Part shown: positions 1-64,000 of the stretch, one piece after another | How the letters are laid out: the number at the start of each line of letters is the position of its first letter | Numbering within the stretch: position 1 is the stretch's first letter | Assembly: GCA_021927905.1 (NCBI GenBank) | Contig: BLLK01000022.1 | Span: 1,798,001 to 1,862,000, forward strand | DNA length: 64,000 bases | Source: Chaetoceros tenuissimus | Taxonomy: Eukaryota > Bacillariophyta > Thalassiosirophyceae > Chaetocerotales > Chaetocerotaceae | Direction of reading: 5' to 3' | Notes under the pieces: model-generated | Database searches by the model: none | What the model was told of the DNA's origin: nothing | What the model saw: the letters and a program-made list of their open reading frames with translations, nothing else | Position numbers and translations under genes: made by a program

Positions 1-99
1 GAGCTAATACAAGCAAAGGAAGAGCTAGCAACACTGAAGCGCAAGTACAATGAGATGACAACATATTTCGTAGATGAGATTTTGCCATTTGCAAAATGA
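1..99 (+). CDS. 3' end of an ankyrin/RING protein gene (partial)
   Basis: The window opens inside a coding region. Frame 1 reads 32 codons and stops at 97-99. The first 19 codons match the last residues of the next gene downstream, including the shared stretch 'KEELATLKRKYNEM'. This copy then runs 13 residues further (to '...EILPFAK') before its stop. It is therefore the C-terminal coiled-coil tail of a third, upstream member of the tandem ankyrin/RING array. Ankyrin and RING parts lie outside the window. The 3' flank also resembles the 3' flank of the next gene. Confidence 0.8.
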   Translation, partial: ELIQAKEELATLKRKYNEMTTYFVDEILPFAK

Positions 100-520
100 A
101 AGTGAAAAGCATGTAAGGGGAAACATGTTTTATGAACAAATCGTTCTAAATACTTCTTCGCAGTGTCTGAAGTGAGGGTTCTAGGATATTTTGAATGTAT
201 ATTATATATAGTTTATAATCTGAACAAGTAGAGAATAAAAGTAAAGTATGTGATGTATTTATTTTCGCTTTCAATAATTTGAAAGAATGACTGTCATTGT
301 TTTTGGTATCGATATTTCTATAGTCTATAAAGAGGTTATCGTATGCAGTGTACAATGACGGTGCTGTGAGACAGACGAGCCACGACCACGAGAAAGAAAA
401 GAGAGAGAGACGATGGATGATGAGCACAAGATGATGCACATCAAGCCCACGAAGCCAATCTTCATCTGTTGACTATTTTCACTAAGTAGAAGAATCTGTA
501 CTAAAGAGTACACTATACCA
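100..520. other. intergenic spacer, duplicated with the ankyrin/RING genes
   Basis: There is no gene here. The 5' part resembles the sequence after 2281 (the shared 'ctaggatattttgaat'/'caggatattttgaat' segment). The segment from about 291 to 345, starting 'gtcattgttttt', resembles about 2531-2580 upstream of the next copy. The spacer was therefore copied together with the genes and probably carries their promoter. Confidence 0.6.
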
Positions 521-2281
521 ATGAGTGAGCAACAGATCTCGAGCAATCAAGGCGAAGAGTCGTCGCAGACAATTCATGACGCGGACACCTTGATCTCTAC
601 TTCTCTGTCAACAAGCAATGCAACAAGCAATGAAGATCTAGAAAATGACGCTGATGAAGTGGTAAAAGTAGAGTCAGAAGACGATTCAGATTCTGAAGAG
701 TTAGAATGGGTTCAAGAAACTAGTGAATTCCTACTTGAAGCGTGCCAGAACCGCGAATGGCAGACTTTTGAAAAGTTTCTATCGGATGAATCAATTTCAA
801 AAAGAAAGAAGAAACTCGTGCTTGAAGAAGAGAAAGAGTGTCGTAACCTGGCTCTACGCCGGGGAGCACCATTGGATGTCATCAAATACCTTGTTCAAAT
901 AGAAGGCGCAGACATGATTTCCAAAGGAGATTGCTCCTGGCTGCATTTAGCATTGATGTACCATAGTACAACATTTGAAATTGTGAAGCTATTGGTAGAT
1001 ATTGGTGGAAAGAAACTTGTAAATATGCAGTCTAATCATCCGGAACATAGAAAGAGAACTGCATTGCATATACATCTTGGATTAAGTTGGGCTGATTCAA
1101 AGCCTGTGAAACTCCATCGAAAAATCATTGAACTTCTCATGAGAGTAGGCGGTGTTGAATTATTAGAAATAGAAGATGAAGATGGATATCGAATTGTAGA
1201 TTATTGTTTAGAACATGAAAGAAACATCATAATCAAGTGCCTAAACTCTTCATACGAGGCAAGATTTTTCTCTGTACAAAAACACGTGAGAGCATTGCAA
1301 TCTGTAAAAGTAACTCCAAGGCAGATTGCGTATTGGATATGGAATGCTGACTTTGAAGATTTGAATAGATACTTAGACAATAAGGAAGTGAGTAGAGAGA
1401 CAAAACAGAGGTGCTTCAATTATAGAGACTCGGCTTGGAATAGAGTTGCATTCTTTATTTTTTGCCATTTCAATGGACCTGTGGACATTGCTGAACGTAT
1501 TATTGATCTGATGGGAACTGATTTTCTCATGATCGCAGATAACGAGGGAGATACATGCCTACATGAAGCATGCACAAGCTTTGAAGATGAAGACGATGTA
1601 GAATTCCAGCATATGCTTGTTGAGCTGTTACTTGATGAAGGAGGTACAGCTCTTCTATCTGTAACAAACAACTTTGGCGAAACTGCTCTTCACAACTTGG
1701 TGTCTTGTAATAGAGTGAACTTTGACTCCATTACCTTGATGGTAGATATCGGAGGTAAAGATTTCCTTCTCAAGGAAAATAATTTTGGGCGCACTGCACT
1801 TCATCTAGCATCAATGGAAGAAGAACCAAACAAAGACGTCCTTTTGTATTTGATCTCTAAGGGTGGTTCTGATCTACGCGAGGTCCTGGATGACAATGGA
1901 ATGTTAGCCGAAGACTACTTGTCACCAGAGGTCAAACAATACATCGACCTTCACACCAAAACATCACCAGATCTACCACCATTGTCCGATGATCTACAAT
2001 GCCCAATCTGTTTCGAAATCATGAATGATGTACATATCATCCCGACATGCTGCCATCGCTTTTGCAAGAAGTGCATCACTGATGCCTTCAATCATAATGG
2101 CAAGAATTGTCCAGTCTGTAGAGCTGAATATAGCATTGGAGATGTGAGAAGGGATCCGTTGTTGTGCAAGTTTGCGATGCTTGCCAAAGAAAAGAAGAAG
2201 CTTCTTGCAGAAAAAGACGCTGAGCTAATAAAAGCAAAGGAAGAGCTTGCTACATTGAAGCGTAAGTATAATGAGATGTAA
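521..2281 (+). CDS. ankyrin-repeat RING-finger protein, copy 2 (putative E3 ubiquitin ligase)
   Basis: Single open frame of 586 residues. An acidic, Ser-rich N-terminus (1-75) is followed by two blocks of degenerate ankyrin repeats at roughly 100-240 and 340-465 ('TALHLAS' and 'GDTCLHEAC' are typical helices). A C3HC4 RING finger spans about 494-533 (CPIC at 494-497, CCHRFCKKC in the middle, CPVC at 530-533). A Lys/Glu-rich coiled coil of about 40 residues ends the protein. RING fingers of this type usually recruit an E2 enzyme, with ankyrin repeats binding the substrate. That role is inferred from the family and no substrate is evident. The gene lies in a head-to-tail tandem with its paralogue at 2782-4518 and the partial copy at 1-99. 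The ATG at 521 is supported by the matching start MSE(Q/H)Q in the paralogue. Confidence 0.85.
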   Translation: MSEQQISSNQGEESSQTIHDADTLISTSLSTSNATSNEDLENDADEVVKVESEDDSDSEELEWVQETSEFLLEACQNREWQTFEKFLSDESISKRKKKLVLEEEKECRNLALRRGAPLDVIKYLVQIEGADMISKGDCSWLHLALMYHSTTFEIVKLLVDIGGKKLVNMQSNHPEHRKRTALHIHLGLSWADSKPVKLHRKIIELLMRVGGVELLEIEDEDGYRIVDYCLEHERNIIIKCLNSSYEARFFSVQKHVRALQSVKVTPRQIAYWIWNADFEDLNRYLDNKEVSRETKQRCFNYRDSAWNRVAFFIFCHFNGPVDIAERIIDLMGTDFLMIADNEGDTCLHEACTSFEDEDDVEFQHMLVELLLDEGGTALLSVTNNFGETALHNLVSCNRVNFDSITLMVDIGGKDFLLKENNFGRTALHLASMEEEPNKDVLLYLISKGGSDLREVLDDNGMLAEDYLSPEVKQYIDLHTKTSPDLPPLSDDLQCPICFEIMNDVHIIPTCCHRFCKKCITDAFNHNGKNCPVCRAEYSIGDVRRDPLLCKFAMLAKEKKKLLAEKDAELIKAKEELATLKRKYNEM

Positions 2282-2781
2282 ATATAAACCATCAACTAAT
2301 GCAAACAACGGTCATCTGGAAGAGTCAAAAGCATTCAAGGGAAATATGCTTATTCTTCGATCAATTCATGCTGCATTTACACTTGCTCAAAAGTGGCTCA
2401 AGGGAGGCTTCAGGATATTTTGAATTTATAGTAATGTATATTATATAATTTAGTCAATAGTCCTGTGAAAATAGAGAATAGAGTAAAGTATTAGATATAT
2501 TTATTTTTTCTTTTTATGAAAGGGGAAAACTGTCATTGTTTTTGTGTCGATGGCGTTACAGTCTGTAAATAGGTTATCAGACTTATTTCCAATGACATTG
2601 CTTGAAGGCGGGCGACAGACAACGAGCTTCGAGATCGAGAGCAACACGGCAAGCTCGCAAGCTCTCTCATTTCTCAAAATCAAAAGCCACTACTTAGTTA
2701 CCTTCTATACTTCAAGCAGAGGCACTGTGTAACAACAGAGAACCAAATCTATTCAACATCATTCATAGAGAGTCTTTTGAA
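2282..2781. other. intergenic spacer between tandem ankyrin/RING genes
   Basis: Non-coding spacer of 500 bp. It repeats the organisation of 100-520, with a shared 3'-flank motif near 2410-2440 and a shared upstream block near 2531-2580. The short open frames in it have no family support. Confidence 0.55.
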
Positions 2782-4518
2782 ATGAGCGAGCATCAGGACT
2801 CCAGCAATCAAGGCGACGATTCGTCACAAAGAATTCCAAATCAAAATAAGGATGGCATCACTACTACTGCCGCTCCTCCGACTAAAGAATTTGAAAGTGA
2901 AACTAATGCAGCGTTAGAACTAGATCCAGCAATAGATTCAGATTCTGAAGAGATGGAATGGGTTGAAGAAACTAGCAAAGCCATGTATGATGCATGCTGT
3001 GACGAGGATTGGAACACTTTTGGAAAGTTTCTATCGGATGAATCAATTTCAAAAAGAAAGAAGAAACTCGTGCTTGAAGAATATGAAGAAACTTTCTTTG
3101 ACTTGCCGTTTCGATGTGGTGCACCATCTTCTATCATCAAGTATCTTGTAGATATTGTAGGTAAAGACACAGTAGCCCCTTCTAAACTGGACGATGGGCA
3201 ATGCTCTTGGCTGCATACTGCAACCTTGTTTGGTGCGGCATCATTTGAAGTTGTGAAGCTATTGGTAGATATCGGGGGAAAGAGCCTTGTAAATATGCAA
3301 TCTAATCTTCCGGAACATAGAAAGAGGACTGCATTGCAACTGGCTCTAAGTGTAGAAGCAAACGATTCAAGGATTCTAGAACTACTTTTGAAAATAGGCG
3401 GTGTAGAGTTATTAGAAAAGGAAGATGAAGATGGATATGGTACTGTAGATTTCTGCAACGAAGCTCAGAGCGAAGTAATCCTGAGAGTTCTAAAAGACAT
3501 GAAGAATCAAGTTGATGTACAGAAACATATTGATCTCTTTGAAACATCTGTTGTGACTCCGGGGCAGGTAGAGACATGGATACAAAACAGAGAATGGGAA
3601 GAGTTGCGAACATACTTGAAAAGTGATGAAGTGACTAAAGAAGCGAAGAAGAGATGCTTGAAATTTGGGTGTGCTATAGATAATGACAATTTGTTCCATC
3701 GCTTCTGTTCACATTTTGGGCCGCTTGATGTAGCTCAATGTATCATCGATCTAATGGGAAGTGAATTCTTATTGAGTAGAGATAACGGAAAAGATACTTG
3801 TCTACATGCAACTTGTAGAAACAGATTTCTGAATTGCGACAAAGATCACAGGGCTCGGCATGCACTGATTGAATTCTTAGTGGATCAAAACCGAATGCTA
3901 TTGTACGCAACTAATCAGGTTCATGAAACAGCTCTCCATCTCCTGATGTTTGGCAACAGAATTCACTTTGACTCCGTCGTCTTGATGACAGATATTGGAG
4001 GCCTAAATTTGCTTCAGAGGCAGACTTTTCAAGGCCTTACTGTACTGCATCTAGCATCATACGCATTAAATAAAAACAAACCAAACAAAGCAATAATCCT
4101 CTACTTTCTTGCCAAAGGAGGTTCTACTCTTCGTGAAATCAAGAGTCTCAGTGGTAGGAAAGCTGAAGACTCCTGGTCCCCTGAGCTCAAGCAATACATT
4201 GACCTCCATACCAAAATATCACCAGCATTGTCCGACGATCTTCAATGCCCAGTATGCTTCGATACCATGGATGATGTCCATATGATTCCGAATTGCTGCC
4301 ATCGCTTCTGCAAAAAGTGCATCACTGATTCGTTTCATCGTAATGGTAATACGTGTCCAGTTTGTAGAGTTGAATATACACTTGGAGAGTTGAGAAAGGA
4401 TCCGCTGTTGTGCAAGTTTGCAATGCTTGTGCACGAGAAGGAAGAACAGAATAAAGCTCTCTCGGCAGAGCTTGCTGACTTGAAAAGAAAGCGCAATGAG
4501 GTGGAAATTGACATTTGA
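2782..4518 (+). CDS. ankyrin-repeat RING-finger protein, copy 3 (putative E3 ubiquitin ligase)
   Basis: Open frame of 578 residues, paralogous to the gene at 521-2281 along its whole length. Some DNA stretches are almost identical, for example the codons for 'FLSDESISKRKKKLVLEE' and for 'LVDIGGK.LVNMQSN'. Ankyrin-like repeats lie at about 100-240 and 330-455. A C3HC4 RING spans about 489-528 (CPVC, CCHRFCKKC, CPVC). A charged coiled-coil tail follows. Between the two ankyrin blocks both copies hold a diverged stretch (about 240-330). Likely an E3 ligase; the target is unknown. The copy is intact, with no frameshift seen. Confidence 0.85.
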   Translation: MSEHQDSSNQGDDSSQRIPNQNKDGITTTAAPPTKEFESETNAALELDPAIDSDSEEMEWVEETSKAMYDACCDEDWNTFGKFLSDESISKRKKKLVLEEYEETFFDLPFRCGAPSSIIKYLVDIVGKDTVAPSKLDDGQCSWLHTATLFGAASFEVVKLLVDIGGKSLVNMQSNLPEHRKRTALQLALSVEANDSRILELLLKIGGVELLEKEDEDGYGTVDFCNEAQSEVILRVLKDMKNQVDVQKHIDLFETSVVTPGQVETWIQNREWEELRTYLKSDEVTKEAKKRCLKFGCAIDNDNLFHRFCSHFGPLDVAQCIIDLMGSEFLLSRDNGKDTCLHATCRNRFLNCDKDHRARHALIEFLVDQNRMLLYATNQVHETALHLLMFGNRIHFDSVVLMTDIGGLNLLQRQTFQGLTVLHLASYALNKNKPNKAIILYFLAKGGSTLREIKSLSGRKAEDSWSPELKQYIDLHTKISPALSDDLQCPVCFDTMDDVHMIPNCCHRFCKKCITDSFHRNGNTCPVCRVEYTLGELRKDPLLCKFAMLVHEKEEQNKALSAELADLKRKRNEVEIDI

Positions 4519-5167
4519 AAAGCTTAGGAGCAGATGTGCACTATTAGTTTTGGAAACTTTATTGCACATATACCAGAGGACGAATGTAATATTGGGAAGA
4601 TATTACTATCACCACATGTGAAAATAATCTGTAGAGAGTCAATAGATAGATGTACTTAGTCATCATTCCGACTTATATCTATATATGAAATAAATCTCAA
4701 TAATAATCGATCGCGATTCAATAGTTTTCAAACCTTCCATTACATTGTGCTATTCCAATTCCATCTTTCGAATAACAATGTCCCATGACGAAACTATGAC
4801 AGCAGCAGTCGATAGAATAAGGATCTATCAGTTCTGGTACCATTTTTATATAAATCTTTAGATTAGTTTGGTTTTTATAACTTTTCAGATAATGCAGTAG
4901 TTATGGTTGAAATAGAGCAACGCTTCTTTTTCTGAATAAGAAGAGTTACTTTGCACTTCTCATTTTAAAATAGAACAATGAGAACTTTTGATTGCGTCGT
5001 GATTATTGACACTCAAATAAGAGCGTTTTAGATAAGTTACAATTGCCCCTTTTCTGAAGACAGTCCGTTGGGAAAACCTCACCGCTTCTTCTTTTCTTTT
5101 CTTATTCTTCATTACATTTTCATCATCTAAAACCAATCGTAATATCGTTCATTAAAATTCAATCAGA
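4519..5167. other. intergenic, no gene seen
   Basis: About 650 bp of AT-rich sequence between two plus-strand genes. I see no coding frame of credible length or composition and no structured RNA. Confidence 0.5.
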
Positions 5168-5737
5168 ATGAACTCACGTAATCACATTTTCCTCATTGCT
5201 TCCCTACTCAGTATAGTGACAACCGCAGAATGCAAGTGCAAAGATGATCTTGCTAGTGTAGAATTCCGTAGTTTCTACATGCCATACGAATATGCAAAAC
5301 TTGACAAGGAACTCCTAGGAGAAAAGTTCGATCCTCTCGACCTATGCCATAAACATTATGATAAATTCTTTTACAGTGGACGCACTACATGTACCAAGAG
5401 TGACTCGACAACAGATACAACCGTTCACGTAAATGAAATCTTTTGCCTGCCTATTTCATGTACATACGACGAAGAAATTTTGACAGAAGCACTTCCAATG
5501 TTTGTGAATCAACATTATTTTGATGTTTTAGAGAAAGATGAGGATAGTGAACATGCATATGAGATAGTCTACAATGATATTCATGCGAGTTGCAAAGGAG
5601 AGTACACATTCAAGGGATTGACAACAAGAACGAAAGAAGATGTGGAGAGCACCTTCAACTCGGGAGCGACAGGTATATATTCTTACAAAATTGCGGTTTC
5701 TATAGCAGCTCTAGCTGCATCTCTGGCACTTTTCTAA
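5168..5737 (+). CDS. small secreted Cys-containing protein, probably GPI-anchored
   Basis: Open frame of 189 residues. Residues 1-20 form a clear signal peptide (basic start, hydrophobic core 'IFLIASLLSIV', then 'TTAEC'). The mature part is acidic with scattered cysteines (about seven, including 'CKCK', 'CHK', 'CTKS', 'CLPISC'), suggesting disulfides. The last 20 residues are a hydrophobic helix ('YKIAVSIAALAASLALF') with no charged tail after it, preceded by small residues ('TFNSGATG'). That arrangement is the usual GPI-attachment signal, although a simple membrane anchor is possible. I do not recognise the ectodomain. Probably a cell-surface protein. Confidence 0.7.
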   Translation: MNSRNHIFLIASLLSIVTTAECKCKDDLASVEFRSFYMPYEYAKLDKELLGEKFDPLDLCHKHYDKFFYSGRTTCTKSDSTTDTTVHVNEIFCLPISCTYDEEILTEALPMFVNQHYFDVLEKDEDSEHAYEIVYNDIHASCKGEYTFKGLTTRTKEDVESTFNSGATGIYSYKIAVSIAALAASLALF

Positions 5738-5952
5738 AGAATATGCCGTATTAGAATGAAATATGAAAATACATAATTATCTACGTACCTAATTGTCAGA
5801 TGGAATAGTAATAAATATTATAGCGACAAATTGAAAATCTAATATCTTGAATGAGAAATACATGAATATTATACAGTATTATTCATTCTTGCACATATCG
5901 ATTGCTCTACTATACAAATATATAGATATGAATATATCCATGAACAAAAACA

Positions 5953-7152
5953 TTACTTTGTACTGGATCGCTTGCGTTTCTTTGTTCTTCTACCATATCT
6001 TTGCACTGGACTACGTTCTAGGACACCTGGTTGTCGGCGTAGTAGTTCAAATGATCGTTCCATATCTCCATCTTCACCACTTGCAACAGCTGCGAATGGG
6101 TAGAGGGTCGTAATAGGGTCTTTCTCTTGCACTTGGTCATCGCTCATAGAAGCTATAACAATGCTATTTTCTTCGATACACTTGCCACCTGCGGCCATGA
6201 TTGCTTGATGTAGTGATCTACCATGATGATCACGTAAGTGGAATGCCCATGGAAACCATTTAGAGAATAGTTTGTCTTTTTGTGGAACATGAACGAGTGC
6301 ATGATGAAGTATTGGAAATGATTTGGTAGGTGATAGGATTTCATGTAGCATAGTCATTGTTTCTTTTTCCCCAAACTTTTCCAAAGCAACTTCCAAAGCT
6401 GTTTTACCATTTTCATTTCTTTGGAAAAGAAAGCCTGCTTCTTCTGGGCACACATCAATTGTTATTGTCAAGAGTGATTTGACACTTTCCAATTGTCTAT
6501 GTATCGGTATCACATGATGCATAAACGGTTTTTCATTAAAAGGAATTGGTTCCGTAAGGATTGAAGGATCCCATTCCAACAGAAATCGAAAGCGCAGTGT
6601 TGCTTTCTCTGCGTTATTTGCAGAAATTACGGTAAGGTTGTACTCTTTAATGTCATCCTTTTTCAGAAGACCCAACTTCTTCAGCTCCTTCAAAGTATTT
6701 ACTGCCAGCCTATCATATTCATCATTTGATAGAAGTGCTAGACACTGCAGAGTATTCATTCCTGCCCCAAAATGAGTCAGCAGTCCACCTCTTTTATCTT
6801 TGCCACCAACTTCATGCTTTACTCCTTCTTTCGCTAATACTGGTATGTATTTCAAGGATGTACCCTGATCATCAATGAGGCATGACTGAAGTGGAATACG
6901 ATCGCCTTCGTTCTTTCCTTTCACACATTCTGGAATTCCTTTCAAAACCTTTTCTACAACTGATTCATTTGGCTGAAATTCGCCAAGTCTCTGAAAGCTG
7001 TCTCCAAAAGCAACTGACAAATTTTTCTTCGTGTTCTTGACAACTTCTGCAATCTGCTTGATACATTTGTCATCCTTCCATTCTTCCTTTACATGTTGGA
7101 TAAATTGCAGCTGAGCTTGTAGCGCAATTATTTCCTGAGTTAGAGATGTCAT
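5953..7152 (-). CDS. ankyrin-like family protein A, copy 1
   Basis: Open frame of 399 residues, a member of a four-copy family in this window (also 7607-8830, 61707-62888 and a fragment at 63154-63444). The N-terminal 60 residues are a predicted helical, Gln/Lys-rich segment starting 'MTSLTQEI'. The middle holds weak ankyrin-like repeats ('NGKTALEVALEKFGEKE', 'PILHHALVHVP', 'RDHHGRSLHQAI'). The C-terminus carries the family's most conserved motif, 'DPITTLYPFAAVASG' followed by 'ELLRRQPGVLERS' and a basic tail. I know no function for the family. The start is supported by the matching start in the other full copies. Confidence 0.75.
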   Translation of the reverse strand: MTSLTQEIIALQAQLQFIQHVKEEWKDDKCIKQIAEVVKNTKKNLSVAFGDSFQRLGEFQPNESVVEKVLKGIPECVKGKNEGDRIPLQSCLIDDQGTSLKYIPVLAKEGVKHEVGGKDKRGGLLTHFGAGMNTLQCLALLSNDEYDRLAVNTLKELKKLGLLKKDDIKEYNLTVISANNAEKATLRFRFLLEWDPSILTEPIPFNEKPFMHHVIPIHRQLESVKSLLTITIDVCPEEAGFLFQRNENGKTALEVALEKFGEKETMTMLHEILSPTKSFPILHHALVHVPQKDKLFSKWFPWAFHLRDHHGRSLHQAIMAAGGKCIEENSIVIASMSDDQVQEKDPITTLYPFAAVASGEDGDMERSFELLRRQPGVLERSPVQRYGRRTKKRKRSSTK

Positions 7153-7606
7153 GATCTAGTAAAGATGATATCAAAATGCAACTATAGTAGTTCTGTGTTC
7201 TACCGGTAGAGTTTACCTTAGAGAATAGAGATTCGATTCGATTCGATTCGATTCGATTCGAATTTTCAATTGGAACAACTGTCAAAAGTCAAATTTGTCA
7301 TAGACATATGGCAAATACGTCATTGTAGACAGAGTAATCCTTGAGTACATGTTGTAAACCAAAATACGTAAAAAGTTTGGGAGAAAGTGCGCCTGTAGAA
7401 AATATTACCATTTTCGTCTCTTTTCTGATTGGTTCTTGTGAGGAGCACTTTCAACTTGGTATGAATAATTATAGCAACAAATTGAAAATTTTTCAATTTC
7501 TTCAATGAAAAATATATGAATATTATACAGCATTATTCATTCTTGTACATATCGATTGCTCTACTATACAAATATATAGATATGAATATATCCATGAACA
7601 AAAACA
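7153..7606. other. spacer between tandem family-A genes, with duplicated upstream block
   Basis: This spacer contains the promoter side of the gene at 5953-7152 and the 3' flank of the next copy. The segment 7278-7446 ('gtcaaaagtcaaatttgtca' through 'ggttcttgtgaggagcac') has a diverged counterpart at 9037-9242. The segment 7471-7606 is nearly identical to 5827-5953. The duplication unit thus includes both flanks of the gene. Confidence 0.65.
7231..7260. repeat. pentanucleotide microsatellite (ATTCG)6
   Basis: Six perfect head-to-tail copies of ATTCG lie about 80 bp upstream of the minus-strand gene ending at 7152. No similar run is present upstream of the tandem paralogue at 8830. Confidence 0.95.
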
Positions 7607-8830
7607 TTACTTTGTACTGGACCGCTTGCGTTTCTTTGTTCTTTTTCTTTGCACTGGACTCCGATCTAGGACACCTGGTTGTCGGCGTAGTAGTTCAAAT
7701 GATCGTTCCAAATCTCCATCTTCACCACTTGCAACAGCTGCGAATGGGTAGAGGGTCGTAATAGGGTCTTTCTCTTGCACTTGGTCATCGCTCATAGAAG
7801 CTATAACAATGTTATTTTCTTCTATACATTTGCCTCCCGCTGCCATGATTGCTTGATGTAATGATCTGCCATGACGATCGCGTAAGTGAAATGCCCATGG
7901 AAACCATTTAGTAAAGATTGTGGCTTTTTGTGGAACATGAACGAGTGCATGATGAAGTATTGGAAATGATTTGGTAGGTGATAGGATTTCATGTAGCATA
8001 GTCATTGTTTCTTTTTCCCCAAACTTTTCCAAAGCATATTCCAAAGCTGTTTTACCATTTTCATTTCTTTGGAAAAGAAAGCCTGCTTCTTCTGGGTACA
8101 TATTGAACGTTACTGTCAATACTGCTTTGACATTTTCCAATTCCGTATGCCAAAGTATTACCCAATGCATAAACATTGTTGAAGTCCCTTTATAAGTGAT
8201 TCGTTCCAAAGGATATGCATGATCCCATTCCAATAGAGATCGAAGGCGTAATGGTGCGTCCTTTCCAGTTCCTACAGAATATAAGGTGAGATTGTACTCT
8301 TTGATGTCATCCTTTTTCAAAAGACCCAACTTCTTCAGTTCTTTCATAGTGTTTAGTGCAAGTCTATCATATTCATCACCTGGTAGACTTGGTAGAAACT
8401 GCAAAGTATTTCTTCGAGTATTTCTTGCCGAAGAAATACGCGGGATGGTTGTCAGTAGCCCTCCTCTTCCATCCGCCCCACCAACTTCATGTTTTGATCC
8501 TTCTTTCGCTAATACCGGTATATACTTCAATGATTTGCCTTTGGAGGCTTTGACGAAGCATGACTGAATTGGAATACGATCTACTTGGTTCTTCACTTTC
8601 ATAGACTCTGGAAATTCTTGCAACACCTTTCGTATCACTGATTCTTTTGGCTGAAAGACATGAAGCCTATGAAGGCTCTCTCCAAAAGCCTTTGAAAGAT
8701 TTGTTTTTGTGTTCTTGACAGCTTCTGCAATCTGCTTAATGCATTTTTCATCCTTCCATTCTTCCTTAACATCTTGGATTAGTTGCAGTTGAGTCTGTAG
8801 CTCCATTATTTCTTGAGTTAGAGATTTCAT
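7607..8830 (-). CDS. ankyrin-like family protein A, copy 2
   Basis: Open frame of 407 residues, a tandem paralogue of 5953-7152 on the same strand. The order is the same: helical N-terminus ('MKSLTQEIMELQTQ'), weak ankyrin-like middle, conserved C-terminal 'DPITTLYPFAAVASG' motif and basic 'KKRKRSSTK' tail. The C-terminal 150 residues and their DNA are almost identical to copy 1, whereas the middle (about 100-260) is clearly diverged and carries a short insertion near 'TIPRISSARNTRRNT'. Function unknown. The gene is intact. Confidence 0.75.
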   Translation of the reverse strand: MKSLTQEIMELQTQLQLIQDVKEEWKDEKCIKQIAEAVKNTKTNLSKAFGESLHRLHVFQPKESVIRKVLQEFPESMKVKNQVDRIPIQSCFVKASKGKSLKYIPVLAKEGSKHEVGGADGRGGLLTTIPRISSARNTRRNTLQFLPSLPGDEYDRLALNTMKELKKLGLLKKDDIKEYNLTLYSVGTGKDAPLRLRSLLEWDHAYPLERITYKGTSTMFMHWVILWHTELENVKAVLTVTFNMYPEEAGFLFQRNENGKTALEYALEKFGEKETMTMLHEILSPTKSFPILHHALVHVPQKATIFTKWFPWAFHLRDRHGRSLHQAIMAAGGKCIEENNIVIASMSDDQVQEKDPITTLYPFAAVASGEDGDLERSFELLRRQPGVLDRSPVQRKRTKKRKRSSTK

Positions 8831-9329
8831 GATTCTATTTTCAATGATACAATGTGTAAAGAGGTATCAAAATGCAACTATGGATAGTTGAGGTCAGAGG
8901 AGATGTGTGTAACACTCGATCCTTCACCGTTCACCGTGTTTTATGGCAATATCTAAAGTACCACCGTACACCGCATTGGATTCGCTCCACTCAGCGTGTT
9001 TTGTCCGTCTACCGTCTACTCAGGTCATTGGATTACTGTCAAAAGCCAAATTGGTCATAGACACATACGGCTAATATGCGTCATTGTAAATGGTAATTTA
9101 TAAAAATATGGAAAGTAGTATGATAATTCCTGTAATACATCTTGTAAAACTCCAAAATAAAAAGTTTGGGAGAAAGCGCACTGTAGAAAATTAAAACATT
9201 TTTGTTTCTTTTCAAATTGGTTCTTGAGGAGCACTTGGTGAAACCAGCATTGGAAGATTGACATAGGATACATTCATAATCTAAAATGAATTGCTTCTGT
9301 TTACATAAGTAATATTTCAAATCCCAGTT
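8831..9329. other. intergenic, upstream region of family-A copy 2
   Basis: No gene seen. It contains the 9037-9242 block that is a diverged copy of 7278-7446, probably the conserved upstream region of the family. Short open frames here are not supported. Confidence 0.5.
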
Positions 9330-10919
9330 TTAATCAACGTTTACTGCATTCCTATTCACCCCTGACCTTTCAGTGTACTTCAAAATCTTTTTATAGCCTG
9401 CAATTGTCTCGTCATATATTTTGGTAAGCATAGCTTGCTTTTCTATTTTCGTGGCACAAGCTCCAATATCTTCTTTGTCCAAGCTATTCAGTCGCTTCTT
9501 CACCATCAATCTGAACTTCTTTTCTATTTCTTCCTTATCAGCTGCCTCTATGTTATCTTCACGTTTTTGCAGATACTTTGTTTTTTCGGATAGCTTGCAA
9601 ATTTCGTAAGCAATTTGCACTTGAGTCTTTGTAATGCGAAGTTGAACTCCTATATTTGTTGCATCGGCATCGTTCATTAGTAAATATTCACCATCTTTAA
9701 AGTATTTTTCACAAATAGAGCAATCCCCCTCTTCTTTATACTTTGATAGCAAATGATAGTCTACAGCAACACGCAATTGTACAAATCCAGGAGCTGGATC
9801 TTCCACGTTTACCTCCACTATATTCGACTGTTCCTTCAATATCGTATCAAAATCCCCTTTTGCATACTGATAACAAGCATCCATTAATCGTTTCCCATGC
9901 CCTTGTCGTTGATAAGGAGGTAATATGAGTGCCTGACATATTCTAACAATATTACCACCTACAGGCTTTTTAAATGGCGAAAAGAATAAAAACAAAGTCA
10001 TGTATCCTGCCAAAGAGTATCGAACCACGTTATCATCTGAATGTTTTTGAAATAGATACATGACTACCCACTTCCCTCCACCTTCATCACTTGTCAGATC
10101 AACCCCATCTGCATTTTCAATAAAGAACAAGGCTAGATTTTGGATAGACTGATGATACTCATTGATATGTGGTGTTTTCCCACTTGCGAGTGTCACTATG
10201 AAATCTTTGGATGCGACATTATACGATGCCACAGATTCACCAATTGGTTCGAGTAGATATCCATCTTTATCAAGTTGAATGCTCTCGGGTGCTTTCATGG
10301 GTGGTAATGCTTTGGAAAGCATTTTGATAATAGTCGAGTCGTCATTTCCAGTATCTTCGTGAGATGATTCATTTTCATCAGTAGCTTTACGTTTCTGACC
10401 ACTCAAAGTACTCGTTTCTGCAATAGGTTTCTTTTTCATTGAAATATTATTTGTATAAGCGCATGATGGTACGATTGAAACATTGATTCTGAGATATTGC
10501 GATGCATTGGATTTGTAAGGTTCGAGAAAAGATGAGTGAGGTACATTTTCATTTTCTTTCCCCTTGCGCTGCTGAACTATTTCGAAAGGGAGTAGTCATT
10601 ATGATATTAGATCCAAATATATGAACCACATTACATAGATTTCTCATTAGTTCAAGATGTGAAACTTACATGCCAATTGAAAAGCTTTCTCAGTTTCGTC
10701 TGGGAAAGGAGTGTATCCTGGAATTACTTCATTTTCAAAGCATTGATGTGTAAAGACAGGATGAATACAAGGTTGTAATGCAGCACTTGAAGAATCTGAG
10801 GTAGAATCAGACACTGGATCTTTTGCTTTATCTAAGTAAAGTGCAATGATAGCAGATGCAGATGAAAGTCCAGCTACTGGTTCAAGATCTTCATCTTTAT
10901 CCTCGTTTTTGTGATCCAT
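9330..10919 (-). CDS. HAT1: histone acetyltransferase type B catalytic subunit (HAT1)
   Basis: Two exons on the minus strand: 10919-10670 and 10576-9330, with a 93-nt intron 10577-10669 (donor GTAAGT, acceptor AAATAG). The phase-1 join gives a 498-residue protein. Exon 1 holds an acidic N-terminus and the HAT1 hallmark 'HPVFTHQCFENEVIPGY'. After the join come 'SQYLRINVSIVPS', an acidic insertion, and the GNAT core with acetyl-CoA motif A, 'RICQALILPPYQRQGHG', where QRQGHG is at about 307-312. 'VNVEDPAPGF' carries the acidic residues expected in the HAT1 active site. HAT1 acetylates newly made histone H4 on K5/K12 before chromatin assembly, with an Rbap46/48-type partner. It is longer than human HAT1 (about 420 residues) because of N-terminal and internal acidic inserts. 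The in-frame ATG at 10439 is internal, because homology extends upstream of it. Confidence 0.9.
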
Positions 10920-12163
10920 CTTATTTCGTCAAGGTTGAAAAGTTTCTTAACGTACTTTTTCTATAGATTAATTCTGTTTCCTTTCACTATCTATTGAAGA
11001 GGTTAGTGTAACACCTAAGTATATTGGAGAGAAAACATTTGAAAAAAACTCTTCAATGATAAGGTAAGCACAAGAAGTAAGTTATGAACATCATGCATCA
11101 TGCTGTACTCGATAATCGTAATGCATGAAGTACGTACACCAATTAAAACGTATCTACTAAATCTTCGCGGATAGCATGACGGGTCATTCCCTTCAGTCTT
11201 TTCTGAGCTTCCTCACTTGACACCTTATTCTGGGCTTCCTCCTATTGTGTCGGAGTTATTTTTCACTTTTCACTAGAAGTCAGTTTTGCCGTAAACTCTA
11301 GCTAGGAAGGAGGATTGATTAGGTTGTTTTGCTTCGTCTTCTTTTGATCAGTAAAAGTAAAGGGAAAGAACCATATGAGGAAGGGTTTCCTTACGTATAG
11401 TTGAAGCTCATGTAATACGACATAGCAAAATTGAGATGTGAATCTTATATGAAGTAAAACGATTTGTTTTTAGGCAATGTATTACAGTATATAGACTTCC
11501 CGTCATTCCGATCACTTCAAAAATGTATCCACATCCAAGAAACTCTCCTGGTATTTATATCCTATTCATCGTCAAATTGTTAGAATGGCTGGATATCATA
11601 TTTTTTTGCTTATTAAAAAAAAAAACTTTCATATTTTGAGTTGTAGAATTACTTGAAATCGCTTAGATGACATGTGAAATATATATATATATTGAATTAA
11701 GCAAATAGGCTCAAGCCATAAGCAAGAACATATTTATCGAAACACAGTATCATTTCATATCTTTTCATTTACCCGTGGTAGCTAGTCTATGTACACGACA
11801 TTTGCAAATGTGAACGTCTACTTCTTCAATACAATACAGGAAAAGAACACGTTGAACCTATCTTCCAGTTCCTTCCAATCCTTTCAAAAATGAAAGGGAG
11901 GAGAAAAGCTCCGGAACAAAAATTGAAAAATAGAAAAGCTCTTAAAACTTGAGATGCATCACATGCAGCTGATTGAGCGGTCCTGGATCTACATTTTATT
12001 TCGGCCTATCATTTCAATCCTTTCTCTTGTAAAATGATAATTTAGCTCTAAAACAATCCAAGCGTCTTCCTCTCTTCCTCTATCTCTTGTTGCCTCTCAA
12101 AGGATTAAAATAATTTGCTTGTATGTGTACTTGTCCAATCTTCACATCTTCACTACAATCGGG

Positions 12164-12382
12164 ATATTCAAACCTTTCAAATTTGTCGAAATATGATTGT
12201 TCTAGCTTCCCAGCTTCCCAGCTTCCCAGCTTCAATAGATTCGGGTTGATGGGAAGGCTGAAAATTGAAAGATGGAAGAGGAGGGCGGAAGAAATCCAAA
12301 CGCCATTCATTTTGGCACACAATTGTCAAGTTTCATCGATATGAAAATCTCATTCTTCTTATTGCTACTTGGTGTTAAAACC
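12164..12382 (+). pseudogene. truncated copy of the promoter and signal-peptide exon of the gene at 12843
   Basis: The block 'atattcaaacct...aaatttgtc...atgattgtt' at 12164-12203 recurs at 12633-12672. Both copies continue with a CTTCCC-rich stretch, 'gaaggctgaaa', 'cacacaattgtc'/'cacataattatt' and 'tcatc.atatgaa'. In the first copy the ATG at 12341 opens a typical hydrophobic signal sequence ('MKISFFLLLLGVKT') but stops after 19 codons, with no donor or mature exon. It corresponds to ATG 12843 in the intact gene. It is read as a broken tandem duplicate of the 5' end. Confidence 0.6.
12204..12233. repeat. 8-bp tandem repeat (AGCTTCCC)x3.75
   Basis: Three full units and six bases of a fourth, all perfect, inside the decayed 5' copy. 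The equivalent position near 12670 holds only 'agcctccc'. Confidence 0.9.
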
Positions 12383-12842
12383 TTCAAAGTTTCGACCCTC
12401 TAACCTTCCTCTTTCATCGGAGTAATTCTCTCGATTGCATGAAGGAAAGGCATTATTCCAAACCGCAGTTGGTGCGTCAACTAACTGAATGAGGAACGTA
12501 AACCTGGGAAGCATATTCCTCAGCACGCTTCCTCTGTGACTTTTTGCTGATTTAAAACGAGTGAAATCTTTTCTTTTCAATACGAGGGTTTCTACTCAGT
12601 CCAGTGTCGCCTATCGTGCGAAAAGAAGTCAAATATTCAAACCTAAAAAATTTGTCAAAAAATGATTGTTTTAGCCTCCCACGACTCCGAGTCTGGAAAC
12701 CCGGCCTTCAGTGGGCTTCCCTTCTTGATGAAGGAAGGCTGAAAGATGAGTGTGGCAAAAGGAAAAAGTCAAAAGTCAAGTCAACCTTTCACACATAATT
12801 ATTGCAGTGATATATCAGTTTTTGCAAAAACTTTTCATCAAT

Positions 12843-15800
12843 ATGAATATTCCATTCTCTCTTTTCTTTCTGGCATTCGCTATTCAGAGAGCTGCTGCCG
12901 AGTCTTCCATATTGGAACAACACGGTAAGAAGATTTGAAAAGTCGATTTTACAATTACATTTTTTCCTCTCTCCAAAATCTCATTCTTGTTTGGATACGA
13001 TGTGTACATAGAAGTAGATGTGTTCCAGGAGTCAAGATCCTTAGCTCATTGCGCATATGTTCACTCAGGTTCTGGTGGAAATTTCTGTGATGTCCAATTG
13101 AATCAAGGGCAGTGTGCAACTGCAGCTCAGAGTAATTGTGTCCATGGAGCCACTGGAAATACCGTCAATAGTAAATATATTTGGGATGACAATGATATAG
13201 ATGCCCTCAAACTTCTTGTTGATGAAGAAAATGATCAAGGTAATAAGACACCAAATCTGGATTTTTTGCAACTACCTCCTGGGTGCTATATACTCAAGGG
13301 GAAACAAGGAGGAACACTGTATTATTACTACAAAGCAAGCGGTGGATCTGCAACACAACTAACTACAGGAGACAAAAATATCTGTTTCGGAGGTAAGATC
13401 ATCAAAACACCTATAGCTACAGAAGATTCTTGAATCAGATTAATTTCTTACATTTTCTTTTCGTCTAGCAACACCAAGTCCAACAGCAGCAGTAAGTAAA
13501 GTATATATTTGTTGAGAAAAAGAAAGATCTTTGTTTCGTTTTTCTATAATCATTTTTTCTTTTCCTTTGAGGTGATGAGAACAGTCGACTTTGGCTTCAC
13601 AATAGTTGGCTTTTCCTCACAATGGTTGGTTTTTCTTCACAACGGTTGGCTTTCCTTCACAAACGTTGGCTATTTTCTCACAAACGTTGGCTATTTTCTC
13701 ACAAACGTTGGCTTTGGAAACAGTATTTCACATCGCATTGTTATTTTAGGAATGTTTGTAAGAAAAATAATAGCTTACAATATTTTAAATTGAAAATTTT
13801 GCAAGGATGACTGCTTTTTTCTCTCAGTCTTTTTTCGAATCGAATCCCTTTCGTTCGAATTTGGTCTTTGCCTTTGTTCTGAGCTTTGCTCAGGCAGTCC
13901 AAAATGGAGGAAAGACATGAAATCCAATTGACTGAGTTTGGCTTTCTAAAGAAGCCATCGCGTCCGACAACAATCTCTGTTGTAGTTGGAAATGTCGCAG
14001 AAAGATTTGAGATCAAAAAGGTTGAAGTTGATACTTTGTCTTTGGTAGATGAACTTCAAGATTCTACATCAAATCGAACCTTCTATAAGGTCCAAACAGA
14101 ACCTTTAGTGATTAACAATGTCTGGAATGCTTCACAATCTGCAGTACATAACTTGCTAAAGAAAGTTTGTAAACAACCTGCTGCGTACGAAAAGTTGAAC
14201 TTGGCGTACATTGACTTTGATATCTTGCATTGGGAAAAAGATTTATTGCCGCTTATTGAAAAAAGTGATGAACGATTTCAACTCAATGAACACAATACAA
14301 TTTGTTTAGTGCTACACAATGGGAAATACGTGGACATGACCTCTCTTACAGGAAGATTGAATATTTTGTTAGAGGCTGGAATAAATTTTCAATTTTTGTT
14401 GAATGTGACGGTAGCGGAGAACGATATTCGTGCACAGAAAGTCGAGTCGGAGAAAGAGAGAGGTAGATCAAGAGAAAGATCAAACAGTCGCTCTCGACGC
14501 AAAAGTAGAAAAAGCAGAGACTCTTCTAGTGATAGTGAGGATTACAGTGACGATTCAAGGTCTCCATCCCGTCGCAAGAGAGGTAGATCCCGAGAAAGAT
14601 CAAACAGTCGTTCTCGACACAAGGATAGAAGAAGTAGAGACTATTCTAGTGATAGTGAGGATTCCAGTGACGATTCAAGGTCTCCATCCCGTCGCAAGAG
14701 AGGCAGTTCTAAAAAAAGAAAAAAGAGTCGTTCTCGACACAAGGATAGAAGAAGTAGAGACTATTCTAGTGATAGTGACAGTTCCGGTGAGAGTTCCGTG
14801 GTGTCGCGAAAGAAGAAGAAAAAATCTTCCAAGAAAAGCAAGAAAGAGAAAAGAAGGAGCCCAAGTTCATCAAGCTCTGGCTCAGACACTGACTCCGATT
14901 CAAGTACTCACTCAAAGCACCGAAAGAAGAAAGAGAATGATTCAAAGAGGAGGAAAGTAACTAGTCCTCCATCAGAAGTGGACATTCCAAACAGCGGCGA
15001 AGCGTCTTTGAGTAAACTCACTGGTGACTTATCTAGTAGTAGGGAAGTAGAGTGTGAGGATGCTTTCAAGAAGCGAGTATTGGACTTGGACAAGCGCGAG
15101 GCTGATTTGAATCAAAAGGAAGTAGAGCGTGAGTCTGCTTTCAAACAGCGTGAGGCGGCTTTGAATCAAAAGGAAATGGAGCAAGACAACACTCTCAAGA
15201 GGAAGAGGAAAGAAGAAGTTGAAAGGAGCCTTCCGTTGTCAGAGGTTGATATTGCAAATAATGAAACGTCTTTGAGTAAAATCACTGAAAGTAGCGGGAC
15301 ATCCGGTTCTCCAACTGATGATCTTGGACAGTTGGCTTCAGAACAGCAGAATCAATTGACCAAAGAGAATGATAGTTTGAAGTCTCAGATCAAAACTTTA
15401 AAAGCCGACGTCTCGCGCTTGAATCAAGGAATGCAAGTGCAATCTAATCTTGCAAAGCAACAAGAAAATGTATTGAACGCTCAAGTTGATACTTTAAATG
15501 CCGACGTCTCGCGCTTGAAGGAGGAGAATCAAAAACTTTCAGGAGAACTTTCTAATAATAGGAATCAGAATAACAATTCTACTTCTGGTGAGTAATATAT
15601 GTTTCAGAACAAAGCCATGATTAGAAGATAACTAACATTTGTATACCTCTTTCAAAGTCGATCAACTCCAGTCAGAATTGGATGAATTGAAGAGAAAGTA
15701 TGGAACAGTGCAAAGTGAAAAGTTCGATTACTTAGAAAAATACATGAAAGCGACAGAGAAGATGAATGAGACAGTAGAGAGCAATGATAAATATGAGAGA

Positions 15801-18800
15801 TTACTCGCTACGAAAGAGAGGCAACTCCAAGAACTCTCCAATAGAAATAATAGGAATCAGAATGACAATGCTTCGGTTCCACGAATCATTCTTTCCCAAG
15901 CAGACAAGGATTTATTAGCTTTCGAATATCAAGCATTAGTAATGCTGGCAAATGCTTTGTATGGACCTACTGTTGACATCAAAACCATCTTTGAGCATTT
16001 CGACATAGATGAGACAAGGTTCACAGAATTGGACCAGAATCTACTGGATATGAACAGGGACGATGGTATCGATTTACTAGAGGAAAGGCCACATGAATTC
16101 ATGTATAGTGGGAATCATGGAATGATAAGAGCATCAGCCAAGGAAAAGGTTCTACCATATAAAATTGGCTTCTGTCTCATGATAATGTCATCAATCATGG
16201 CACAGAAGGAGAGGTATCCCAAGTCATGGATCAAAGACGCTAAACCAATTTATAAAAAGTTTCTCTACCTATTGAGAGGATTCTTGAATGTCAAGTTTCT
16301 GAAAGAGATAGAAGTGACAGTTGAAGATAGTGTGAGTGATGAAGAGAGTGTGAGTGATGAAGTAGAATTAAGAGATAGAGAAATTCAAGAAGGAGAGGAA
16401 CAGGAAAAGGAAAAGGAAAAGGTGAAAATAACGCAGCAATTGCATTCCGACGAGAAATGTATCAATCAATTCGCATATTTCATGCAAGAAAATATCAACA
16501 AAGATAAGAATAAACAGTACAGGTACACATTTGATACAAACCGAAACGGTGATAATTGCGGGCAATGGGATACTCTACGAAATGTTAAATGCTCAAAGGC
16601 AAAGGCTTTGGTATTCAACTTGGTTCAAGATACAATCAAATCTGTTCTTAGAGATGCTAGACGAAGCGACGAAGGAGAGAACAATGACAATAGACCTGAC
16701 GACGACGAAGAGAACAATAGCGATAGACGTGGCAATGATGGCAGACAGAATGATGATGATGATCGACGTGACGACGACGAAGAGAACAATAGCGATAGAC
16801 GTGGCAATGATGGCAGACAGAATGATGATGATGATCGACGTGACGACGTCAGAGAGAATAATAACGATAGACGTGGCAATGATGGCAGACAGAATGATGT
16901 TGCTGGACCTAGCGATGGTGGTAGACAGAATGACGATGAAGGCCAAAGTGAACAGAATCACGATAATGTTGAAATGGATTCAACAGAACTTCGTTGGACC
17001 CCTGAAAATGATGCAATGTTTGCAGTTGAGAAAAAGGATGGAAGCAAAGTAGGGAGACTAGGATTGATTGGAGAATCCAAATCCAAGGCAGAGTATCTCA
17101 GAAGTGAGAAATGGCTCAAAAAGAAAGCATATCTTGAAGAAAAAGCCAAGAAACTTCTAAAGATGGTTTTTGTAGTCAGTGACTTTGGATGTAGGATCGT
17201 AGTTAAAATGACTCCTGAAAAACGTGCATTATTCAAGGAGGAAATTGGCAATACAGTATTTGTCGTTCAGGATTTCTTCATGATTCATGATCAACGTTCC
17301 ATAGTAACCAAGAAATGGTATAGAATGTTGAATCAAGCAATCAAGGATGCAATAGTTGTCAAGGATGATTCCGAAAGCGCTCATCCTAATAGTCAATGTC
17401 TCTTTATTCCTAATGGATCAACAACTTTGGATGATCGTCCTTTAGGGAAATTATTATTCTACGAAGAGGAGGGAAAGGTTGCTTACGACCGAGCTATCCC
17501 ATTGGAACAAATGTCTGCTTGTTTCAATAATGAAAAGGCACTCAAAGAGTTCCAGGTGGTGCCCAAGTCCATGGTAATTAATCGTTATTTGCATCAGACT
17601 AACAACCGGCCACTTGAAGCTAGCCATCTGTGCCATAACAGATGGTGTATTCATCCGCTTCATTTACTCCTTGAAGACAAACTTTACAACCTTTTGCGAG
17701 GATTTGGATTATGCTGTGGATGGGTTTACTACAGAGTAGGTAACAGAGTCGTATGGGAACCATCAAATAGCTGCAATCATACTCCAAGGTGTGAATATGT
17801 GAAACCTGCGACACGTGTTCCAACAACATTCCAATTTAGACCAGGCATGATCTGTAAGACGATTGCAAAAGCAGCTTAGAGTTACATTCAATAATTCATT
17901 CAAGAATTAAATTAATTGCCATTATCTTTTTATTTATTTGTTTTGTCGTGTCTCAAGTGTCTCTATTAGACTGCAACATGCAGATGCGTGATGTCTTCGT
18001 ATTTTGGATTAGAAATGGCTATTTGCTTACCGACTTTGCATAGATCGCCAATGTAGCTCATATTCTCTTTTGTTTCTGTAGCCAACAAAAGCTCCAACTC
18101 CAGCTCCTGTCAATCCTGGTCCAACTCCAACACCTCCAACTCCAACACCACCTACTCCAACACCTCCAACTCCAGTAACTCCAGCGCCAACTGCAGCAGT
18201 AAGTATTTTGGATTAGAAATGGTCATATTCTTACCGACTTTGTATAGATCGCCAATATAGCTCATATTCTCTTTTGTTTCCGTAGCCAACAAAAGCTCCA
18301 ACTCAGGCTCCTGTGAATCCTACGACTTCATCCCCTACTCCAATCCAAGCTTTCCTCCTTTATGCCCAATGCGAATTTGATGCATCCGGACAGCAATACT
18401 GTATCCAAGCTATGGGACTCACAGAAGGATCTGCACTACAACCTCAATTATGCAACCAACACACGCCTATCAACCAATACTTCTACGAAGATAGTGCTGG
18501 ACGTATTCGTTCTTATGCAAATCCGTCCATGTGCTTGGTATCGAATGTGAGTGATAAATCAGTGTATCTTGGAGCATGTGATAATAGTGGAGGTGGAGAA
18601 GCACTTTCAATCATTTCGGGAAGTGAAGCTGTCGGTATAGTGTCTCCAATTGCAATCACGGCAGAAGCTGCAAATGTAGCAGCATTCAATATCAATGTAG
18701 ATGGAGGATATGTCATGGGATTGAGCAACGACAATTTGTTTGGAAACTTTGCTTTGTTCAAGACACCAGAGGAACTTGACGAATGTTGTGTGGCAATTGA

Positions 18801-19902
18801 AGAAATAGCAGCTGATACTGCAGCAATTCCTGCTCCGTCCCCATTGTCGCCGACTACCGCTCCAACAGCACAATGTACTGATCTACCTGATTTCACCTTC
18901 AAACTAGATGACGTCAATAATGAAGTTCATTGCTTATGGTTGAATCAAAACGCACAGAAAGACACAGACGTAGCTCGCATCGAAAGATACTGCTCCAAGG
19001 ATGATGTCAGGGGTGCATGCAAAGCTTCATGCAGCACTTGCTCTCTACAAGATAACCCTGATTATACCTTTCCTCTTCTTTACGTCAGTAATACGTCAGG
19101 AGATTGTGACTGGATCGCAAAGAAGATTGATCGCCGCAACAGATATTGCTTCTCTTCTAGCGACTGTCTCAGTGCATCTGAAGTCGGAGTCAACTGTCCT
19201 GATGCATGTGGGTTCACTAGTGGAGAGACAGCAGATACTTGCAATAATGATAGTATCAATGTCAATACACCTACACCTCCGACAAAGACACCGACGAAAG
19301 CACCGACAAAAGCACCAACTCGTGCTCCTACTACACCTAATGACAACAGTTGCAGTGACATTGATGGTTTCACCTTCCCTCTCGACAATGTTGCAGGTGG
19401 TTACGGTTCTTGCGAATGGCTTACCAAAACCAATGCTAGTTCTCGAAAGGCTAGATACTGTGATCGTGGCCATGTCAAAGGCGCTTGTAAACAAACATGC
19501 AATGCTTGTGGAGTGACAGATGATTCTACTTTCACTTTCGAACTTGATAATATCGAGGGTAAGATGGTAGGCTGTGAATGGATAGCTGGGAACGGAGACA
19601 GGATTAGTGCTCGTCGTTCCAAGTATTGTTTTGCATCAGACTGTGAGTCAGCATCTGAGAGCATTGGAAATGCGTGTTTGGAATCATGTGGTTTCACGGT
19701 TGGAGAGCATGCTGGTAGGACATGTCCACCTACACCAGCACCAGTAGCATCAGTTCCAAATCCTTCACCAGCTGTCGCTCCATCACCACCGTCCAAGGGA
19801 TCACCAACTTCAAAGGGTTACACGTCATCCAAGGGCAGCGTTGAGTCTATAACTGGTTCAACGCCTTCAAAGGGTACTTATAGAGTTCGCCGTAGAATTT
19901 AA
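12843..19902 (+). CDS. secreted modular protein with lectin-like domain and Cys-rich modules (five exons)
   Basis: Exons 12843-12924, 13012-13392, 13469-13491, 18082-18198 and 18286-19902 join in frame into 739 residues. The first 20 residues are a signal peptide ('FSLFFLAFAIQRAAA'). Exon 2 encodes a 127-residue domain with five or six cysteines that I do not recognise. Exons 3-4 and the start of exon 5 encode Pro/Thr linkers ('PTKAPTPAPVNPGPTPTPP'). About 223-370 resembles a ricin-type beta-trefoil ('YCIQAMGL', 'CLVSNVSDKSVYLGACD'). Four Cys-rich modules follow (about 395-455, 455-520, 557-610, 612-680). They form an A-B-A-B pattern: A ends 'GACK..C..C' and B ends 'C.(D/E).CGF'. A Ser/Lys/Gly tail closes the protein. 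Likely an extracellular or wall-associated glycan-binding protein. All introns are about 75-90 nt except intron 3 (13492-18081), which is 4590 nt and holds the insertion described separately. Confidence 0.75.
13596..13715. repeat. 20-21 bp minisatellite, about six units
   Basis: Direct units of the form 'ttcacaaacgttggctattt' lie inside the insertion, upstream of its gene. The last three units are almost identical ('cacaaacgttggctattttct'); the first three are diverged by a few bases. Each unit contains the near-palindrome 'aacgtt'. Confidence 0.85.
13904..17879 (+). CDS. SR-rich coiled-coil protein with C-terminal His-Me finger (I-PpoI-like) endonuclease domain
   Basis: Two exons, 13904-15587 and 15658-17879, separated by a 70-nt intron (GTGAGT...AAAG), join in frame into 1301 residues. 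The N-terminal 170 residues are globular and unrecognised. Next comes an SR-rich region with three 40-residue repeats (about 185-300), then Lys/Ser runs and long coiled coils (about 370-640). A helical middle domain follows, then a Glu-rich run and an Asp/Asn/Arg repeat region. The C-terminus matches the zinc-binding loop family of homing endonucleases: 'ASHLCHNRWCIHPLHL' has the likely catalytic His at 1218, Cys/His ligands around it, 'EDKLYN' in place of the Asn-bearing helix, and a later C..C.H.P.C set ('CNHTPRCEY'). The family cuts DNA with one Mg ion. The fusion with SR and coiled-coil parts is unusual. The ATG at 13904 follows an in-frame TTG, so I chose the ATG. It lies wholly inside an intron of the secreted-protein gene. 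Confidence 0.75.
14450..14800. repeat. 120-bp coding repeat (SR region), about three units
   Basis: Three tandem units of about 120 bp encode 40-residue blocks 'RGRSRERSNSRSR' + 'SRDYSSDSED' + 'DDSRSPSRRK'. They are nearly identical at the DNA level, which points to recent expansion by slippage or unequal exchange. Confidence 0.8.
16690..16915. repeat. 72-bp coding repeat (Asp/Asn/Arg region), about three units
   Basis: Units encode a 24-residue block containing 'EENNSDRRGNDGRQNDDDD'. Two are almost perfect and the third is diverged. The region is in frame with the endonuclease-like protein. The opposite strand therefore shows long but meaningless open frames. Confidence 0.8.
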
Positions 19903-20177
19903 GTGCTTTATCAAGTCTTGTACCTGAGATCGCTACCACATAGATCGCTACATATATATGTTATGAAAAATAAAGAAGTAGAAGTCTTTTATATATTCGT
20001 TTTTACAATCAATTGCTCATTGCAGCCATCATTAGTAGCCCACATGATTTACAACTGACTTGTCAAATAGGGAATGTCGTAGCTTATTATAAATCTTTTA
20101 TAACTTATTTTGCAGTTTTCAAACTAAAAAATATTCTTTAGCTCTTTTTTTAATAATTCTTTTTAATTCAGATGTAA

Positions 20178-22152
20178 TTACAAACGCAGCCAAACTCCAG
20201 AAGTACACTTGAATCCACTTCCAAATGCTACCTGAAGAACTCTATCACCTTTTCTCAGTGGGTTGTTCTTTTGTTCCTCCATGATGTATTCCAATTCATA
20301 CCAGATAGAAGATGATGAAGTGTTACCGTAGTTGAGTAATGCCATACGCGATGGTTCAGTGTGATACTTTTCCAGCTTCATATTCTTTTCAATTCCTAAA
20401 ATTTAGAAATAGATTGATGTTAGACCCAGCGAGGAAAAGTTTTGCAAGCATAAACAAATAGCAAGTCACATGCAAGAGAAACAGAGACATAAGCAAGAAA
20501 AAAGACAGTCATGAATTCATATATGTTTTCTCCAACTTTGGATCTCTCCTCGGTAATGACTACAAAGGATCAATGTTTACAAAACTCACCATCAATCACA
20601 GCTCTACCACCAGCATGGATACAAAAGTGGTCGACCCCTCTCTTGAAGTCAGGCACATATACTCCAAATTTCTTTCCCAAAACTTTCTTTCCAAAAATCT
20701 TCTTTACAATACTAAACGCAACCTTCGCCTGTTCACTCCACGGCAATACCAGAGGTCCCAACATGGTCAAGTTCTTTTCCATAGTTTTCCCAGCAACCTT
20801 GACGATTTCCTTACTGAGTCTGACACCACGATAACCTTCACTATCTTCGCATTCGAAAACACACTGGTATCCGTCCTCGCTGTTATTCTGTACGCGAATA
20901 GTATGCAAAAGCTTAAACCAAGCTCTTGATCCATCCATCCATTTATTACTAATCACCATAGCCGCTCCACCGCATCTAAACAATGTATTTTGCAACAAGA
21001 AAGCACGTTCATTACCAGTATAAAGGTTAGGAGTAATGATTTCAGTCGAAACAACCAAAGCCCTTCCTCCAAATTTTCTTCTCTGTAGCATATTCTTGGC
21101 CAAGTCCAATGCAAGTAAACTAGCTCCACAACCCATTCCACTCAAGTTATAACTAAAAATATCCGGTCTCATTTGAAACTTGGTAATGACCGCAGCACAC
21201 AAACTAGGAGTAGGACTAAACAAGGAACAATTGATGACAAGAACATCAATATCCTTTGGTTCCAACTTGGCTTTCTTCAAAGCATTCTCCACAATATCAA
21301 ATAGGATAATTTCCGCCTCCTTTCTACTTCCATCAATGGATCGATCTGGACGTTTTCCCTCCAGGGTTTGTACAATTCCCGGAGGCCATGCAGTGGATTG
21401 TCCCGTTCCAGAACGTGCAAGGAGACGTGCCATGAAATCAAGTGATTCTTGTGTAAACGGTGCTTTATCCGGCTCATCATCAAAGCATTTGTAGTTTTTC
21501 ATCATTTCAATAATTTGTTCATGGGATACTTTCCATTCTTGCGGTGCTTTGAAAGTAGCAAAGCTGAGTAAATAGGTTGGGTTGTCCATTTTGAGAATGA
21601 TGGCCATGATGACCAATACGAGAAAGCATGTTTCAACAGCAGGACTGAAGAGTGCTTCTTTACGCAGAGATAGGATGCTGTCAACTTGTCTCATGACGAG
21701 TCCATGAATGGCTGATACGATTGTAATGAGGGTTTGTGGTGAGAAAGGTGAAAGTGGCTGACCATTGGTGTCTACGAGTTCGGTGACTACTTGTTTGCAG
21801 ATGAGTGCTATGAGGACACCGATTCCAATGACAGTCATGTGTGGAATGTACGTAGTGAATACATGAGTCCAGTTGATCATTCTATGTTAGACGGGAATAG
21901 CATTAGCATAGAATTGAGAAAAAGAAAATAACGAAGAAGAAGGAAAGCAAAGACTTTGTTGCAATCATACATGTGTACAGAGATACATTTACATAGACTC
22001 AGCGATGCATGTATCTGCGTCTCTTTCATAGCAACACTCACTCACCCGATGGTCTTTGATTTCCGAACTCTGTAAGATCTGTATTCAGGGGAATCGGTAG
22101 CGGTAGACGATACCGATCCCATATCACTGGCTACACTCGAGCTTTTCTTCAT
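20178..22152 (-). CDS. KCS: 3-ketoacyl-CoA synthase (FAE1/KCS-type fatty acid elongase condensing enzyme)
   Basis: Three exons on the minus strand: 22152-22046, 21881-20590 and 20395-20178. The introns are 164 nt (GTGAGT...CATAG) and 194 nt (GTGAGT...TTTAG). Joined, they give 538 residues. Exon 1 supplies a polar N-terminus ('[14 protein letters not shown]'). Two hydrophobic membrane segments follow (about 50-65 and 115-132). The thiolase-fold core has the catalytic triad: Cys at 287 in '[17 protein letters not shown]', His at 458 in '[10 protein letters not shown]', Asn at 491 in '[10 protein letters not shown]'. The closing 'GSGFKC' motif is typical of plant FAE1/KCS enzymes. It condenses malonyl-CoA with a long-chain acyl-CoA at the ER in very-long-chain fatty acid synthesis. 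The ATG at 21880 opens a long frame but is internal, as exon 1 joins in frame just before it. Divergent from homoserine dehydrogenase. Confidence 0.92.
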
Positions 22153-22606
22153 CTTGAAATCACTGCAATGGATAAGTTATAGATTGAATCAATAGGTCTG
22201 AGAGATGCTATCACTCAGCTTCGTTATTTCAAGCTCAAGAATCTAGCAAGGGTTTGTTTCTTGATTTCAATCCAACATTACTTCGATGCTATTGGGTAGC
22301 TTTACGTTTACATGTGTCTGTGAACGTTGTGTATGTTGAAGCTTGCAGTATCTGACGTACCTACACGTTAGGATTAGTGATGTCAAAACAAAGAGCCACC
22401 CCTAGTCATAACTCTAACCCGATAGGGATATTGACAATCTCCCAATTGGAGAGGGATACAAAGATACGCACTTTGAGAGGTCAAGATTGCAACTGATTGG
22501 ACTTGAATGGAACCTCGCCGATGATGTTGTTTTGATGGAATGGTTCTTTGCTTTGGTTTGAAAATCAATCCTTGATCTAGATATACTTTAGATATATTTA
22601 TACATT
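22153..22606. promoter_or_regulatory. divergent promoter region between KCS and homoserine dehydrogenase
   Basis: 454 bp separate the two start codons, which point away from each other. Both promoters must lie here if the starts are right. I cannot name specific elements. Confidence 0.45.
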
Positions 22607-24747
22607 ATGAAATACTTTGCTGTTACACTTGCCTCTTTGTTGGCTGCTAGTGAAGCTTTCACAGCTCACAACTTCAAGGTGAGAATTTGATGATGAGTGA
22701 ATCTTTTTGTTTTGGTGATTGGCGATTGGTTATTGGATGGATGGTGCACATGACATGATGGAATAGGAGAAGCAGGGACAGAGAATGTCAATAGAATGCT
22801 ATTTCATGTGAGGGAAGCTTCTATTTTTCAATTCAAGAACTAGAAATGAAAAAAGAAGCTACAAGATTTTGTTTTTATATCTGGTGAAGTTTGAGAAAGA
22901 TACGACAAGAAGTGTATGACATTTCTTATCAAATGGTTCGTGTCTACTCTTTGTTGGAAAATAAAGTGGACTGGATAGAGAAGAAATAATAATTTCGATA
23001 GACTACATACAAAGGAATTTGAGCAAGGAACCATTGCAAAAGAAAGCAGAAGCCGATTGGTTTGGGAATGAGAACTAAGTTTAGTTTTGAAATCTCAACT
23101 GAGAAAGGGTTGAAATATGAATAAGAAAGCAAGGATTAGAAAGACGTGATGAATACTATGTAAAAGTGAATCAATCGAAGAAATGAAATTTCCTTTTCTA
23201 ATGGAGGAGTTGAGTATGGAGAATCTGACAAGATCAGAGAAAACCTTGAATTTCTATCCTAGTTGAAGTTTGAAGTGCAAAACAACAAATACCCATCATG
23301 TCATTGATTTCCTTAAACTTTATCCAGCCGCAAAAACTTTGCAAGAGTTGAATCTATATATTTACTTTACACATTACTAACTCATTGTCTCTACTCTTTC
23401 ACTTTACAGCCAGCGTCACTTTCCAAAACTTCACTTGATGCTGTAAACGTAGGTATCGTTGGAGGAGGAGTCGTTGGAGGAGGAATCTGTGAAATCCTTA
23501 CCAAGAAATCAGACTACCTCACTGCACTCTGCTCCGACACCATCGAAGTGAAATCCATCTGTGTCAGAGACCTTGACAAACCACGTGACTTTGAAATTCC
23601 AGAGGGATGCTCTTTGACTGATAAAGCAGATGATATTTTGAATTCTGACGATATTGATGTTGTAGTTGAGGTAATGGGAGGAACTACCATTGCCAAGGAT
23701 GTCGTATTTAATGCACTCAGTAATGGAAAACACGTTGTGACTGCAAACAAGGCTTTGATTGCTGATTGTCTTGCTGAAATTGAAGATCACTTGAAGAAGG
23801 TGAATGATGGAAAATCTGCAGAAGACTCTATTCAATTCAACTACGAAGCAGCTGTATGTGGAGGAATCCCAATCATTAATTCTCTTCAATCTGATTTCCC
23901 TGGTGATGACATTGATATGATTGCTGGAATCATCAATGGATGTACCAACTTTATGTTGACTGCTATGGATCGTGATGGACTTTCCTACGAAGCTGCTCTT
24001 GCTGAAGCTTCCAAGTTGGGTTACGCTGAGGCTGATCCTACCCTTGATGTTGGTGGATTCGATGCACGTTCCAAGCTCAAGATTCTCATGAGACTTGCAT
24101 ACGGAATTGATGTTGAGGAGTCTAACATTCCATGTAGAGGTATCCAGGAGCTCACTGCTACTGATTACGATTATGCAAAGAGTCTTGGAGGAACCATCAA
24201 GTTGTTGGGAGTTGCTCAGAGGGAGGAGGATGGAAAAGTTTCTGGATTCGTTTCTCCATGTTATATTGCTGCGACTGATTCCTTGAGCAGTGTAAATGAC
24301 GCAACAAATGCTGTAGAGATTTCTTCCAGTAACTTGCAGCGTACTACTTACATTGGACAAGGAGCTGGACGTTATCCAACTGCAAACTCTTGTGTGAATG
24401 ATATTGTAGCAATTGCAAAGGGAGATGTGAATGTATCGCCATTCAACCCTGCTGATGATGGAGCAAAGTTTGTACAACAATATGATTCTGTATTCTACTT
24501 AAGATTGAAATACAGTGATCAAGTAGGAATCACAAGACAGTGTGGAGAGATTTGTGAAAAGTATGGAGTTAGTATTCATTCCATTCTTCAGAACCCTAGA
24601 AGTAGCAAGAAAGATGATTCCTTCGTTATTGTAACTGAGGAAGTTAGCAACACCAATATGAAGAAGGTAGTTGCTGAACTTGAAGGACTTGATTGGGTAC
24701 AAGGACCAGCATTCTGGATGCCAGTACTTCGTCCAGACTGGATGTAA
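22607..24747 (+). CDS. homoserine dehydrogenase, plastid-targeted
   Basis: Two exons, 22607-22678 and 23410-24747, with a 731-nt intron (GTGAGA...TTTACAG). They join in phase 0 into 469 residues. Exon 1 is a signal peptide ending 'LAASEAFTAHNFK', whose A-F motif is the usual diatom plastid-import signal. The Rossmann loop 'VGIVGGGVVGGG' is at about 38-49. Further family features are 'ANKALIADC' (about 136), 'YEAAVCGGIPII', 'GIINGCTNFML' and 'EADPTLDVGGFDARSK' with the substrate-binding Asp/Lys. An ACT-like regulatory tail follows (about 385-469: 'RLKYSDQVGITRQCGEICEKYG'). It reduces aspartate semialdehyde to homoserine (EC 1.1.1.3) in threonine and methionine synthesis. It is a stand-alone enzyme, not fused to aspartokinase. 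The intron is the longest uninserted one here and no gene is seen inside it. Confidence 0.93.
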
Positions 24748-25517
24748 GTGAATGGAGAAACGCCTTGCTCAAACTTACTACGGAAGTGATGTCGCTACAT
24801 TTATATGAATGAAAAATAATGAAAATAAATCAATGATGAAATGTTTTCTTTTCAACATCATACATAATTAAATTGTTTCTATATACGTATTCAATATTAT
24901 TGGAGAAATGCATTTTCTCCAAAAGTAGAATAGTAAATGTGTAGATGTCGTTTACTTGGGTATGACGTGGATGGTATGTTGATTGCACTAATGATTTCAA
25001 AATGAAAATTTCGGCGATCAAAATGTCTTTACATGAAGTCCTTTCCGATGACGAAGGTTAGATTGCACGTCCTTTCAGGATTTTCGCTGAATGTTCTCTT
25101 GTGTAGCACAGAGAAGGCGTGTAGGGAAGTCTGCTATTGTCGATATCTAATTCAATTTGAGCGATGCAATTACGAATATCCTATTTTTTGATTTGAGGTC
25201 AATTTGTCTGAATGGTGAAGGGATTAGATCATATTTGTCTAAAATTTTCTAAAACTGAAGAATTTAGTCCAATCTTCATTCAATCACGGCCACGTGCACG
25301 ACATAGATCGCCGAAACTGGAAATTTCTCTCGCTGAGAACAAAACGCTCGGCTGAAGCATCGTGTCAACACAATTTCTCCATTATCCCTTCATTACACAA
25401 CAGTACTTTCTCACACGATAAGCATCGTGAATATTGAATAGATCGAAAGCAATCAACGAAATAGAAAACGTGGCAAACCTAGTCTCTTTGTATATTGTCA
25501 GATCACGATAGAGGTGC
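24748..25517. other. intergenic, no gene seen
   Basis: 770 bp between two plus-strand genes, without a credible coding frame or RNA structure. The right half presumably carries the promoter of the following gene. Confidence 0.5.
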
Positions 25518-28130
25518 ATGTTGTGTCTATTTGAGAGTTTTCACACGTTCTTCATAAAATTGCTACCTGCCAAAGAAAATATCATCAACCCAAGTGAAAG
25601 CAACGAACCTATAAGCTATCCCCCTATTGAAATTATGGTAGAATTGAAATTCAATCACGAGCTCAGTGTGTTTACTGAAGAGGAAGATCCCCTTTCGAGT
25701 AGTTTGCATCTAGACGACCTAGGGAAACTATCTTCCCATTCATTTAACTCGCTAAGAGAAACATGTGAGAATAATGTCGACGATATATCGCTGTCAGAAG
25801 GATCAGCTTCATCTACCAGTAGGTTATCCATACCAGACTTGAATCTTGAATTCCTCATGCCCGAAGATACAGTAGAGCAACGAGATGATGTCTCCACGTC
25901 AACGTTGTCAGTCAAGAATATTACCAGTGGGAGCTTTGACCAGGATGGAACCTTGAGCAACTTGAGCTTTCTAGAACACTTGCAAGACCTACCACAAGTC
26001 CCTTCTATGGAGGAAGTAAATATACTTTCGCCTGTGAACGAGTCTAAGGATACTACTCCTTCAGATCAAGACGATTTGATTGAAAAGCCAAATACTCTTG
26101 AAATATTTGCTGAACTTCAGATTGAGGAGGAGAAGAAGAATATTGTTGACGCAAACAAGGAAACTCCGACTCTACAGGATATTGTCCGGCGGCAACGAGA
26201 GGCTAGTTTGACGAAACACTTTCATCATGTGGACAAACGTTCTTCCAACGATAACGAAGGGAGTAAGAGAAGTAGCATGAAAAAAGATCGAGTGAAACCT
26301 AGGGCGCTGCCTGACTACTACAGTAGTCTTCCTATTCCTTCATTAGAACCTTCATATTCAGATGAGACTGCGATACTGACTGAGGCTAGATCAGATGAAG
26401 CTCCAATAATGGATGAAACTACCTCTGAAGAATGTCTTCCTAATAACCCACCACCAGAGAAGAAGAGCAACAAGATTCGTTCAAAAGGTGTGAAGAAGTC
26501 CACTGCTACCAAAAAGGTTTCTCGACAGGAGTCTGACAATCAATCCATAGTGAGTACTGCTAGCTCTCTATCTCAGCGAATATCGGATGCTTTTACTCCC
26601 AAGTGGCTCAAGAAGAGAAAGGTTCGAAAACTCGAGAAAAAGAATGCTTTATTGAGGCAGAGAGATGGATTGGGTGCTTCTCTTTACAGTACTCAGCATA
26701 GCAACTACAATGATGATGATATGAGTATCATGACATCCATGACACAAATGAGGAATGAAGCTTGTATGGAAGGTTCTATCATCATGAACATGGATACATT
26801 GAAACATCAGCAGAGTCTTCATTCTGACTGTGCATCCATTGCTTCGATGAGTACACGCAAATCTCTCCGTTCCAACGCTAGTAAAAAACAGCTTGTTGCT
26901 AGACCACCTGTTTTAAAGTTTGAGTCAAGAAACACTTCAGCACCTGTAATCAAATCTCCAAGACCTGCAGGCCTCTCAAGACACAAGAGATCTACTTCTG
27001 ATTCACCTATCGTGATCCAAGGTAGAAAGACAATGCACTTGGAACGCAGAACTGTTGTAGTAGTTTCTCCGAAATCTTCACCAAAGGAATCTGATGTTTC
27101 AGTATCTAAGCAGAAGTCATCACGTTCCTTCTTTGGGAGATCAAGTTCCCAGAAGCAGATGAAGGAGAAACAACAGACAAAGAAACAGACTAGCAAGACT
27201 TCGAAGAGCAAGTCGAAAACTTCCAAGAGTAAGAAATCATCTGAAAACACTCCAAATACTAGACAAAAGCAGTTTCACCTTCAGCCTCGTTCTGGTAATA
27301 AGCTGCCTGAACTTATTCACATGTCCGAGTTAAGTCCTTCCCTCCGCCAAATCAACACAAATATAGCAAACGCTCCACACTATGCTTCCCATTTATTGAA
27401 AACTCCACCTTCATCTCGTTCGGCAAGACTCGAGAGTCCATCACCACTTTCTGCATCCTCGGCTAATTCACGCAGTTCGCGTCATCATCGCCATCGTAGT
27501 CTGAATGATCTCGATTCCAATCTAAATCGTCAGCTTGATTTTGCAGGATCCAAATATGCTTCGCACTTACTTAATACACCATCTGCGTCATCTATCGGAT
27601 CCCAGCATTCATTCCATTCACCATCATCATATCAAAGATCTCTCAGTAGCTTTTTGGAGAGTCCAAGTCGTAGAAAATTATCTCAAAGTTTTCACAGCGA
27701 TGCCTCATCTGTTATGTCGGGTATGTCCTTTAGCTCTACATACACTGCACTCTCCAATCTTTCTTATCATGATCCACTTGCAAAACCAAGCAAGATTGTT
27801 CGCAGATCTAATTTAAATGTGGATTCAAGTAAAGGCGATGGAGATATTTGGGTAGAAAAGATTTTCATGAGTAAGCGAACTGGAAAACGTCGTATATTTT
27901 TTGTGAGTGTAGCGACCGGTCGTAGAGTAAGAGATGAGCCACCCACAGGTGCAAGTCAAATTGTATATCAAGATGATTTGAAGGAGATGAAGAAAATAGA
28001 AGCTGAAGAGGCTGCGAGACAATTGGACGAAATGAAGAGACGGGAAGCAGAGTATTCTCGAAGACAGAATCAAATGTACCCATTGAGTCCAGATGGAAGA
28101 GTGGCATATGGAACTCTTAGTAGTTGTTGA
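25518..28130 (+). CDS. large disordered Ser/Lys-rich protein with a C-terminal WW-like segment
   Basis: Intronless frame of 870 residues, very rich in Ser, Lys, Arg and Asp, with no predicted globular fold over most of its length. Basic Lys/Ser runs lie at about 540-580. A repeated motif '(Y)ASHLL(K/N)TP' occurs twice (about 620 and 680), followed each time by Ser/Arg/His-rich text. Near the end (772-815), 'DIWVEKIF' + 'GKRRIFFVSVATGRR' + 'DEPPTGAS' has the spacing of a WW-like fold (Trp, aromatic pair, Pro), though the second Trp is missing. A charged helix follows. No signal peptide. The function is unknown; a cytoskeletal or scaffold role would be a guess. An alternative start is the later ATG at 25635. 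Confidence 0.7.
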   Translation: MLCLFESFHTFFIKLLPAKENIINPSESNEPISYPPIEIMVELKFNHELSVFTEEEDPLSSSLHLDDLGKLSSHSFNSLRETCENNVDDISLSEGSASSTSRLSIPDLNLEFLMPEDTVEQRDDVSTSTLSVKNITSGSFDQDGTLSNLSFLEHLQDLPQVPSMEEVNILSPVNESKDTTPSDQDDLIEKPNTLEIFAELQIEEEKKNIVDANKETPTLQDIVRRQREASLTKHFHHVDKRSSNDNEGSKRSSMKKDRVKPRALPDYYSSLPIPSLEPSYSDETAILTEARSDEAPIMDETTSEECLPNNPPPEKKSNKIRSKGVKKSTATKKVSRQESDNQSIVSTASSLSQRISDAFTPKWLKKRKVRKLEKKNALLRQRDGLGASLYSTQHSNYNDDDMSIMTSMTQMRNEACMEGSIIMNMDTLKHQQSLHSDCASIASMSTRKSLRSNASKKQLVARPPVLKFESRNTSAPVIKSPRPAGLSRHKRSTSDSPIVIQGRKTMHLERRTVVVVSPKSSPKESDVSVSKQKSSRSFFGRSSSQKQMKEKQQTKKQTSKTSKSKSKTSKSKKSSENTPNTRQKQFHLQPRSGNKLPELIHMSELSPSLRQINTNIANAPHYASHLLKTPPSSRSARLESPSPLSASSANSRSSRHHRHRSLNDLDSNLNRQLDFAGSKYASHLLNTPSASSIGSQHSFHSPSSYQRSLSSFLESPSRRKLSQSFHSDASSVMSGMSFSSTYTALSNLSYHDPLAKPSKIVRRSNLNVDSSKGDGDIWVEKIFMSKRTGKRRIFFVSVATGRRVRDEPPTGASQIVYQDDLKEMKKIEAEEAARQLDEMKRREAEYSRRQNQMYPLSPDGRVAYGTLSSC

Positions 28131-28746
28131 GATTGCAACTTTCTTTTGTGAATGTTTTGTTACGATAGTCGATGGACATTGCATTTTTTCGAATGTTGCA
28201 AGTGAAATAGAGAAAGAATAAATAGAAATGTAAATAATAAAGAAAATAGAGATATTTAAAACTTCTGAGAAAGCATTTTTAAGAAGCATTCAACATTGAA
28301 AAGCTTTATAAACATCTTCATGACTACGATTTCTATTCTATTAAATGCGGCTACTGAATTGAAACAAGCTTCAGTGTCAATTCTAAAGCTTTACCTCCTG
28401 ATACAAGTCATTGTCGGACATCTTCTCAATGTCCCTTCATTTTGGTCCATTGATTCAGCCCCAAAACTTACTGTACTTTGCAGCTTATATTTCGAGGTAC
28501 GGCGTCATATCTTTCTTGCTAAAACTTCTATTATAGTAACTAATGCTCTAGGTTCGGCTTGAGACAATGCATTGTATACAACTTCTTTGCTCGATTTTAC
28601 TCACAACCTAGTTGCTTTTAGCGCACTGGTAGCTGCACTTTCGAAATTGTACAACCTTACTCATTCTCCAGTATGTATGCGTTTTTCCATTGATCCACAA
28701 ATTTCTGTTTAGATACATCCATAATATTTCAAACTCTGTATATACC
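28131..28746. other. intergenic between convergent genes
   Basis: The 3' flanks of the plus-strand disordered-protein gene and the minus-strand LRR gene. One open frame (28296-28562) has no family resemblance or composition that would support it. Confidence 0.45.
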
Positions 28747-29592
28747 TCACTCAAGGTCACCCATCATTGTTATGATGTAATCTCTCATTATATCTAGCTC
28801 TGTCGTTCCTGCATACGGATTCTCCTCCAAGTAACGCGACGGCGTGATACCAATATTGTTCTCCTCCATGAATGCTCCCGGTCCTTTTGCCTCTACTATG
28901 GTGTAAATGTCTTCGATTAGGGGATAAAAAGAGCAACAAATTCTGTGAAGAGAGTATTTCTCTTCGCTGTTAATGTTCTTGATCCAATAGTTCACTTCTG
29001 CATTTTCTGAAAAAAGATAAGAGCCATCTTCATCAACTTCGACTGGCGCTTCTTTGGTCAACTCTGTCTCAAAAGCAACGTCTTCACTGAGCTCAGTGGT
29101 TTGTGGAACATTAAGTATAGTCAAGCTCTCATTGAATGAAAATGCAGAGAAGCCAATATATTCGCATCTGGGAGGTATGAAGATGCTCAAGAGATCACAA
29201 GCATCAAATGCTTGGTCTCCAATAAATAGCAAGTTCATGGACCACTTGATGTATACAAGGTTGTTACAGTCATGGAAAGCGCATTCTTCTATTCGTATCA
29301 CGGTGTTGGCAAAGATAACTCTCCTGATGTTCTTGCATCGTTTGAATGTGAATCGTGGTATCACAGTTACCAACTCAACAACTACAATTTGCTGCCATGA
29401 CTGCCTTCTCCTGTAGTATTTTTTACACGCATCTGAAAGGTCCCATGATTCCCATGTTTCTAAGCTTTGATCATCGTCATCGGTTTGTTTGTTGTAAGCC
29501 TTTTCCAGTTCATCATCCAGCTTCTGGTTGTAGAGTTCTTCTGACCCGTCGTAAAAGAGAGTCAATAGTCCATCAATTTTCTCTAACCTCAT
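28747..29592 (-). CDS. BspA-like leucine-rich-repeat protein, copy 1
   Basis: 281 residues from the ATG at 29592. The frame extends 25 codons further upstream, but the family start is 'MR(L/V)xK(I/V)DGLLTLFYDGS'. After a short head ('ESWDLSDACKKYYRRR') come about four LRR_5 units of 22-23 residues ('IPRFTFKRCKNIRRVIFANT', 'IEECAFHDCNNLVYIKWS', 'IGDQAFDACDLLSIFIP'). A conserved all-helical tail ends with 'GITPSRYLEENPYA' and a short C-terminal helix. This architecture matches a large Chaetoceros family as I recall it. Members are thought to be intracellular binding proteins and no activity is known. It is a tandem paralogue of the next gene on the same strand. Confidence 0.8.
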   Translation of the reverse strand: MRLEKIDGLLTLFYDGSEELYNQKLDDELEKAYNKQTDDDDQSLETWESWDLSDACKKYYRRRQSWQQIVVVELVTVIPRFTFKRCKNIRRVIFANTVIRIEECAFHDCNNLVYIKWSMNLLFIGDQAFDACDLLSIFIPPRCEYIGFSAFSFNESLTILNVPQTTELSEDVAFETELTKEAPVEVDEDGSYLFSENAEVNYWIKNINSEEKYSLHRICCSFYPLIEDIYTIVEAKGPGAFMEENNIGITPSRYLEENPYAGTTELDIMRDYIITMMGDLE

Positions 29593-30453
29593 TGTGTCAT
29601 ATTTTTTGCAAGTGCAAAGTTTTAATCTATTTGACGTTTTCTTAAGAGTATTGTGTTGGCGTATCAAAATATTTCTTTTCTGTTTTGGTGGCTTTTGATA
29701 GTAAATATTTTAAATTGTGTTGTTCTTTGAATAGAAACTCGAAGAGAAGTTCGTGCTGACAATACCACTACAAACGTTTCTGATGACTGGTGAATGACAC
29801 CATTTGGCAGTTTTGTGGATCAAGTCCAGAAGAATTTGAGATGTAAACTGAGCAGATGCTCTACTTTTTCTGGCCGGAAAGATCGTCTATTTAACACAGA
29901 AATTATGACATCATCATGATCTGTTTCCATTTTTCATAAACAAAGCTTATCATGACATACTCTAGTTGAACTACTCTTGAAGAAGGGGTATTGCCGACAA
30001 CGTCATGTACTATGTTAGCGGCCTATCGTAGTCATGACCTTTTTTCTTTAATCTAGCCAGCGGGCATGATGAACTGATGATAATGATTAAGGATGAACAT
30101 CGATCCGTCTAGCTATCTACATAGTAACAGACAATGTTACTACTTGTTTGGTACTTTTTAAATTGATTAGAAAATGATCGTCGCTTTACTTTTTCGATTA
30201 CCAATGTGCGGTTGGAGCTAACTAGCTATGTAATTTTTAGAAAACAATGACAAATTTTTTTGTACCAGTTTTCTCTCACGTAGAGTGAAAAGATTATTCG
30301 TTCAAATTTCTTTGAAGCTATGCTTTTAGGTACTTTTAAGCGCAATCGAACAAAGTAAAGTGTTCAATCCAAGTATGTAGAAATTGAAAATATGACGAAA
30401 TTTTTACAAATAAATTATCCTACTCTTCTATCAAGATTTCAGTTTTCTACACT
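29593..30453. other. intergenic between tandem LRR genes, no gene seen
   Basis: About 860 bp, AT-rich, without a credible frame. It holds the promoter of the gene at 28747-29592 and the 3' end of the next copy. Confidence 0.45.
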
Positions 30454-31257
30454 CTAGCATTCTCCTACCATCTTCATGATGAAATCGTTTATTATCTCTT
30501 TCTCATTAAGGTCTGTATAAGGGTTCTCTTTCAAATATCGCGATGGCGAAATGCCCATCTTATTCTTCAGATTGAAGATTCCTATTCCTTGTTCTTTCAA
30601 GATTGCAAATAATACTTCTTTCAGAGGACAAAAGGAGCTACAAGCTCTATGCAATTTATACTTCTCCTCATTATGGATATTGCTGAGCCAATTTGCAACT
30701 TCTCCTTCTGCTTTCACTTCAATCGGTATATCAGCAAATATTTTTGATCCAAAGATTACATCATGACCTAGAATAGTTTGTGGAGGAACACTGAATATGC
30801 CCAAGTCGTCGTTATCTGAAAAAGCAAACGCTTCGATTTCTCTACATCGTGGAGGAACAAAGACAGTACCGAGGTTACAATCCATGAATGCTCCCATTCC
30901 AATATATTCTAAATTGATAGACCATTCAATTTCGCTAAGGCTAATACAACGATACATAGCCTCAAAACCAATCCTAGTCACAGTATTGGCAAAGACTATG
31001 CGCTTGACGTTTTTGCAAAGTTTAAAAGTATATTGTGGAATCTCTGTAACGCCTTCCATTACCAATATTTGCTCCCATGAATACCTTTCTCGCCAATACT
31101 TCTTACACACGTCTGAAAGGTTCCATGATTCCCAATTTTCACTATTTCTTCCGTTTTGGGAATGTGCTGTTCTCCATTCCGTGTAGAACAAGCTATTCCA
31201 GAGCTTGGATCCGTCATAGAATAGTGTCAAGAGTCCATCAACTTTGGCAACTCTCAT
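30454..31257 (-). CDS. BspA-like leucine-rich-repeat protein, copy 2
   Basis: 267 residues from the ATG at 31257; the frame runs one codon further to a TTG. The start 'MRVAKVDGLLTLFYDGS' is the family signature. LRR_5 units follow ('IPQYTFKLCKNVKRIVFANT', 'IGFEAMYRCISLSEIEWS', 'IGMGAFMDCNLGTVFVP', 'IEAFAFSDNDDLGIFSVP'). The tail then has 'NWLSNIHNEEKYKLHRACSS' and 'GISPSRYLKENPYTD'. It is intact and clearly paralogous to 28747-29592, but far from identical, so this duplication is older than those at 6-9 kb. Confidence 0.82.
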   Translation of the reverse strand: MRVAKVDGLLTLFYDGSKLWNSLFYTEWRTAHSQNGRNSENWESWNLSDVCKKYWRERYSWEQILVMEGVTEIPQYTFKLCKNVKRIVFANTVTRIGFEAMYRCISLSEIEWSINLEYIGMGAFMDCNLGTVFVPPRCREIEAFAFSDNDDLGIFSVPPQTILGHDVIFGSKIFADIPIEVKAEGEVANWLSNIHNEEKYKLHRACSSFCPLKEVLFAILKEQGIGIFNLKNKMGISPSRYLKENPYTDLNEKEIINDFIMKMVGEC

Positions 31258-31884
31258 CAATGTTTGGTATACCTTTCAATATTTATTTATATATTGTGCG
31301 AGAAGGTTATGAAGATTTATGTATACAGTGTTGGATCTATTTTGAGAATGCTAATTAAAAGAAGGCGTGAACATTGGAACATAGCAGACATTGAAGTTTG
31401 TTTTTGGTTGTTCGCGTGTCAAAACAAGGAAATTTGAAGGGGTCTCCTAGTCAGGTTGGGTGATAATGGATGGAGAAATCGACAAAATCAATTCTCTTTA
31501 TAACTATCGTGCGAGCTTACCATTATGATTTTTGTATTTCGTTCATTTCGAATTCAATCGCTATAACAATAAACATACAAGTTTCTCTAATATTCAAATT
31601 GGCAAATGAGCATGCATAATTTAGAAGCTTATGTAGGTAACTAGGAATGCAAAACCTATAAAAACTTCCATAGGAGGATGGATGTGTCGAAAGATACGAC
31701 TCAACTAATGTCCATATTGGGTAGGGGTTGCCGAGCGCCATTCAAAATCACGCACAACAAAGAAAAAGCAACACCAATGAACAATCGCTTGATTCAATAG
31801 CTCATCCTTCTTTTCTTTCTATCTACTTCATATTGATCACATCATACATACACACTTTATCTAAATACAGCAAAGAATCTAAAA
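31258..31884. other. divergent intergenic region (LRR gene and FCF1)
   Basis: No gene seen in about 630 bp between divergently oriented genes. Promoters of both are expected here. Confidence 0.45.
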
Positions 31885-32475
31885 ATGGGAAAAGCAAAAA
31901 AGACAAGAAAGTTCGCAGTCATGAAAAAGATGATCTCGACGAAAGACACCCGCGTGAAATCCATCAATGAAAAAGCCAAAGCGAAAAAGGCAGCCGAAGA
32001 AGAAAAGAAGAAACCAAAACAGGTAGAACAAGCAGTCAGTGCCCTTTTCTTTCAGTACAATACACAACTCGGTCCTCCATATCATATCCTTGTCGATACA
32101 AACTTTATCAATTTTTCAATTCGCAACAAGTTGGATATTGTACGATCCATGATGGATTGTCTTTTGGCGAAATGTATTCCATGTGTGACGGATTGTGTCA
32201 TGGGTGAATTGGAAAGGCTTGGTCATAAATATAGAATTGCGTTGCAATTGGCGAAAGATCCGAGGTTTGAACGAGTCCCTTGTAATTGTAAGGGGTGTTA
32301 TGCGGATGATTGTATGGTGAATATGGCCAAGCAGCATCGTTGTTTTATCGTTGCTACTTGTGATAAAGAATTGAGATCGAGGATTAGGAAGATACCCGGT
32401 GTGCCTGCCATGTATATTACAAATCATAAGTATACTGTTGAAAGAATGCCAGAAGCATTTGGAGCTCCAAGATAG
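31885..32475 (+). CDS. FCF1: rRNA-processing endonuclease FCF1/UTP24
   Basis: Intronless frame of 196 residues, the normal length for FCF1. A basic N-terminus (1-45) precedes a PIN-like nuclease domain (about 66-180). Candidate metal-binding acids are visible: Asp71 in 'HILVDTNFINFSIRNK', Glu108 in 'CVMGELERLG' and Asp160 in 'VATCDKELRSRIRKIPGV'. A Cys cluster (133-143: 'CNCKGCYADDC') is typical of eukaryotic FCF1, as is the ending 'VERMPEAFGAPR'. UTP24 belongs to the nucleolar small-subunit processome and cuts pre-rRNA at sites A1/A2. The very high conservation makes the call secure. It is a single-copy housekeeping gene among expanding families. Confidence 0.96.
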   Translation: MGKAKKTRKFAVMKKMISTKDTRVKSINEKAKAKKAAEEEKKKPKQVEQAVSALFFQYNTQLGPPYHILVDTNFINFSIRNKLDIVRSMMDCLLAKCIPCVTDCVMGELERLGHKYRIALQLAKDPRFERVPCNCKGCYADDCMVNMAKQHRCFIVATCDKELRSRIRKIPGVPAMYITNHKYTVERMPEAFGAPR

Positions 32476-32932
32476 GTTAGTTCTTGGTAGGAGTATTTTT
32501 GAGTTGAGATTAAATATGTTCGTATTAAGAGTCGCTTTCTCAATAGCTTTCTAAATATTATAGCAGCATTGTATATTACATTACCTTCATTTTTTTTAAG
32601 TTTGATTTGAACAATCATTTATATTCTATGGGCCAAACTGCCACTTGAATTTAGATGAAAAGAGTCTACATGGCTATGTACATTTTCTCGGTCGTGGATC
32701 ATAATTTGCTTCCGACGAATTCTTATTCGCCTTAAACCCGAACCCTGAAATATTTAAATGACGGAGTGAAAACTATTGAATTATTGAATGGCTGTAAAGT
32801 CATGATAGGTCATGCGTTTAGCTCGTGATTCTGAAAACTCAAGGATTATCAACGCTATTTGACCCGATTGATTGAAGAGAAATTCTTTCTTCAAAGTGAT
32901 ACCATATTTTACGTGATTTTAATAAGTTTGAG
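32476..32932. other. intergenic, no gene seen
   Basis: About 460 bp between FCF1 and the next plus-strand gene. No credible frame. Confidence 0.45.
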
Positions 32933-34363
32933 ATGATGAAACTTGGACATATCCTCGCTCTATTACTTGCAGATTCTGCATTTGGAAGAAACTATGGGAG
33001 CGATCGCAGCAAATGCGAAACACCAGAATGCTACAAAGATTTCATCATAAAGAATGTTGAGATTCGAGAAAATTGCGACATAGATGGACTAGAGTCTGGC
33101 ACTCTGGTATACCTTAACAATTGTAAAGTTGATAAAGCAAGTCTCCACATTGAATGGGATGAAAAGACACAAATGGACATTAAGGGAGAGTATAGGCTAC
33201 GTTTTGTGACAGAGCAATATACATTTGTAAAACAACCAAGGGATACAGGCTGCCATTGCTATGATATAGGTTGGTCACAATTACCAATTCTGTTAGAGAA
33301 ATTTGAAGAGGGTTTTTATTGTTCAGATTACTCAAATTTTACAGATTGCAGTGGTATAGATTATAGAAAAAATCCAGTTCCAGAAACTTTTAGGTACAAG
33401 GAAAGGGGGCCTCTTCGAAGTCTTGTAAAATACTACAAATACACCAAGCATGTTCAATTACTAGACAATCATGGCATTACAATCAAACTTGAACACTCTG
33501 ACAAACTTGGGAGGTATCCTTATATTGACAATGTTGGAAGATCAACAAGTGATTACCTAGCCAAATCCCCAGCGTCTTTGAGGAACAATTCCTTCGTTCG
33601 AGCAAATGAAACCATCAAATCATGTGAACAGCAAGATGGATCAGCATGTTATCTGAATACAGTTTACAGTCTTGATCTGATAGAAGGCAGTGAATATCAT
33701 GATCATCGCCTTGGCGATATACGGTTGACCAGCTCAGCCTACACACCAGACAAGGTGTCATTAGTTGGAACATTTTTGCGTGATGCAAATAATAGAAGCT
33801 CGATTGGTAAATTTGGCATTGTGCTCTGGTATACAGCTGACTGTGATCGTTCTCTTCAGGATACATTGAACGATTGGCAGAATTGGTACAATAAAACAGA
33901 TGATATGATAGGAGATGGTCCCTCATTGAAAGTTGAAGTATCCTCTTCCATTATAGCTGTAGTTGCACTATTATTAGGATATTGTACCATCGATCAATTG
34001 ACGCCAAAGAAAATGGTAATTGGTGGAGAAGAATGTATTCGAAACGATCACACGATCCTTCGAATTTTCAAATGGATCACATTTGTCTTTTCAGCAATAC
34101 TTGTTTTAGTACTCCCTGCTGAGTATCAAAGTTTTTTAGAATTTCTTGTTCCTCTCCTCTTAATACTGATGTTCAGACTTCGAGAATGGATCCTGAGAAA
34201 GAGAGGTTATCTACAAGCACACGATAACAATGATGAGAACAATAAAAAACATGGATTTGCTGTAGAAGAAGGTGGGCATGTAGCGACAGATTGCAGCCGT
34301 GGAAACCCACAAGATGTAGAAAGAGAGCCTTTAGTAAGGTGGAGACGACAAAATAAAATTTAA
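32933..34363 (+). CDS. type I-like membrane protein with large ectodomain (block copy 1)
   Basis: 476 residues. A signal peptide (1-18, 'LGHILALLLADSAFG') is followed by an ectodomain of about 315 residues. It has at least ten cysteines in the N-terminal 230 ('CETPECYKDF', 'CHCYDIG', 'CSDYSNFTDCSG') and several N-glycosylation sequons. A hydrophobic helix follows at about 335-352 ('SIIAVVALLLGY'), then a pair of hydrophobic helices at about 380-418. The tail is hydrophilic and ends 'HGFAVEEGGHVATD' + 'GNPQDVEREPLVRWRRQ'. I do not recognise the ectodomain. A receptor or transporter-accessory role is possible but unproven. It is convergent with the Cys-rich gene at 34640-35389, and the same pair recurs at 36042-37194. 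Confidence 0.75.
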   Translation: MMKLGHILALLLADSAFGRNYGSDRSKCETPECYKDFIIKNVEIRENCDIDGLESGTLVYLNNCKVDKASLHIEWDEKTQMDIKGEYRLRFVTEQYTFVKQPRDTGCHCYDIGWSQLPILLEKFEEGFYCSDYSNFTDCSGIDYRKNPVPETFRYKERGPLRSLVKYYKYTKHVQLLDNHGITIKLEHSDKLGRYPYIDNVGRSTSDYLAKSPASLRNNSFVRANETIKSCEQQDGSACYLNTVYSLDLIEGSEYHDHRLGDIRLTSSAYTPDKVSLVGTFLRDANNRSSIGKFGIVLWYTADCDRSLQDTLNDWQNWYNKTDDMIGDGPSLKVEVSSSIIAVVALLLGYCTIDQLTPKKMVIGGEECIRNDHTILRIFKWITFVFSAILVLVLPAEYQSFLEFLVPLLLILMFRLREWILRKRGYLQAHDNNDENNKKHGFAVEEGGHVATDCSRGNPQDVEREPLVRWRRQNKI

Positions 34364-34639
34364 GTATTTTTCCTTGCTTGTCAATATTGTTCGAACTTTG
34401 AAAAACGGTATGGACATTCATCAGTCCAGAACCATGGCGATGGCAACATTGCAATCTATTCCATACTTTCAACGGATGTATTCTTTCCACATGCATATCT
34501 CAAACATGTGAATACATAGAACTAACTATAAGCTTTCTTTTTACCTTAGAAACGTTAAAGAAGTCTGGTACTTTCTCCCTACCTAGATACATCATATCAC
34601 CTTTGATCGCCATATAGACTTTCTTTCACCACATATCGA

Positions 34640-35389
34640 TTAGTAATACAATAATCTGGCGTCACAGCGACAAGCAACATATGCATTTCTAGCTTTGCTG
34701 AGTTCGAACTCAAGCTCGGCAAAACGTTCATTGTCATGGTCGCGCTTCTTTCCCTCTGGATCGTCCACAATATCTTGCAGCATTGACTTGATTTTGCTGC
34801 TCTTCATCTTGACCATGATAGATTCGATAACTGCTACATCCTCCTTTCTTACCTCTTCTTCTGCCTTTGCACGTAGACATTTGTAGCATATCTGAATCTC
34901 TTTGTCCTTTTCTTTTTCTCCAGTCACAATTTTACCAGAGTCTCCTTCTACGTCTTTGCCAGAGTCTTCTTCTACTTCTTTGCTAGAGTCTTCTTCTACG
35001 TCTTTGCCAGATTCTCCTTCTACGTCTTCGACAGAATCTTCTTCGTCTTCATATTCGTATTCGAATTCGTCTAATGGAAAGTTGCAAGTTTTGTGACCGC
35101 ATGGAAGGGTTTTCATGATATGTTTGGAAACACATGTCGAAGAATCCTTACTACCTTCGTTGGTACCTGCACCACATAGAGCCATACCACAGCAAGGGAA
35201 CATATCCTTACTTTTTTTCACACAGTAAACACAACATAATCCTGTATCATCACATTGGTTACAGAAGCCTCCAGTAGCACAGTCTTGACAAAGAATATCA
35301 CCGCCACCTTCTCCGAATTTACATGCCTTGCAACAGAACCATTCGCCACACATGACTTTGCCGCAATAGTGACAATAATAAATTCCCAT
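34640..35389 (-). CDS. Cys-rich, probably zinc-binding protein (block copy 1)
   Basis: 249 residues. The N-terminal 110 residues hold more than 20 cysteines as CxxC-type pairs ('CHYCGKVMC', 'CCKACKFG', 'CQDCATGGFCNQC', 'CCVYCVKK', 'PCCGMALCGAG'), plus 'KHIMKTLPCGH'. This pattern suggests several zinc-binding knuckles or RING-like folds, although it does not match a family I can name. An acidic repeat follows (about 120-165), then a helical region and a basic 'DDPEGKKRDHDNERFAELE' coiled coil ending 'NAYVACRCDARLLYY'. It lies tail to tail with the membrane protein gene. The paralogue at 36604-37194 has the same two Cys parts but lacks the acidic repeat. Confidence 0.75.
   Translation of the reverse strand: MGIYYCHYCGKVMCGEWFCCKACKFGEGGGDILCQDCATGGFCNQCDDTGLCCVYCVKKSKDMFPCCGMALCGAGTNEGSKDSSTCVSKHIMKTLPCGHKTCNFPLDEFEYEYEDEEDSVEDVEGESGKDVEEDSSKEVEEDSGKDVEGDSGKIVTGEKEKDKEIQICYKCLRAKAEEEVRKEDVAVIESIMVKMKSSKIKSMLQDIVDDPEGKKRDHDNERFAELEFELSKARNAYVACRCDARLLYY
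34935..35040. repeat. short in-frame acidic repeat, about 27 bp units
   Basis: Four related units of about nine codons encode '(E/D)VE(E/G)(D/E)S(G/S)K' in the minus-strand Cys-rich protein. The unit is absent from its paralogue at 36604-37194. Confidence 0.7.
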
Positions 35390-36041
35390 GTTAAAATGCT
35401 TTCTTCTATGAAATATTATGTGAGCAATCTTTTGGCTTGCCTAGAGAGTAAGATAGACTCCAAACCATATTGAATTATCGGAGTTGATTTGAAATTGGCG
35501 GAGTATACCTCTATCACTTCGTAAAGAGGGAAAATCAGAGTTTGAATTTTTGTGTAATAACTAAAAGAGAGGAGCGAATGACTGTGATTCGCGGCAAAGA
35601 GGGAAAAAGAAATTTCTGTCTCTTTCAAAATTCAGTAGACAGCGAATTTTTTGAGATGACCTCTGCCCGGTCACCAACAGCATACTTTTTGTAGTCTACT
35701 CCTGCTATAATTTCTTCTTCACATATTCAACATAGTGCATGTATGTAAATAGAAATTAACTTTTGCTTTGTACGGTAAAGTATTATTTCGCTATTTCGAA
35801 CACATTTCACATTTTCTCACTTTTCGTGCATACTGCATACTTGCCCATTTATCGTGAAGGGGGTAGATAGGAGAGGCAAAAGGTAAACTCATCCCCAAAG
35901 TCATTGGGTGCGATGAAAACGAAAAACAAGGTACTACAGAGAGAATGATGTAATAAAATGTTAAAATGTTAACATGTACCTTAAGATGTATAACGAAGAT
36001 GTAGATGATGCCAAAGCAATACTATTAAACTTGGAAACTGC
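35390..36041. other. spacer between the two block copies
   Basis: About 650 bp without a gene. It is the promoter side of the Cys-rich gene at 34640-35389. The 5' edge of the truncated second membrane-protein copy lies at its right end. Confidence 0.45.
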
Positions 36042-36476
36042 ATGTATGTGTTCGTGATGGCCTTATTATCAATTATGCTTTCCTTAAATTTGTTCATTGC
36101 AACTTTACAGCCAGTGGAAAAAATGGTGAAGCATGGAAACGAAAAATTCCCATATGAACAGATAACTTTTCGTGCAATGAAAGGGGTTGTTATAATGGTA
36201 ATGTTTGGGCTTGTAATCTGTTTGTTGGTTGCACATCCTGCCTCTGCAGTTCTCGAACTTGCGGAGACTTGCCTTCCTTCGTTAGTATTAACGTTCATGG
36301 TACAGCTACGCAAACATTGTCTCGAAAAACATGGATTTGTTGTGGAAGAAAATGAAAATGTAGCAACTGATAGCAGCCATGGAAATCCACAAGATGTAGA
36401 ACATCAATACGCACACGAAAGCCCACAAGAAAAGGAAGAAAGAGATCCTTTGCTAAGGAGGAGAATGAAGAAATGA
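36042..36476 (+). CDS. truncated membrane protein (C-terminal part only, block copy 2)
   Basis: 144 residues that correspond to the membrane and tail region of the gene at 32933-34363. The end is closely similar ('HGFVVEENENVATD' + 'GNPQDVE', then 'REPL'/'RDPL'), with a 13-residue insertion before it. The hydrophobic helices ('MALLSIMLSLNLFIATL', 'GVVIMVMFGLVICLLVA') match in position. The signal peptide and the roughly 315-residue ectodomain are missing. It may be a broken duplicate or a short membrane protein still in use; the frame is open from an ATG, so it is not obviously dead. It is convergent with 36604-37194, as in block copy 1. Confidence 0.55.
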   Translation: MYVFVMALLSIMLSLNLFIATLQPVEKMVKHGNEKFPYEQITFRAMKGVVIMVMFGLVICLLVAHPASAVLELAETCLPSLVLTFMVQLRKHCLEKHGFVVEENENVATDSSHGNPQDVEHQYAHESPQEKEERDPLLRRRMKK

Positions 36477-36603
36477 CCAAAGCAAGAAACACTTTATAAT
36501 ATCTGTATTACATATGCATTACTTATATAGTGAAGTCAATCCCATTTAGAAATCTACAGAGATATGATACATACTACTTTCATCATATTGTCACATATAT
36601 CGA

Positions 36604-37194
36604 CTAGTAATAGGAAGCTCTACCGCAGCGGCAAGCATTACATGCATTTCTAGCTCTCTTGAGGTTAGACTCAAGCTCGGCGACACGATCATCTTCTCGC
36701 TTACGCTTCTTGCCCTCCGGATCGTCGAGAACACCTTGCAATGCTGCCTTGATTTTGCTACTTTTGATCTTTGCCATGATGGATTGAATAATGTCGACAT
36801 CATTCTCTGTCGCCTCTTCGTCTACCTTGGCCGCTTTTGTCTTCTCACAAGTGAAGCATTTATCTTTATCTTTTTCTGCTTCGCCAGTGTAAAAATTGCA
36901 ACCATCGTGACCGCATGGTAGGGTCTTCATGGTGTGCTTGGAAAGGCAGGTCGAATTATCTTCATCTGTATATTTACCTGCGCCACATAGAGTCATGCCA
37001 CAGCAAGGGAACATATATTTGCTTTCTTCCACGCAGTAAACACATACACCTTCACCGCATTCGTCACATCCGCCTTCATTGGCGCATTCCTCACAAAGAA
37101 TATTCCCATCTCCATATCCAAATTTGCATTTCTCGCACCAGAATGATATACCACACATTTGCTTTCCGCATTCATTACACTCGTAGATTCCCAT
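36604..37194 (-). CDS. Cys-rich, probably zinc-binding protein (block copy 2)
   Basis: 196 residues, paralogous to 34640-35389 over both ends. The Cys-rich N-terminus is preserved nearly cysteine for cysteine ('MGIYECNECGKQMCG', 'CEECANEGGCDECGEGVC', 'FPCCGMTLCGAG', 'KHTMKTLPCGHDGCNF'). So is the C-terminal coiled coil ('DDPEGKKRKREDDRVAELE') ending 'NACNACRCGRASYY'. The acidic repeat of copy 1 is absent. Intact. Preservation of this copy beside a truncated membrane partner suggests the Cys-rich protein can act without the full partner. Confidence 0.75.
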   Translation of the reverse strand: MGIYECNECGKQMCGISFWCEKCKFGYGDGNILCEECANEGGCDECGEGVCVYCVEESKYMFPCCGMTLCGAGKYTDEDNSTCLSKHTMKTLPCGHDGCNFYTGEAEKDKDKCFTCEKTKAAKVDEEATENDVDIIQSIMAKIKSSKIKAALQGVLDDPEGKKRKREDDRVAELESNLKRARNACNACRCGRASYY

Positions 37195-37871
37195 CTTTGC
37201 TAATGTTCTCCTTTCTTCAATTAAAATACTTCTCGACCGAATATGTAAACTGTCGTTTTGTGTTTTTTACTTTCTTTCAAGCAAGCTTAGTTTTATTGGG
37301 ATCGATCTGTACGAAGTAGTGATGCTTGATATGGATAGCTTCTATTTCTATTTCATTTTTCATTGTGCATACAGTATCTGTGATCTGTGCTGTGTGTTGT
37401 CATTGGTGCAAAACCCCTTTTTCGTTTAGGGGGGAGGTGAAAGGTCACATAGTAAACTCTGTATATGAGGAAAAGTAACGAAAACAACATGCAAAGAAAC
37501 GAGGAATGAAATCAATTGAAATTGAAATTATGAAATTATTTACCGGACAAGGCAATACAAAAAAAAACATGATACTTCTGGTGTTCTCTTACAAAGAATT
37601 GAAGATTATTGAGCACTTTCCAGTACGGTAAATTTCTTCCCCGCTCCGCCAAAAATAAACATACCACTGACCTTCTTCTTTTTAAAGTTTTACACACAAC
37701 TTCACATACTAACTCTAGTCTAATATTCAAATACAAAAATAAAATTATTTCTGTATTACTGGAACTAAAATGTCTACAGGAGTAACTCTTTCAAAGAATA
37801 AGATCTAACCCAAAAGACCTTATCAATTCTCTACTCTTCTCCCATAACTCTCTCTGCCTCAAGCCTCAGAC
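37195..37871. other. intergenic, no gene seen
   Basis: About 680 bp between two minus-strand genes. Promoter of the Cys-rich gene and 3' flank of calmodulin. No credible frame. Confidence 0.45.
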
Positions 37872-40345
<2,474 letters not shown>

Positions 40346-40990
40346 ATGTTTCAGTTGTTTTTTGTTTTTGACTCGTCCCATTCTTTGTCCATGATGAATG
40401 AAAGTCGCAAGTCAAGTCCTTCGGTTCTACTAGTTTTTCAGTTGCAAGTTGGCAAGATGGATAGCTATTTGGGTAGACCACTCTGTCGTCACCTCAAACT
40501 GAAGCTTTTCCTAGAAAACACAGAAACATTGGAAATTGGAAACTTACAACATTACAACAGAGTAATTACTTGTATTTACCTCGAACTAGAACTTGAATTC
40601 GTATTCATCCATACCGCACTTACTTCTTTTCATAAGCTACAATTCAAAGGGATCATGACTATATCGCTTGTTCAAAAATTCACGTTTCCGGAAGGAACAC
40701 ACGAGGAAACGAAGCATACATTTGATTCTACAAATTGCACAGAAGCTAGGATAGGTTTGCCTCTCAATCAAGAACCAGTGAAGCCACAGGGAGGCGATTA
40801 TACTTATTCAGGAATGCACGATCATGGACCACTTGTGGAACCAAAAGAAGGTGGAGATTTTGCACTGTTGGTTGATGTTGTACAAAAAGCAAAAGAGGGA
40901 AGTGATGCACTTTTAACAAAGATTATAGAGGAGGAAAAGAAGAATGCTAAGGGAGAGAGGATAAATAAGAAGCAAAAGACCGATAGTTAG
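40346..40990 (+). CDS. hypothetical protein
   Basis: Open frame of 214 codons. The C-terminal 100 residues look protein-like: 'QKFTFPEGTHEETKHTF' and 'GLPLNQEPVKPQGGDYTYSG', then a helical 'LVDVVQKAKEGSDALLTKII' and a basic, nuclear-localisation-like end 'GERINKKQKT'. The N-terminal 110 residues are Phe/Leu-rich and less convincing. The true gene may begin at a later ATG (for example 40651) or have an upstream exon. No family recognised. Confidence 0.4.
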   Translation: MFQLFFVFDSSHSLSMMNESRKSSPSVLLVFQLQVGKMDSYLGRPLCRHLKLKLFLENTETLEIGNLQHYNRVITCIYLELELEFVFIHTALTSFHKLQFKGIMTISLVQKFTFPEGTHEETKHTFDSTNCTEARIGLPLNQEPVKPQGGDYTYSGMHDHGPLVEPKEGGDFALLVDVVQKAKEGSDALLTKIIEEEKKNAKGERINKKQKTDS

Positions 40991-41177
40991 AAAATAGGTG
41001 TATATAGGCAGAGCAAAAATTATGGAGATATTTTATGAAGATATATGGATTGATAGCTTTTTCTTGGCATGGAAATAAAGGCGAAATAGAGATGTATCGT
41101 CAAAGAATTCGTGAATTGAACTCGGTTCTGCATTCAGTAAATAATATAAAATGTTTTTTATAACTGTGATCAAAACA

Positions 41178-42371
41178 TTACAGTTCCATCTCGCATACCT
41201 CTCCATATATTTCGAAGCCAACACCAGAGATCACTTCACAAAGGATATCATTCCTTACAAGAATAAGAAAAGTAGCACATTGAATTGCCTCTTCGGATTG
41301 TCCTTGGTGAAGGCGCTCGGCTTCTTCTCTTGCTTGCTGGTTCAAATCATCATCGTCCTTGATGAACTCTACGAAGTTTGGTGCAACGATTCGAAAATAG
41401 GAATAAAAGTGCTCGGATGAAGGAGATTGGTCCAGCTTCCAGAATGCTCTATGGTTCTCTTCAGCAATATCTGTCATGAATTCTCGCCTATCAATTTTAT
41501 ATTCCAAACATTCATTCCTTTCACGATATTGCTGTTCATATCTTTCGCAGTCTTCTTCTGATGTCGCTAGTGCACATGTTACCTCTTCTTTGACATCTGG
41601 TTTAACTTTCAAGAGAGGAATCCAAGTAAGCCCGTCTTTAGAAGCTTCGAACTTAAAATATGTCAAATTTATATAGGAGTTGCAACGTAAGGAAATATGG
41701 GTAGGTTTGATGGATATGGAAGGGAACTTGATTTTTACGTCTTGCGATTCCTCTTCACCAGCTTGTAGGAACAAAATATCAAATCCGGTACTGACGCAGT
41801 TTGTTTCTCCATCCTTTTCGTTGACTAATGGTCGATATTGAAAGAAATTAGCAATAGCTTCAGATTTATTCTGTGAAATGTCCGGTTCATAACCAGAACA
41901 GTTTACCTCTGCCTCTACTAACCCAGTGTCCGCTGGATTCTGGTAGGATCCTGTCATTTTAGTCCCTAACCAGTACAGAATGCCCTTGCATTTTGCTCTA
42001 GTAGACAAATGAGGATTGTATGGACAGTCATGTGTTGTCTGTAGCATAGAGCATAAATCATCTAGACCATAGAACTGAGCTTCTCTGTAGAGTCTTTCCC
42101 AAAGCACAGAATCTGCTTGATAGGTTGGCCAAGACCGTCTTCCTTCAGTAAGATAATTCAAGATATGCTCAAAGAGCTCAGCAGAACGATCCACAAAGTA
42201 CACGTCTCTTCCTATATCATCTTTTCTGCATGCTCCAGGAGGTAAGTCACTATTGAATCTTCTATCAAAGTAAGATCCTTCCGAAGATGAGTTCACCAAG
42301 GTAGACAAATGGGTATAGAACACTTTGCCTCTAGCATCAATGCCAATGATGGGGTCAGTTGTGTTTTGCAT
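41178..42371 (-). CDS. BTB/POZ (K+ channel T1-type) domain protein with discoidin-like C-terminus
   Basis: 397 residues. About 8-112 form a BTB/T1 domain of the KCTD type: 'IIGIDARGKVFYTHLSTL', 'GRDVYFVDRSAELFEHIL', 'NYLTEGRR' and 'LYREAQFYGLDDL'. The rest (about 150-390) contains beta-rich text with 'ISLRCNSYINLTYFKFEAS' + 'DGLTWIPLLK' and 'YSYFRIVAPNF', which resembles F5/8C (discoidin-like) folds found with BTB domains in BTBD9-like proteins. A late 'GFEIYGEV' fits the final strand of such a fold. KCTD proteins often serve as cullin-3 adaptors. That role here is inferred. Intact and intronless. Confidence 0.75.
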   Translation of the reverse strand: MQNTTDPIIGIDARGKVFYTHLSTLVNSSSEGSYFDRRFNSDLPPGACRKDDIGRDVYFVDRSAELFEHILNYLTEGRRSWPTYQADSVLWERLYREAQFYGLDDLCSMLQTTHDCPYNPHLSTRAKCKGILYWLGTKMTGSYQNPADTGLVEAEVNCSGYEPDISQNKSEAIANFFQYRPLVNEKDGETNCVSTGFDILFLQAGEEESQDVKIKFPSISIKPTHISLRCNSYINLTYFKFEASKDGLTWIPLLKVKPDVKEEVTCALATSEEDCERYEQQYRERNECLEYKIDRREFMTDIAEENHRAFWKLDQSPSSEHFYSYFRIVAPNFVEFIKDDDDLNQQAREEAERLHQGQSEEAIQCATFLILVRNDILCEVISGVGFEIYGEVCEMEL

Positions 42372-42749
42372 AGTGACTTTGTGTATGTGGTTGAAAATTG
42401 TGAGATAAATGATGAGATTTCCTCTCTTTGCTCTTTTTCAGAAAAGAAGTCGATTACATCACGTTTTAAAATCGTGGAGCAATGACTGAGGAAAAAACTT
42501 CTTTCGCTCAAACAAATTTATCGAGAGCGTGGGAACTCCAAAACGTGTATATATGTAAACCAAAGTTCCTTTCCTAAACTCAATACATTTAGTGTTATAT
42601 CAAAATTCCTCATCTAACCTATCATGGTATTTATCAAAAGTATACATATCGAATATGAGTACCAAGTCACGAGGTCAATATGGCCAATCTCCCTTCTAGA
42701 GAACAGCAAACTTCCCAAGAATCATGCCTTCTGAACTACAATAGAATAA
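42372..42749. other. intergenic, no gene seen
   Basis: 378 bp between two minus-strand genes. Presumed promoter of the BTB gene. Confidence 0.45.
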
Positions 42750-43082
42750 TTACCAACTAGATGATCCCTCCCATCCATTATCATTACTAACTTCAACAGT
42801 CTGATCAATCTGAATCTTTTGTTCATACATTTCTTCTGTCGGCTTGGAATCTACAACCTTTCCCAAATTCTTATTGATTTCTTCAGTGATTTTATGACAT
42901 TCTCCTCCCTTGACTCCAATAACCTTCTCTTCAATACGACCATCTGGATAAATTTTGAATTCAATTTGTTCAATTTGCCCTTCGTATAGTCTAGTAGATG
43001 ATGCAGTGTTGGATGGCATAGGTGCAAAAGCTTGAGTTACTGCTAGGATCGCAAAGAGATTCAAAATTCGGAAAGGAGCCAT
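42750..43082 (-). CDS. plastid-targeted DUF2997-family protein
   Basis: 110 residues. A signal peptide ends in 'VTQAFAPMPS', a textbook diatom ASAFAP-type plastid signal. The remainder matches the short DUF2997 family known from cyanobacteria and plastid-bearing algae: 'IEFKIYPDGRIEEKVIGVKG' then 'ECHKITEEINKNLGKVVDS' and 'PTEEMYEQ'. In cyanobacteria DUF2997 genes are, as I recall, commonly found with DUF1257 (Ycf35) genes. The biochemical role is not known. In this diatom the gene is nuclear. It is divergent from the RING-H2 gene. Confidence 0.85.
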   Translation of the reverse strand: MAPFRILNLFAILAVTQAFAPMPSNTASSTRLYEGQIEQIEFKIYPDGRIEEKVIGVKGGECHKITEEINKNLGKVVDSKPTEEMYEQKIQIDQTVEVSNDNGWEGSSSW

Positions 43083-43634
43083 TTTAGGAAGAAAATTCGA
43101 ACACAGCTATTCTATGGAAAGAACTAAATTGAAATAGAGGAATTCTCCAGAAGGAATGCCTGTATTGATAAGATACTGACAGGAGTTTTCTTCGTAGCTA
43201 GATGAATACATGCACATGGAGAATTCTTGCTGTTGTTCATCGCGCCATCACAAGTGAAAGTGGTGGCTAAACAGCTTCTTTGGGCCAGCTGGTCGAACTG
43301 ACTCAAAAACCTACGTCACTGACACCAATAAAAAGGCTTTTTAGAGAAGAACGGTTCAGTAAACGCTCACATTTTCACAAAAATGAGAAGCCAAAAAAGT
43401 AGACGAGAGTTCTTTGCCTTCTCGAAACAATACCGGGCGCCGAACACTGTCATATATACATATATGAATTCAAATTAGTCAGCAAAATCTATCCTCTGAT
43501 AACTATGGCACTTGGAAGACGTATGTATATATACAGTTCTTTGACGAAAAGTGACAACCAGAAGCTTTTAAGATAGAAGAAATTTGAAGTTGCTTGGTCT
43601 TCATATACTATTTAGATCTCTATAGAATCAAAGT
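43083..43634. other. divergent intergenic region
   Basis: About 550 bp between the DUF2997 gene (minus) and the RING-H2 gene (plus). No gene seen; promoters expected. Confidence 0.45.
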
Positions 43635-44477
43635 ATGTCTCAAGCGGGTGAAGTTATTGCGTATCTCTTTTTACTGATCGTTGCAATAAGTACGATATGT
43701 GGTTGTATTATTAAAAACTGCACGGCTTTCGAAGCAGAGAGAGTAGAATTCAATGTGCCAAGTCGAGAAAGACAAGATGCTATGAATCGGCAAAACGCCT
43801 TACGGAGACAACTAGTAGATCTCATGATGCAAAAGATTCAAAAAGATCAGTTGATAAGTGCAACGAGAGAAGATTTGGAACAAAATGCACTTCTGAGAAA
43901 TGAAATCGAGGAACTTGAACAAGAAATCCATAGAGTACAATCACAATTAGCAGCAGAAATGGGCAGACAAAATGGAGATTATGAAGTAGGGCAAATTGAA
44001 TTGAGAAGTCGTAATAATGAAATCGTTCGAAGTAGTAGAAGTCAAAGAATTTTGGAAGGTGTAAATGCATTATCAGAAAGATTATATGGTACAAATAGTA
44101 CAAGAGACGCACCTATCTCTCAAGAGGAACAAACTCGTGAATACATCTTACTAAACATTATTCACAAGAAAGTCATTGCAAAGGGAAATAGTTCCTCATC
44201 CAGTGATAACATTGATGAAGAGACAGCACAAAACAAAGGCGATATCATTTTAACAACTACAACAGGTGGAGATGTGGAAGATAATTTGACATCATCTACC
44301 TCTATTAGAAACATGTGTATCATATGCTGTGATAATTATGAAGAAGGTGACGATATTGCTTACTCTCGAAATCATGAATGTCATCATTTTTATCATGTGG
44401 ACTGTATATTGGAGTGGTTGATGCGAGATAACAATGATGATTGTCCTCTATGTCGAAGTGCATTCTTGGTTGATTAA
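43635..44477 (+). CDS. membrane-anchored RING-H2 protein (putative E3 ubiquitin ligase)
   Basis: 280 residues. A single N-terminal membrane helix (about 7-28, 'VIAYLFLLIVAISTICGCII') is followed by a long coiled coil (about 45-115, Gln/Glu/Leu-rich) and a linker with Ser runs. A C-terminal RING-H2 finger lies at about 228-276: 'MCIICCDNYEEGDDI', 'CHHFYHVDCILEWL', 'DDCPLCRSAF'. It has the C3H2C3 ligand order of membrane RING-H2 ligases, with the conserved Trp in 'EWL'. Likely ubiquitinates membrane or cytosolic substrates from an endomembrane. Target unknown. Confidence 0.85.
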   Translation: MSQAGEVIAYLFLLIVAISTICGCIIKNCTAFEAERVEFNVPSRERQDAMNRQNALRRQLVDLMMQKIQKDQLISATREDLEQNALLRNEIEELEQEIHRVQSQLAAEMGRQNGDYEVGQIELRSRNNEIVRSSRSQRILEGVNALSERLYGTNSTRDAPISQEEQTREYILLNIIHKKVIAKGNSSSSSDNIDEETAQNKGDIILTTTTGGDVEDNLTSSTSIRNMCIICCDNYEEGDDIAYSRNHECHHFYHVDCILEWLMRDNNDDCPLCRSAFLVD

Positions 44478-44698
44478 AAATCGCTAATCGCTGTCAGTAG
44501 GAGGATATGAGAAACTACGGACTCGTCTCTGTACAGTCTCCAAACAGAAACTTCAAGAGATAAGGGTTAGATACAAATCTGAATAGACTATGAGTAACTC
44601 ATATCTGCAAATTCTCTTCTGATGAAAGGCCTATTCGTTCTTTTAGTAGAATGTTGATTGCGTTTCGAAAATAAAGAATTCGTGGATTACTTTGCTCT

Positions 44699-45197
44699 AT
44701 GATAAAAAAGTGCTCACAATCTATCTGTCCTCAATTAGATACAATCCACACCAAGGAGCTTGGAACTGTTATGCGTTCACTTGGACGAGATCCAACCGAT
44801 GCTGAACTCATGGATATGATTAGTGAGGTATGTTCATGCATTTTTATCAGCTTGGAATACTCTATAGTAATCATCTGTAGTAGACTCTCATAAAAGTCTT
44901 TTTTTACCGCTTGAATAGATTGACACAAACGTAAATGGAATCATCAACTTCCCAGATTTGCTGACATTGATGGTACGAAAAACAGAAGTATCTCACTCCG
45001 AAGCAGAAAATCGCGAGACTTTTAGAGTGTTTGATTTGGATGGAAACGGTTTCATCACCGCTTTTGAGTTGAGACATGCTATGAAAAATCTAGGTACTGA
45101 CGTCACTGCTGAGGAAGTTGACAAAATGATTAAAGACTTTGATATTGATGGAGATGGGCAACTGAGTTATGAGGAGTTTTTCAAGTTGATGACATAA
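44699..45197 (+). CDS. calmodulin-like protein lacking the first EF hand
   Basis: Two exons, 44699-44827 and 44919-45197 (91-nt intron, GTATGT...AATAG), join into 135 residues. Exon 1 starts with an unrelated '[13 protein letters not shown]', then follows calmodulin from the middle of the first EF loop ('[20 protein letters not shown]'). Three EF loops remain: [24 protein letters not shown] and [12 protein letters not shown]. The intron lies exactly where calmodulin intron 2 lies. The bases before the homology read 'ctgtcctcaattag', a good acceptor. An ancestral exon 1 (first EF half-loop) may therefore have been lost, or may lie where I cannot find it. Either a three-EF calmodulin-like protein or a decaying copy. 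Confidence 0.6.
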
Positions 45198-45609
45198 TAA
45201 TAAGTATGAACTCAATCGAACATTGATGCATCTTTTTACTGGATGTAGATTTGTGAAAAGATGCAATACTTATGCTCATGGTTATGATGTACAGATCAGC
45301 TCGATTAGATAAGCAGCTATAATATGAAGTTCGCGATTTCAAATAGAGAGAAATGTTACAGCGCACAATCGCTTCCTACTTTGTTTGTCTTGCATTTTCA
45401 ACTAAAACAAACTTTTACACTGTATCATTAAGAAGGCATGAAGGGGTTTTCTACCTTCTCGTCAAGTAAGTAGAAATTTTAGAACCATTCATTTTCTCTT
45501 GCATCAACTTGGTTTTTACTTTGAATTACATGACCCAATATACCATCAACCATCCCATGTTCATTTCGATCGATTCCTCCCAAGTATCTAGATTCATAAA
45601 TTTTCAAAG
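45198..45609. other. intergenic between convergent genes
   Basis: About 410 bp holding the 3' flanks of the calmodulin-like gene and the F-box gene. No gene seen. Confidence 0.45.
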
Positions 45610-47235
45610 TCAACCATCTAATGGCTCCAGGTCTGGTCTACAAGGACACCCATTGCATTTCAACCAACGAAGAACTTTCAATCTCTGCAGTCGAATGGCA
45701 CATTCAATCACAGACTCATCCATTGGTATGTCGTACTCACGGAAAAGTTGAAGAAGCTGAATTACTTGTGTAGATGGCCTTATTGAGCTGCTATTCGAAG
45801 GATATTCGATGGCATCAACATAAACATTACGATCAACAGGCATACGATCGTTCACAATACAATACTTGAGCAAAGATTTACTGCACTTTCGCATAGCCAT
45901 GTGGTAGATGTCATCATCCCAAGGGCAGCCATTTTGCAGTGCCCATGTCAAGGTTGGAAGATGGAGTTGTTCTGCAGCTTCATAACTTGCATCTTTGTTC
46001 CATGGAACTCCATGATGATGAAGCAATTTGAAGATATCCAATTTAGTCTCAGGCGTTTTGATATCACTTTTGGTGCTTCTTCGATATTGAAAATACTTAA
46101 ACGCATCCTTGTACAGACTAGAGTCAGACGGACATCCATTCTCAAGGCAATATTCGATCAATGGTAAATCGCCTCTAATCACCGCATCTTTCAATGTCTG
46201 GACATTCCATGGACATCCATTGCTTTTAGCCCACTTCAATGCTTCTAGATTTCCATTTACAGCAGCCAATTCGCAGGTCCGTTCATTCCAAGGAATCCCA
46301 TTCTCTCTCAGCCACTTCAAGGTATTTAATGCCTTGGCTGTATTATCGTGTGGCTTCACTGCATATGCACAAATACTTGCATCAGAAGGGCAATTGTTTT
46401 CAAGGCATTGTTTCAGAATTGGTATGCTCCCGCCCAATGTAGCATTTTTGAACAATGTCAGGTCCCAAGTACAATCACCGCGTTGTAGTAACCAATTGAA
46501 TATTTCAACCTGTCCACCTCTTGCAGCTTTAGTCAAAAATGTTTGGTAATTTCGATCATTTCTTCGAAATTTCTGTTTCAAGATATCGAAGTGACCCTCT
46601 TCCGCAAAAGAGAATTTCATATTGAACGCATTTTGTCTTGTAACTATTTTATTCTCGACCATCCAATAGACATCGAGCACATGCCCATTTGAGAGAAGCT
46701 CATCAATAAATTCTTTGCTTTTGATCTCTTCGATTCCTCCTTTCATCAACAAAAATTTGATGACTTCTAAATGCCTACCGGTCACAATCTTCTCCAGTAG
46801 AGCTTGGCGATCGACTTTCATGGCTTGAGGCAAACTGACACCAAGTGAATATGCGCACTCCAGTACGTCCTTTCTTCCTTCTACGGCTGCTAAGCGACAT
46901 GCTTTATGCTGAATAGTTAGGGGAGCATTGAGGAAACAAGCTGTAACTAGTTTCATCGATCCATTGCAGACAGCAGCAGCCGAGGTATACTTGTTGCGTC
47001 CTTGTTGCAGTATGACATCGACGTCGAACACATTGCCCTGTACTTGAACTCCTTGAGAAATGTAGTTCCAGTAGAAGTACTTTGAGACTGGAGCCATAAA
47101 GGCGAAATTGCCTTTGCCGACGAATTCGAGGCAGTACTGAAAGAGATCATCTGGAAGATCTTGGATATGATTGCAACTAACAGAGGATTTCACGTTGCTA
47201 ACTGGGTCTACTCTTGCTCTCTTTCGTTGGGACAT
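45610..47235 (-). CDS. F-box/ankyrin-like repeat protein, copy 1
   Basis: 541 residues from the ATG at 47235. The frame continues 35 codons upstream, but all three family members begin 'MSQRKRARV'. An F-box-like segment follows at about 18-55 ('IQDLPDDLFQYCLEFVGKG' then 'MAPVSKYFYWNYI'). The rest is built of about 12 degenerate ankyrin-type repeats with the signature 'LKWLRENGIPWN...LAAVNGNLEALKWA' and 'NGCPW'. Such repeats are common in diatoms and large DNA viruses. F-box proteins link substrates to SCF ubiquitin ligases, and the repeats would choose the substrate. The basic start could be a nuclear signal. First of three same-strand copies. Confidence 0.8.
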   Translation of the reverse strand: MSQRKRARVDPVSNVKSSVSCNHIQDLPDDLFQYCLEFVGKGNFAFMAPVSKYFYWNYISQGVQVQGNVFDVDVILQQGRNKYTSAAAVCNGSMKLVTACFLNAPLTIQHKACRLAAVEGRKDVLECAYSLGVSLPQAMKVDRQALLEKIVTGRHLEVIKFLLMKGGIEEIKSKEFIDELLSNGHVLDVYWMVENKIVTRQNAFNMKFSFAEEGHFDILKQKFRRNDRNYQTFLTKAARGGQVEIFNWLLQRGDCTWDLTLFKNATLGGSIPILKQCLENNCPSDASICAYAVKPHDNTAKALNTLKWLRENGIPWNERTCELAAVNGNLEALKWAKSNGCPWNVQTLKDAVIRGDLPLIEYCLENGCPSDSSLYKDAFKYFQYRRSTKSDIKTPETKLDIFKLLHHHGVPWNKDASYEAAEQLHLPTLTWALQNGCPWDDDIYHMAMRKCSKSLLKYCIVNDRMPVDRNVYVDAIEYPSNSSSIRPSTQVIQLLQLFREYDIPMDESVIECAIRLQRLKVLRWLKCNGCPCRPDLEPLDG

Positions 47236-47555
47236 TTTCTTCTTTTTCTGAGTTGATGAGCTCGAAAGGTGTTGATGAATCGAATATGTAATCGAGGTCA
47301 ACTGATACGAAATTTCAAATTTGAATTTGATACAGTACATCTTTGCTAGATTATGTGTACTCTCATTTTTACAGATTTATACCACAAAAATGATGCTAAT
47401 GCTATATGTTGTATATATAGTTTGTTTTCCATGAGCAATGAAACGAGTCGAGTCCTGATACCATCACTTTTTCAATCATACCATTTACATTTTTATTTCT
47501 TGAGAATACAATTCAATCAATTCCTCCCAATTATCTGCATGACAAAACCTCAAAG
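47236..47555. other. spacer in the F-box array
   Basis: About 320 bp with the promoter of copy 1 and the 3' flank of copy 2. No gene. Confidence 0.45.
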
Positions 47556-49190
47556 TCAATTATCCAATGCATCCAAATGCTGCTGCTGATCAGGACGACA
47601 TGGGCATCCATTGCATCTCAACCAGCGAAGAACTTTCAATCTCTGCAGTCTAACGGCACAATCAATCACAGATTCATCCATTGGTACGTCATACTCGCGG
47701 AAAAGTTGCAAAAGCTGAATTACTTCTGTGTGCGGCTTGATTGATCTTCTTTCCGAAGGATATTCGATGGCGTCGACATAAACATTACGATTGGTAGGTA
47801 CGCGATCGTTCTCGATACAATACTTGAGCAAAGATTTACTGCACTTTCGCATAGCCATGTGGTAGATGTCATCATCCCAAGGGCAACCATTCTGCAGTGC
47901 CCATGTCAAGGCTGGAAAATGGAGTTGTTCTGCAGCTTCATTGCTTACACTTTTGTTCCATGGAACTCCATGATGATGAAGCAATTTGAAGATATCCAAT
48001 TTAGTCTCAGGCGTTTTGATATCACCTTTGGCCATTTCAGATGGAAAAGGAAAAAACGCAACCTTGTACAGAACATAGTTCGAACGACATCCATTCGCAA
48101 GGCAATATTCGATCAATGGTAAATCGCCTCTAATCACAGCTACACTTATTGCCTTGACATCCCAAGGGCATCCATTGCTTTTAGCCCACATTAATGCTTC
48201 TAGATTTCCACTTTCAGCTGCGACCTCACAAGTCTGTTCATTCCATAGAATCCCATTCTCTCTGAGCCACTTCAAGGTATTTAATGCCTTAGCTTTATTA
48301 TCTTTCAACTTCATTGCAGCAACGCAAATACTTGCATCAGAAGGGCAATTGTTTTCAAGACATTGTTCTAGAATCGGTATACTCCCGCCAAATGCAGCAC
48401 AGCGGAACAAATGCAGGTCCCAAGTACAATTACCCCGTTGTAGTAACCAGTTGAATATCTCAAGCTGTCCACCTTTCGCAGCACTCATCAAAAAGGTCTG
48501 GTAATTTCGATCATTTCTTCGAAACTTCCGTTTCAAAATATCGAAGTGGCCCTGTTCCGCCAAAGAATATTTCATACTGACCGCATTTTGCCTTGTAATA
48601 AGTTCATTCTCAACCATCCAACAGACATCGAGCACATGACCTTTGGATAGAAGCTTATCAACGAAAGCTTTGCTTTTGATCTCTTCGATTCTTCCCTTCA
48701 TCAAAAGAAATTTGATGACTTCTAAATGCCTACCAGTCACAATCTTCTCCAACACTTCTTGGCGATCGACTGTCATGGCTTCAGGCAAGCTAACATCAAG
48801 TGAGTATGCGCACTCCAATATGTCCTTTCTTCCTTCTATGGCAGCTAAGCGACATGCCTTGTGTTGAATCCTTAGGGGGGCATCGAGGAATACATTCGTA
48901 GCCAATCTCATCGATCCATTGCAGACTGCATGAGGCGAGGTATACTTGTTGCGTCCTTGTTGCAGTACGGCATCCACGTCAAGCATATTGTTCTTCATCT
49001 GTACACCTTGAGAAATGTAGTTCCAGTAGAAGAACTTGGAGACCGGAGCTACAAACATGAAATTGCCTTTGCCGACAAACTCGAGGCAGTACTGAAAGAG
49101 ATCATCTGGTAGATCTTGGATATGAGCACAAGAACTAGAAGATTCACTTCTGTGGTCGTCCTCTACTCTAGCTCTCTTTCGTTGGGACAT
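47556..49190 (-). CDS. F-box/ankyrin-like repeat protein, copy 2
   Basis: 544 residues starting 'MSQRKRARVEDDH'. The organisation is the same as its neighbours: basic head, F-box-like 'IQDLPDDLFQYCLEFVGKG' (about 23-42), then ankyrin-type repeats to the end ('LRWLRCNGCPCRPDQQQHLD'). Its last 15 codons and 3' sequence are more like copy 3 than copy 1, while other segments are nearly identical to copy 1. Intact. The likely role is SCF substrate adaptor (inferred). Confidence 0.82.
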   Translation of the reverse strand: MSQRKRARVEDDHRSESSSSCAHIQDLPDDLFQYCLEFVGKGNFMFVAPVSKFFYWNYISQGVQMKNNMLDVDAVLQQGRNKYTSPHAVCNGSMRLATNVFLDAPLRIQHKACRLAAIEGRKDILECAYSLDVSLPEAMTVDRQEVLEKIVTGRHLEVIKFLLMKGRIEEIKSKAFVDKLLSKGHVLDVCWMVENELITRQNAVSMKYSLAEQGHFDILKRKFRRNDRNYQTFLMSAAKGGQLEIFNWLLQRGNCTWDLHLFRCAAFGGSIPILEQCLENNCPSDASICVAAMKLKDNKAKALNTLKWLRENGILWNEQTCEVAAESGNLEALMWAKSNGCPWDVKAISVAVIRGDLPLIEYCLANGCRSNYVLYKVAFFPFPSEMAKGDIKTPETKLDIFKLLHHHGVPWNKSVSNEAAEQLHFPALTWALQNGCPWDDDIYHMAMRKCSKSLLKYCIENDRVPTNRNVYVDAIEYPSERRSIKPHTEVIQLLQLFREYDVPMDESVIDCAVRLQRLKVLRWLRCNGCPCRPDQQQHLDALDN

Positions 49191-49583
49191 TTTCTTCTGT
49201 TGATGATTGCTTTATCGATGAGTTGGAATAGTGTTTTGAATTGGAAACAATGAATCCCTTTGATGATAAGGCTGCGGCAGAGAGTGAACGAATTTGAACT
49301 TGATGGTTGTGTCGATCACAATGTCGTTCGTTTGTGTTTCGTCATTTCAGCCTTTTTTCAGAGTCAATTATCCAATTGACATTTGGAAAGACTCAAAATA
49401 CAGTTGCAGACCGTTATTTTATGCTCATATTTCTAAAAAGTGAGAGTTCTCATACAAAGAACACATTCAACTCGCAGCCGCCATCGTCGTGTTCTCAATA
49501 TTGAAATAAGAACACCTTTTGTGATTCATCATATGCATAATTTTTTGTTTACTGTTTCTATAACCAATAACTTTAAAAATACG
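49191..49583. other. divergent spacer
   Basis: About 390 bp between F-box copy 2 (minus) and the decayed gene (plus). No gene seen. Confidence 0.4.
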
Positions 49584-51447
49584 ATGGACCCTGTGAAAGA
49601 AAACTTGATCAATTTAGGAACTCCTCCACCTTTTCTTCGCGAGAATTACAAATGGAGAAACTACGAAATAAGTGAAACAGAGCATTATTGTCGAGAATTA
49701 TTGCCTTCGTCAGGGGTATGGAAGAAGGATGTCATCACAGACTATCGAACTGCTTACCGAGAAGTGAATATAATGTCAATGTCAGCTCTTTTGGATGATA
49801 TTGATACCATGTTATCTTCTCCTTGGAAAATCTACTCATGTAGTGGGAATTGCGGAATTTCCTTCGATAGATCCGCATCCACCATTATTCTTAGAACTGA
49901 AGAGACAGGATTCAGGATTTGCTCTAGTGGAATCGTAGCTGCTCTGGCTATTGATGCGATTAAAAGTGACGAGTCGCATTCATGGAGCGTGGACAAAGAA
50001 AATGGTGGTGGGGCACATAGAGAATTACATTTGCATATCCCTGAAAAGATTGTAAGAGCAATTAAATCTTCTCATAAAGGGGAAGAATCAATACTAGCAA
50101 CTGTCTGTGTTGCTGAATATGTCAGACACTTGAACGACTATTCCCATTGGGGTATTGATGCTTATAGTGTTTGCATTGACAATCAACAAAGATTTGGAGC
50201 ATTTCAATAAATTTGCCCATACAATATTCTCCTCTAGGTAAGAACAGGGATACATTCTTTCAAACGGATGTTTTTTTATTTACGAAGGTCCCTCTCTGTC
50301 AGTATTTTGATGAGAAACAGAGCTTCACGTAGATTATGGGGAACTTATGAACACGGATGGATCTGGTGTGCAGATAACGTCAAATCAGAAAAGTTGTGGA
50401 ACTGGTTAGAAAATGACAATGCAGAACTATTCGTTGAATTTTCCCCAGAAATGTTATCCGAGGTACATCTTGCATATTTAGCTCTTGTCACTTATTCGAA
50501 AAACATTTTACATGGAGCATCGGAATTGGAGATTGTTTTGAAGTATGTGTCAGGGCGCTTTGGGATGCCACTGAATATTTCTATATTCATAAGATATCAA
50601 GGAGAAACAATGTCGCATAAGTGGATTACTCGTGATGGACCCAGTTTTGCTTATTTCACAGCAAAGAAAGCTGTCGGTGCAGTTGTCGATATCAATTGGG
50701 AAAACCTTACTATGTCAAAACATGAAATCGATGATAGGTAAAGGGTTACTTTCTCAACAATTTCAGCAAAGTTGGCATAGGAAAGTTTTACGACTTGGAC
50801 ATCCGATCCAATGGTACAACTCTCAGTCATCAATTCAAGCTGTTATTGGTGGAGTTTGCTTAATTCTTTCATATATTTATGCGCAGAAACTTGATACATG
50901 AGCCTTCCACTTTCTTTGGGCCCTTGTCTTTTCGAATCTTTTGAAGGAAGAAGTTGCCGTATGGACCTTGCCCAGGCGATTTATTGGCGTCGTACGTAAC
51001 GATGTCGCTGTAGGAACAGTTGAACTAATTACTTATACTTTAATGATAACAACAGTTGCTTTGGTGGAAGCATTATATAATCTCAAGGATCATGGAAAAG
51101 AATGATGCACTGAAATAGTTTCCTTACTCTGGTCTGCTGTTCTTTTTACGACATTACTATCTCTTATCTGACCATTTTTCATCAACGTCAGAAATGTTCT
51201 CAGTAAGAGACCGGAAGAGAAAGTCGAACTTGCTAGGACAGATCTACAGTTGTGGAACGACTTAGTTCTTGATGCTGGAGTCAAAATTGGTTTGCGGTGC
51301 GGAGGAGAGCATTTTTTGGTGGCTGGTGTTGCTATTGTGAATGAAGAAGTTGCTTCTGATGTCGGAGAGAAGTGGAAAGAATCACTTGGGCATACTGAAA
51401 TGCCAGCAGGAACAACACGTCTAGGGAGTACAGTTTGCGTTGGTTAG
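49584..51447 (+). pseudogene. decayed membrane-protein gene with frame changes and three in-frame TGA codons
   Basis: A recognisable coding track starts at ATG 49584 ('MDPVKENLINLGTPPPFL'). It runs open to a TAA at 50208, or passes it if a GTATTG...CTCTAG intron (50152-50237) is used. It continues from about 50330 to 50741 ('LWGTYEHGWIWCADN'), shifts frame near 50740, and then stays in a single frame to the TAG at 51445. That last stretch is broken only by TGA at 50899, 51103 and 51169. It contains at least three hydrophobic helices ('AVIGGVCLILSYIY', 'ELITYTLMITTVALV', 'SAVLFTTLLSLI') and a soluble end ('GVKIGLRCGGEHFL'). No family recognised. It sits between F-box copies 2 and 3 on the opposite strand. 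Several unrecognised introns are an alternative to decay. Confidence 0.5.
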
Positions 51448-51633
51448 ATACTTTACACTATTTCGTTATAAATTTGACCAATATCATCAATATCTGTAGG
51501 GCCAATAGCTTTACCAACTACCCTCGCCAATGAGATAAAATGGATGTTGACAGGATGATTTGACATTGATGGTGATGGTCAGACTTGAGTGTGAGGCTCT
51601 TCCTCCTAGTATCTGCATGACAAAACTTCGACG

Positions 51634-53286
51634 TCAACCATCCAATGCATCCAAATGCTGCTGCTGATCTGGTCTACACGGACAACCATTACATCTCAAC
51701 CAACGAAAAACTTTCAATCTCTGCAGTCTAACGGCACAATCAATCACAGACTCGTCCATTGGTATATCATATTCGCGGAAAAGCTGCAAAAACAGAATTA
51801 CTCCTATATCCAAATGCGGCTCGCTTAATCCGCTATTTGAAAGAGATTCAATAACATCAACATAAATATTACAATCGACAGGAACATGATCGTTCTCAAT
51901 GCAATACTTGAGCAAGGCTTTGTTGCAATGTCGCATAGCCATATGGTAGATGTCATCATCCCAAGGGCAACAATTCTGCAGTGCCCAAGTCAAAGCTGGA
52001 AGATGAAGAAATTGTGCTGCTGCATGACTTACACTTTTGTCCCATGGAACTCCATACTGATGAAGTATTTTGAAGATGTTCAACTTGGTCTCAGACGTTT
52101 TGATATCACCTTTGGCTCTTTGAAATGCAAATGTTTGAAACGCATTCTTGTAAAGACTAGAGTTAGACGGACATCCATTCTCAAAGCAATATTCGATCAA
52201 AAATAAATCACCTCTAATCACAGCTGCTCTCAAAGCCTCAATATCCCAAGGACATCCGTTGTTTCTAGCCCACTTCAATGCTTCTAGATTTCCACTCTGA
52301 GATGCGGTCTGACAAGTTTTAGCATCCCAAGGAAGCCCATTCTCCCTGAGCCACTTCAAGGTATTGAGTGCTTTAGTTTTATTACCACATGCATTCATTG
52401 CAAATTTGCAAATAATTGCATCAGAAGGACAGTTGTTTTCAAGACATTGTTTTAGAATCGATATACTTCCGCCAAATGCAGCACACTTGAACAGTTTCAA
52501 GTCCCAAGTACAATCACCGCGTTGTAGCAACCAATTGAATATCTCAAGCTGTCCACCCTCCGCAGCTTTTAACAAAAAGGCCTGGAAACTTCGATCATTT
52601 CTTCGAAATTTCCGTTTCAAGATATCAAAGTGCCCCTGTTCCGCCAAAGAGTATTTCATGTTGACCGCATTTTGACTTGTAATAATTTCATTTTCGACCA
52701 TCCAATGGACATCGAGCACATGCCCATTTAATAGAAGCTTATCAATAAAAGATTTGTTTTTGATCTCTTCGATTCCTCCTTTCATCAGCAGAAATTTGAT
52801 GACTTCCAAATGCCTACCGGTCACAATCTTCTCCAGTACTGCTTTGCGATCGACTTTCATGGCTTCAGACAAACTTACATCAAGTGAGTATGCACACTCC
52901 AATATATCCTTTCTTCCTTCTACGGCTGCTAAGCGACATGCTTTTTGTCGTATTTTTGTTCCTGCAGTCAGAAAGCAATGTGTAGCCAGTTTGATCGATC
53001 CATTACAGACTGCATGAGGCGAGGTATACTTGTTGCGTCCTTGTTGTAGTATGACATCGACGTCGAACACATTGTTCCTCATCTGTACACCTTGAGAAAT
53101 GTAGTTCCAGTAGAAGAACTTGGAGACCGGAGCTACAAAAGCGAAATTGCCTTTGCCGACAAACTCGAGACAGTACTGAAAGAGATCATCGGGCAGATCT
53201 TGGATATGAGCACAAGAACTAGAGGGATCTTCTTCACCACAGCCGTTGCTTTCTAGGTCTACTCTTGCTCTCTTTCGTTGGGACAT
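51634..53286 (-). CDS. F-box/ankyrin-like repeat protein, copy 3
   Basis: 550 residues from the ATG at 53286, chosen because the shared 'MSQRKRARVD' start is there. The frame extends 37 codons further upstream. The F-box-like segment is at about 27-65 ('IQDLPDDLFQYCLEFVGKG', 'VAPVSKFFYWNYISQG'). Ankyrin-type repeats follow ('LKWLRENGLPWDAKTCQTA', 'NGCPWDIEALRAAVI'). A few residues are inserted near 'SNSGLSEPHLDIGVI' relative to copies 1 and 2. Intact. Separated from copy 2 by the decayed plus-strand gene. Confidence 0.82.
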   Translation of the reverse strand: MSQRKRARVDLESNGCGEEDPSSSCAHIQDLPDDLFQYCLEFVGKGNFAFVAPVSKFFYWNYISQGVQMRNNVFDVDVILQQGRNKYTSPHAVCNGSIKLATHCFLTAGTKIRQKACRLAAVEGRKDILECAYSLDVSLSEAMKVDRKAVLEKIVTGRHLEVIKFLLMKGGIEEIKNKSFIDKLLLNGHVLDVHWMVENEIITSQNAVNMKYSLAEQGHFDILKRKFRRNDRSFQAFLLKAAEGGQLEIFNWLLQRGDCTWDLKLFKCAAFGGSISILKQCLENNCPSDAIICKFAMNACGNKTKALNTLKWLRENGLPWDAKTCQTASQSGNLEALKWARNNGCPWDIEALRAAVIRGDLFLIEYCFENGCPSNSSLYKNAFQTFAFQRAKGDIKTSETKLNIFKILHQYGVPWDKSVSHAAAQFLHLPALTWALQNCCPWDDDIYHMAMRHCNKALLKYCIENDHVPVDCNIYVDVIESLSNSGLSEPHLDIGVILFLQLFREYDIPMDESVIDCAVRLQRLKVFRWLRCNGCPCRPDQQQHLDALDG

Positions 53287-54209
53287 TCTCCTTTGTTGAT
53301 GATTACTGTAATAATAGGTATGAAAATTTTGATGAAGCAATGAATTTAGTTTGTATCCATTGACCGAGGGAGGTGGAGAGTTTAGTTTTGAAAACACGAG
53401 AAAAAGAGGAAATAGAGTTTTGTTTCAACACAATGTCGTCCCATCTTTTTCAGCCTATTCTCAGAGTCAAATAGCCAATCTTGACACTACTGAACTCTGA
53501 TAATAAGAAAATCAATCAAGAAGAATCATCAACGAGAGACGAGACTACAGATAGTACCAATGTACCAATGGTTAGTAAATGAAATAAACAAAAGATGTAG
53601 CGTTTTGGGGAGACTTTCCAAATAGATGCTTTCTAAAATCTTCTTCGCCAAAGAATTTTTTGACTCAGGTAATAGGATCAGGCATCAGGTCATGCATGCC
53701 ACGTATGAATATACATCGACATGACATCTACATAAATTTGATTGGATTCTTCTTCAAAAAGATATCCATGATCTATGAGCCTATGTGTCTATCCAGCATG
53801 TATTCATAGGAATTCCTCTCTGTTCCATGATTTAACCAAGCATGATCAAACTTGAAGGATACTCCTAGCCCGATAGGATCGCACCCCTCATAATTTCAAA
53901 AATACACTAAATTCCTTCACAAATAATTTATTACAGTACATCGTTGCCGATCGAGAATGAGGTGACGAGAAAGAGCGAACTTTTCCAAAAATGAATTATT
54001 TGAGATTGACAACGAAAAACATGATGAATCACGAGCAGGCCAGCCGATTGGGTAGATGTTGACATTTGAATCTTTCTTACTCGTGAATGAGTACGTGGAA
54101 CACCCCGGCCAAATGAAAAGTTGGCGTTGAAATATTACTTTGAGTCATCCCACCATACCCACATTCTCATAAAAGAAACAGACAAAACATTTCTTACTAG
54201 TACATAAAG
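53287..54209. other. divergent intergenic region, no gene seen
   Basis: About 920 bp between F-box copy 3 (minus) and a calmodulin-type gene (plus). No credible frame; promoters of both expected. Confidence 0.45.
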
Positions 54210-55003
54210 ATGTCTGAGCAACTTACCCACGACCAGATCGAAGAATTCAAGCGGGCATTCTGCCTATTCGATAAGAATGGAGATGGTGAGTGATTTCAAT
54301 CTGCGATATGAGTAGAGGCAAGAGACTGGCAAGAATCAAGTCGAAAGAGGAATACAATGCAGCTCGTACATCTATCTAGCGAGTAATTATTCTTCTCCTA
54401 AGGACAGGACTACTACTACAAGAAGAGCCTACTTAGAATACATCACTGGCTTTCTGGAGACTCCTGAGCTTCTCTGAGGAATAGTGCGACAAAGATACTG
54501 TAACTCTTTCTAATACATTCTTTCTTATTCTTTTAGGTACCATCACCACCAGCGAACTTGGAAATGTTTTGCGTGAACATGGGGAAAACCCAACTGAGGC
54601 ACAACTCCAGGACATGATCAACGAGGTAAGCTAATGCCTTTCTTCATTCCCCTCCTCCCAGTAGCAATACTTTAATCTCATAATCATTTTCTATTCTCTC
54701 TTTGTTTAGGTTGATGCAGATGGAAATGGCACTATCTGCTTCCCTGAGTTCCTTACAATGATGGCACGTAAAATGAAGGATACTGATACTGAAGCAGAAA
54801 TTATTGAGTCATTTAGAGTCTTTGATAAAGATGGTAATGGTTTCATCTCCAAAGCAGAATTGAGTCATGTCATGACAAATCTTGGTGAAAGACTCACCGT
54901 TAAAGAAGTTGACAATATGATCCGCGAGGCTGATATTGATGGAGATGGACAGGTTAACTATGAAGAGTTTGTCAAGATGATGATGTCTAAGCGTCATGAG
55001 TAA
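54210..55003 (+). CDS. calmodulin-like protein, divergent four-EF-hand paralogue
   Basis: Three exons, 54210-54285, 54537-54625 and 54710-55003, join into 152 residues. Exon 1 and 2 lengths (76 and 89 nt) and intron positions are identical to the calmodulin gene at 37.9 kb. All four EF loops are present: [36 protein letters not shown] and [12 protein letters not shown]. Substitutions at sites normally fixed in calmodulin include H/K/C changes near the start ('[16 protein letters not shown]') and '[13 protein letters not shown]'. The extra C-terminal 'RHE' follows the usual last Lys. It probably still binds calcium but with altered targets. Intron 1 is unusually similar to calmodulin intron 1. 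Confidence 0.9.
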
Positions 55004-55164
55004 TATGCATTGCTTGATTTTGAGAGAGATTAGTTACGGTCATAGTTGCACCAGAGTTTTATTTGGGTTCAAATAATGTTATTTATCCAAAACTAAAGTA
55101 TTTTTAATACTGCCAATATTTTATATACCCACGTACTTTCGACGTATCTTCATTTTAGCTATTC

Positions 55165-55998
55165 TCAGAATTTATCTTTTCGTCTCGCTTCTTCAATAGG
55201 TTTGGCACGAAAGACTCCAACAATTCTACTTTCTTCCCTACGCCAACCTGTATGCCAGCCCATCTGTCTCACAGTAATGATTCCTTCTTTCATTGACAAT
55301 TGTTTTACAGAATTACCAAAGACTGGCAATGAGAAGTACAAATTCCCTTTAGGAATAAAGATATCTCCAAAAGAACTTATCCTTGAATCCTCTTCTGTAC
55401 CATCCACAGATATGAAGAATCTCACAGTAGAGGAACTCTTTTTTGATATATCAATTCGATAACCTCCACCATTGCATTTCATTGAATCAAAGCCTCCTCT
55501 AAGCCTTGCATCGTTTGAATCCAACTTTCTTACGACTGTACTTGTGCCTGATAAGTTATCCTTCACCATTTGATCTACAATATTTTCATCGGCAAGACAA
55601 TCGTTGGGATTTTCTTCGCTAGGTATTTGGAAATATACATCAATCGAACCTTCAATTCTTGCTCCCGATTTGCCCCATTTGGGATCCATCCAAGTACCCT
55701 CTTCTCTTCCTATATCAATATACAATCTATATCCTATCCTATTATCTTCTTCTTTTTCATCTACTCCCTCTGAAACAGTCTCTTGTGTGGATTCTTTGGG
55801 TAAAGATTCTCGTATGGCCTTTGCCTTTGCTAAAAGTTGTTCCGCCTGTTGAATTGCATCATTCTCATTTGTAGATGACTGTACTCTCGAACAGGGTTTT
55901 TTGGATGAACTTGGACGACGTATCTGGAAGTGACTCGAAGTGAATGATTCACTTGTAACGATAAGAAGACTCAAAACCAGCCACTTTATTACACACAT
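55165..55998 (-). CDS. conserved plastid-type protein of unknown function
   Basis: 277 residues. A signal peptide ('IKWLVLSLLIVTSESFTSSH') is followed by a Ser/Lys-rich transit-like stretch, which fits plastid import with an S-F cleavage site. A helical, Gln/Ala-rich segment ('AIQQAEQLLAKAKAIRESL') precedes a beta-rich domain (about 95-277). That domain contains 'YRLYIDIGREEGTWMDPKWG' and 'RIEGSIDVYF', then 'FISVDGTEEDSRISSFGDIF' and 'GIITVRQMGWHTGWRREES'. I recall similar domains as conserved unknown proteins of algal plastids, but cannot give a function. Confidence 0.7.
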   Translation of the reverse strand: MCVIKWLVLSLLIVTSESFTSSHFQIRRPSSSKKPCSRVQSSTNENDAIQQAEQLLAKAKAIRESLPKESTQETVSEGVDEKEEDNRIGYRLYIDIGREEGTWMDPKWGKSGARIEGSIDVYFQIPSEENPNDCLADENIVDQMVKDNLSGTSTVVRKLDSNDARLRGGFDSMKCNGGGYRIDISKKSSSTVRFFISVDGTEEDSRISSFGDIFIPKGNLYFSLPVFGNSVKQLSMKEGIITVRQMGWHTGWRREESRIVGVFRAKPIEEARRKDKF

Positions 55999-56560
55999 CT
56001 TTAGACATTATGAGCAGGGTGCGTCTACAAATAGTTAATGCGATACTCAAGCATTACCACAATCGTCTTCTTTTAATTCAACAGCTCATAAAAGTTTATT
56101 TGATGGTGTCGTGGCGATGCTCATGTTGTCAGTCTCCAGGTCAGTCGTATCTTTCTATCGCTCTCTTTCTCTCTTTGCTTCCCTTTTCTTACGGTTGACG
56201 TTTCTTGTCATTTTTCCTCGAACCTTGATCGATAAGTTATTGTCTATCAAACTGAAAATGTACTAATAAAGCATTACAAATATATTTTTATATATTTACA
56301 ACTATAAATTTCATGGACTTGACTTTGCGCTTGCCCTACAAAAGATCAAATACGGCCATATCATCGTTGATCCTTTTTTACTTTTTTCTACCATTTAGTC
56401 CCAGTTGATTTTCGCGCGAAGTTATCAGAAGCGTTACCAATGACACAAGAAGACAAGCCTTCTCATTTTTTACTGCCACTCGAGAAGAGTCCAAGCACAC
56501 GATTGCTATCCTCATATCATATATAAAAACAAACATTATAACAATTGAAAATTAATCATT
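55999..56560. other. divergent intergenic region
   Basis: About 560 bp, no gene seen. A segment near 56140-56190 ('agtcgtatctt...tctctttgcttccctttt') recurs near 57510-57555 on the other side of the next gene. Confidence 0.4.
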
Positions 56561-57088
56561 ATGCAAAACCCACAAGTACTACCAGCTCCTCAAAGCGATA
56601 TCGAACAAGGAAAGAAAGAGATTTATGAAGTTGGCAACACTGTTGCTCTCCCTTTAGCTTCGAGTCCCGATACAAACAATACGAGTAGGACCATACGCCA
56701 AACATTTTGCTGCTCGAATTCTGCAAGGTAAGGTTTTCGCGGGACATTATGAAGAAGAACCATTTGCATACTACATCATTTCTCATTCTTCTGCTTCTTT
56801 TTTATATCCATCAGAACTGGAAGTATATATTGGTTCATCATATCACTCATTTTTGAGTTAGCCGTTCTCATCTCCAGTTGTTTGCAAGATGAAGATGTAT
56901 TAGTTGTAGGTATCATTGCCAGTGCCTTATTTTTGATTCTTACTATCCAAGGTCTTGTTGCATGCTACCTATTCAAAAGTACACAGATTATGGTTGCCTT
57001 GGTAGGAGTCATGATCAAGACTCTATTGAACCTTATCGGATTTATCGCCCTTCTTGCCATTACTGCAGAATCAGTGAAAATAGAATAG
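56561..57088 (+). CDS. small multi-span membrane protein, possibly a frameshifted four-helix protein
   Basis: Two exons, 56561-56727 and 56815-57088 (87-nt intron, GTAAGG...CATCAG), join into 146 residues. A polar N-terminus (1-55, with 'CCSNSAR' just before the membrane) is followed by three hydrophobic helices ('IYWFIISLIFELAVLIS', 'VGIIASALFLILTIQGLVAC', 'MIKTLLNLIGFIALLAI'). The frame then stops at 57086. In another frame, directly after this stop, the sequence goes on with 'RIDFIMVALVTFLFYSSGIV' and 'VVWKVLKERNGAV' to a stop at about 57201, which looks like the missing fourth helix. The layout would then resemble a tetraspan protein. A single frameshift or an unseen splice could join them. 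No family recognised. Confidence 0.6.
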
Positions 57089-57201
57089 AAGAATCCGATC
57101 GTATTGATTTCATCATGGTTGCCCTCGTCACCTTCCTCTTCTATAGTTCTGGTATTGTCGTTGTTTGGAAAGTTTTGAAAGAAAGAAATGGTGCTGTCTA
57201 A

Positions 57202-57811
57202 GACTGGAAACACTTTACATATAGGAAACAAACAGAATACATTTGAATATTTACATGTTACTGTATATTTATGCACTCTTGATGTACACTATATCTTGAA
57301 AGAAACGGTAGACTAAAATGATCTTCAAAAAAGAAAGCAGATGGCTGGAACAGATCATCCCATTGAAATTGTGAAGTTTCTTTATAACATTGCAACAACT
57401 CAAATATAAATAATAAGGAGTAGTGAATGATGCAATAAAGACTACATGCACTATGCTACTAAAGACTGGTTACGTAGGTGTTTTCCTCTTTCCAGCATTC
57501 GAATTTTAGTCGTATCTTATTCCTATCTCTCTCTTTGCTTCCCTTTTCTTTTTTTACTGCATGGTGATGTAGAAAGACTACGTGGTAAAGAACATTCAAA
57601 GTTCCAAAGCATTTTGATGCATAGCATGTATTTCCATTCTTTTGCAAATCATATGTGTATGTTTTGTACAATTAGAATCTATTCACATTCCATTTAGTCA
57701 CTCCTTATATATTGTATTGAGTAGAGAATCGAGGACTGCATCAGAAAGGGACTGAAAATTAAAGTTGGGCCCAAAGATTGTCTCTCATCTTCCACTTATA
57801 TATTTTCTAAG
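57202..57811. other. intergenic, no gene seen
   Basis: About 600 bp. It includes the second copy of the pyrimidine-rich segment noted at 56140-56190. No credible frame. Confidence 0.4.
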
Positions 57812-59374
57812 ATGCAATTTTATAAATCATGGAGTCTTTTATTCCTATCATTTACGTCGATTCAAACGGATGCCTTCTCTACTTCCTTATTTACAAGAAA
57901 TCAAAATTTGCTGTCAGAGAATTGTAGGTTTTCAACGAGTGAGCACATATTATTTGCAACCAAGGAACAAACAGCTGTCGAAGAAACGACCATTTTTGAT
58001 ACAAAGAAAATTATTGTTGAATGTAAAGATGGAAATGAACGCACGGGAGAAAATATACAACAGGAATCATCAAAGAGTGAGAGCGACAATGAAGAAGAAG
58101 AGCCATCAGAAGAAGAAGTTGACGAGGCAGAAGTAGAAAGACGTCGTAAAGCAGTCATAGCTGCTAAACTACTCAAGACTCCATCGTCGGCTCGATCACG
58201 AAGTGCAGCTGTTTCCGAATCTCAAGTGAAAAAAGCTCTAGGTAGAAATACGAGTGTAGGTGTCAGACGAGAGGGAAGTGTATCAAGAGCAAGAAGAGGA
58301 GGATTGACAGGTTCCATTCTGAGAGGAGTCAAAGCTGGTGCACTCTCTGCCAAAAAGAAAGAGAAGAAGGATAATGATGAAAATGGAAAAGGAGGGACTA
58401 AAGCGGTGAAAAAGACCATTATTGAGTCTACTATTGATGCATTAATTCAGTCTCAACGTCTGTCCAGAGATATATCATCTATTGGTTTATTAGGCAACAG
58501 AGAAACTTCTGCTTCCACTTCGACACCTAGAACTCAAAAACGGTATGGGCCGGATAGATTTGGATATGAGTACGGATCTCAGCATTTAGAAATATCAATT
58601 GTACCAGAACCAGGTACTGTCCTTGTTTCCAAATCTTTATCGAAAGAAAGTAGTAATCTTAATGCTTCTCCCATACCTATGGATTCGAAAATGAGAATAC
58701 GACAACATACTCTAGTTCGGACAGCCACCATCAAAGATGATCTGGATATTGCCAAACTTCGTCTATCTGTATTTTCAGATTTTACTCCTGAAATCAGGAG
58801 ACAATTTCGCCATCGATCCATGGAAGTTCTTGGGAATCGGCGGCTAAAGGGTGCGACGTGTTTAGTTGCTTCTGTGCGATACGACTATGTGGACGTGAAT
58901 GACATCAGTAAAAGTACAGAGGGAAAGGATTGGATAATTGGTAGCGTTGAATGTAGTACACATGAATTTGTAAATACAGAACTAGGTGCACGCAGACCAG
59001 GTGGATCAGTATTGTACATTACCGAAGTGGCTGTCTCACCTCGTGTTCGACGAACAGGTGCAGGAACGAAATTACTCCAAGGTATCGATGAACTGGCAAA
59101 AATTCGGAATGTAGAAACTATATATCTTCATGTAGATGTGACTAATGAGGCAGCATGCGAATTGTATCAAAAGAGCGGATATGAAATTCTAGATTCAACA
59201 GATCCAGTGTATAATGATTTTACAACCAAATTGAATCTACATGATGGAGCCACAAAGGGTAGAAATCATCATCTTTTGCACAAAAAGATTCAAGAACAAC
59301 AGACTTGGATTGAACCCGAGTTGAAAGAGGAAAAGAATGAAAGAAGAGTACTTGGCTTCGACGTACTGGATTAA
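57812..59374 (+). CDS. GNAT-family N-acetyltransferase, probably plastid-targeted
   Basis: 520 residues. The signal peptide ends near 'SFTSIQTDAFSTSLF', an A-F plastid-type motif. A long acidic and then basic, low-complexity linker follows (about 55-230). The C-terminal part (about 300-470) is a GNAT fold: 'VRTATIKDDLDIAKLRLSVF' (start), 'GSVECSTHEF', the acetyl-CoA loop 'EVAVSPRVRRTGAGTKLLQG' (R-R-x-G-x-G type, about 402-421), and 'IYLHVDVTNEAACELYQKSG' (motif B). Plastid GNAT enzymes of plants acetylate protein N-termini and lysines. The same is plausible here but unproven. Intronless. Confidence 0.85.
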   Translation: MQFYKSWSLLFLSFTSIQTDAFSTSLFTRNQNLLSENCRFSTSEHILFATKEQTAVEETTIFDTKKIIVECKDGNERTGENIQQESSKSESDNEEEEPSEEEVDEAEVERRRKAVIAAKLLKTPSSARSRSAAVSESQVKKALGRNTSVGVRREGSVSRARRGGLTGSILRGVKAGALSAKKKEKKDNDENGKGGTKAVKKTIIESTIDALIQSQRLSRDISSIGLLGNRETSASTSTPRTQKRYGPDRFGYEYGSQHLEISIVPEPGTVLVSKSLSKESSNLNASPIPMDSKMRIRQHTLVRTATIKDDLDIAKLRLSVFSDFTPEIRRQFRHRSMEVLGNRRLKGATCLVASVRYDYVDVNDISKSTEGKDWIIGSVECSTHEFVNTELGARRPGGSVLYITEVAVSPRVRRTGAGTKLLQGIDELAKIRNVETIYLHVDVTNEAACELYQKSGYEILDSTDPVYNDFTTKLNLHDGATKGRNHHLLHKKIQEQQTWIEPELKEEKNERRVLGFDVLD

Positions 59375-60155
59375 CTTATAGTATGTTGGATCTAACAATG
59401 AGTAGGACTGTAATATAAAATGAAATGATAAGGATAGCATCGAACCGAGCTCATTACCAATGGAGTAGTATGTGTAATGCGCTGCGAATGGAAAGACAAC
59501 AAGAACTTAGCAAAAGAAGCAAATCATCTTTACATCATGAACATGTACTCACCGACTTTAAACAACCAGACTCTGCTGATGACTGCACAGAAATTGGATC
59601 GATGCAGGATTGAGATAAAAGTGTTTGTTCAACGTTAGCTTCAGAAGTCAGGGCTATCACAAACCCAAGTATCAAATGAATGAAACAACTTCCTACTGAC
59701 ACTCCAAGCCACGAGAAGGCCTTGAACAAGTTGGAGCGGAAGCCGACAAGAATCAAGAAGCGTCGATACAGAATTGATATAGCGTCGAGAGTGAAGAAAG
59801 ATGAAATACATACAAACAGCTTTCGCATTGATCAAAAGACCAAGAGGGTTAACCACCAAAAACCATATTTCATGCCTAAGCATGATCATGCTCTATCCAC
59901 CACAAGTGATGGAAGGGGACTAATTTGCGTTCTTTCATCATTACTTCACACTTTTCAGCGAATCAATCTGTATCTAGCCTCCCCCTCCGAAGAGGTTTAT
60001 AAGGGTCCCCAGTTATAAGTTGTAAGAGAAAAGGAAGGAATAGTACTTTAGAGTACACATCACATCCTCAAATATATAAAATAATCGAAAGAAAATGGAC
60101 TTACCAAGGGTGCATTTAAAGTCAAGCACTATAAGACTCCCGCTGAGAAAATGAT
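59375..60155. other. intergenic between convergent genes, weak frames only
   Basis: About 780 bp. Two overlapping open frames on opposite strands (59535-59828 minus, 59680-60018 plus) have no recognisable features or conserved partners, so I do not call them genes. Confidence 0.4.
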
Positions 60156-61283
60156 TCAGAACTTGTAGATTCTGCGGCTCTTCCCTTTCAGACGATGTGA
60201 AAATCTCCTGACACGACCTGCAGCATCCGTAGCAAATCCTGAGCCAAGTTCCTCTGTCACTTCCCCTGTCTCTTCCTCTATCGCTTCCTCCGCCTCTTCG
60301 TCTGCCTCTGCCTCTTCCTCTGTCTCTTCCTCTGTCTCTTCCACTCCTCCTGTCTCTTCCTCCGCCTCTTCCTCTGTCTCTTCCTCTGTTTCTTCCTCCG
60401 CCTCTGCCTCTTCCTCTGTCTCGTCCACTCCTCCTGTCTCTTTCTCTGCATCTTCCTCTGCATCTTCCTCTGTTTCTTCCTCCGCCTCTGCCTCTTCCTC
60501 TGTCTCTTCCTCTGTCTCGTCCACTCCTCCTGTCTCTTTCTCTGCATCTTCCTCTGTTTCTTCCTCCGCCTCTATCACTTCCTCTACCCCTGCCTCTTCC
60601 AATTCTGTCTCTTCCATTCCTGCCTCTTCCATCCCTTCCACTCCTCCTGCCTCTCCTGCCTCTGGATCTAAAGCATCAATCTTTCGCTCCAGTTCAAAGA
60701 ATGCATCATGCTTCTGCTGCAATTGTTGCCTCAATGCATAGAATTCCTTTTCAACGGCATCCTTCTTGCGAACATAATACCAGGGATCAGCCCTTGGATC
60801 ATAAGCATTAATCTTATCCTCCAAATCCCAGAATACCTGCTGCGTCTTCTGCAATAGCTGCTCCAATGCAATGTATTCCTGTTCAACAAGGCTCTTCTTC
60901 TTGACAAGATGCCAATAAGAAGCCCTTTTCCCCAAATCCTCCTGATAATGTTGACACCAATCATCAAGGTTGCCGTCCTCGTAGTCAGAGGGCTTGGATA
61001 TAGAACGCACCTCGCCTCCTACTTCTCTACGAGTTGGTGATGACAACCATACTCCATACGGATGGAGGACTCCATCTTCCTTCTTCACATCCATTGCAAA
61101 ACGAACACGGCGAACACGACGACCTTCACCTTCCTGGTCTTCGCTGTTCTTTACACTGTACCAATCACTCACACCACCGTGACGAAAGGCTGATAACAGT
61201 GGCCTGGTTACCACTGCCTTACTGCGGCCCACTACTGAGTGGACGAAAGCTTGCAAAGCTTGTTTCACTGCTGTATACAACAT
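60156..61283 (-). CDS. Glu-rich repeat protein with duplicated helical module
   Basis: 375 residues. The N-terminal 120 include 'RRVRRVRFAMDVKKEDGVLH' and 'YGVWLSSPTRREVGG'. Two copies of a 40-residue helical module follow: 'YWHLVKKKSLVEQEYIALEQ' + 'FWDLEDKINAYDP', then 'YYVRKKDAVEKEFYALRQQ' + 'FFELERKIDALDP'. The C-terminal half is a Glu/Thr/Ala repeat ('EETEE(E/D)AE', with repeated 'KETGGVDETEE') ending in a short basic tail 'RRFSHRLKGKSRRIYKF'. The first module block resembles phosphatase-regulator-like 'RVRF' motifs, but I would not assign a function. The acidic tract is low-complexity and likely length-variable. Confidence 0.6.
   Translation of the reverse strand: MLYTAVKQALQAFVHSVVGRSKAVVTRPLLSAFRHGGVSDWYSVKNSEDQEGEGRRVRRVRFAMDVKKEDGVLHPYGVWLSSPTRREVGGEVRSISKPSDYEDGNLDDWCQHYQEDLGKRASYWHLVKKKSLVEQEYIALEQLLQKTQQVFWDLEDKINAYDPRADPWYYVRKKDAVEKEFYALRQQLQQKHDAFFELERKIDALDPEAGEAGGVEGMEEAGMEETELEEAGVEEVIEAEEETEEDAEKETGGVDETEEETEEEAEAEEETEEDAEEDAEKETGGVDETEEEAEAEEETEEETEEEAEEETGGVEETEEETEEEAEADEEAEEAIEEETGEVTEELGSGFATDAAGRVRRFSHRLKGKSRRIYKF
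60281..60660. repeat. Glu-codon-rich coding minisatellite
   Basis: Imperfect units made of 'tcttcctctgtc', 'tcttcctccgcc' and longer 'gtccactcctcctgtctct' blocks. A larger unit of about 110 bp ('cgtccactcctcctgtctctttctctgcatcttcctctg') occurs at least twice (near 60421 and 60517). Confidence 0.85.
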
Positions 61284-61706
61284 TTTTCAGACAATACGAA
61301 ATTGTGAGAACTCGCTGCAGCTCTTCTTGTGCACTTACCTTTTCCAAAGAGGTTGATTGATGTGTTCTCAAACTTGACGTTCGCGCAGTTTTTGATTAAT
61401 GCAGATTTGGTGGAAAATTCATTTCCCATTCATAATGAAAGAAGAAACAAACTGTTGTGTTTGTTGCGCTCGTTGCTCGTTGTGTCGACCGACGTCATTG
61501 TCAAAAGATATGTCTTCAACTTGAATGTCATTGATCTAAAATAGGTATAACAGAATCAACACGAACAGACGAGCATTACTACTCGTACGTAAGTACTAAG
61601 TGATTATAATCAATCATCTACCTTACACATGATGTAGATAGTCTACATTTACAACAACTTATTGATCTTCCGTGTTGGTTGTTACTACCCATATAAACAT
61701 ACTACA
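61284..61706. other. divergent intergenic region
   Basis: About 420 bp between the Glu-rich gene (minus) and family-A copy 3 (plus). No gene seen. Confidence 0.45.
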
Positions 61707-62888
61707 ATGACATGCCTTACACAAGAAATTCTCGAACTCGAGATGCAGCTAAAGTGTATCAGAGAAGACATCATCAGAGACTGGAAGGATGAAACATGTT
61801 TAAAAGACATCATGAAGACCATCCAATCAACAAAGAAAAAACTAGTTGATACTTTTGGACAGAGTCTGCACAGACTTGGTGATTTTAAGCCAAAGGAGAG
61901 TACAGTGGAGACTGTGGTGAAGAAATTTCCAGCTTCAATGAAGATCCTGAATGAGGAGAACCAACTATCAATTCAAGCATGTATATGGCATATCTCTAAT
62001 CATGCACTAAAATACATACCATTGTTAGCAAAAGAAGGTATGAAACATAATGTTGGCGGCGAAGAGAGTCGAGGAGGACTACTGACTACAGACCCGTCTT
62101 GGGATGGTGGTGTATCATGGAATACACTACAACTTGCTTTGGGCATGAGTGGTGATGCTGATACTGCTACAAAAGATTTTGATAAAGGTATTGTGAGGGT
62201 TTTGGAAACATTGAAGAAGGAGAAAGTTCTCAAGAAAGAAGACGTATCAGAACTCAATCTCATTTGGTACAGTGCTCGAAAAAATTGTCAACTGCGATTC
62301 AAGTATATATTGCAATTGGATCCTGGAGCTATAAAAGGGTATACATATGGTGGAAAATCTTTCATGCATTGGTTGATTGATCACGGAGATCTGAATCGTC
62401 TGAAAGCACTACTGAAAGTCACTTACGAAATGTACCCAGAACAAGCTGGATATTTATTCCAGAAGGATACCGATGGACAGCAGGCAGCAGTGGAAAGAGC
62501 TATTCGGAAATATGGGGAAAAGGAGACAATGACAACTATCAATGCGATAATTTCACCAACACAACAATTCCCAATTCTTCACCATGCACTTATTGAAAGT
62601 CCAAAACTTGATACGCTATTTACAGCTTGGTTTCCTTGGGCTTCTAACCTACGGGATCATAATAATAGAACCTTGATTCAGGCTATCTTGGCAGCAGGAG
62701 GCAAGTCAGTGAAAGAGAATCCTTTAGCTTTTGCGTTCATGAGAGATGACCAGGTTTGTGAAAAGGACCCAATCACTACTCTTTATCCATTTGCAGCAGT
62801 AGCAAGTGGCACAAATGGAGACTTGGAGAAAACTTTTTATCTGCTACGACGACAGCCTGGTGTACTCGATCGGAGTCAACGGAAGTGA
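61707..62888 (+). CDS. ankyrin-like family protein A, copy 3
   Basis: 393 residues from the ATG at 61707. The frame is open 15 codons further upstream, but 'MTCLTQEILELEMQ' matches the starts of the copies at 7152 and 8830. The layout is that of the family: helical N-terminus, 'RLGDFKPKESTVE', 'LKYIPLLAKEGMKHNVGGEE', ankyrin-like middle ('SFMHWLIDHGDLNRLKALL'), then 'PILHHALIESPK' and 'TAWFPWASNLRDHNNRTLIQ'. The closing motif is 'DPITTLYPFAAVASG' and 'LLRRQPGVLDRS'. It lacks the basic 'KKRKRSS' tail of the other copies. More diverged from copies 1 and 2 than they are from each other. Function unknown. Confidence 0.75.
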   Translation: MTCLTQEILELEMQLKCIREDIIRDWKDETCLKDIMKTIQSTKKKLVDTFGQSLHRLGDFKPKESTVETVVKKFPASMKILNEENQLSIQACIWHISNHALKYIPLLAKEGMKHNVGGEESRGGLLTTDPSWDGGVSWNTLQLALGMSGDADTATKDFDKGIVRVLETLKKEKVLKKEDVSELNLIWYSARKNCQLRFKYILQLDPGAIKGYTYGGKSFMHWLIDHGDLNRLKALLKVTYEMYPEQAGYLFQKDTDGQQAAVERAIRKYGEKETMTTINAIISPTQQFPILHHALIESPKLDTLFTAWFPWASNLRDHNNRTLIQAILAAGGKSVKENPLAFAFMRDDQVCEKDPITTLYPFAAVASGTNGDLEKTFYLLRRQPGVLDRSQRK

Positions 62889-63153
62889 TATGTTGACCAC
62901 AGTACAGTTGCTTGACAGACGAAAGTAGTCAAACAAACTCAATCTTTTCTCTTATTTCAAGTCAAATAGTAATGTGTAGAAACATGAAATGATAATATAT
63001 ACGTTCTGTAAATTTAAATTGCATCATCCATTCAATAAGCTTCATAGTGTCAGGTTTGAAACACATTTAATTGATATGTACACCTATATAATTTTATTCA
63101 TGACATATTTCATTCATTGCTGCAAACACTACTATTTCACTCTTTTTCGTTGA

Positions 63154-63444
63154 ATATGTAATAAAAAGAAAAAATGGTTCGCAGAAGAAGCTAATGCAAA
63201 AGTAGTATATAAAAATGCGCATGTCTTTGCATCAATGAGTGACGAACAGATTTGTGAAAAGGACCCAGTCACTACATTGTATCCGTTCGCAGCAGTAGCA
63301 AGTGGCGAAGATGCTGACTTGGAGAAGATATTTTATCTACTACGTCGACAGCCTAGTGTACTCGATCGGAGTGAAACTAGAAGTGCAGAGCAGGTTACAA
63401 AGACAGGTGGGAAGAAGAAAAGAAAGAGAGGTGACAGTAATTGA
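63154..63444 (+). pseudogene. 5'-truncated fragment of family A (copy 4)
   Basis: Only the C-terminal end of the family remains. From an ATG at 63235 it encodes 69 residues: 'MSDEQICEKDPVTTLYPFAA', then 'FYLLRRQPSVLDRS' and a basic tail 'GGKKKRKRG'. The same frame stays open upstream to 63154, with weak similarity ('VFAS' before the ATG, and 'AEEANAK' against 'AAGGKSV' of copy 3) before it is lost at a TGA. Possibly a dead fragment. Its internal ATG and intact motif leave open that a short protein is made. Confidence 0.55.
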
Positions 63445-63612
63445 ACAAATTCAAATTGTTCTACTCATTGTACTCAAATAGTAATATGTATAAATATGAA
63501 ATATAGCATACACATTCTAACTTGTTATACAAAGAGCGATAGAAAGACATCATCTTTTTCGTTTGATGTATCTCCACAGTATTCTTATTGAATTTCAAAC
63601 CCACGACCCTTT

Positions 63613-64000
63613 CTAATACCTAACGAAGAACTTCGGCTTGCGAAAGGTGATACAGCACCACAAAAGCTCAAGGCCACAAGCAGCTAGGTTCATCCATAAC
63701 GATATGACACAAATAGAAACTAGACCAAAGTTTTCAGCAAATCCTCGATTCAAACATACTTGCCAGAGTTCATTTGAAGTAATACTCCAACAAAGGTTTG
63801 ATGCAAATGGTCCTTCTAGACGAAAAAGAGGGATGTGACTTTGTCCCATGGAGTATGTAAATAACCCTTTGAATCCAGAAATTTTCCAAAGAGTCACAAG
63901 AGAGGGTGCAGCACCAATGTCTTCAGATACCCGATGCATATAATTGCCATAGTCTACACCATACTGATATTTAGCTCCTAAGACCATGTAAGATGGAGGT
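63613..64000 (-). CDS. C-terminal part of a probable flavin-dependent monooxygenase/oxidoreductase (partial)
   Basis: The frame enters from the right edge of the window and ends at a stop at 63613; at least 128 residues are seen. Text such as 'PPSYMVLGAKYQYGVDYGNY' + 'AEDIGAAPSL'-like 'VSEDIGAAPSLVTLWKISG' and 'FTYSMGQSHIPLFRLEGPF' resembles the C-terminal end of FAD/NAD(P)-binding monooxygenase-like proteins, judged from memory. A hydrophobic stretch near the end ('GLVSICVISLWMNLAACGL') could be a membrane helix. The nucleotide-binding motifs would lie outside the window, so the assignment is tentative. The ATG at 63987 is internal to the frame. Confidence 0.5.
   Translation of the reverse strand, partial: PPSYMVLGAKYQYGVDYGNYMHRVSEDIGAAPSLVTLWKISGFKGLFTYSMGQSHIPLFRLEGPFASNLCWSITSNELWQVCLNRGFAENFGLVSICVISLWMNLAACGLELLWCCITFRKPKFFVRY

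Follow-up and report, generated by a model that had tools for sequence, protein, structure and literature searches.

A His-Cys-box endonuclease-type gene nested in a predicted spliceosomal intron of Chaetoceros tenuissimus: a candidate invasion of a pre-existing intron

The locus analysed raises the question of how a long endonuclease-like gene came to lie inside one intron of a secreted-type protein gene of Chaetoceros tenuissimus, and whether it behaves there as a mobile element. In the window (the whole stretch of 64,000 nucleotides that was analysed), the predicted exons of the host gene on the plus strand join into a single open frame that encodes 739 aa, and the GT-AG introns between them measure 87, 76, 4590 and 87 nt. 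Exon 1 (12843-12924) contains the start of the secreted-type protein and is followed by exon 2 (13012-13392), exon 3 (13469-13491, 23 nt coding for a Pro/Thr linker), exon 4 (18082-18198) and exon 5 (18286-19902), which showed a ricin-B-lectin-like match below the Pfam cut-off.

The long intron (intron 1, 13492-18081, with ends GTAAGTAA...TTCTGTAG) and the 87-nt sister intron (intron 2, 18199-18285) share the start GTAAGTA, and the last 80 nt of intron 1 (18002-18081), considered the original intron tail, are identical to intron 2 at 73/80 positions without gaps. This likeness is not attributable to chance, since the best ungapped match elsewhere on the plus strand of the window, scanned after excluding 200 nt around both sites, was 40/80. 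Junction arithmetic revealed that intron 1 equals the sister intron plus 4,500 bp (13499-17998) plus a second GTA, the two GTA copies being located at 13496-13498 and 17999-18001, in agreement with the precise insertion proposed in the initial annotation. The likeness of the two tandem homologous exon-intron units also described there is confined to the final 13-20 nt of the exon, the intron itself and roughly 38 nt of the exon that follows (33/38), and does not extend to whole exons. The two ends are identical over exactly 3 bp and this identity does not continue further in either direction; the repeat is a weak mark that would arise by chance about once in 64 cases. The insertion point is placed seven nt inside the donor end and the insert has the same sense as the host, whose splice-site consensus is intact. 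In the sister intron, 0.2 kb beyond the insert, the site is uninterrupted and is preserved as an exact 30-bp match that spans the insertion point. In the search for a host paralogue with an empty orthologous intron, the only other match in the genome (C13, 42%) was one in which the open frame continues with no apparent intron at that place.

The insert carries a complete gene on the plus strand. It includes a tandem array of a 20-bp unit repeated 5.8 times (TCACAAACGTTGGCTTTTCC, 13597-13715), a conserved leader formed by the 5' UTR and its intron (13743-13872; 116/130 identical columns when compared with the C46 locus) and two coding exons (13904-15587 and 15658-17879) that together encode 1,301 aa. 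The predicted 70-nt intron in the 5' UTR (13758-13827) is conserved at the other two loci that carry the leader, and the predicted 70-nt intron between the coding exons (15588-15657) has a counterpart of similar sequence at the equivalent position of a relative located on C17. As the inserted gene keeps both predicted introns, insertion probably took place at the DNA level, and a retrocopy origin was discarded. The protein shows an RS-rich region encoded by 120-bp tandem repeats (14457-14848), coiled-coil regions and a C-terminal His-Cys box, in which His and Asn are of catalytic type, matching zf-His_Me_endon (PF05551, 17601-17801) with 35.5-36.8 bits against a cut-off of 27.

The I-PpoI-like, His-Me finger nature of this domain, already noted in the initial annotation, was also found in comparisons with solved I-PpoI, although the matches were weak (E 0.036, or 0.0064 using a three-member profile). 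Among the I-PpoI residues named in the excerpts considered from PMC9587614 (catalytic H98 and N119, plus S97, H110 and E114), those at the S, H, H and E positions are kept in all three relatives and the Asn, counted from the aligned ASH, is clear at the I-PpoI spacing in two of the three, so that the spacing of His and Asn agrees with that source. On these residues and the PF05551 match, the cargo domain can be assigned to the His-Cys-box (I-PpoI) endonuclease superfamily. PHROGs yielded nothing beyond weak endonuclease/HNH matches, with best E values of 0.035 (window domain) and 0.0046 (C17 relative), which agree with the domain but were given no weight. In NCBIfam the window protein had no match and the C17 relative had two matches far below the cut-off. 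An AlphaFold2 single-sequence model of 17205-17876 was unusable (mean pLDDT 32.5), and a second single-sequence prediction reached a mean pLDDT of 43.4.

Known classes of mobile DNA were also considered. In the sections examined of PMC9548176, nuclear group I introns with His-Cys-box endonucleases (I-PpoI; L2066) have nucleases of the same superfamily, and such endonuclease genes can hold small spliceosomal introns, as predicted for the nuclease gene here; however, those introns are self-splicing and reside in ribosomal RNA genes, whereas the host is a protein-coding gene. A mobile group I intron was ruled out, as Rfam gave no match of any family at E<=1 in 13300-18400, group I and II included, and thus no group I ribozyme core. 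KolobokP transposons, according to the portions of PMC9587614 considered, combine a DDD/E transposase with long terminal direct repeats, whereas the ends of the insert share only 3 bp and no transposase was detected in the Pfam scan. Terminal-inverted-repeat DNA transposons, KolobokP included, were rejected, as the search for terminal inverted repeats was negative: the two ends of the insert are not joined by any of the 20 inverted-repeat pairs of at least 12 nt. No viral relative was confirmed in IMG/VR with the A1 profile, 17301-17876, 13907-14450 and 15852-16697 as queries; a recent viral origin was dropped, although absence from this collection proves little. Introners are mobile DNA associated with spliceosomal introns that create new introns in many copies, in contrast to this gene, which appears to have entered an existing intron and has one full copy.

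The best explanation, which taken as a whole we place slightly short of an even chance, is that, in a nuclear genome of diatom type, a large His-Cys-box nuclease gene with its own upstream region entered, as DNA, a spliceosomal intron of 87 nt that a secreted-protein gene already had. With sense insertion seven nt inside the donor end, the host reading frame would be kept along with the donor and the 3' tail, so that normal splicing should remove the insert from the host message. The nuclease gene, presumably expressed from its own promoter and encoding an active enzyme, would descend from a homing-endonuclease gene and persist through shelter in introns, with rare moves through break repair. 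The gene, its junctions, the family, the conserved domain and the splice-site consensus can be read from the sequence, whereas splicing, a separate promoter, nuclease activity and mobility are inferred. This reading is favoured by the junction arithmetic, the open host frame, the constraint on the protein and the leader and array shared with two other loci; the single full-length copy, the copies without common ends and the apparently intergenic C17 relative weigh against it. Mobility is plausible, and homing at this site is probably not occurring today.

The genome search for other copies suggested by the initial annotation gave no second full-length copy. However, two peptidase-like paralogues contain, between exons and in their own sense, a partial relative of the insert in one case and a relic of the leader alone in the other, a finding new to this analysis, so that the complete absence of other copies, which the annotation named among its refuting circumstances, does not apply. 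The leader and the array are common to the insert and these two loci, and the paired motif of the array was found only at these three places. From their phase-compatible splice sites, the peptidase-like loci appear to hold these sequences in introns. The C16:3.07-Mb copy retains a PF05551 match above the cut-off (30.6 bits), with an acceptor of poor pyrimidine tract. The family of the insert seems small and old, and at least one further member resides within a gene. The residences within genes are few, two in different gene families of one genome, with no target-gene preference seen. Besides the C38 fragment described below, a second match to the middle region of the insert was observed on C48 (E 0.07).

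This family also bears on a possible but less probable alternative, an ordinary nested gene, in which one member of a cellular (domesticated) nuclease family was carried into the intron by chance break repair with no selfish mobility. In its favour, the intact protein is long and contains RS and coiled-coil regions, unlike the compact homing nucleases, and the copy number is very low, the counts being lower bounds. The distant C17 relative is intact, with similar sequence at the same intron position, and looks intergenic rather than intronic. Comparison of the nuclease gene with the partial copy (dN 0.485; dS 1.36, near saturation) points to purifying selection. A chance capture fits less well with the second member and the relic lying, also in sense, between exons of other genes, and with a fragment on C38 related to the middle region of the insert.

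Active spliceosomal homing, in which the nuclease would cut an empty allele and homologous repair would copy the insert in, as proposed for the mirusvirus shintrons, is unlikely. The catalytic-type residues, the intact splice-site consensus of intron 1, the sense orientation and the 3-bp end repeat are consistent with it, but a nuclease specific for the insertion site should cut the 30-bp copy preserved in the sister intron, and no second full-length copy was found at any site in the genome. The proposal of a mobile or homing-type element is partly supported, as regards the complete nuclease gene and its relatives within two peptidase-like genes, and not as regards site-specific homing, against which the copies without common ends and the distant intact relative that does not look intronic also speak.

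Insertion is favoured over deletion, the latter being quite unlikely. A gene ancestral in the intron would have undergone tandem duplication with it, and the second copy would have lost the gene through GTA microhomology. The same 3-bp repeat would be expected, and selection for short introns could lead to such an outcome, because 60 of the 4270 possible products of 60-120 nt have a 3-bp microhomology. Nevertheless, two large events are needed, the microhomology occurs in only one of the 67 products with a length of exactly 87 nt, and a short intron is the normal state of this gene, since its other two introns are 76 and 87 nt. An assembly or haplotype artefact is highly improbable, for although the source is probably a heterozygous diploid (heterozygosity 1.56%, PMC8613185), both junctions are clean, both genes are intact and the coding GC of the inserted gene (40.2%) is close to that of the coding DNA of the species (40.3%, PMC8613185).

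The closest known arrangement is that of the mirusvirus shintrons (spliceosomal homing introns), reported in November 2025 (PMC12768974), so the novelty is lower than initially claimed. In the passages considered of that report, spliceosomal introns are joined with homing-type nucleases, a combination that its authors describe as previously unseen. In shintrons as in the present case, the gene of a homing-type endonuclease lies inside an intron that is bounded by ordinary spliceosomal splice sites and lacks any group I or II signature, and here a PF05551 gene lies within the GT-AG intron 13492-18081, with splicing predicted. As far as those passages go, shintrons differ in residing in viral genes, mostly of virion formation, instead of a cellular gene, in encoding HNH, GIY-YIG, VSR-like or PD-(D/E)XK nucleases instead of a His-Cys box in an RS and coiled-coil protein, and in showing a statistical target-gene preference (PMC12768974), whereas no preference was seen at the present loci. 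For the insert there is also evidence that the intron predates it. Judged by sequence, the insert is a candidate cellular, His-Cys-box variant of the shintron arrangement that arose by invasion of an intron already present.

A cellular case with an insert-free sister intron would allow a test of whether the nuclease gene came first, the intron came first or both arose together, and of whether nuclear spliceosomal introns shelter selfish nucleases as self-splicing introns do. It is conceivable, although doubtful, that this is a His-Cys-box-based spliceosomal homing element of a cellular nuclear genome, formed when a free endonuclease gene entered an existing intron with splicing as shelter, and that the RS-rich region ties the protein to the splicing machinery. 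If so, the locus would capture the step of a free endonuclease gene into an existing intron.

Uninterrupted sites were also searched for. A strict intron-start pattern gave no match in the window with two mismatches allowed, because its spacing did not fit, and a looser genome pattern was set aside because it gave three matches against two in the reversed control. The genome pattern GTAAGTA-N(0-10)-TTTTGGATT, which detects uninterrupted sites only, gave four matches (control 0), corresponding to the sister intron, the linker intron of another peptidase-like gene, C27 and C32. The evidence from this pattern is weak because in two of the four matches, C27 and C32, the exon ends are unrelated, and these may be chance matches. 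Peptidase-like genes have at least 118 matches in the genome (97 of 150 candidates scored), and a similar intron was present in the linker of one of the four further loci inspected. This third intron has the same exon end and donor as the intron with the insert, followed by TTTTGGATT, which weakly suggests that the uninterrupted intron order is old.

The five predicted exons of the host gene join into an open frame of 739 aa, and its introns other than intron 1 measure 87, 76 and 87 nt. Intron 1 (13492-18081, plus strand), which holds the insert, and its uninterrupted sister, intron 2 (18199-18285, plus strand, 87 nt), both open with GTAAGTA, and their terminal 80 nt are identical at 73 of 80 positions, against at most 40 of 80 at the best alternative site elsewhere on the window plus strand. 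When the 4,500-bp insert (13499-17998) and one GTA are taken out, 87 nt of intron 1 are left, which bears out the precise insertion proposed in the initial annotation. The GTA/GTA flanks described there are an exact 3-bp repeat at the ends of the insert, although such a repeat is expected at about 1/64 of random junctions. Genome searches covered the nuclear assembly (41.03 Mb, 68 contigs), and all match counts obtained from them are lower bounds; the published Chaetoceros tenuissimus NIES-3715 genome has 41.0 Mb and 38.9% GC (PMC8613185), and GC content is 35-45% across window positions 10000-22000. A 121-nt query (intron 2 with its borders) yielded two copies only, 92% alike.

A single insertion explains these data, and an intron invaded by an insertion is the best reading. 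The alternative is a duplication of the intron and the gene followed by a deletion at GTA microhomology; among deletion products of 60-120 nt, 60 of 4270 have a 3-bp microhomology, and among those of exactly 87 nt, 1 of 67 has one. The beginning of a third intron, located in a different peptidase-like gene, is PTTAA|GTAAGTA-CA-TTTTGGATT; it favors the uninterrupted order as the old state, weakly because two other matches of the four look unrelated.

The nuclease gene nested in the host intron is real and well defined. It is the one gene of the insert, in the same sense as the host, and it is preceded by a 20-bp tandem array (13597-13715, plus strand) and a predicted 5'-UTR intron of 70 nt (13758-13827, plus strand). 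Its two coding exons (13904-15587 and 15658-17879, plus strand), separated by another predicted 70-nt intron (15588-15657, plus strand), encode a predicted protein of 1,301 aa with an N-terminal region without assignment, RS-rich repeats, coiled-coil-like stretches, acidic repeats and a C-terminal PF05551 domain (His-Cys-box, I-PpoI-like). The I-PpoI-like His-Me finger read in the cargo was supported by PF05551 at 36.8 bits (cut-off 27), the best solved relatives being I-PpoI chains, weakly matched (E 0.036 alone, 0.0064 with a three-member profile). In I-PpoI the His-Cys-box positions are H98, H110, N119, S97 and E114 (PMC9587614); in the alignment S, H, H and E are kept in all three relatives, two of which also show clearly the catalytic-type Asn at the spacing of I-PpoI. 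AlphaFold2 run without relatives gave an unusable model. PF05551 has also been reported in ORFs of Naegleria rDNA plasmids.

Relatives of the insert were found by genome search at loci (a) to (d), and PF05551 had at least three matches above cut-off. Locus (a) (C16:3070526-3071377, minus strand) codes for a C-terminal domain (PF05551, 30.6 bits); its open frame runs over 307 aa, and 128 of 281 aligned residues are identical to the window protein (46%). It comes directly after the same leader (window 13743-13872, the 5' UTR of the nuclease gene with its intron), and therefore this locus lacks the central part of the gene. Locus (b) (C46:173101-173379) is leader only, 81% identical. Both belong to paralogous genes and lie there, in the same sense, between the peptidase-like exon and a last exon rich in Cys; the donor GTATGTTT with phase-matched acceptors (phases judged by eye) would give introns of 1690 and 846 nt, so the two loci may sit in introns of these genes. 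A 631-bp stretch upstream, spanning the exon end and intron, is 100% identical between them (positions 5130-5760 of L011, the region of locus (a), and C46:173382-174012), and the last exons differ. The likeness of these genes, which are on different contigs, stops within the nuclease leader. At C46 the leader reads directly into the last exon, in an open frame that starts from an ATG of its own (L012 4337-4684, minus strand), and a small new gene may have come under its control.

The peptidase-like family is large (at least 118 matches). A HELGHNLNMAH stretch, and the listing of M11 gametolysin among NIES-3715 domains (PMC8613185), suggest the label M11, which is our own; the wording peptidase-like was chosen because Pfam matches were all sub-threshold (Peptidase_M10, E 0.028). 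The putative intron at locus (a) also contains, in antisense (L011 about 5500-5740, minus strand), a fragment of a PSDxPS-type coding repeat that is widespread and accounts for most of the listed matches among 485; with nearly the same sequence of about 38 nt on either side, the fragment looks like another intron insertion.

The non-coding leader is identical in 116 of 130 columns (89%) to locus (b) and in 95 of 105 to locus (a), far better conserved than the 46% protein identity downstream. By the Nei-Gojobori method, the C-terminal domain (window versus locus (a)) has dN 0.485 and dS 1.36, with 24 of 48 comparable fourfold sites equal. Because it is far more alike than this domain, the leader is either under constraint or homogenised.

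Mobility of the nuclease gene, as the initial annotation suggested, is plausible, and homing at this site is unproved. The insert flanks match the sister intron in an exact 30-bp run (13 left, 17 right); the recognition site of I-PpoI has 15 bp (PMC9587614). The sister intron should thus be a substrate for any nuclease with specificity for the empty site. Either the nuclease is blind to the site or inactive, or the sister is protected somehow; homing here today is the less likely mechanism because the sister keeps this copy uninterrupted. Mirusvirus spliceosomal homing introns (shintrons), with 334 nucleases harboured by introns, are described by their authors as an intron-nuclease association previously unobserved (PMC12768974) and precede this case. 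They are viral, with HNH, GIY-YIG, VSR-like and PD-(D/E)XK nucleases (PMC12768974), whereas the window has a His-Cys-box type in a cellular gene; no cellular or His-Cys-box nuclease in a spliceosomal intron was named in titles or abstracts among the open-access matches listed. If mobile, the element is a variant of a known association; if not, it is an interesting yet ordinary nested gene.

Locus (c), on C17, is a distant relative (26% identity in the alignment) with PF05551 at 28.2 bits in the genome search and 25.4, below cut-off, in the Pfam scan; it has a similar intron at the position matching 15588-15657 and, judged from neighbouring frames, looks intergenic. Downstream of this nuclease gene (L010 about 5030-5170) is a tandem array with a 21-bp unit (ggttttgtatacttgttgcct), alike in style to the 13597-13715 array and different in sequence. 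The paired motif of the 13597-13715 array had at least seven matches, confined to the window and loci (a) and (b), with 0 for the reversed control. The N-terminal region gave no second match in the genome search, and the middle region resembles a fragment at locus (d) (C38:406815-407078, E 1.6e-6), in a 219-aa open frame, the longest of the surrounding 6.5 kb (C38:404000-410500), where long reading frames are scarce.
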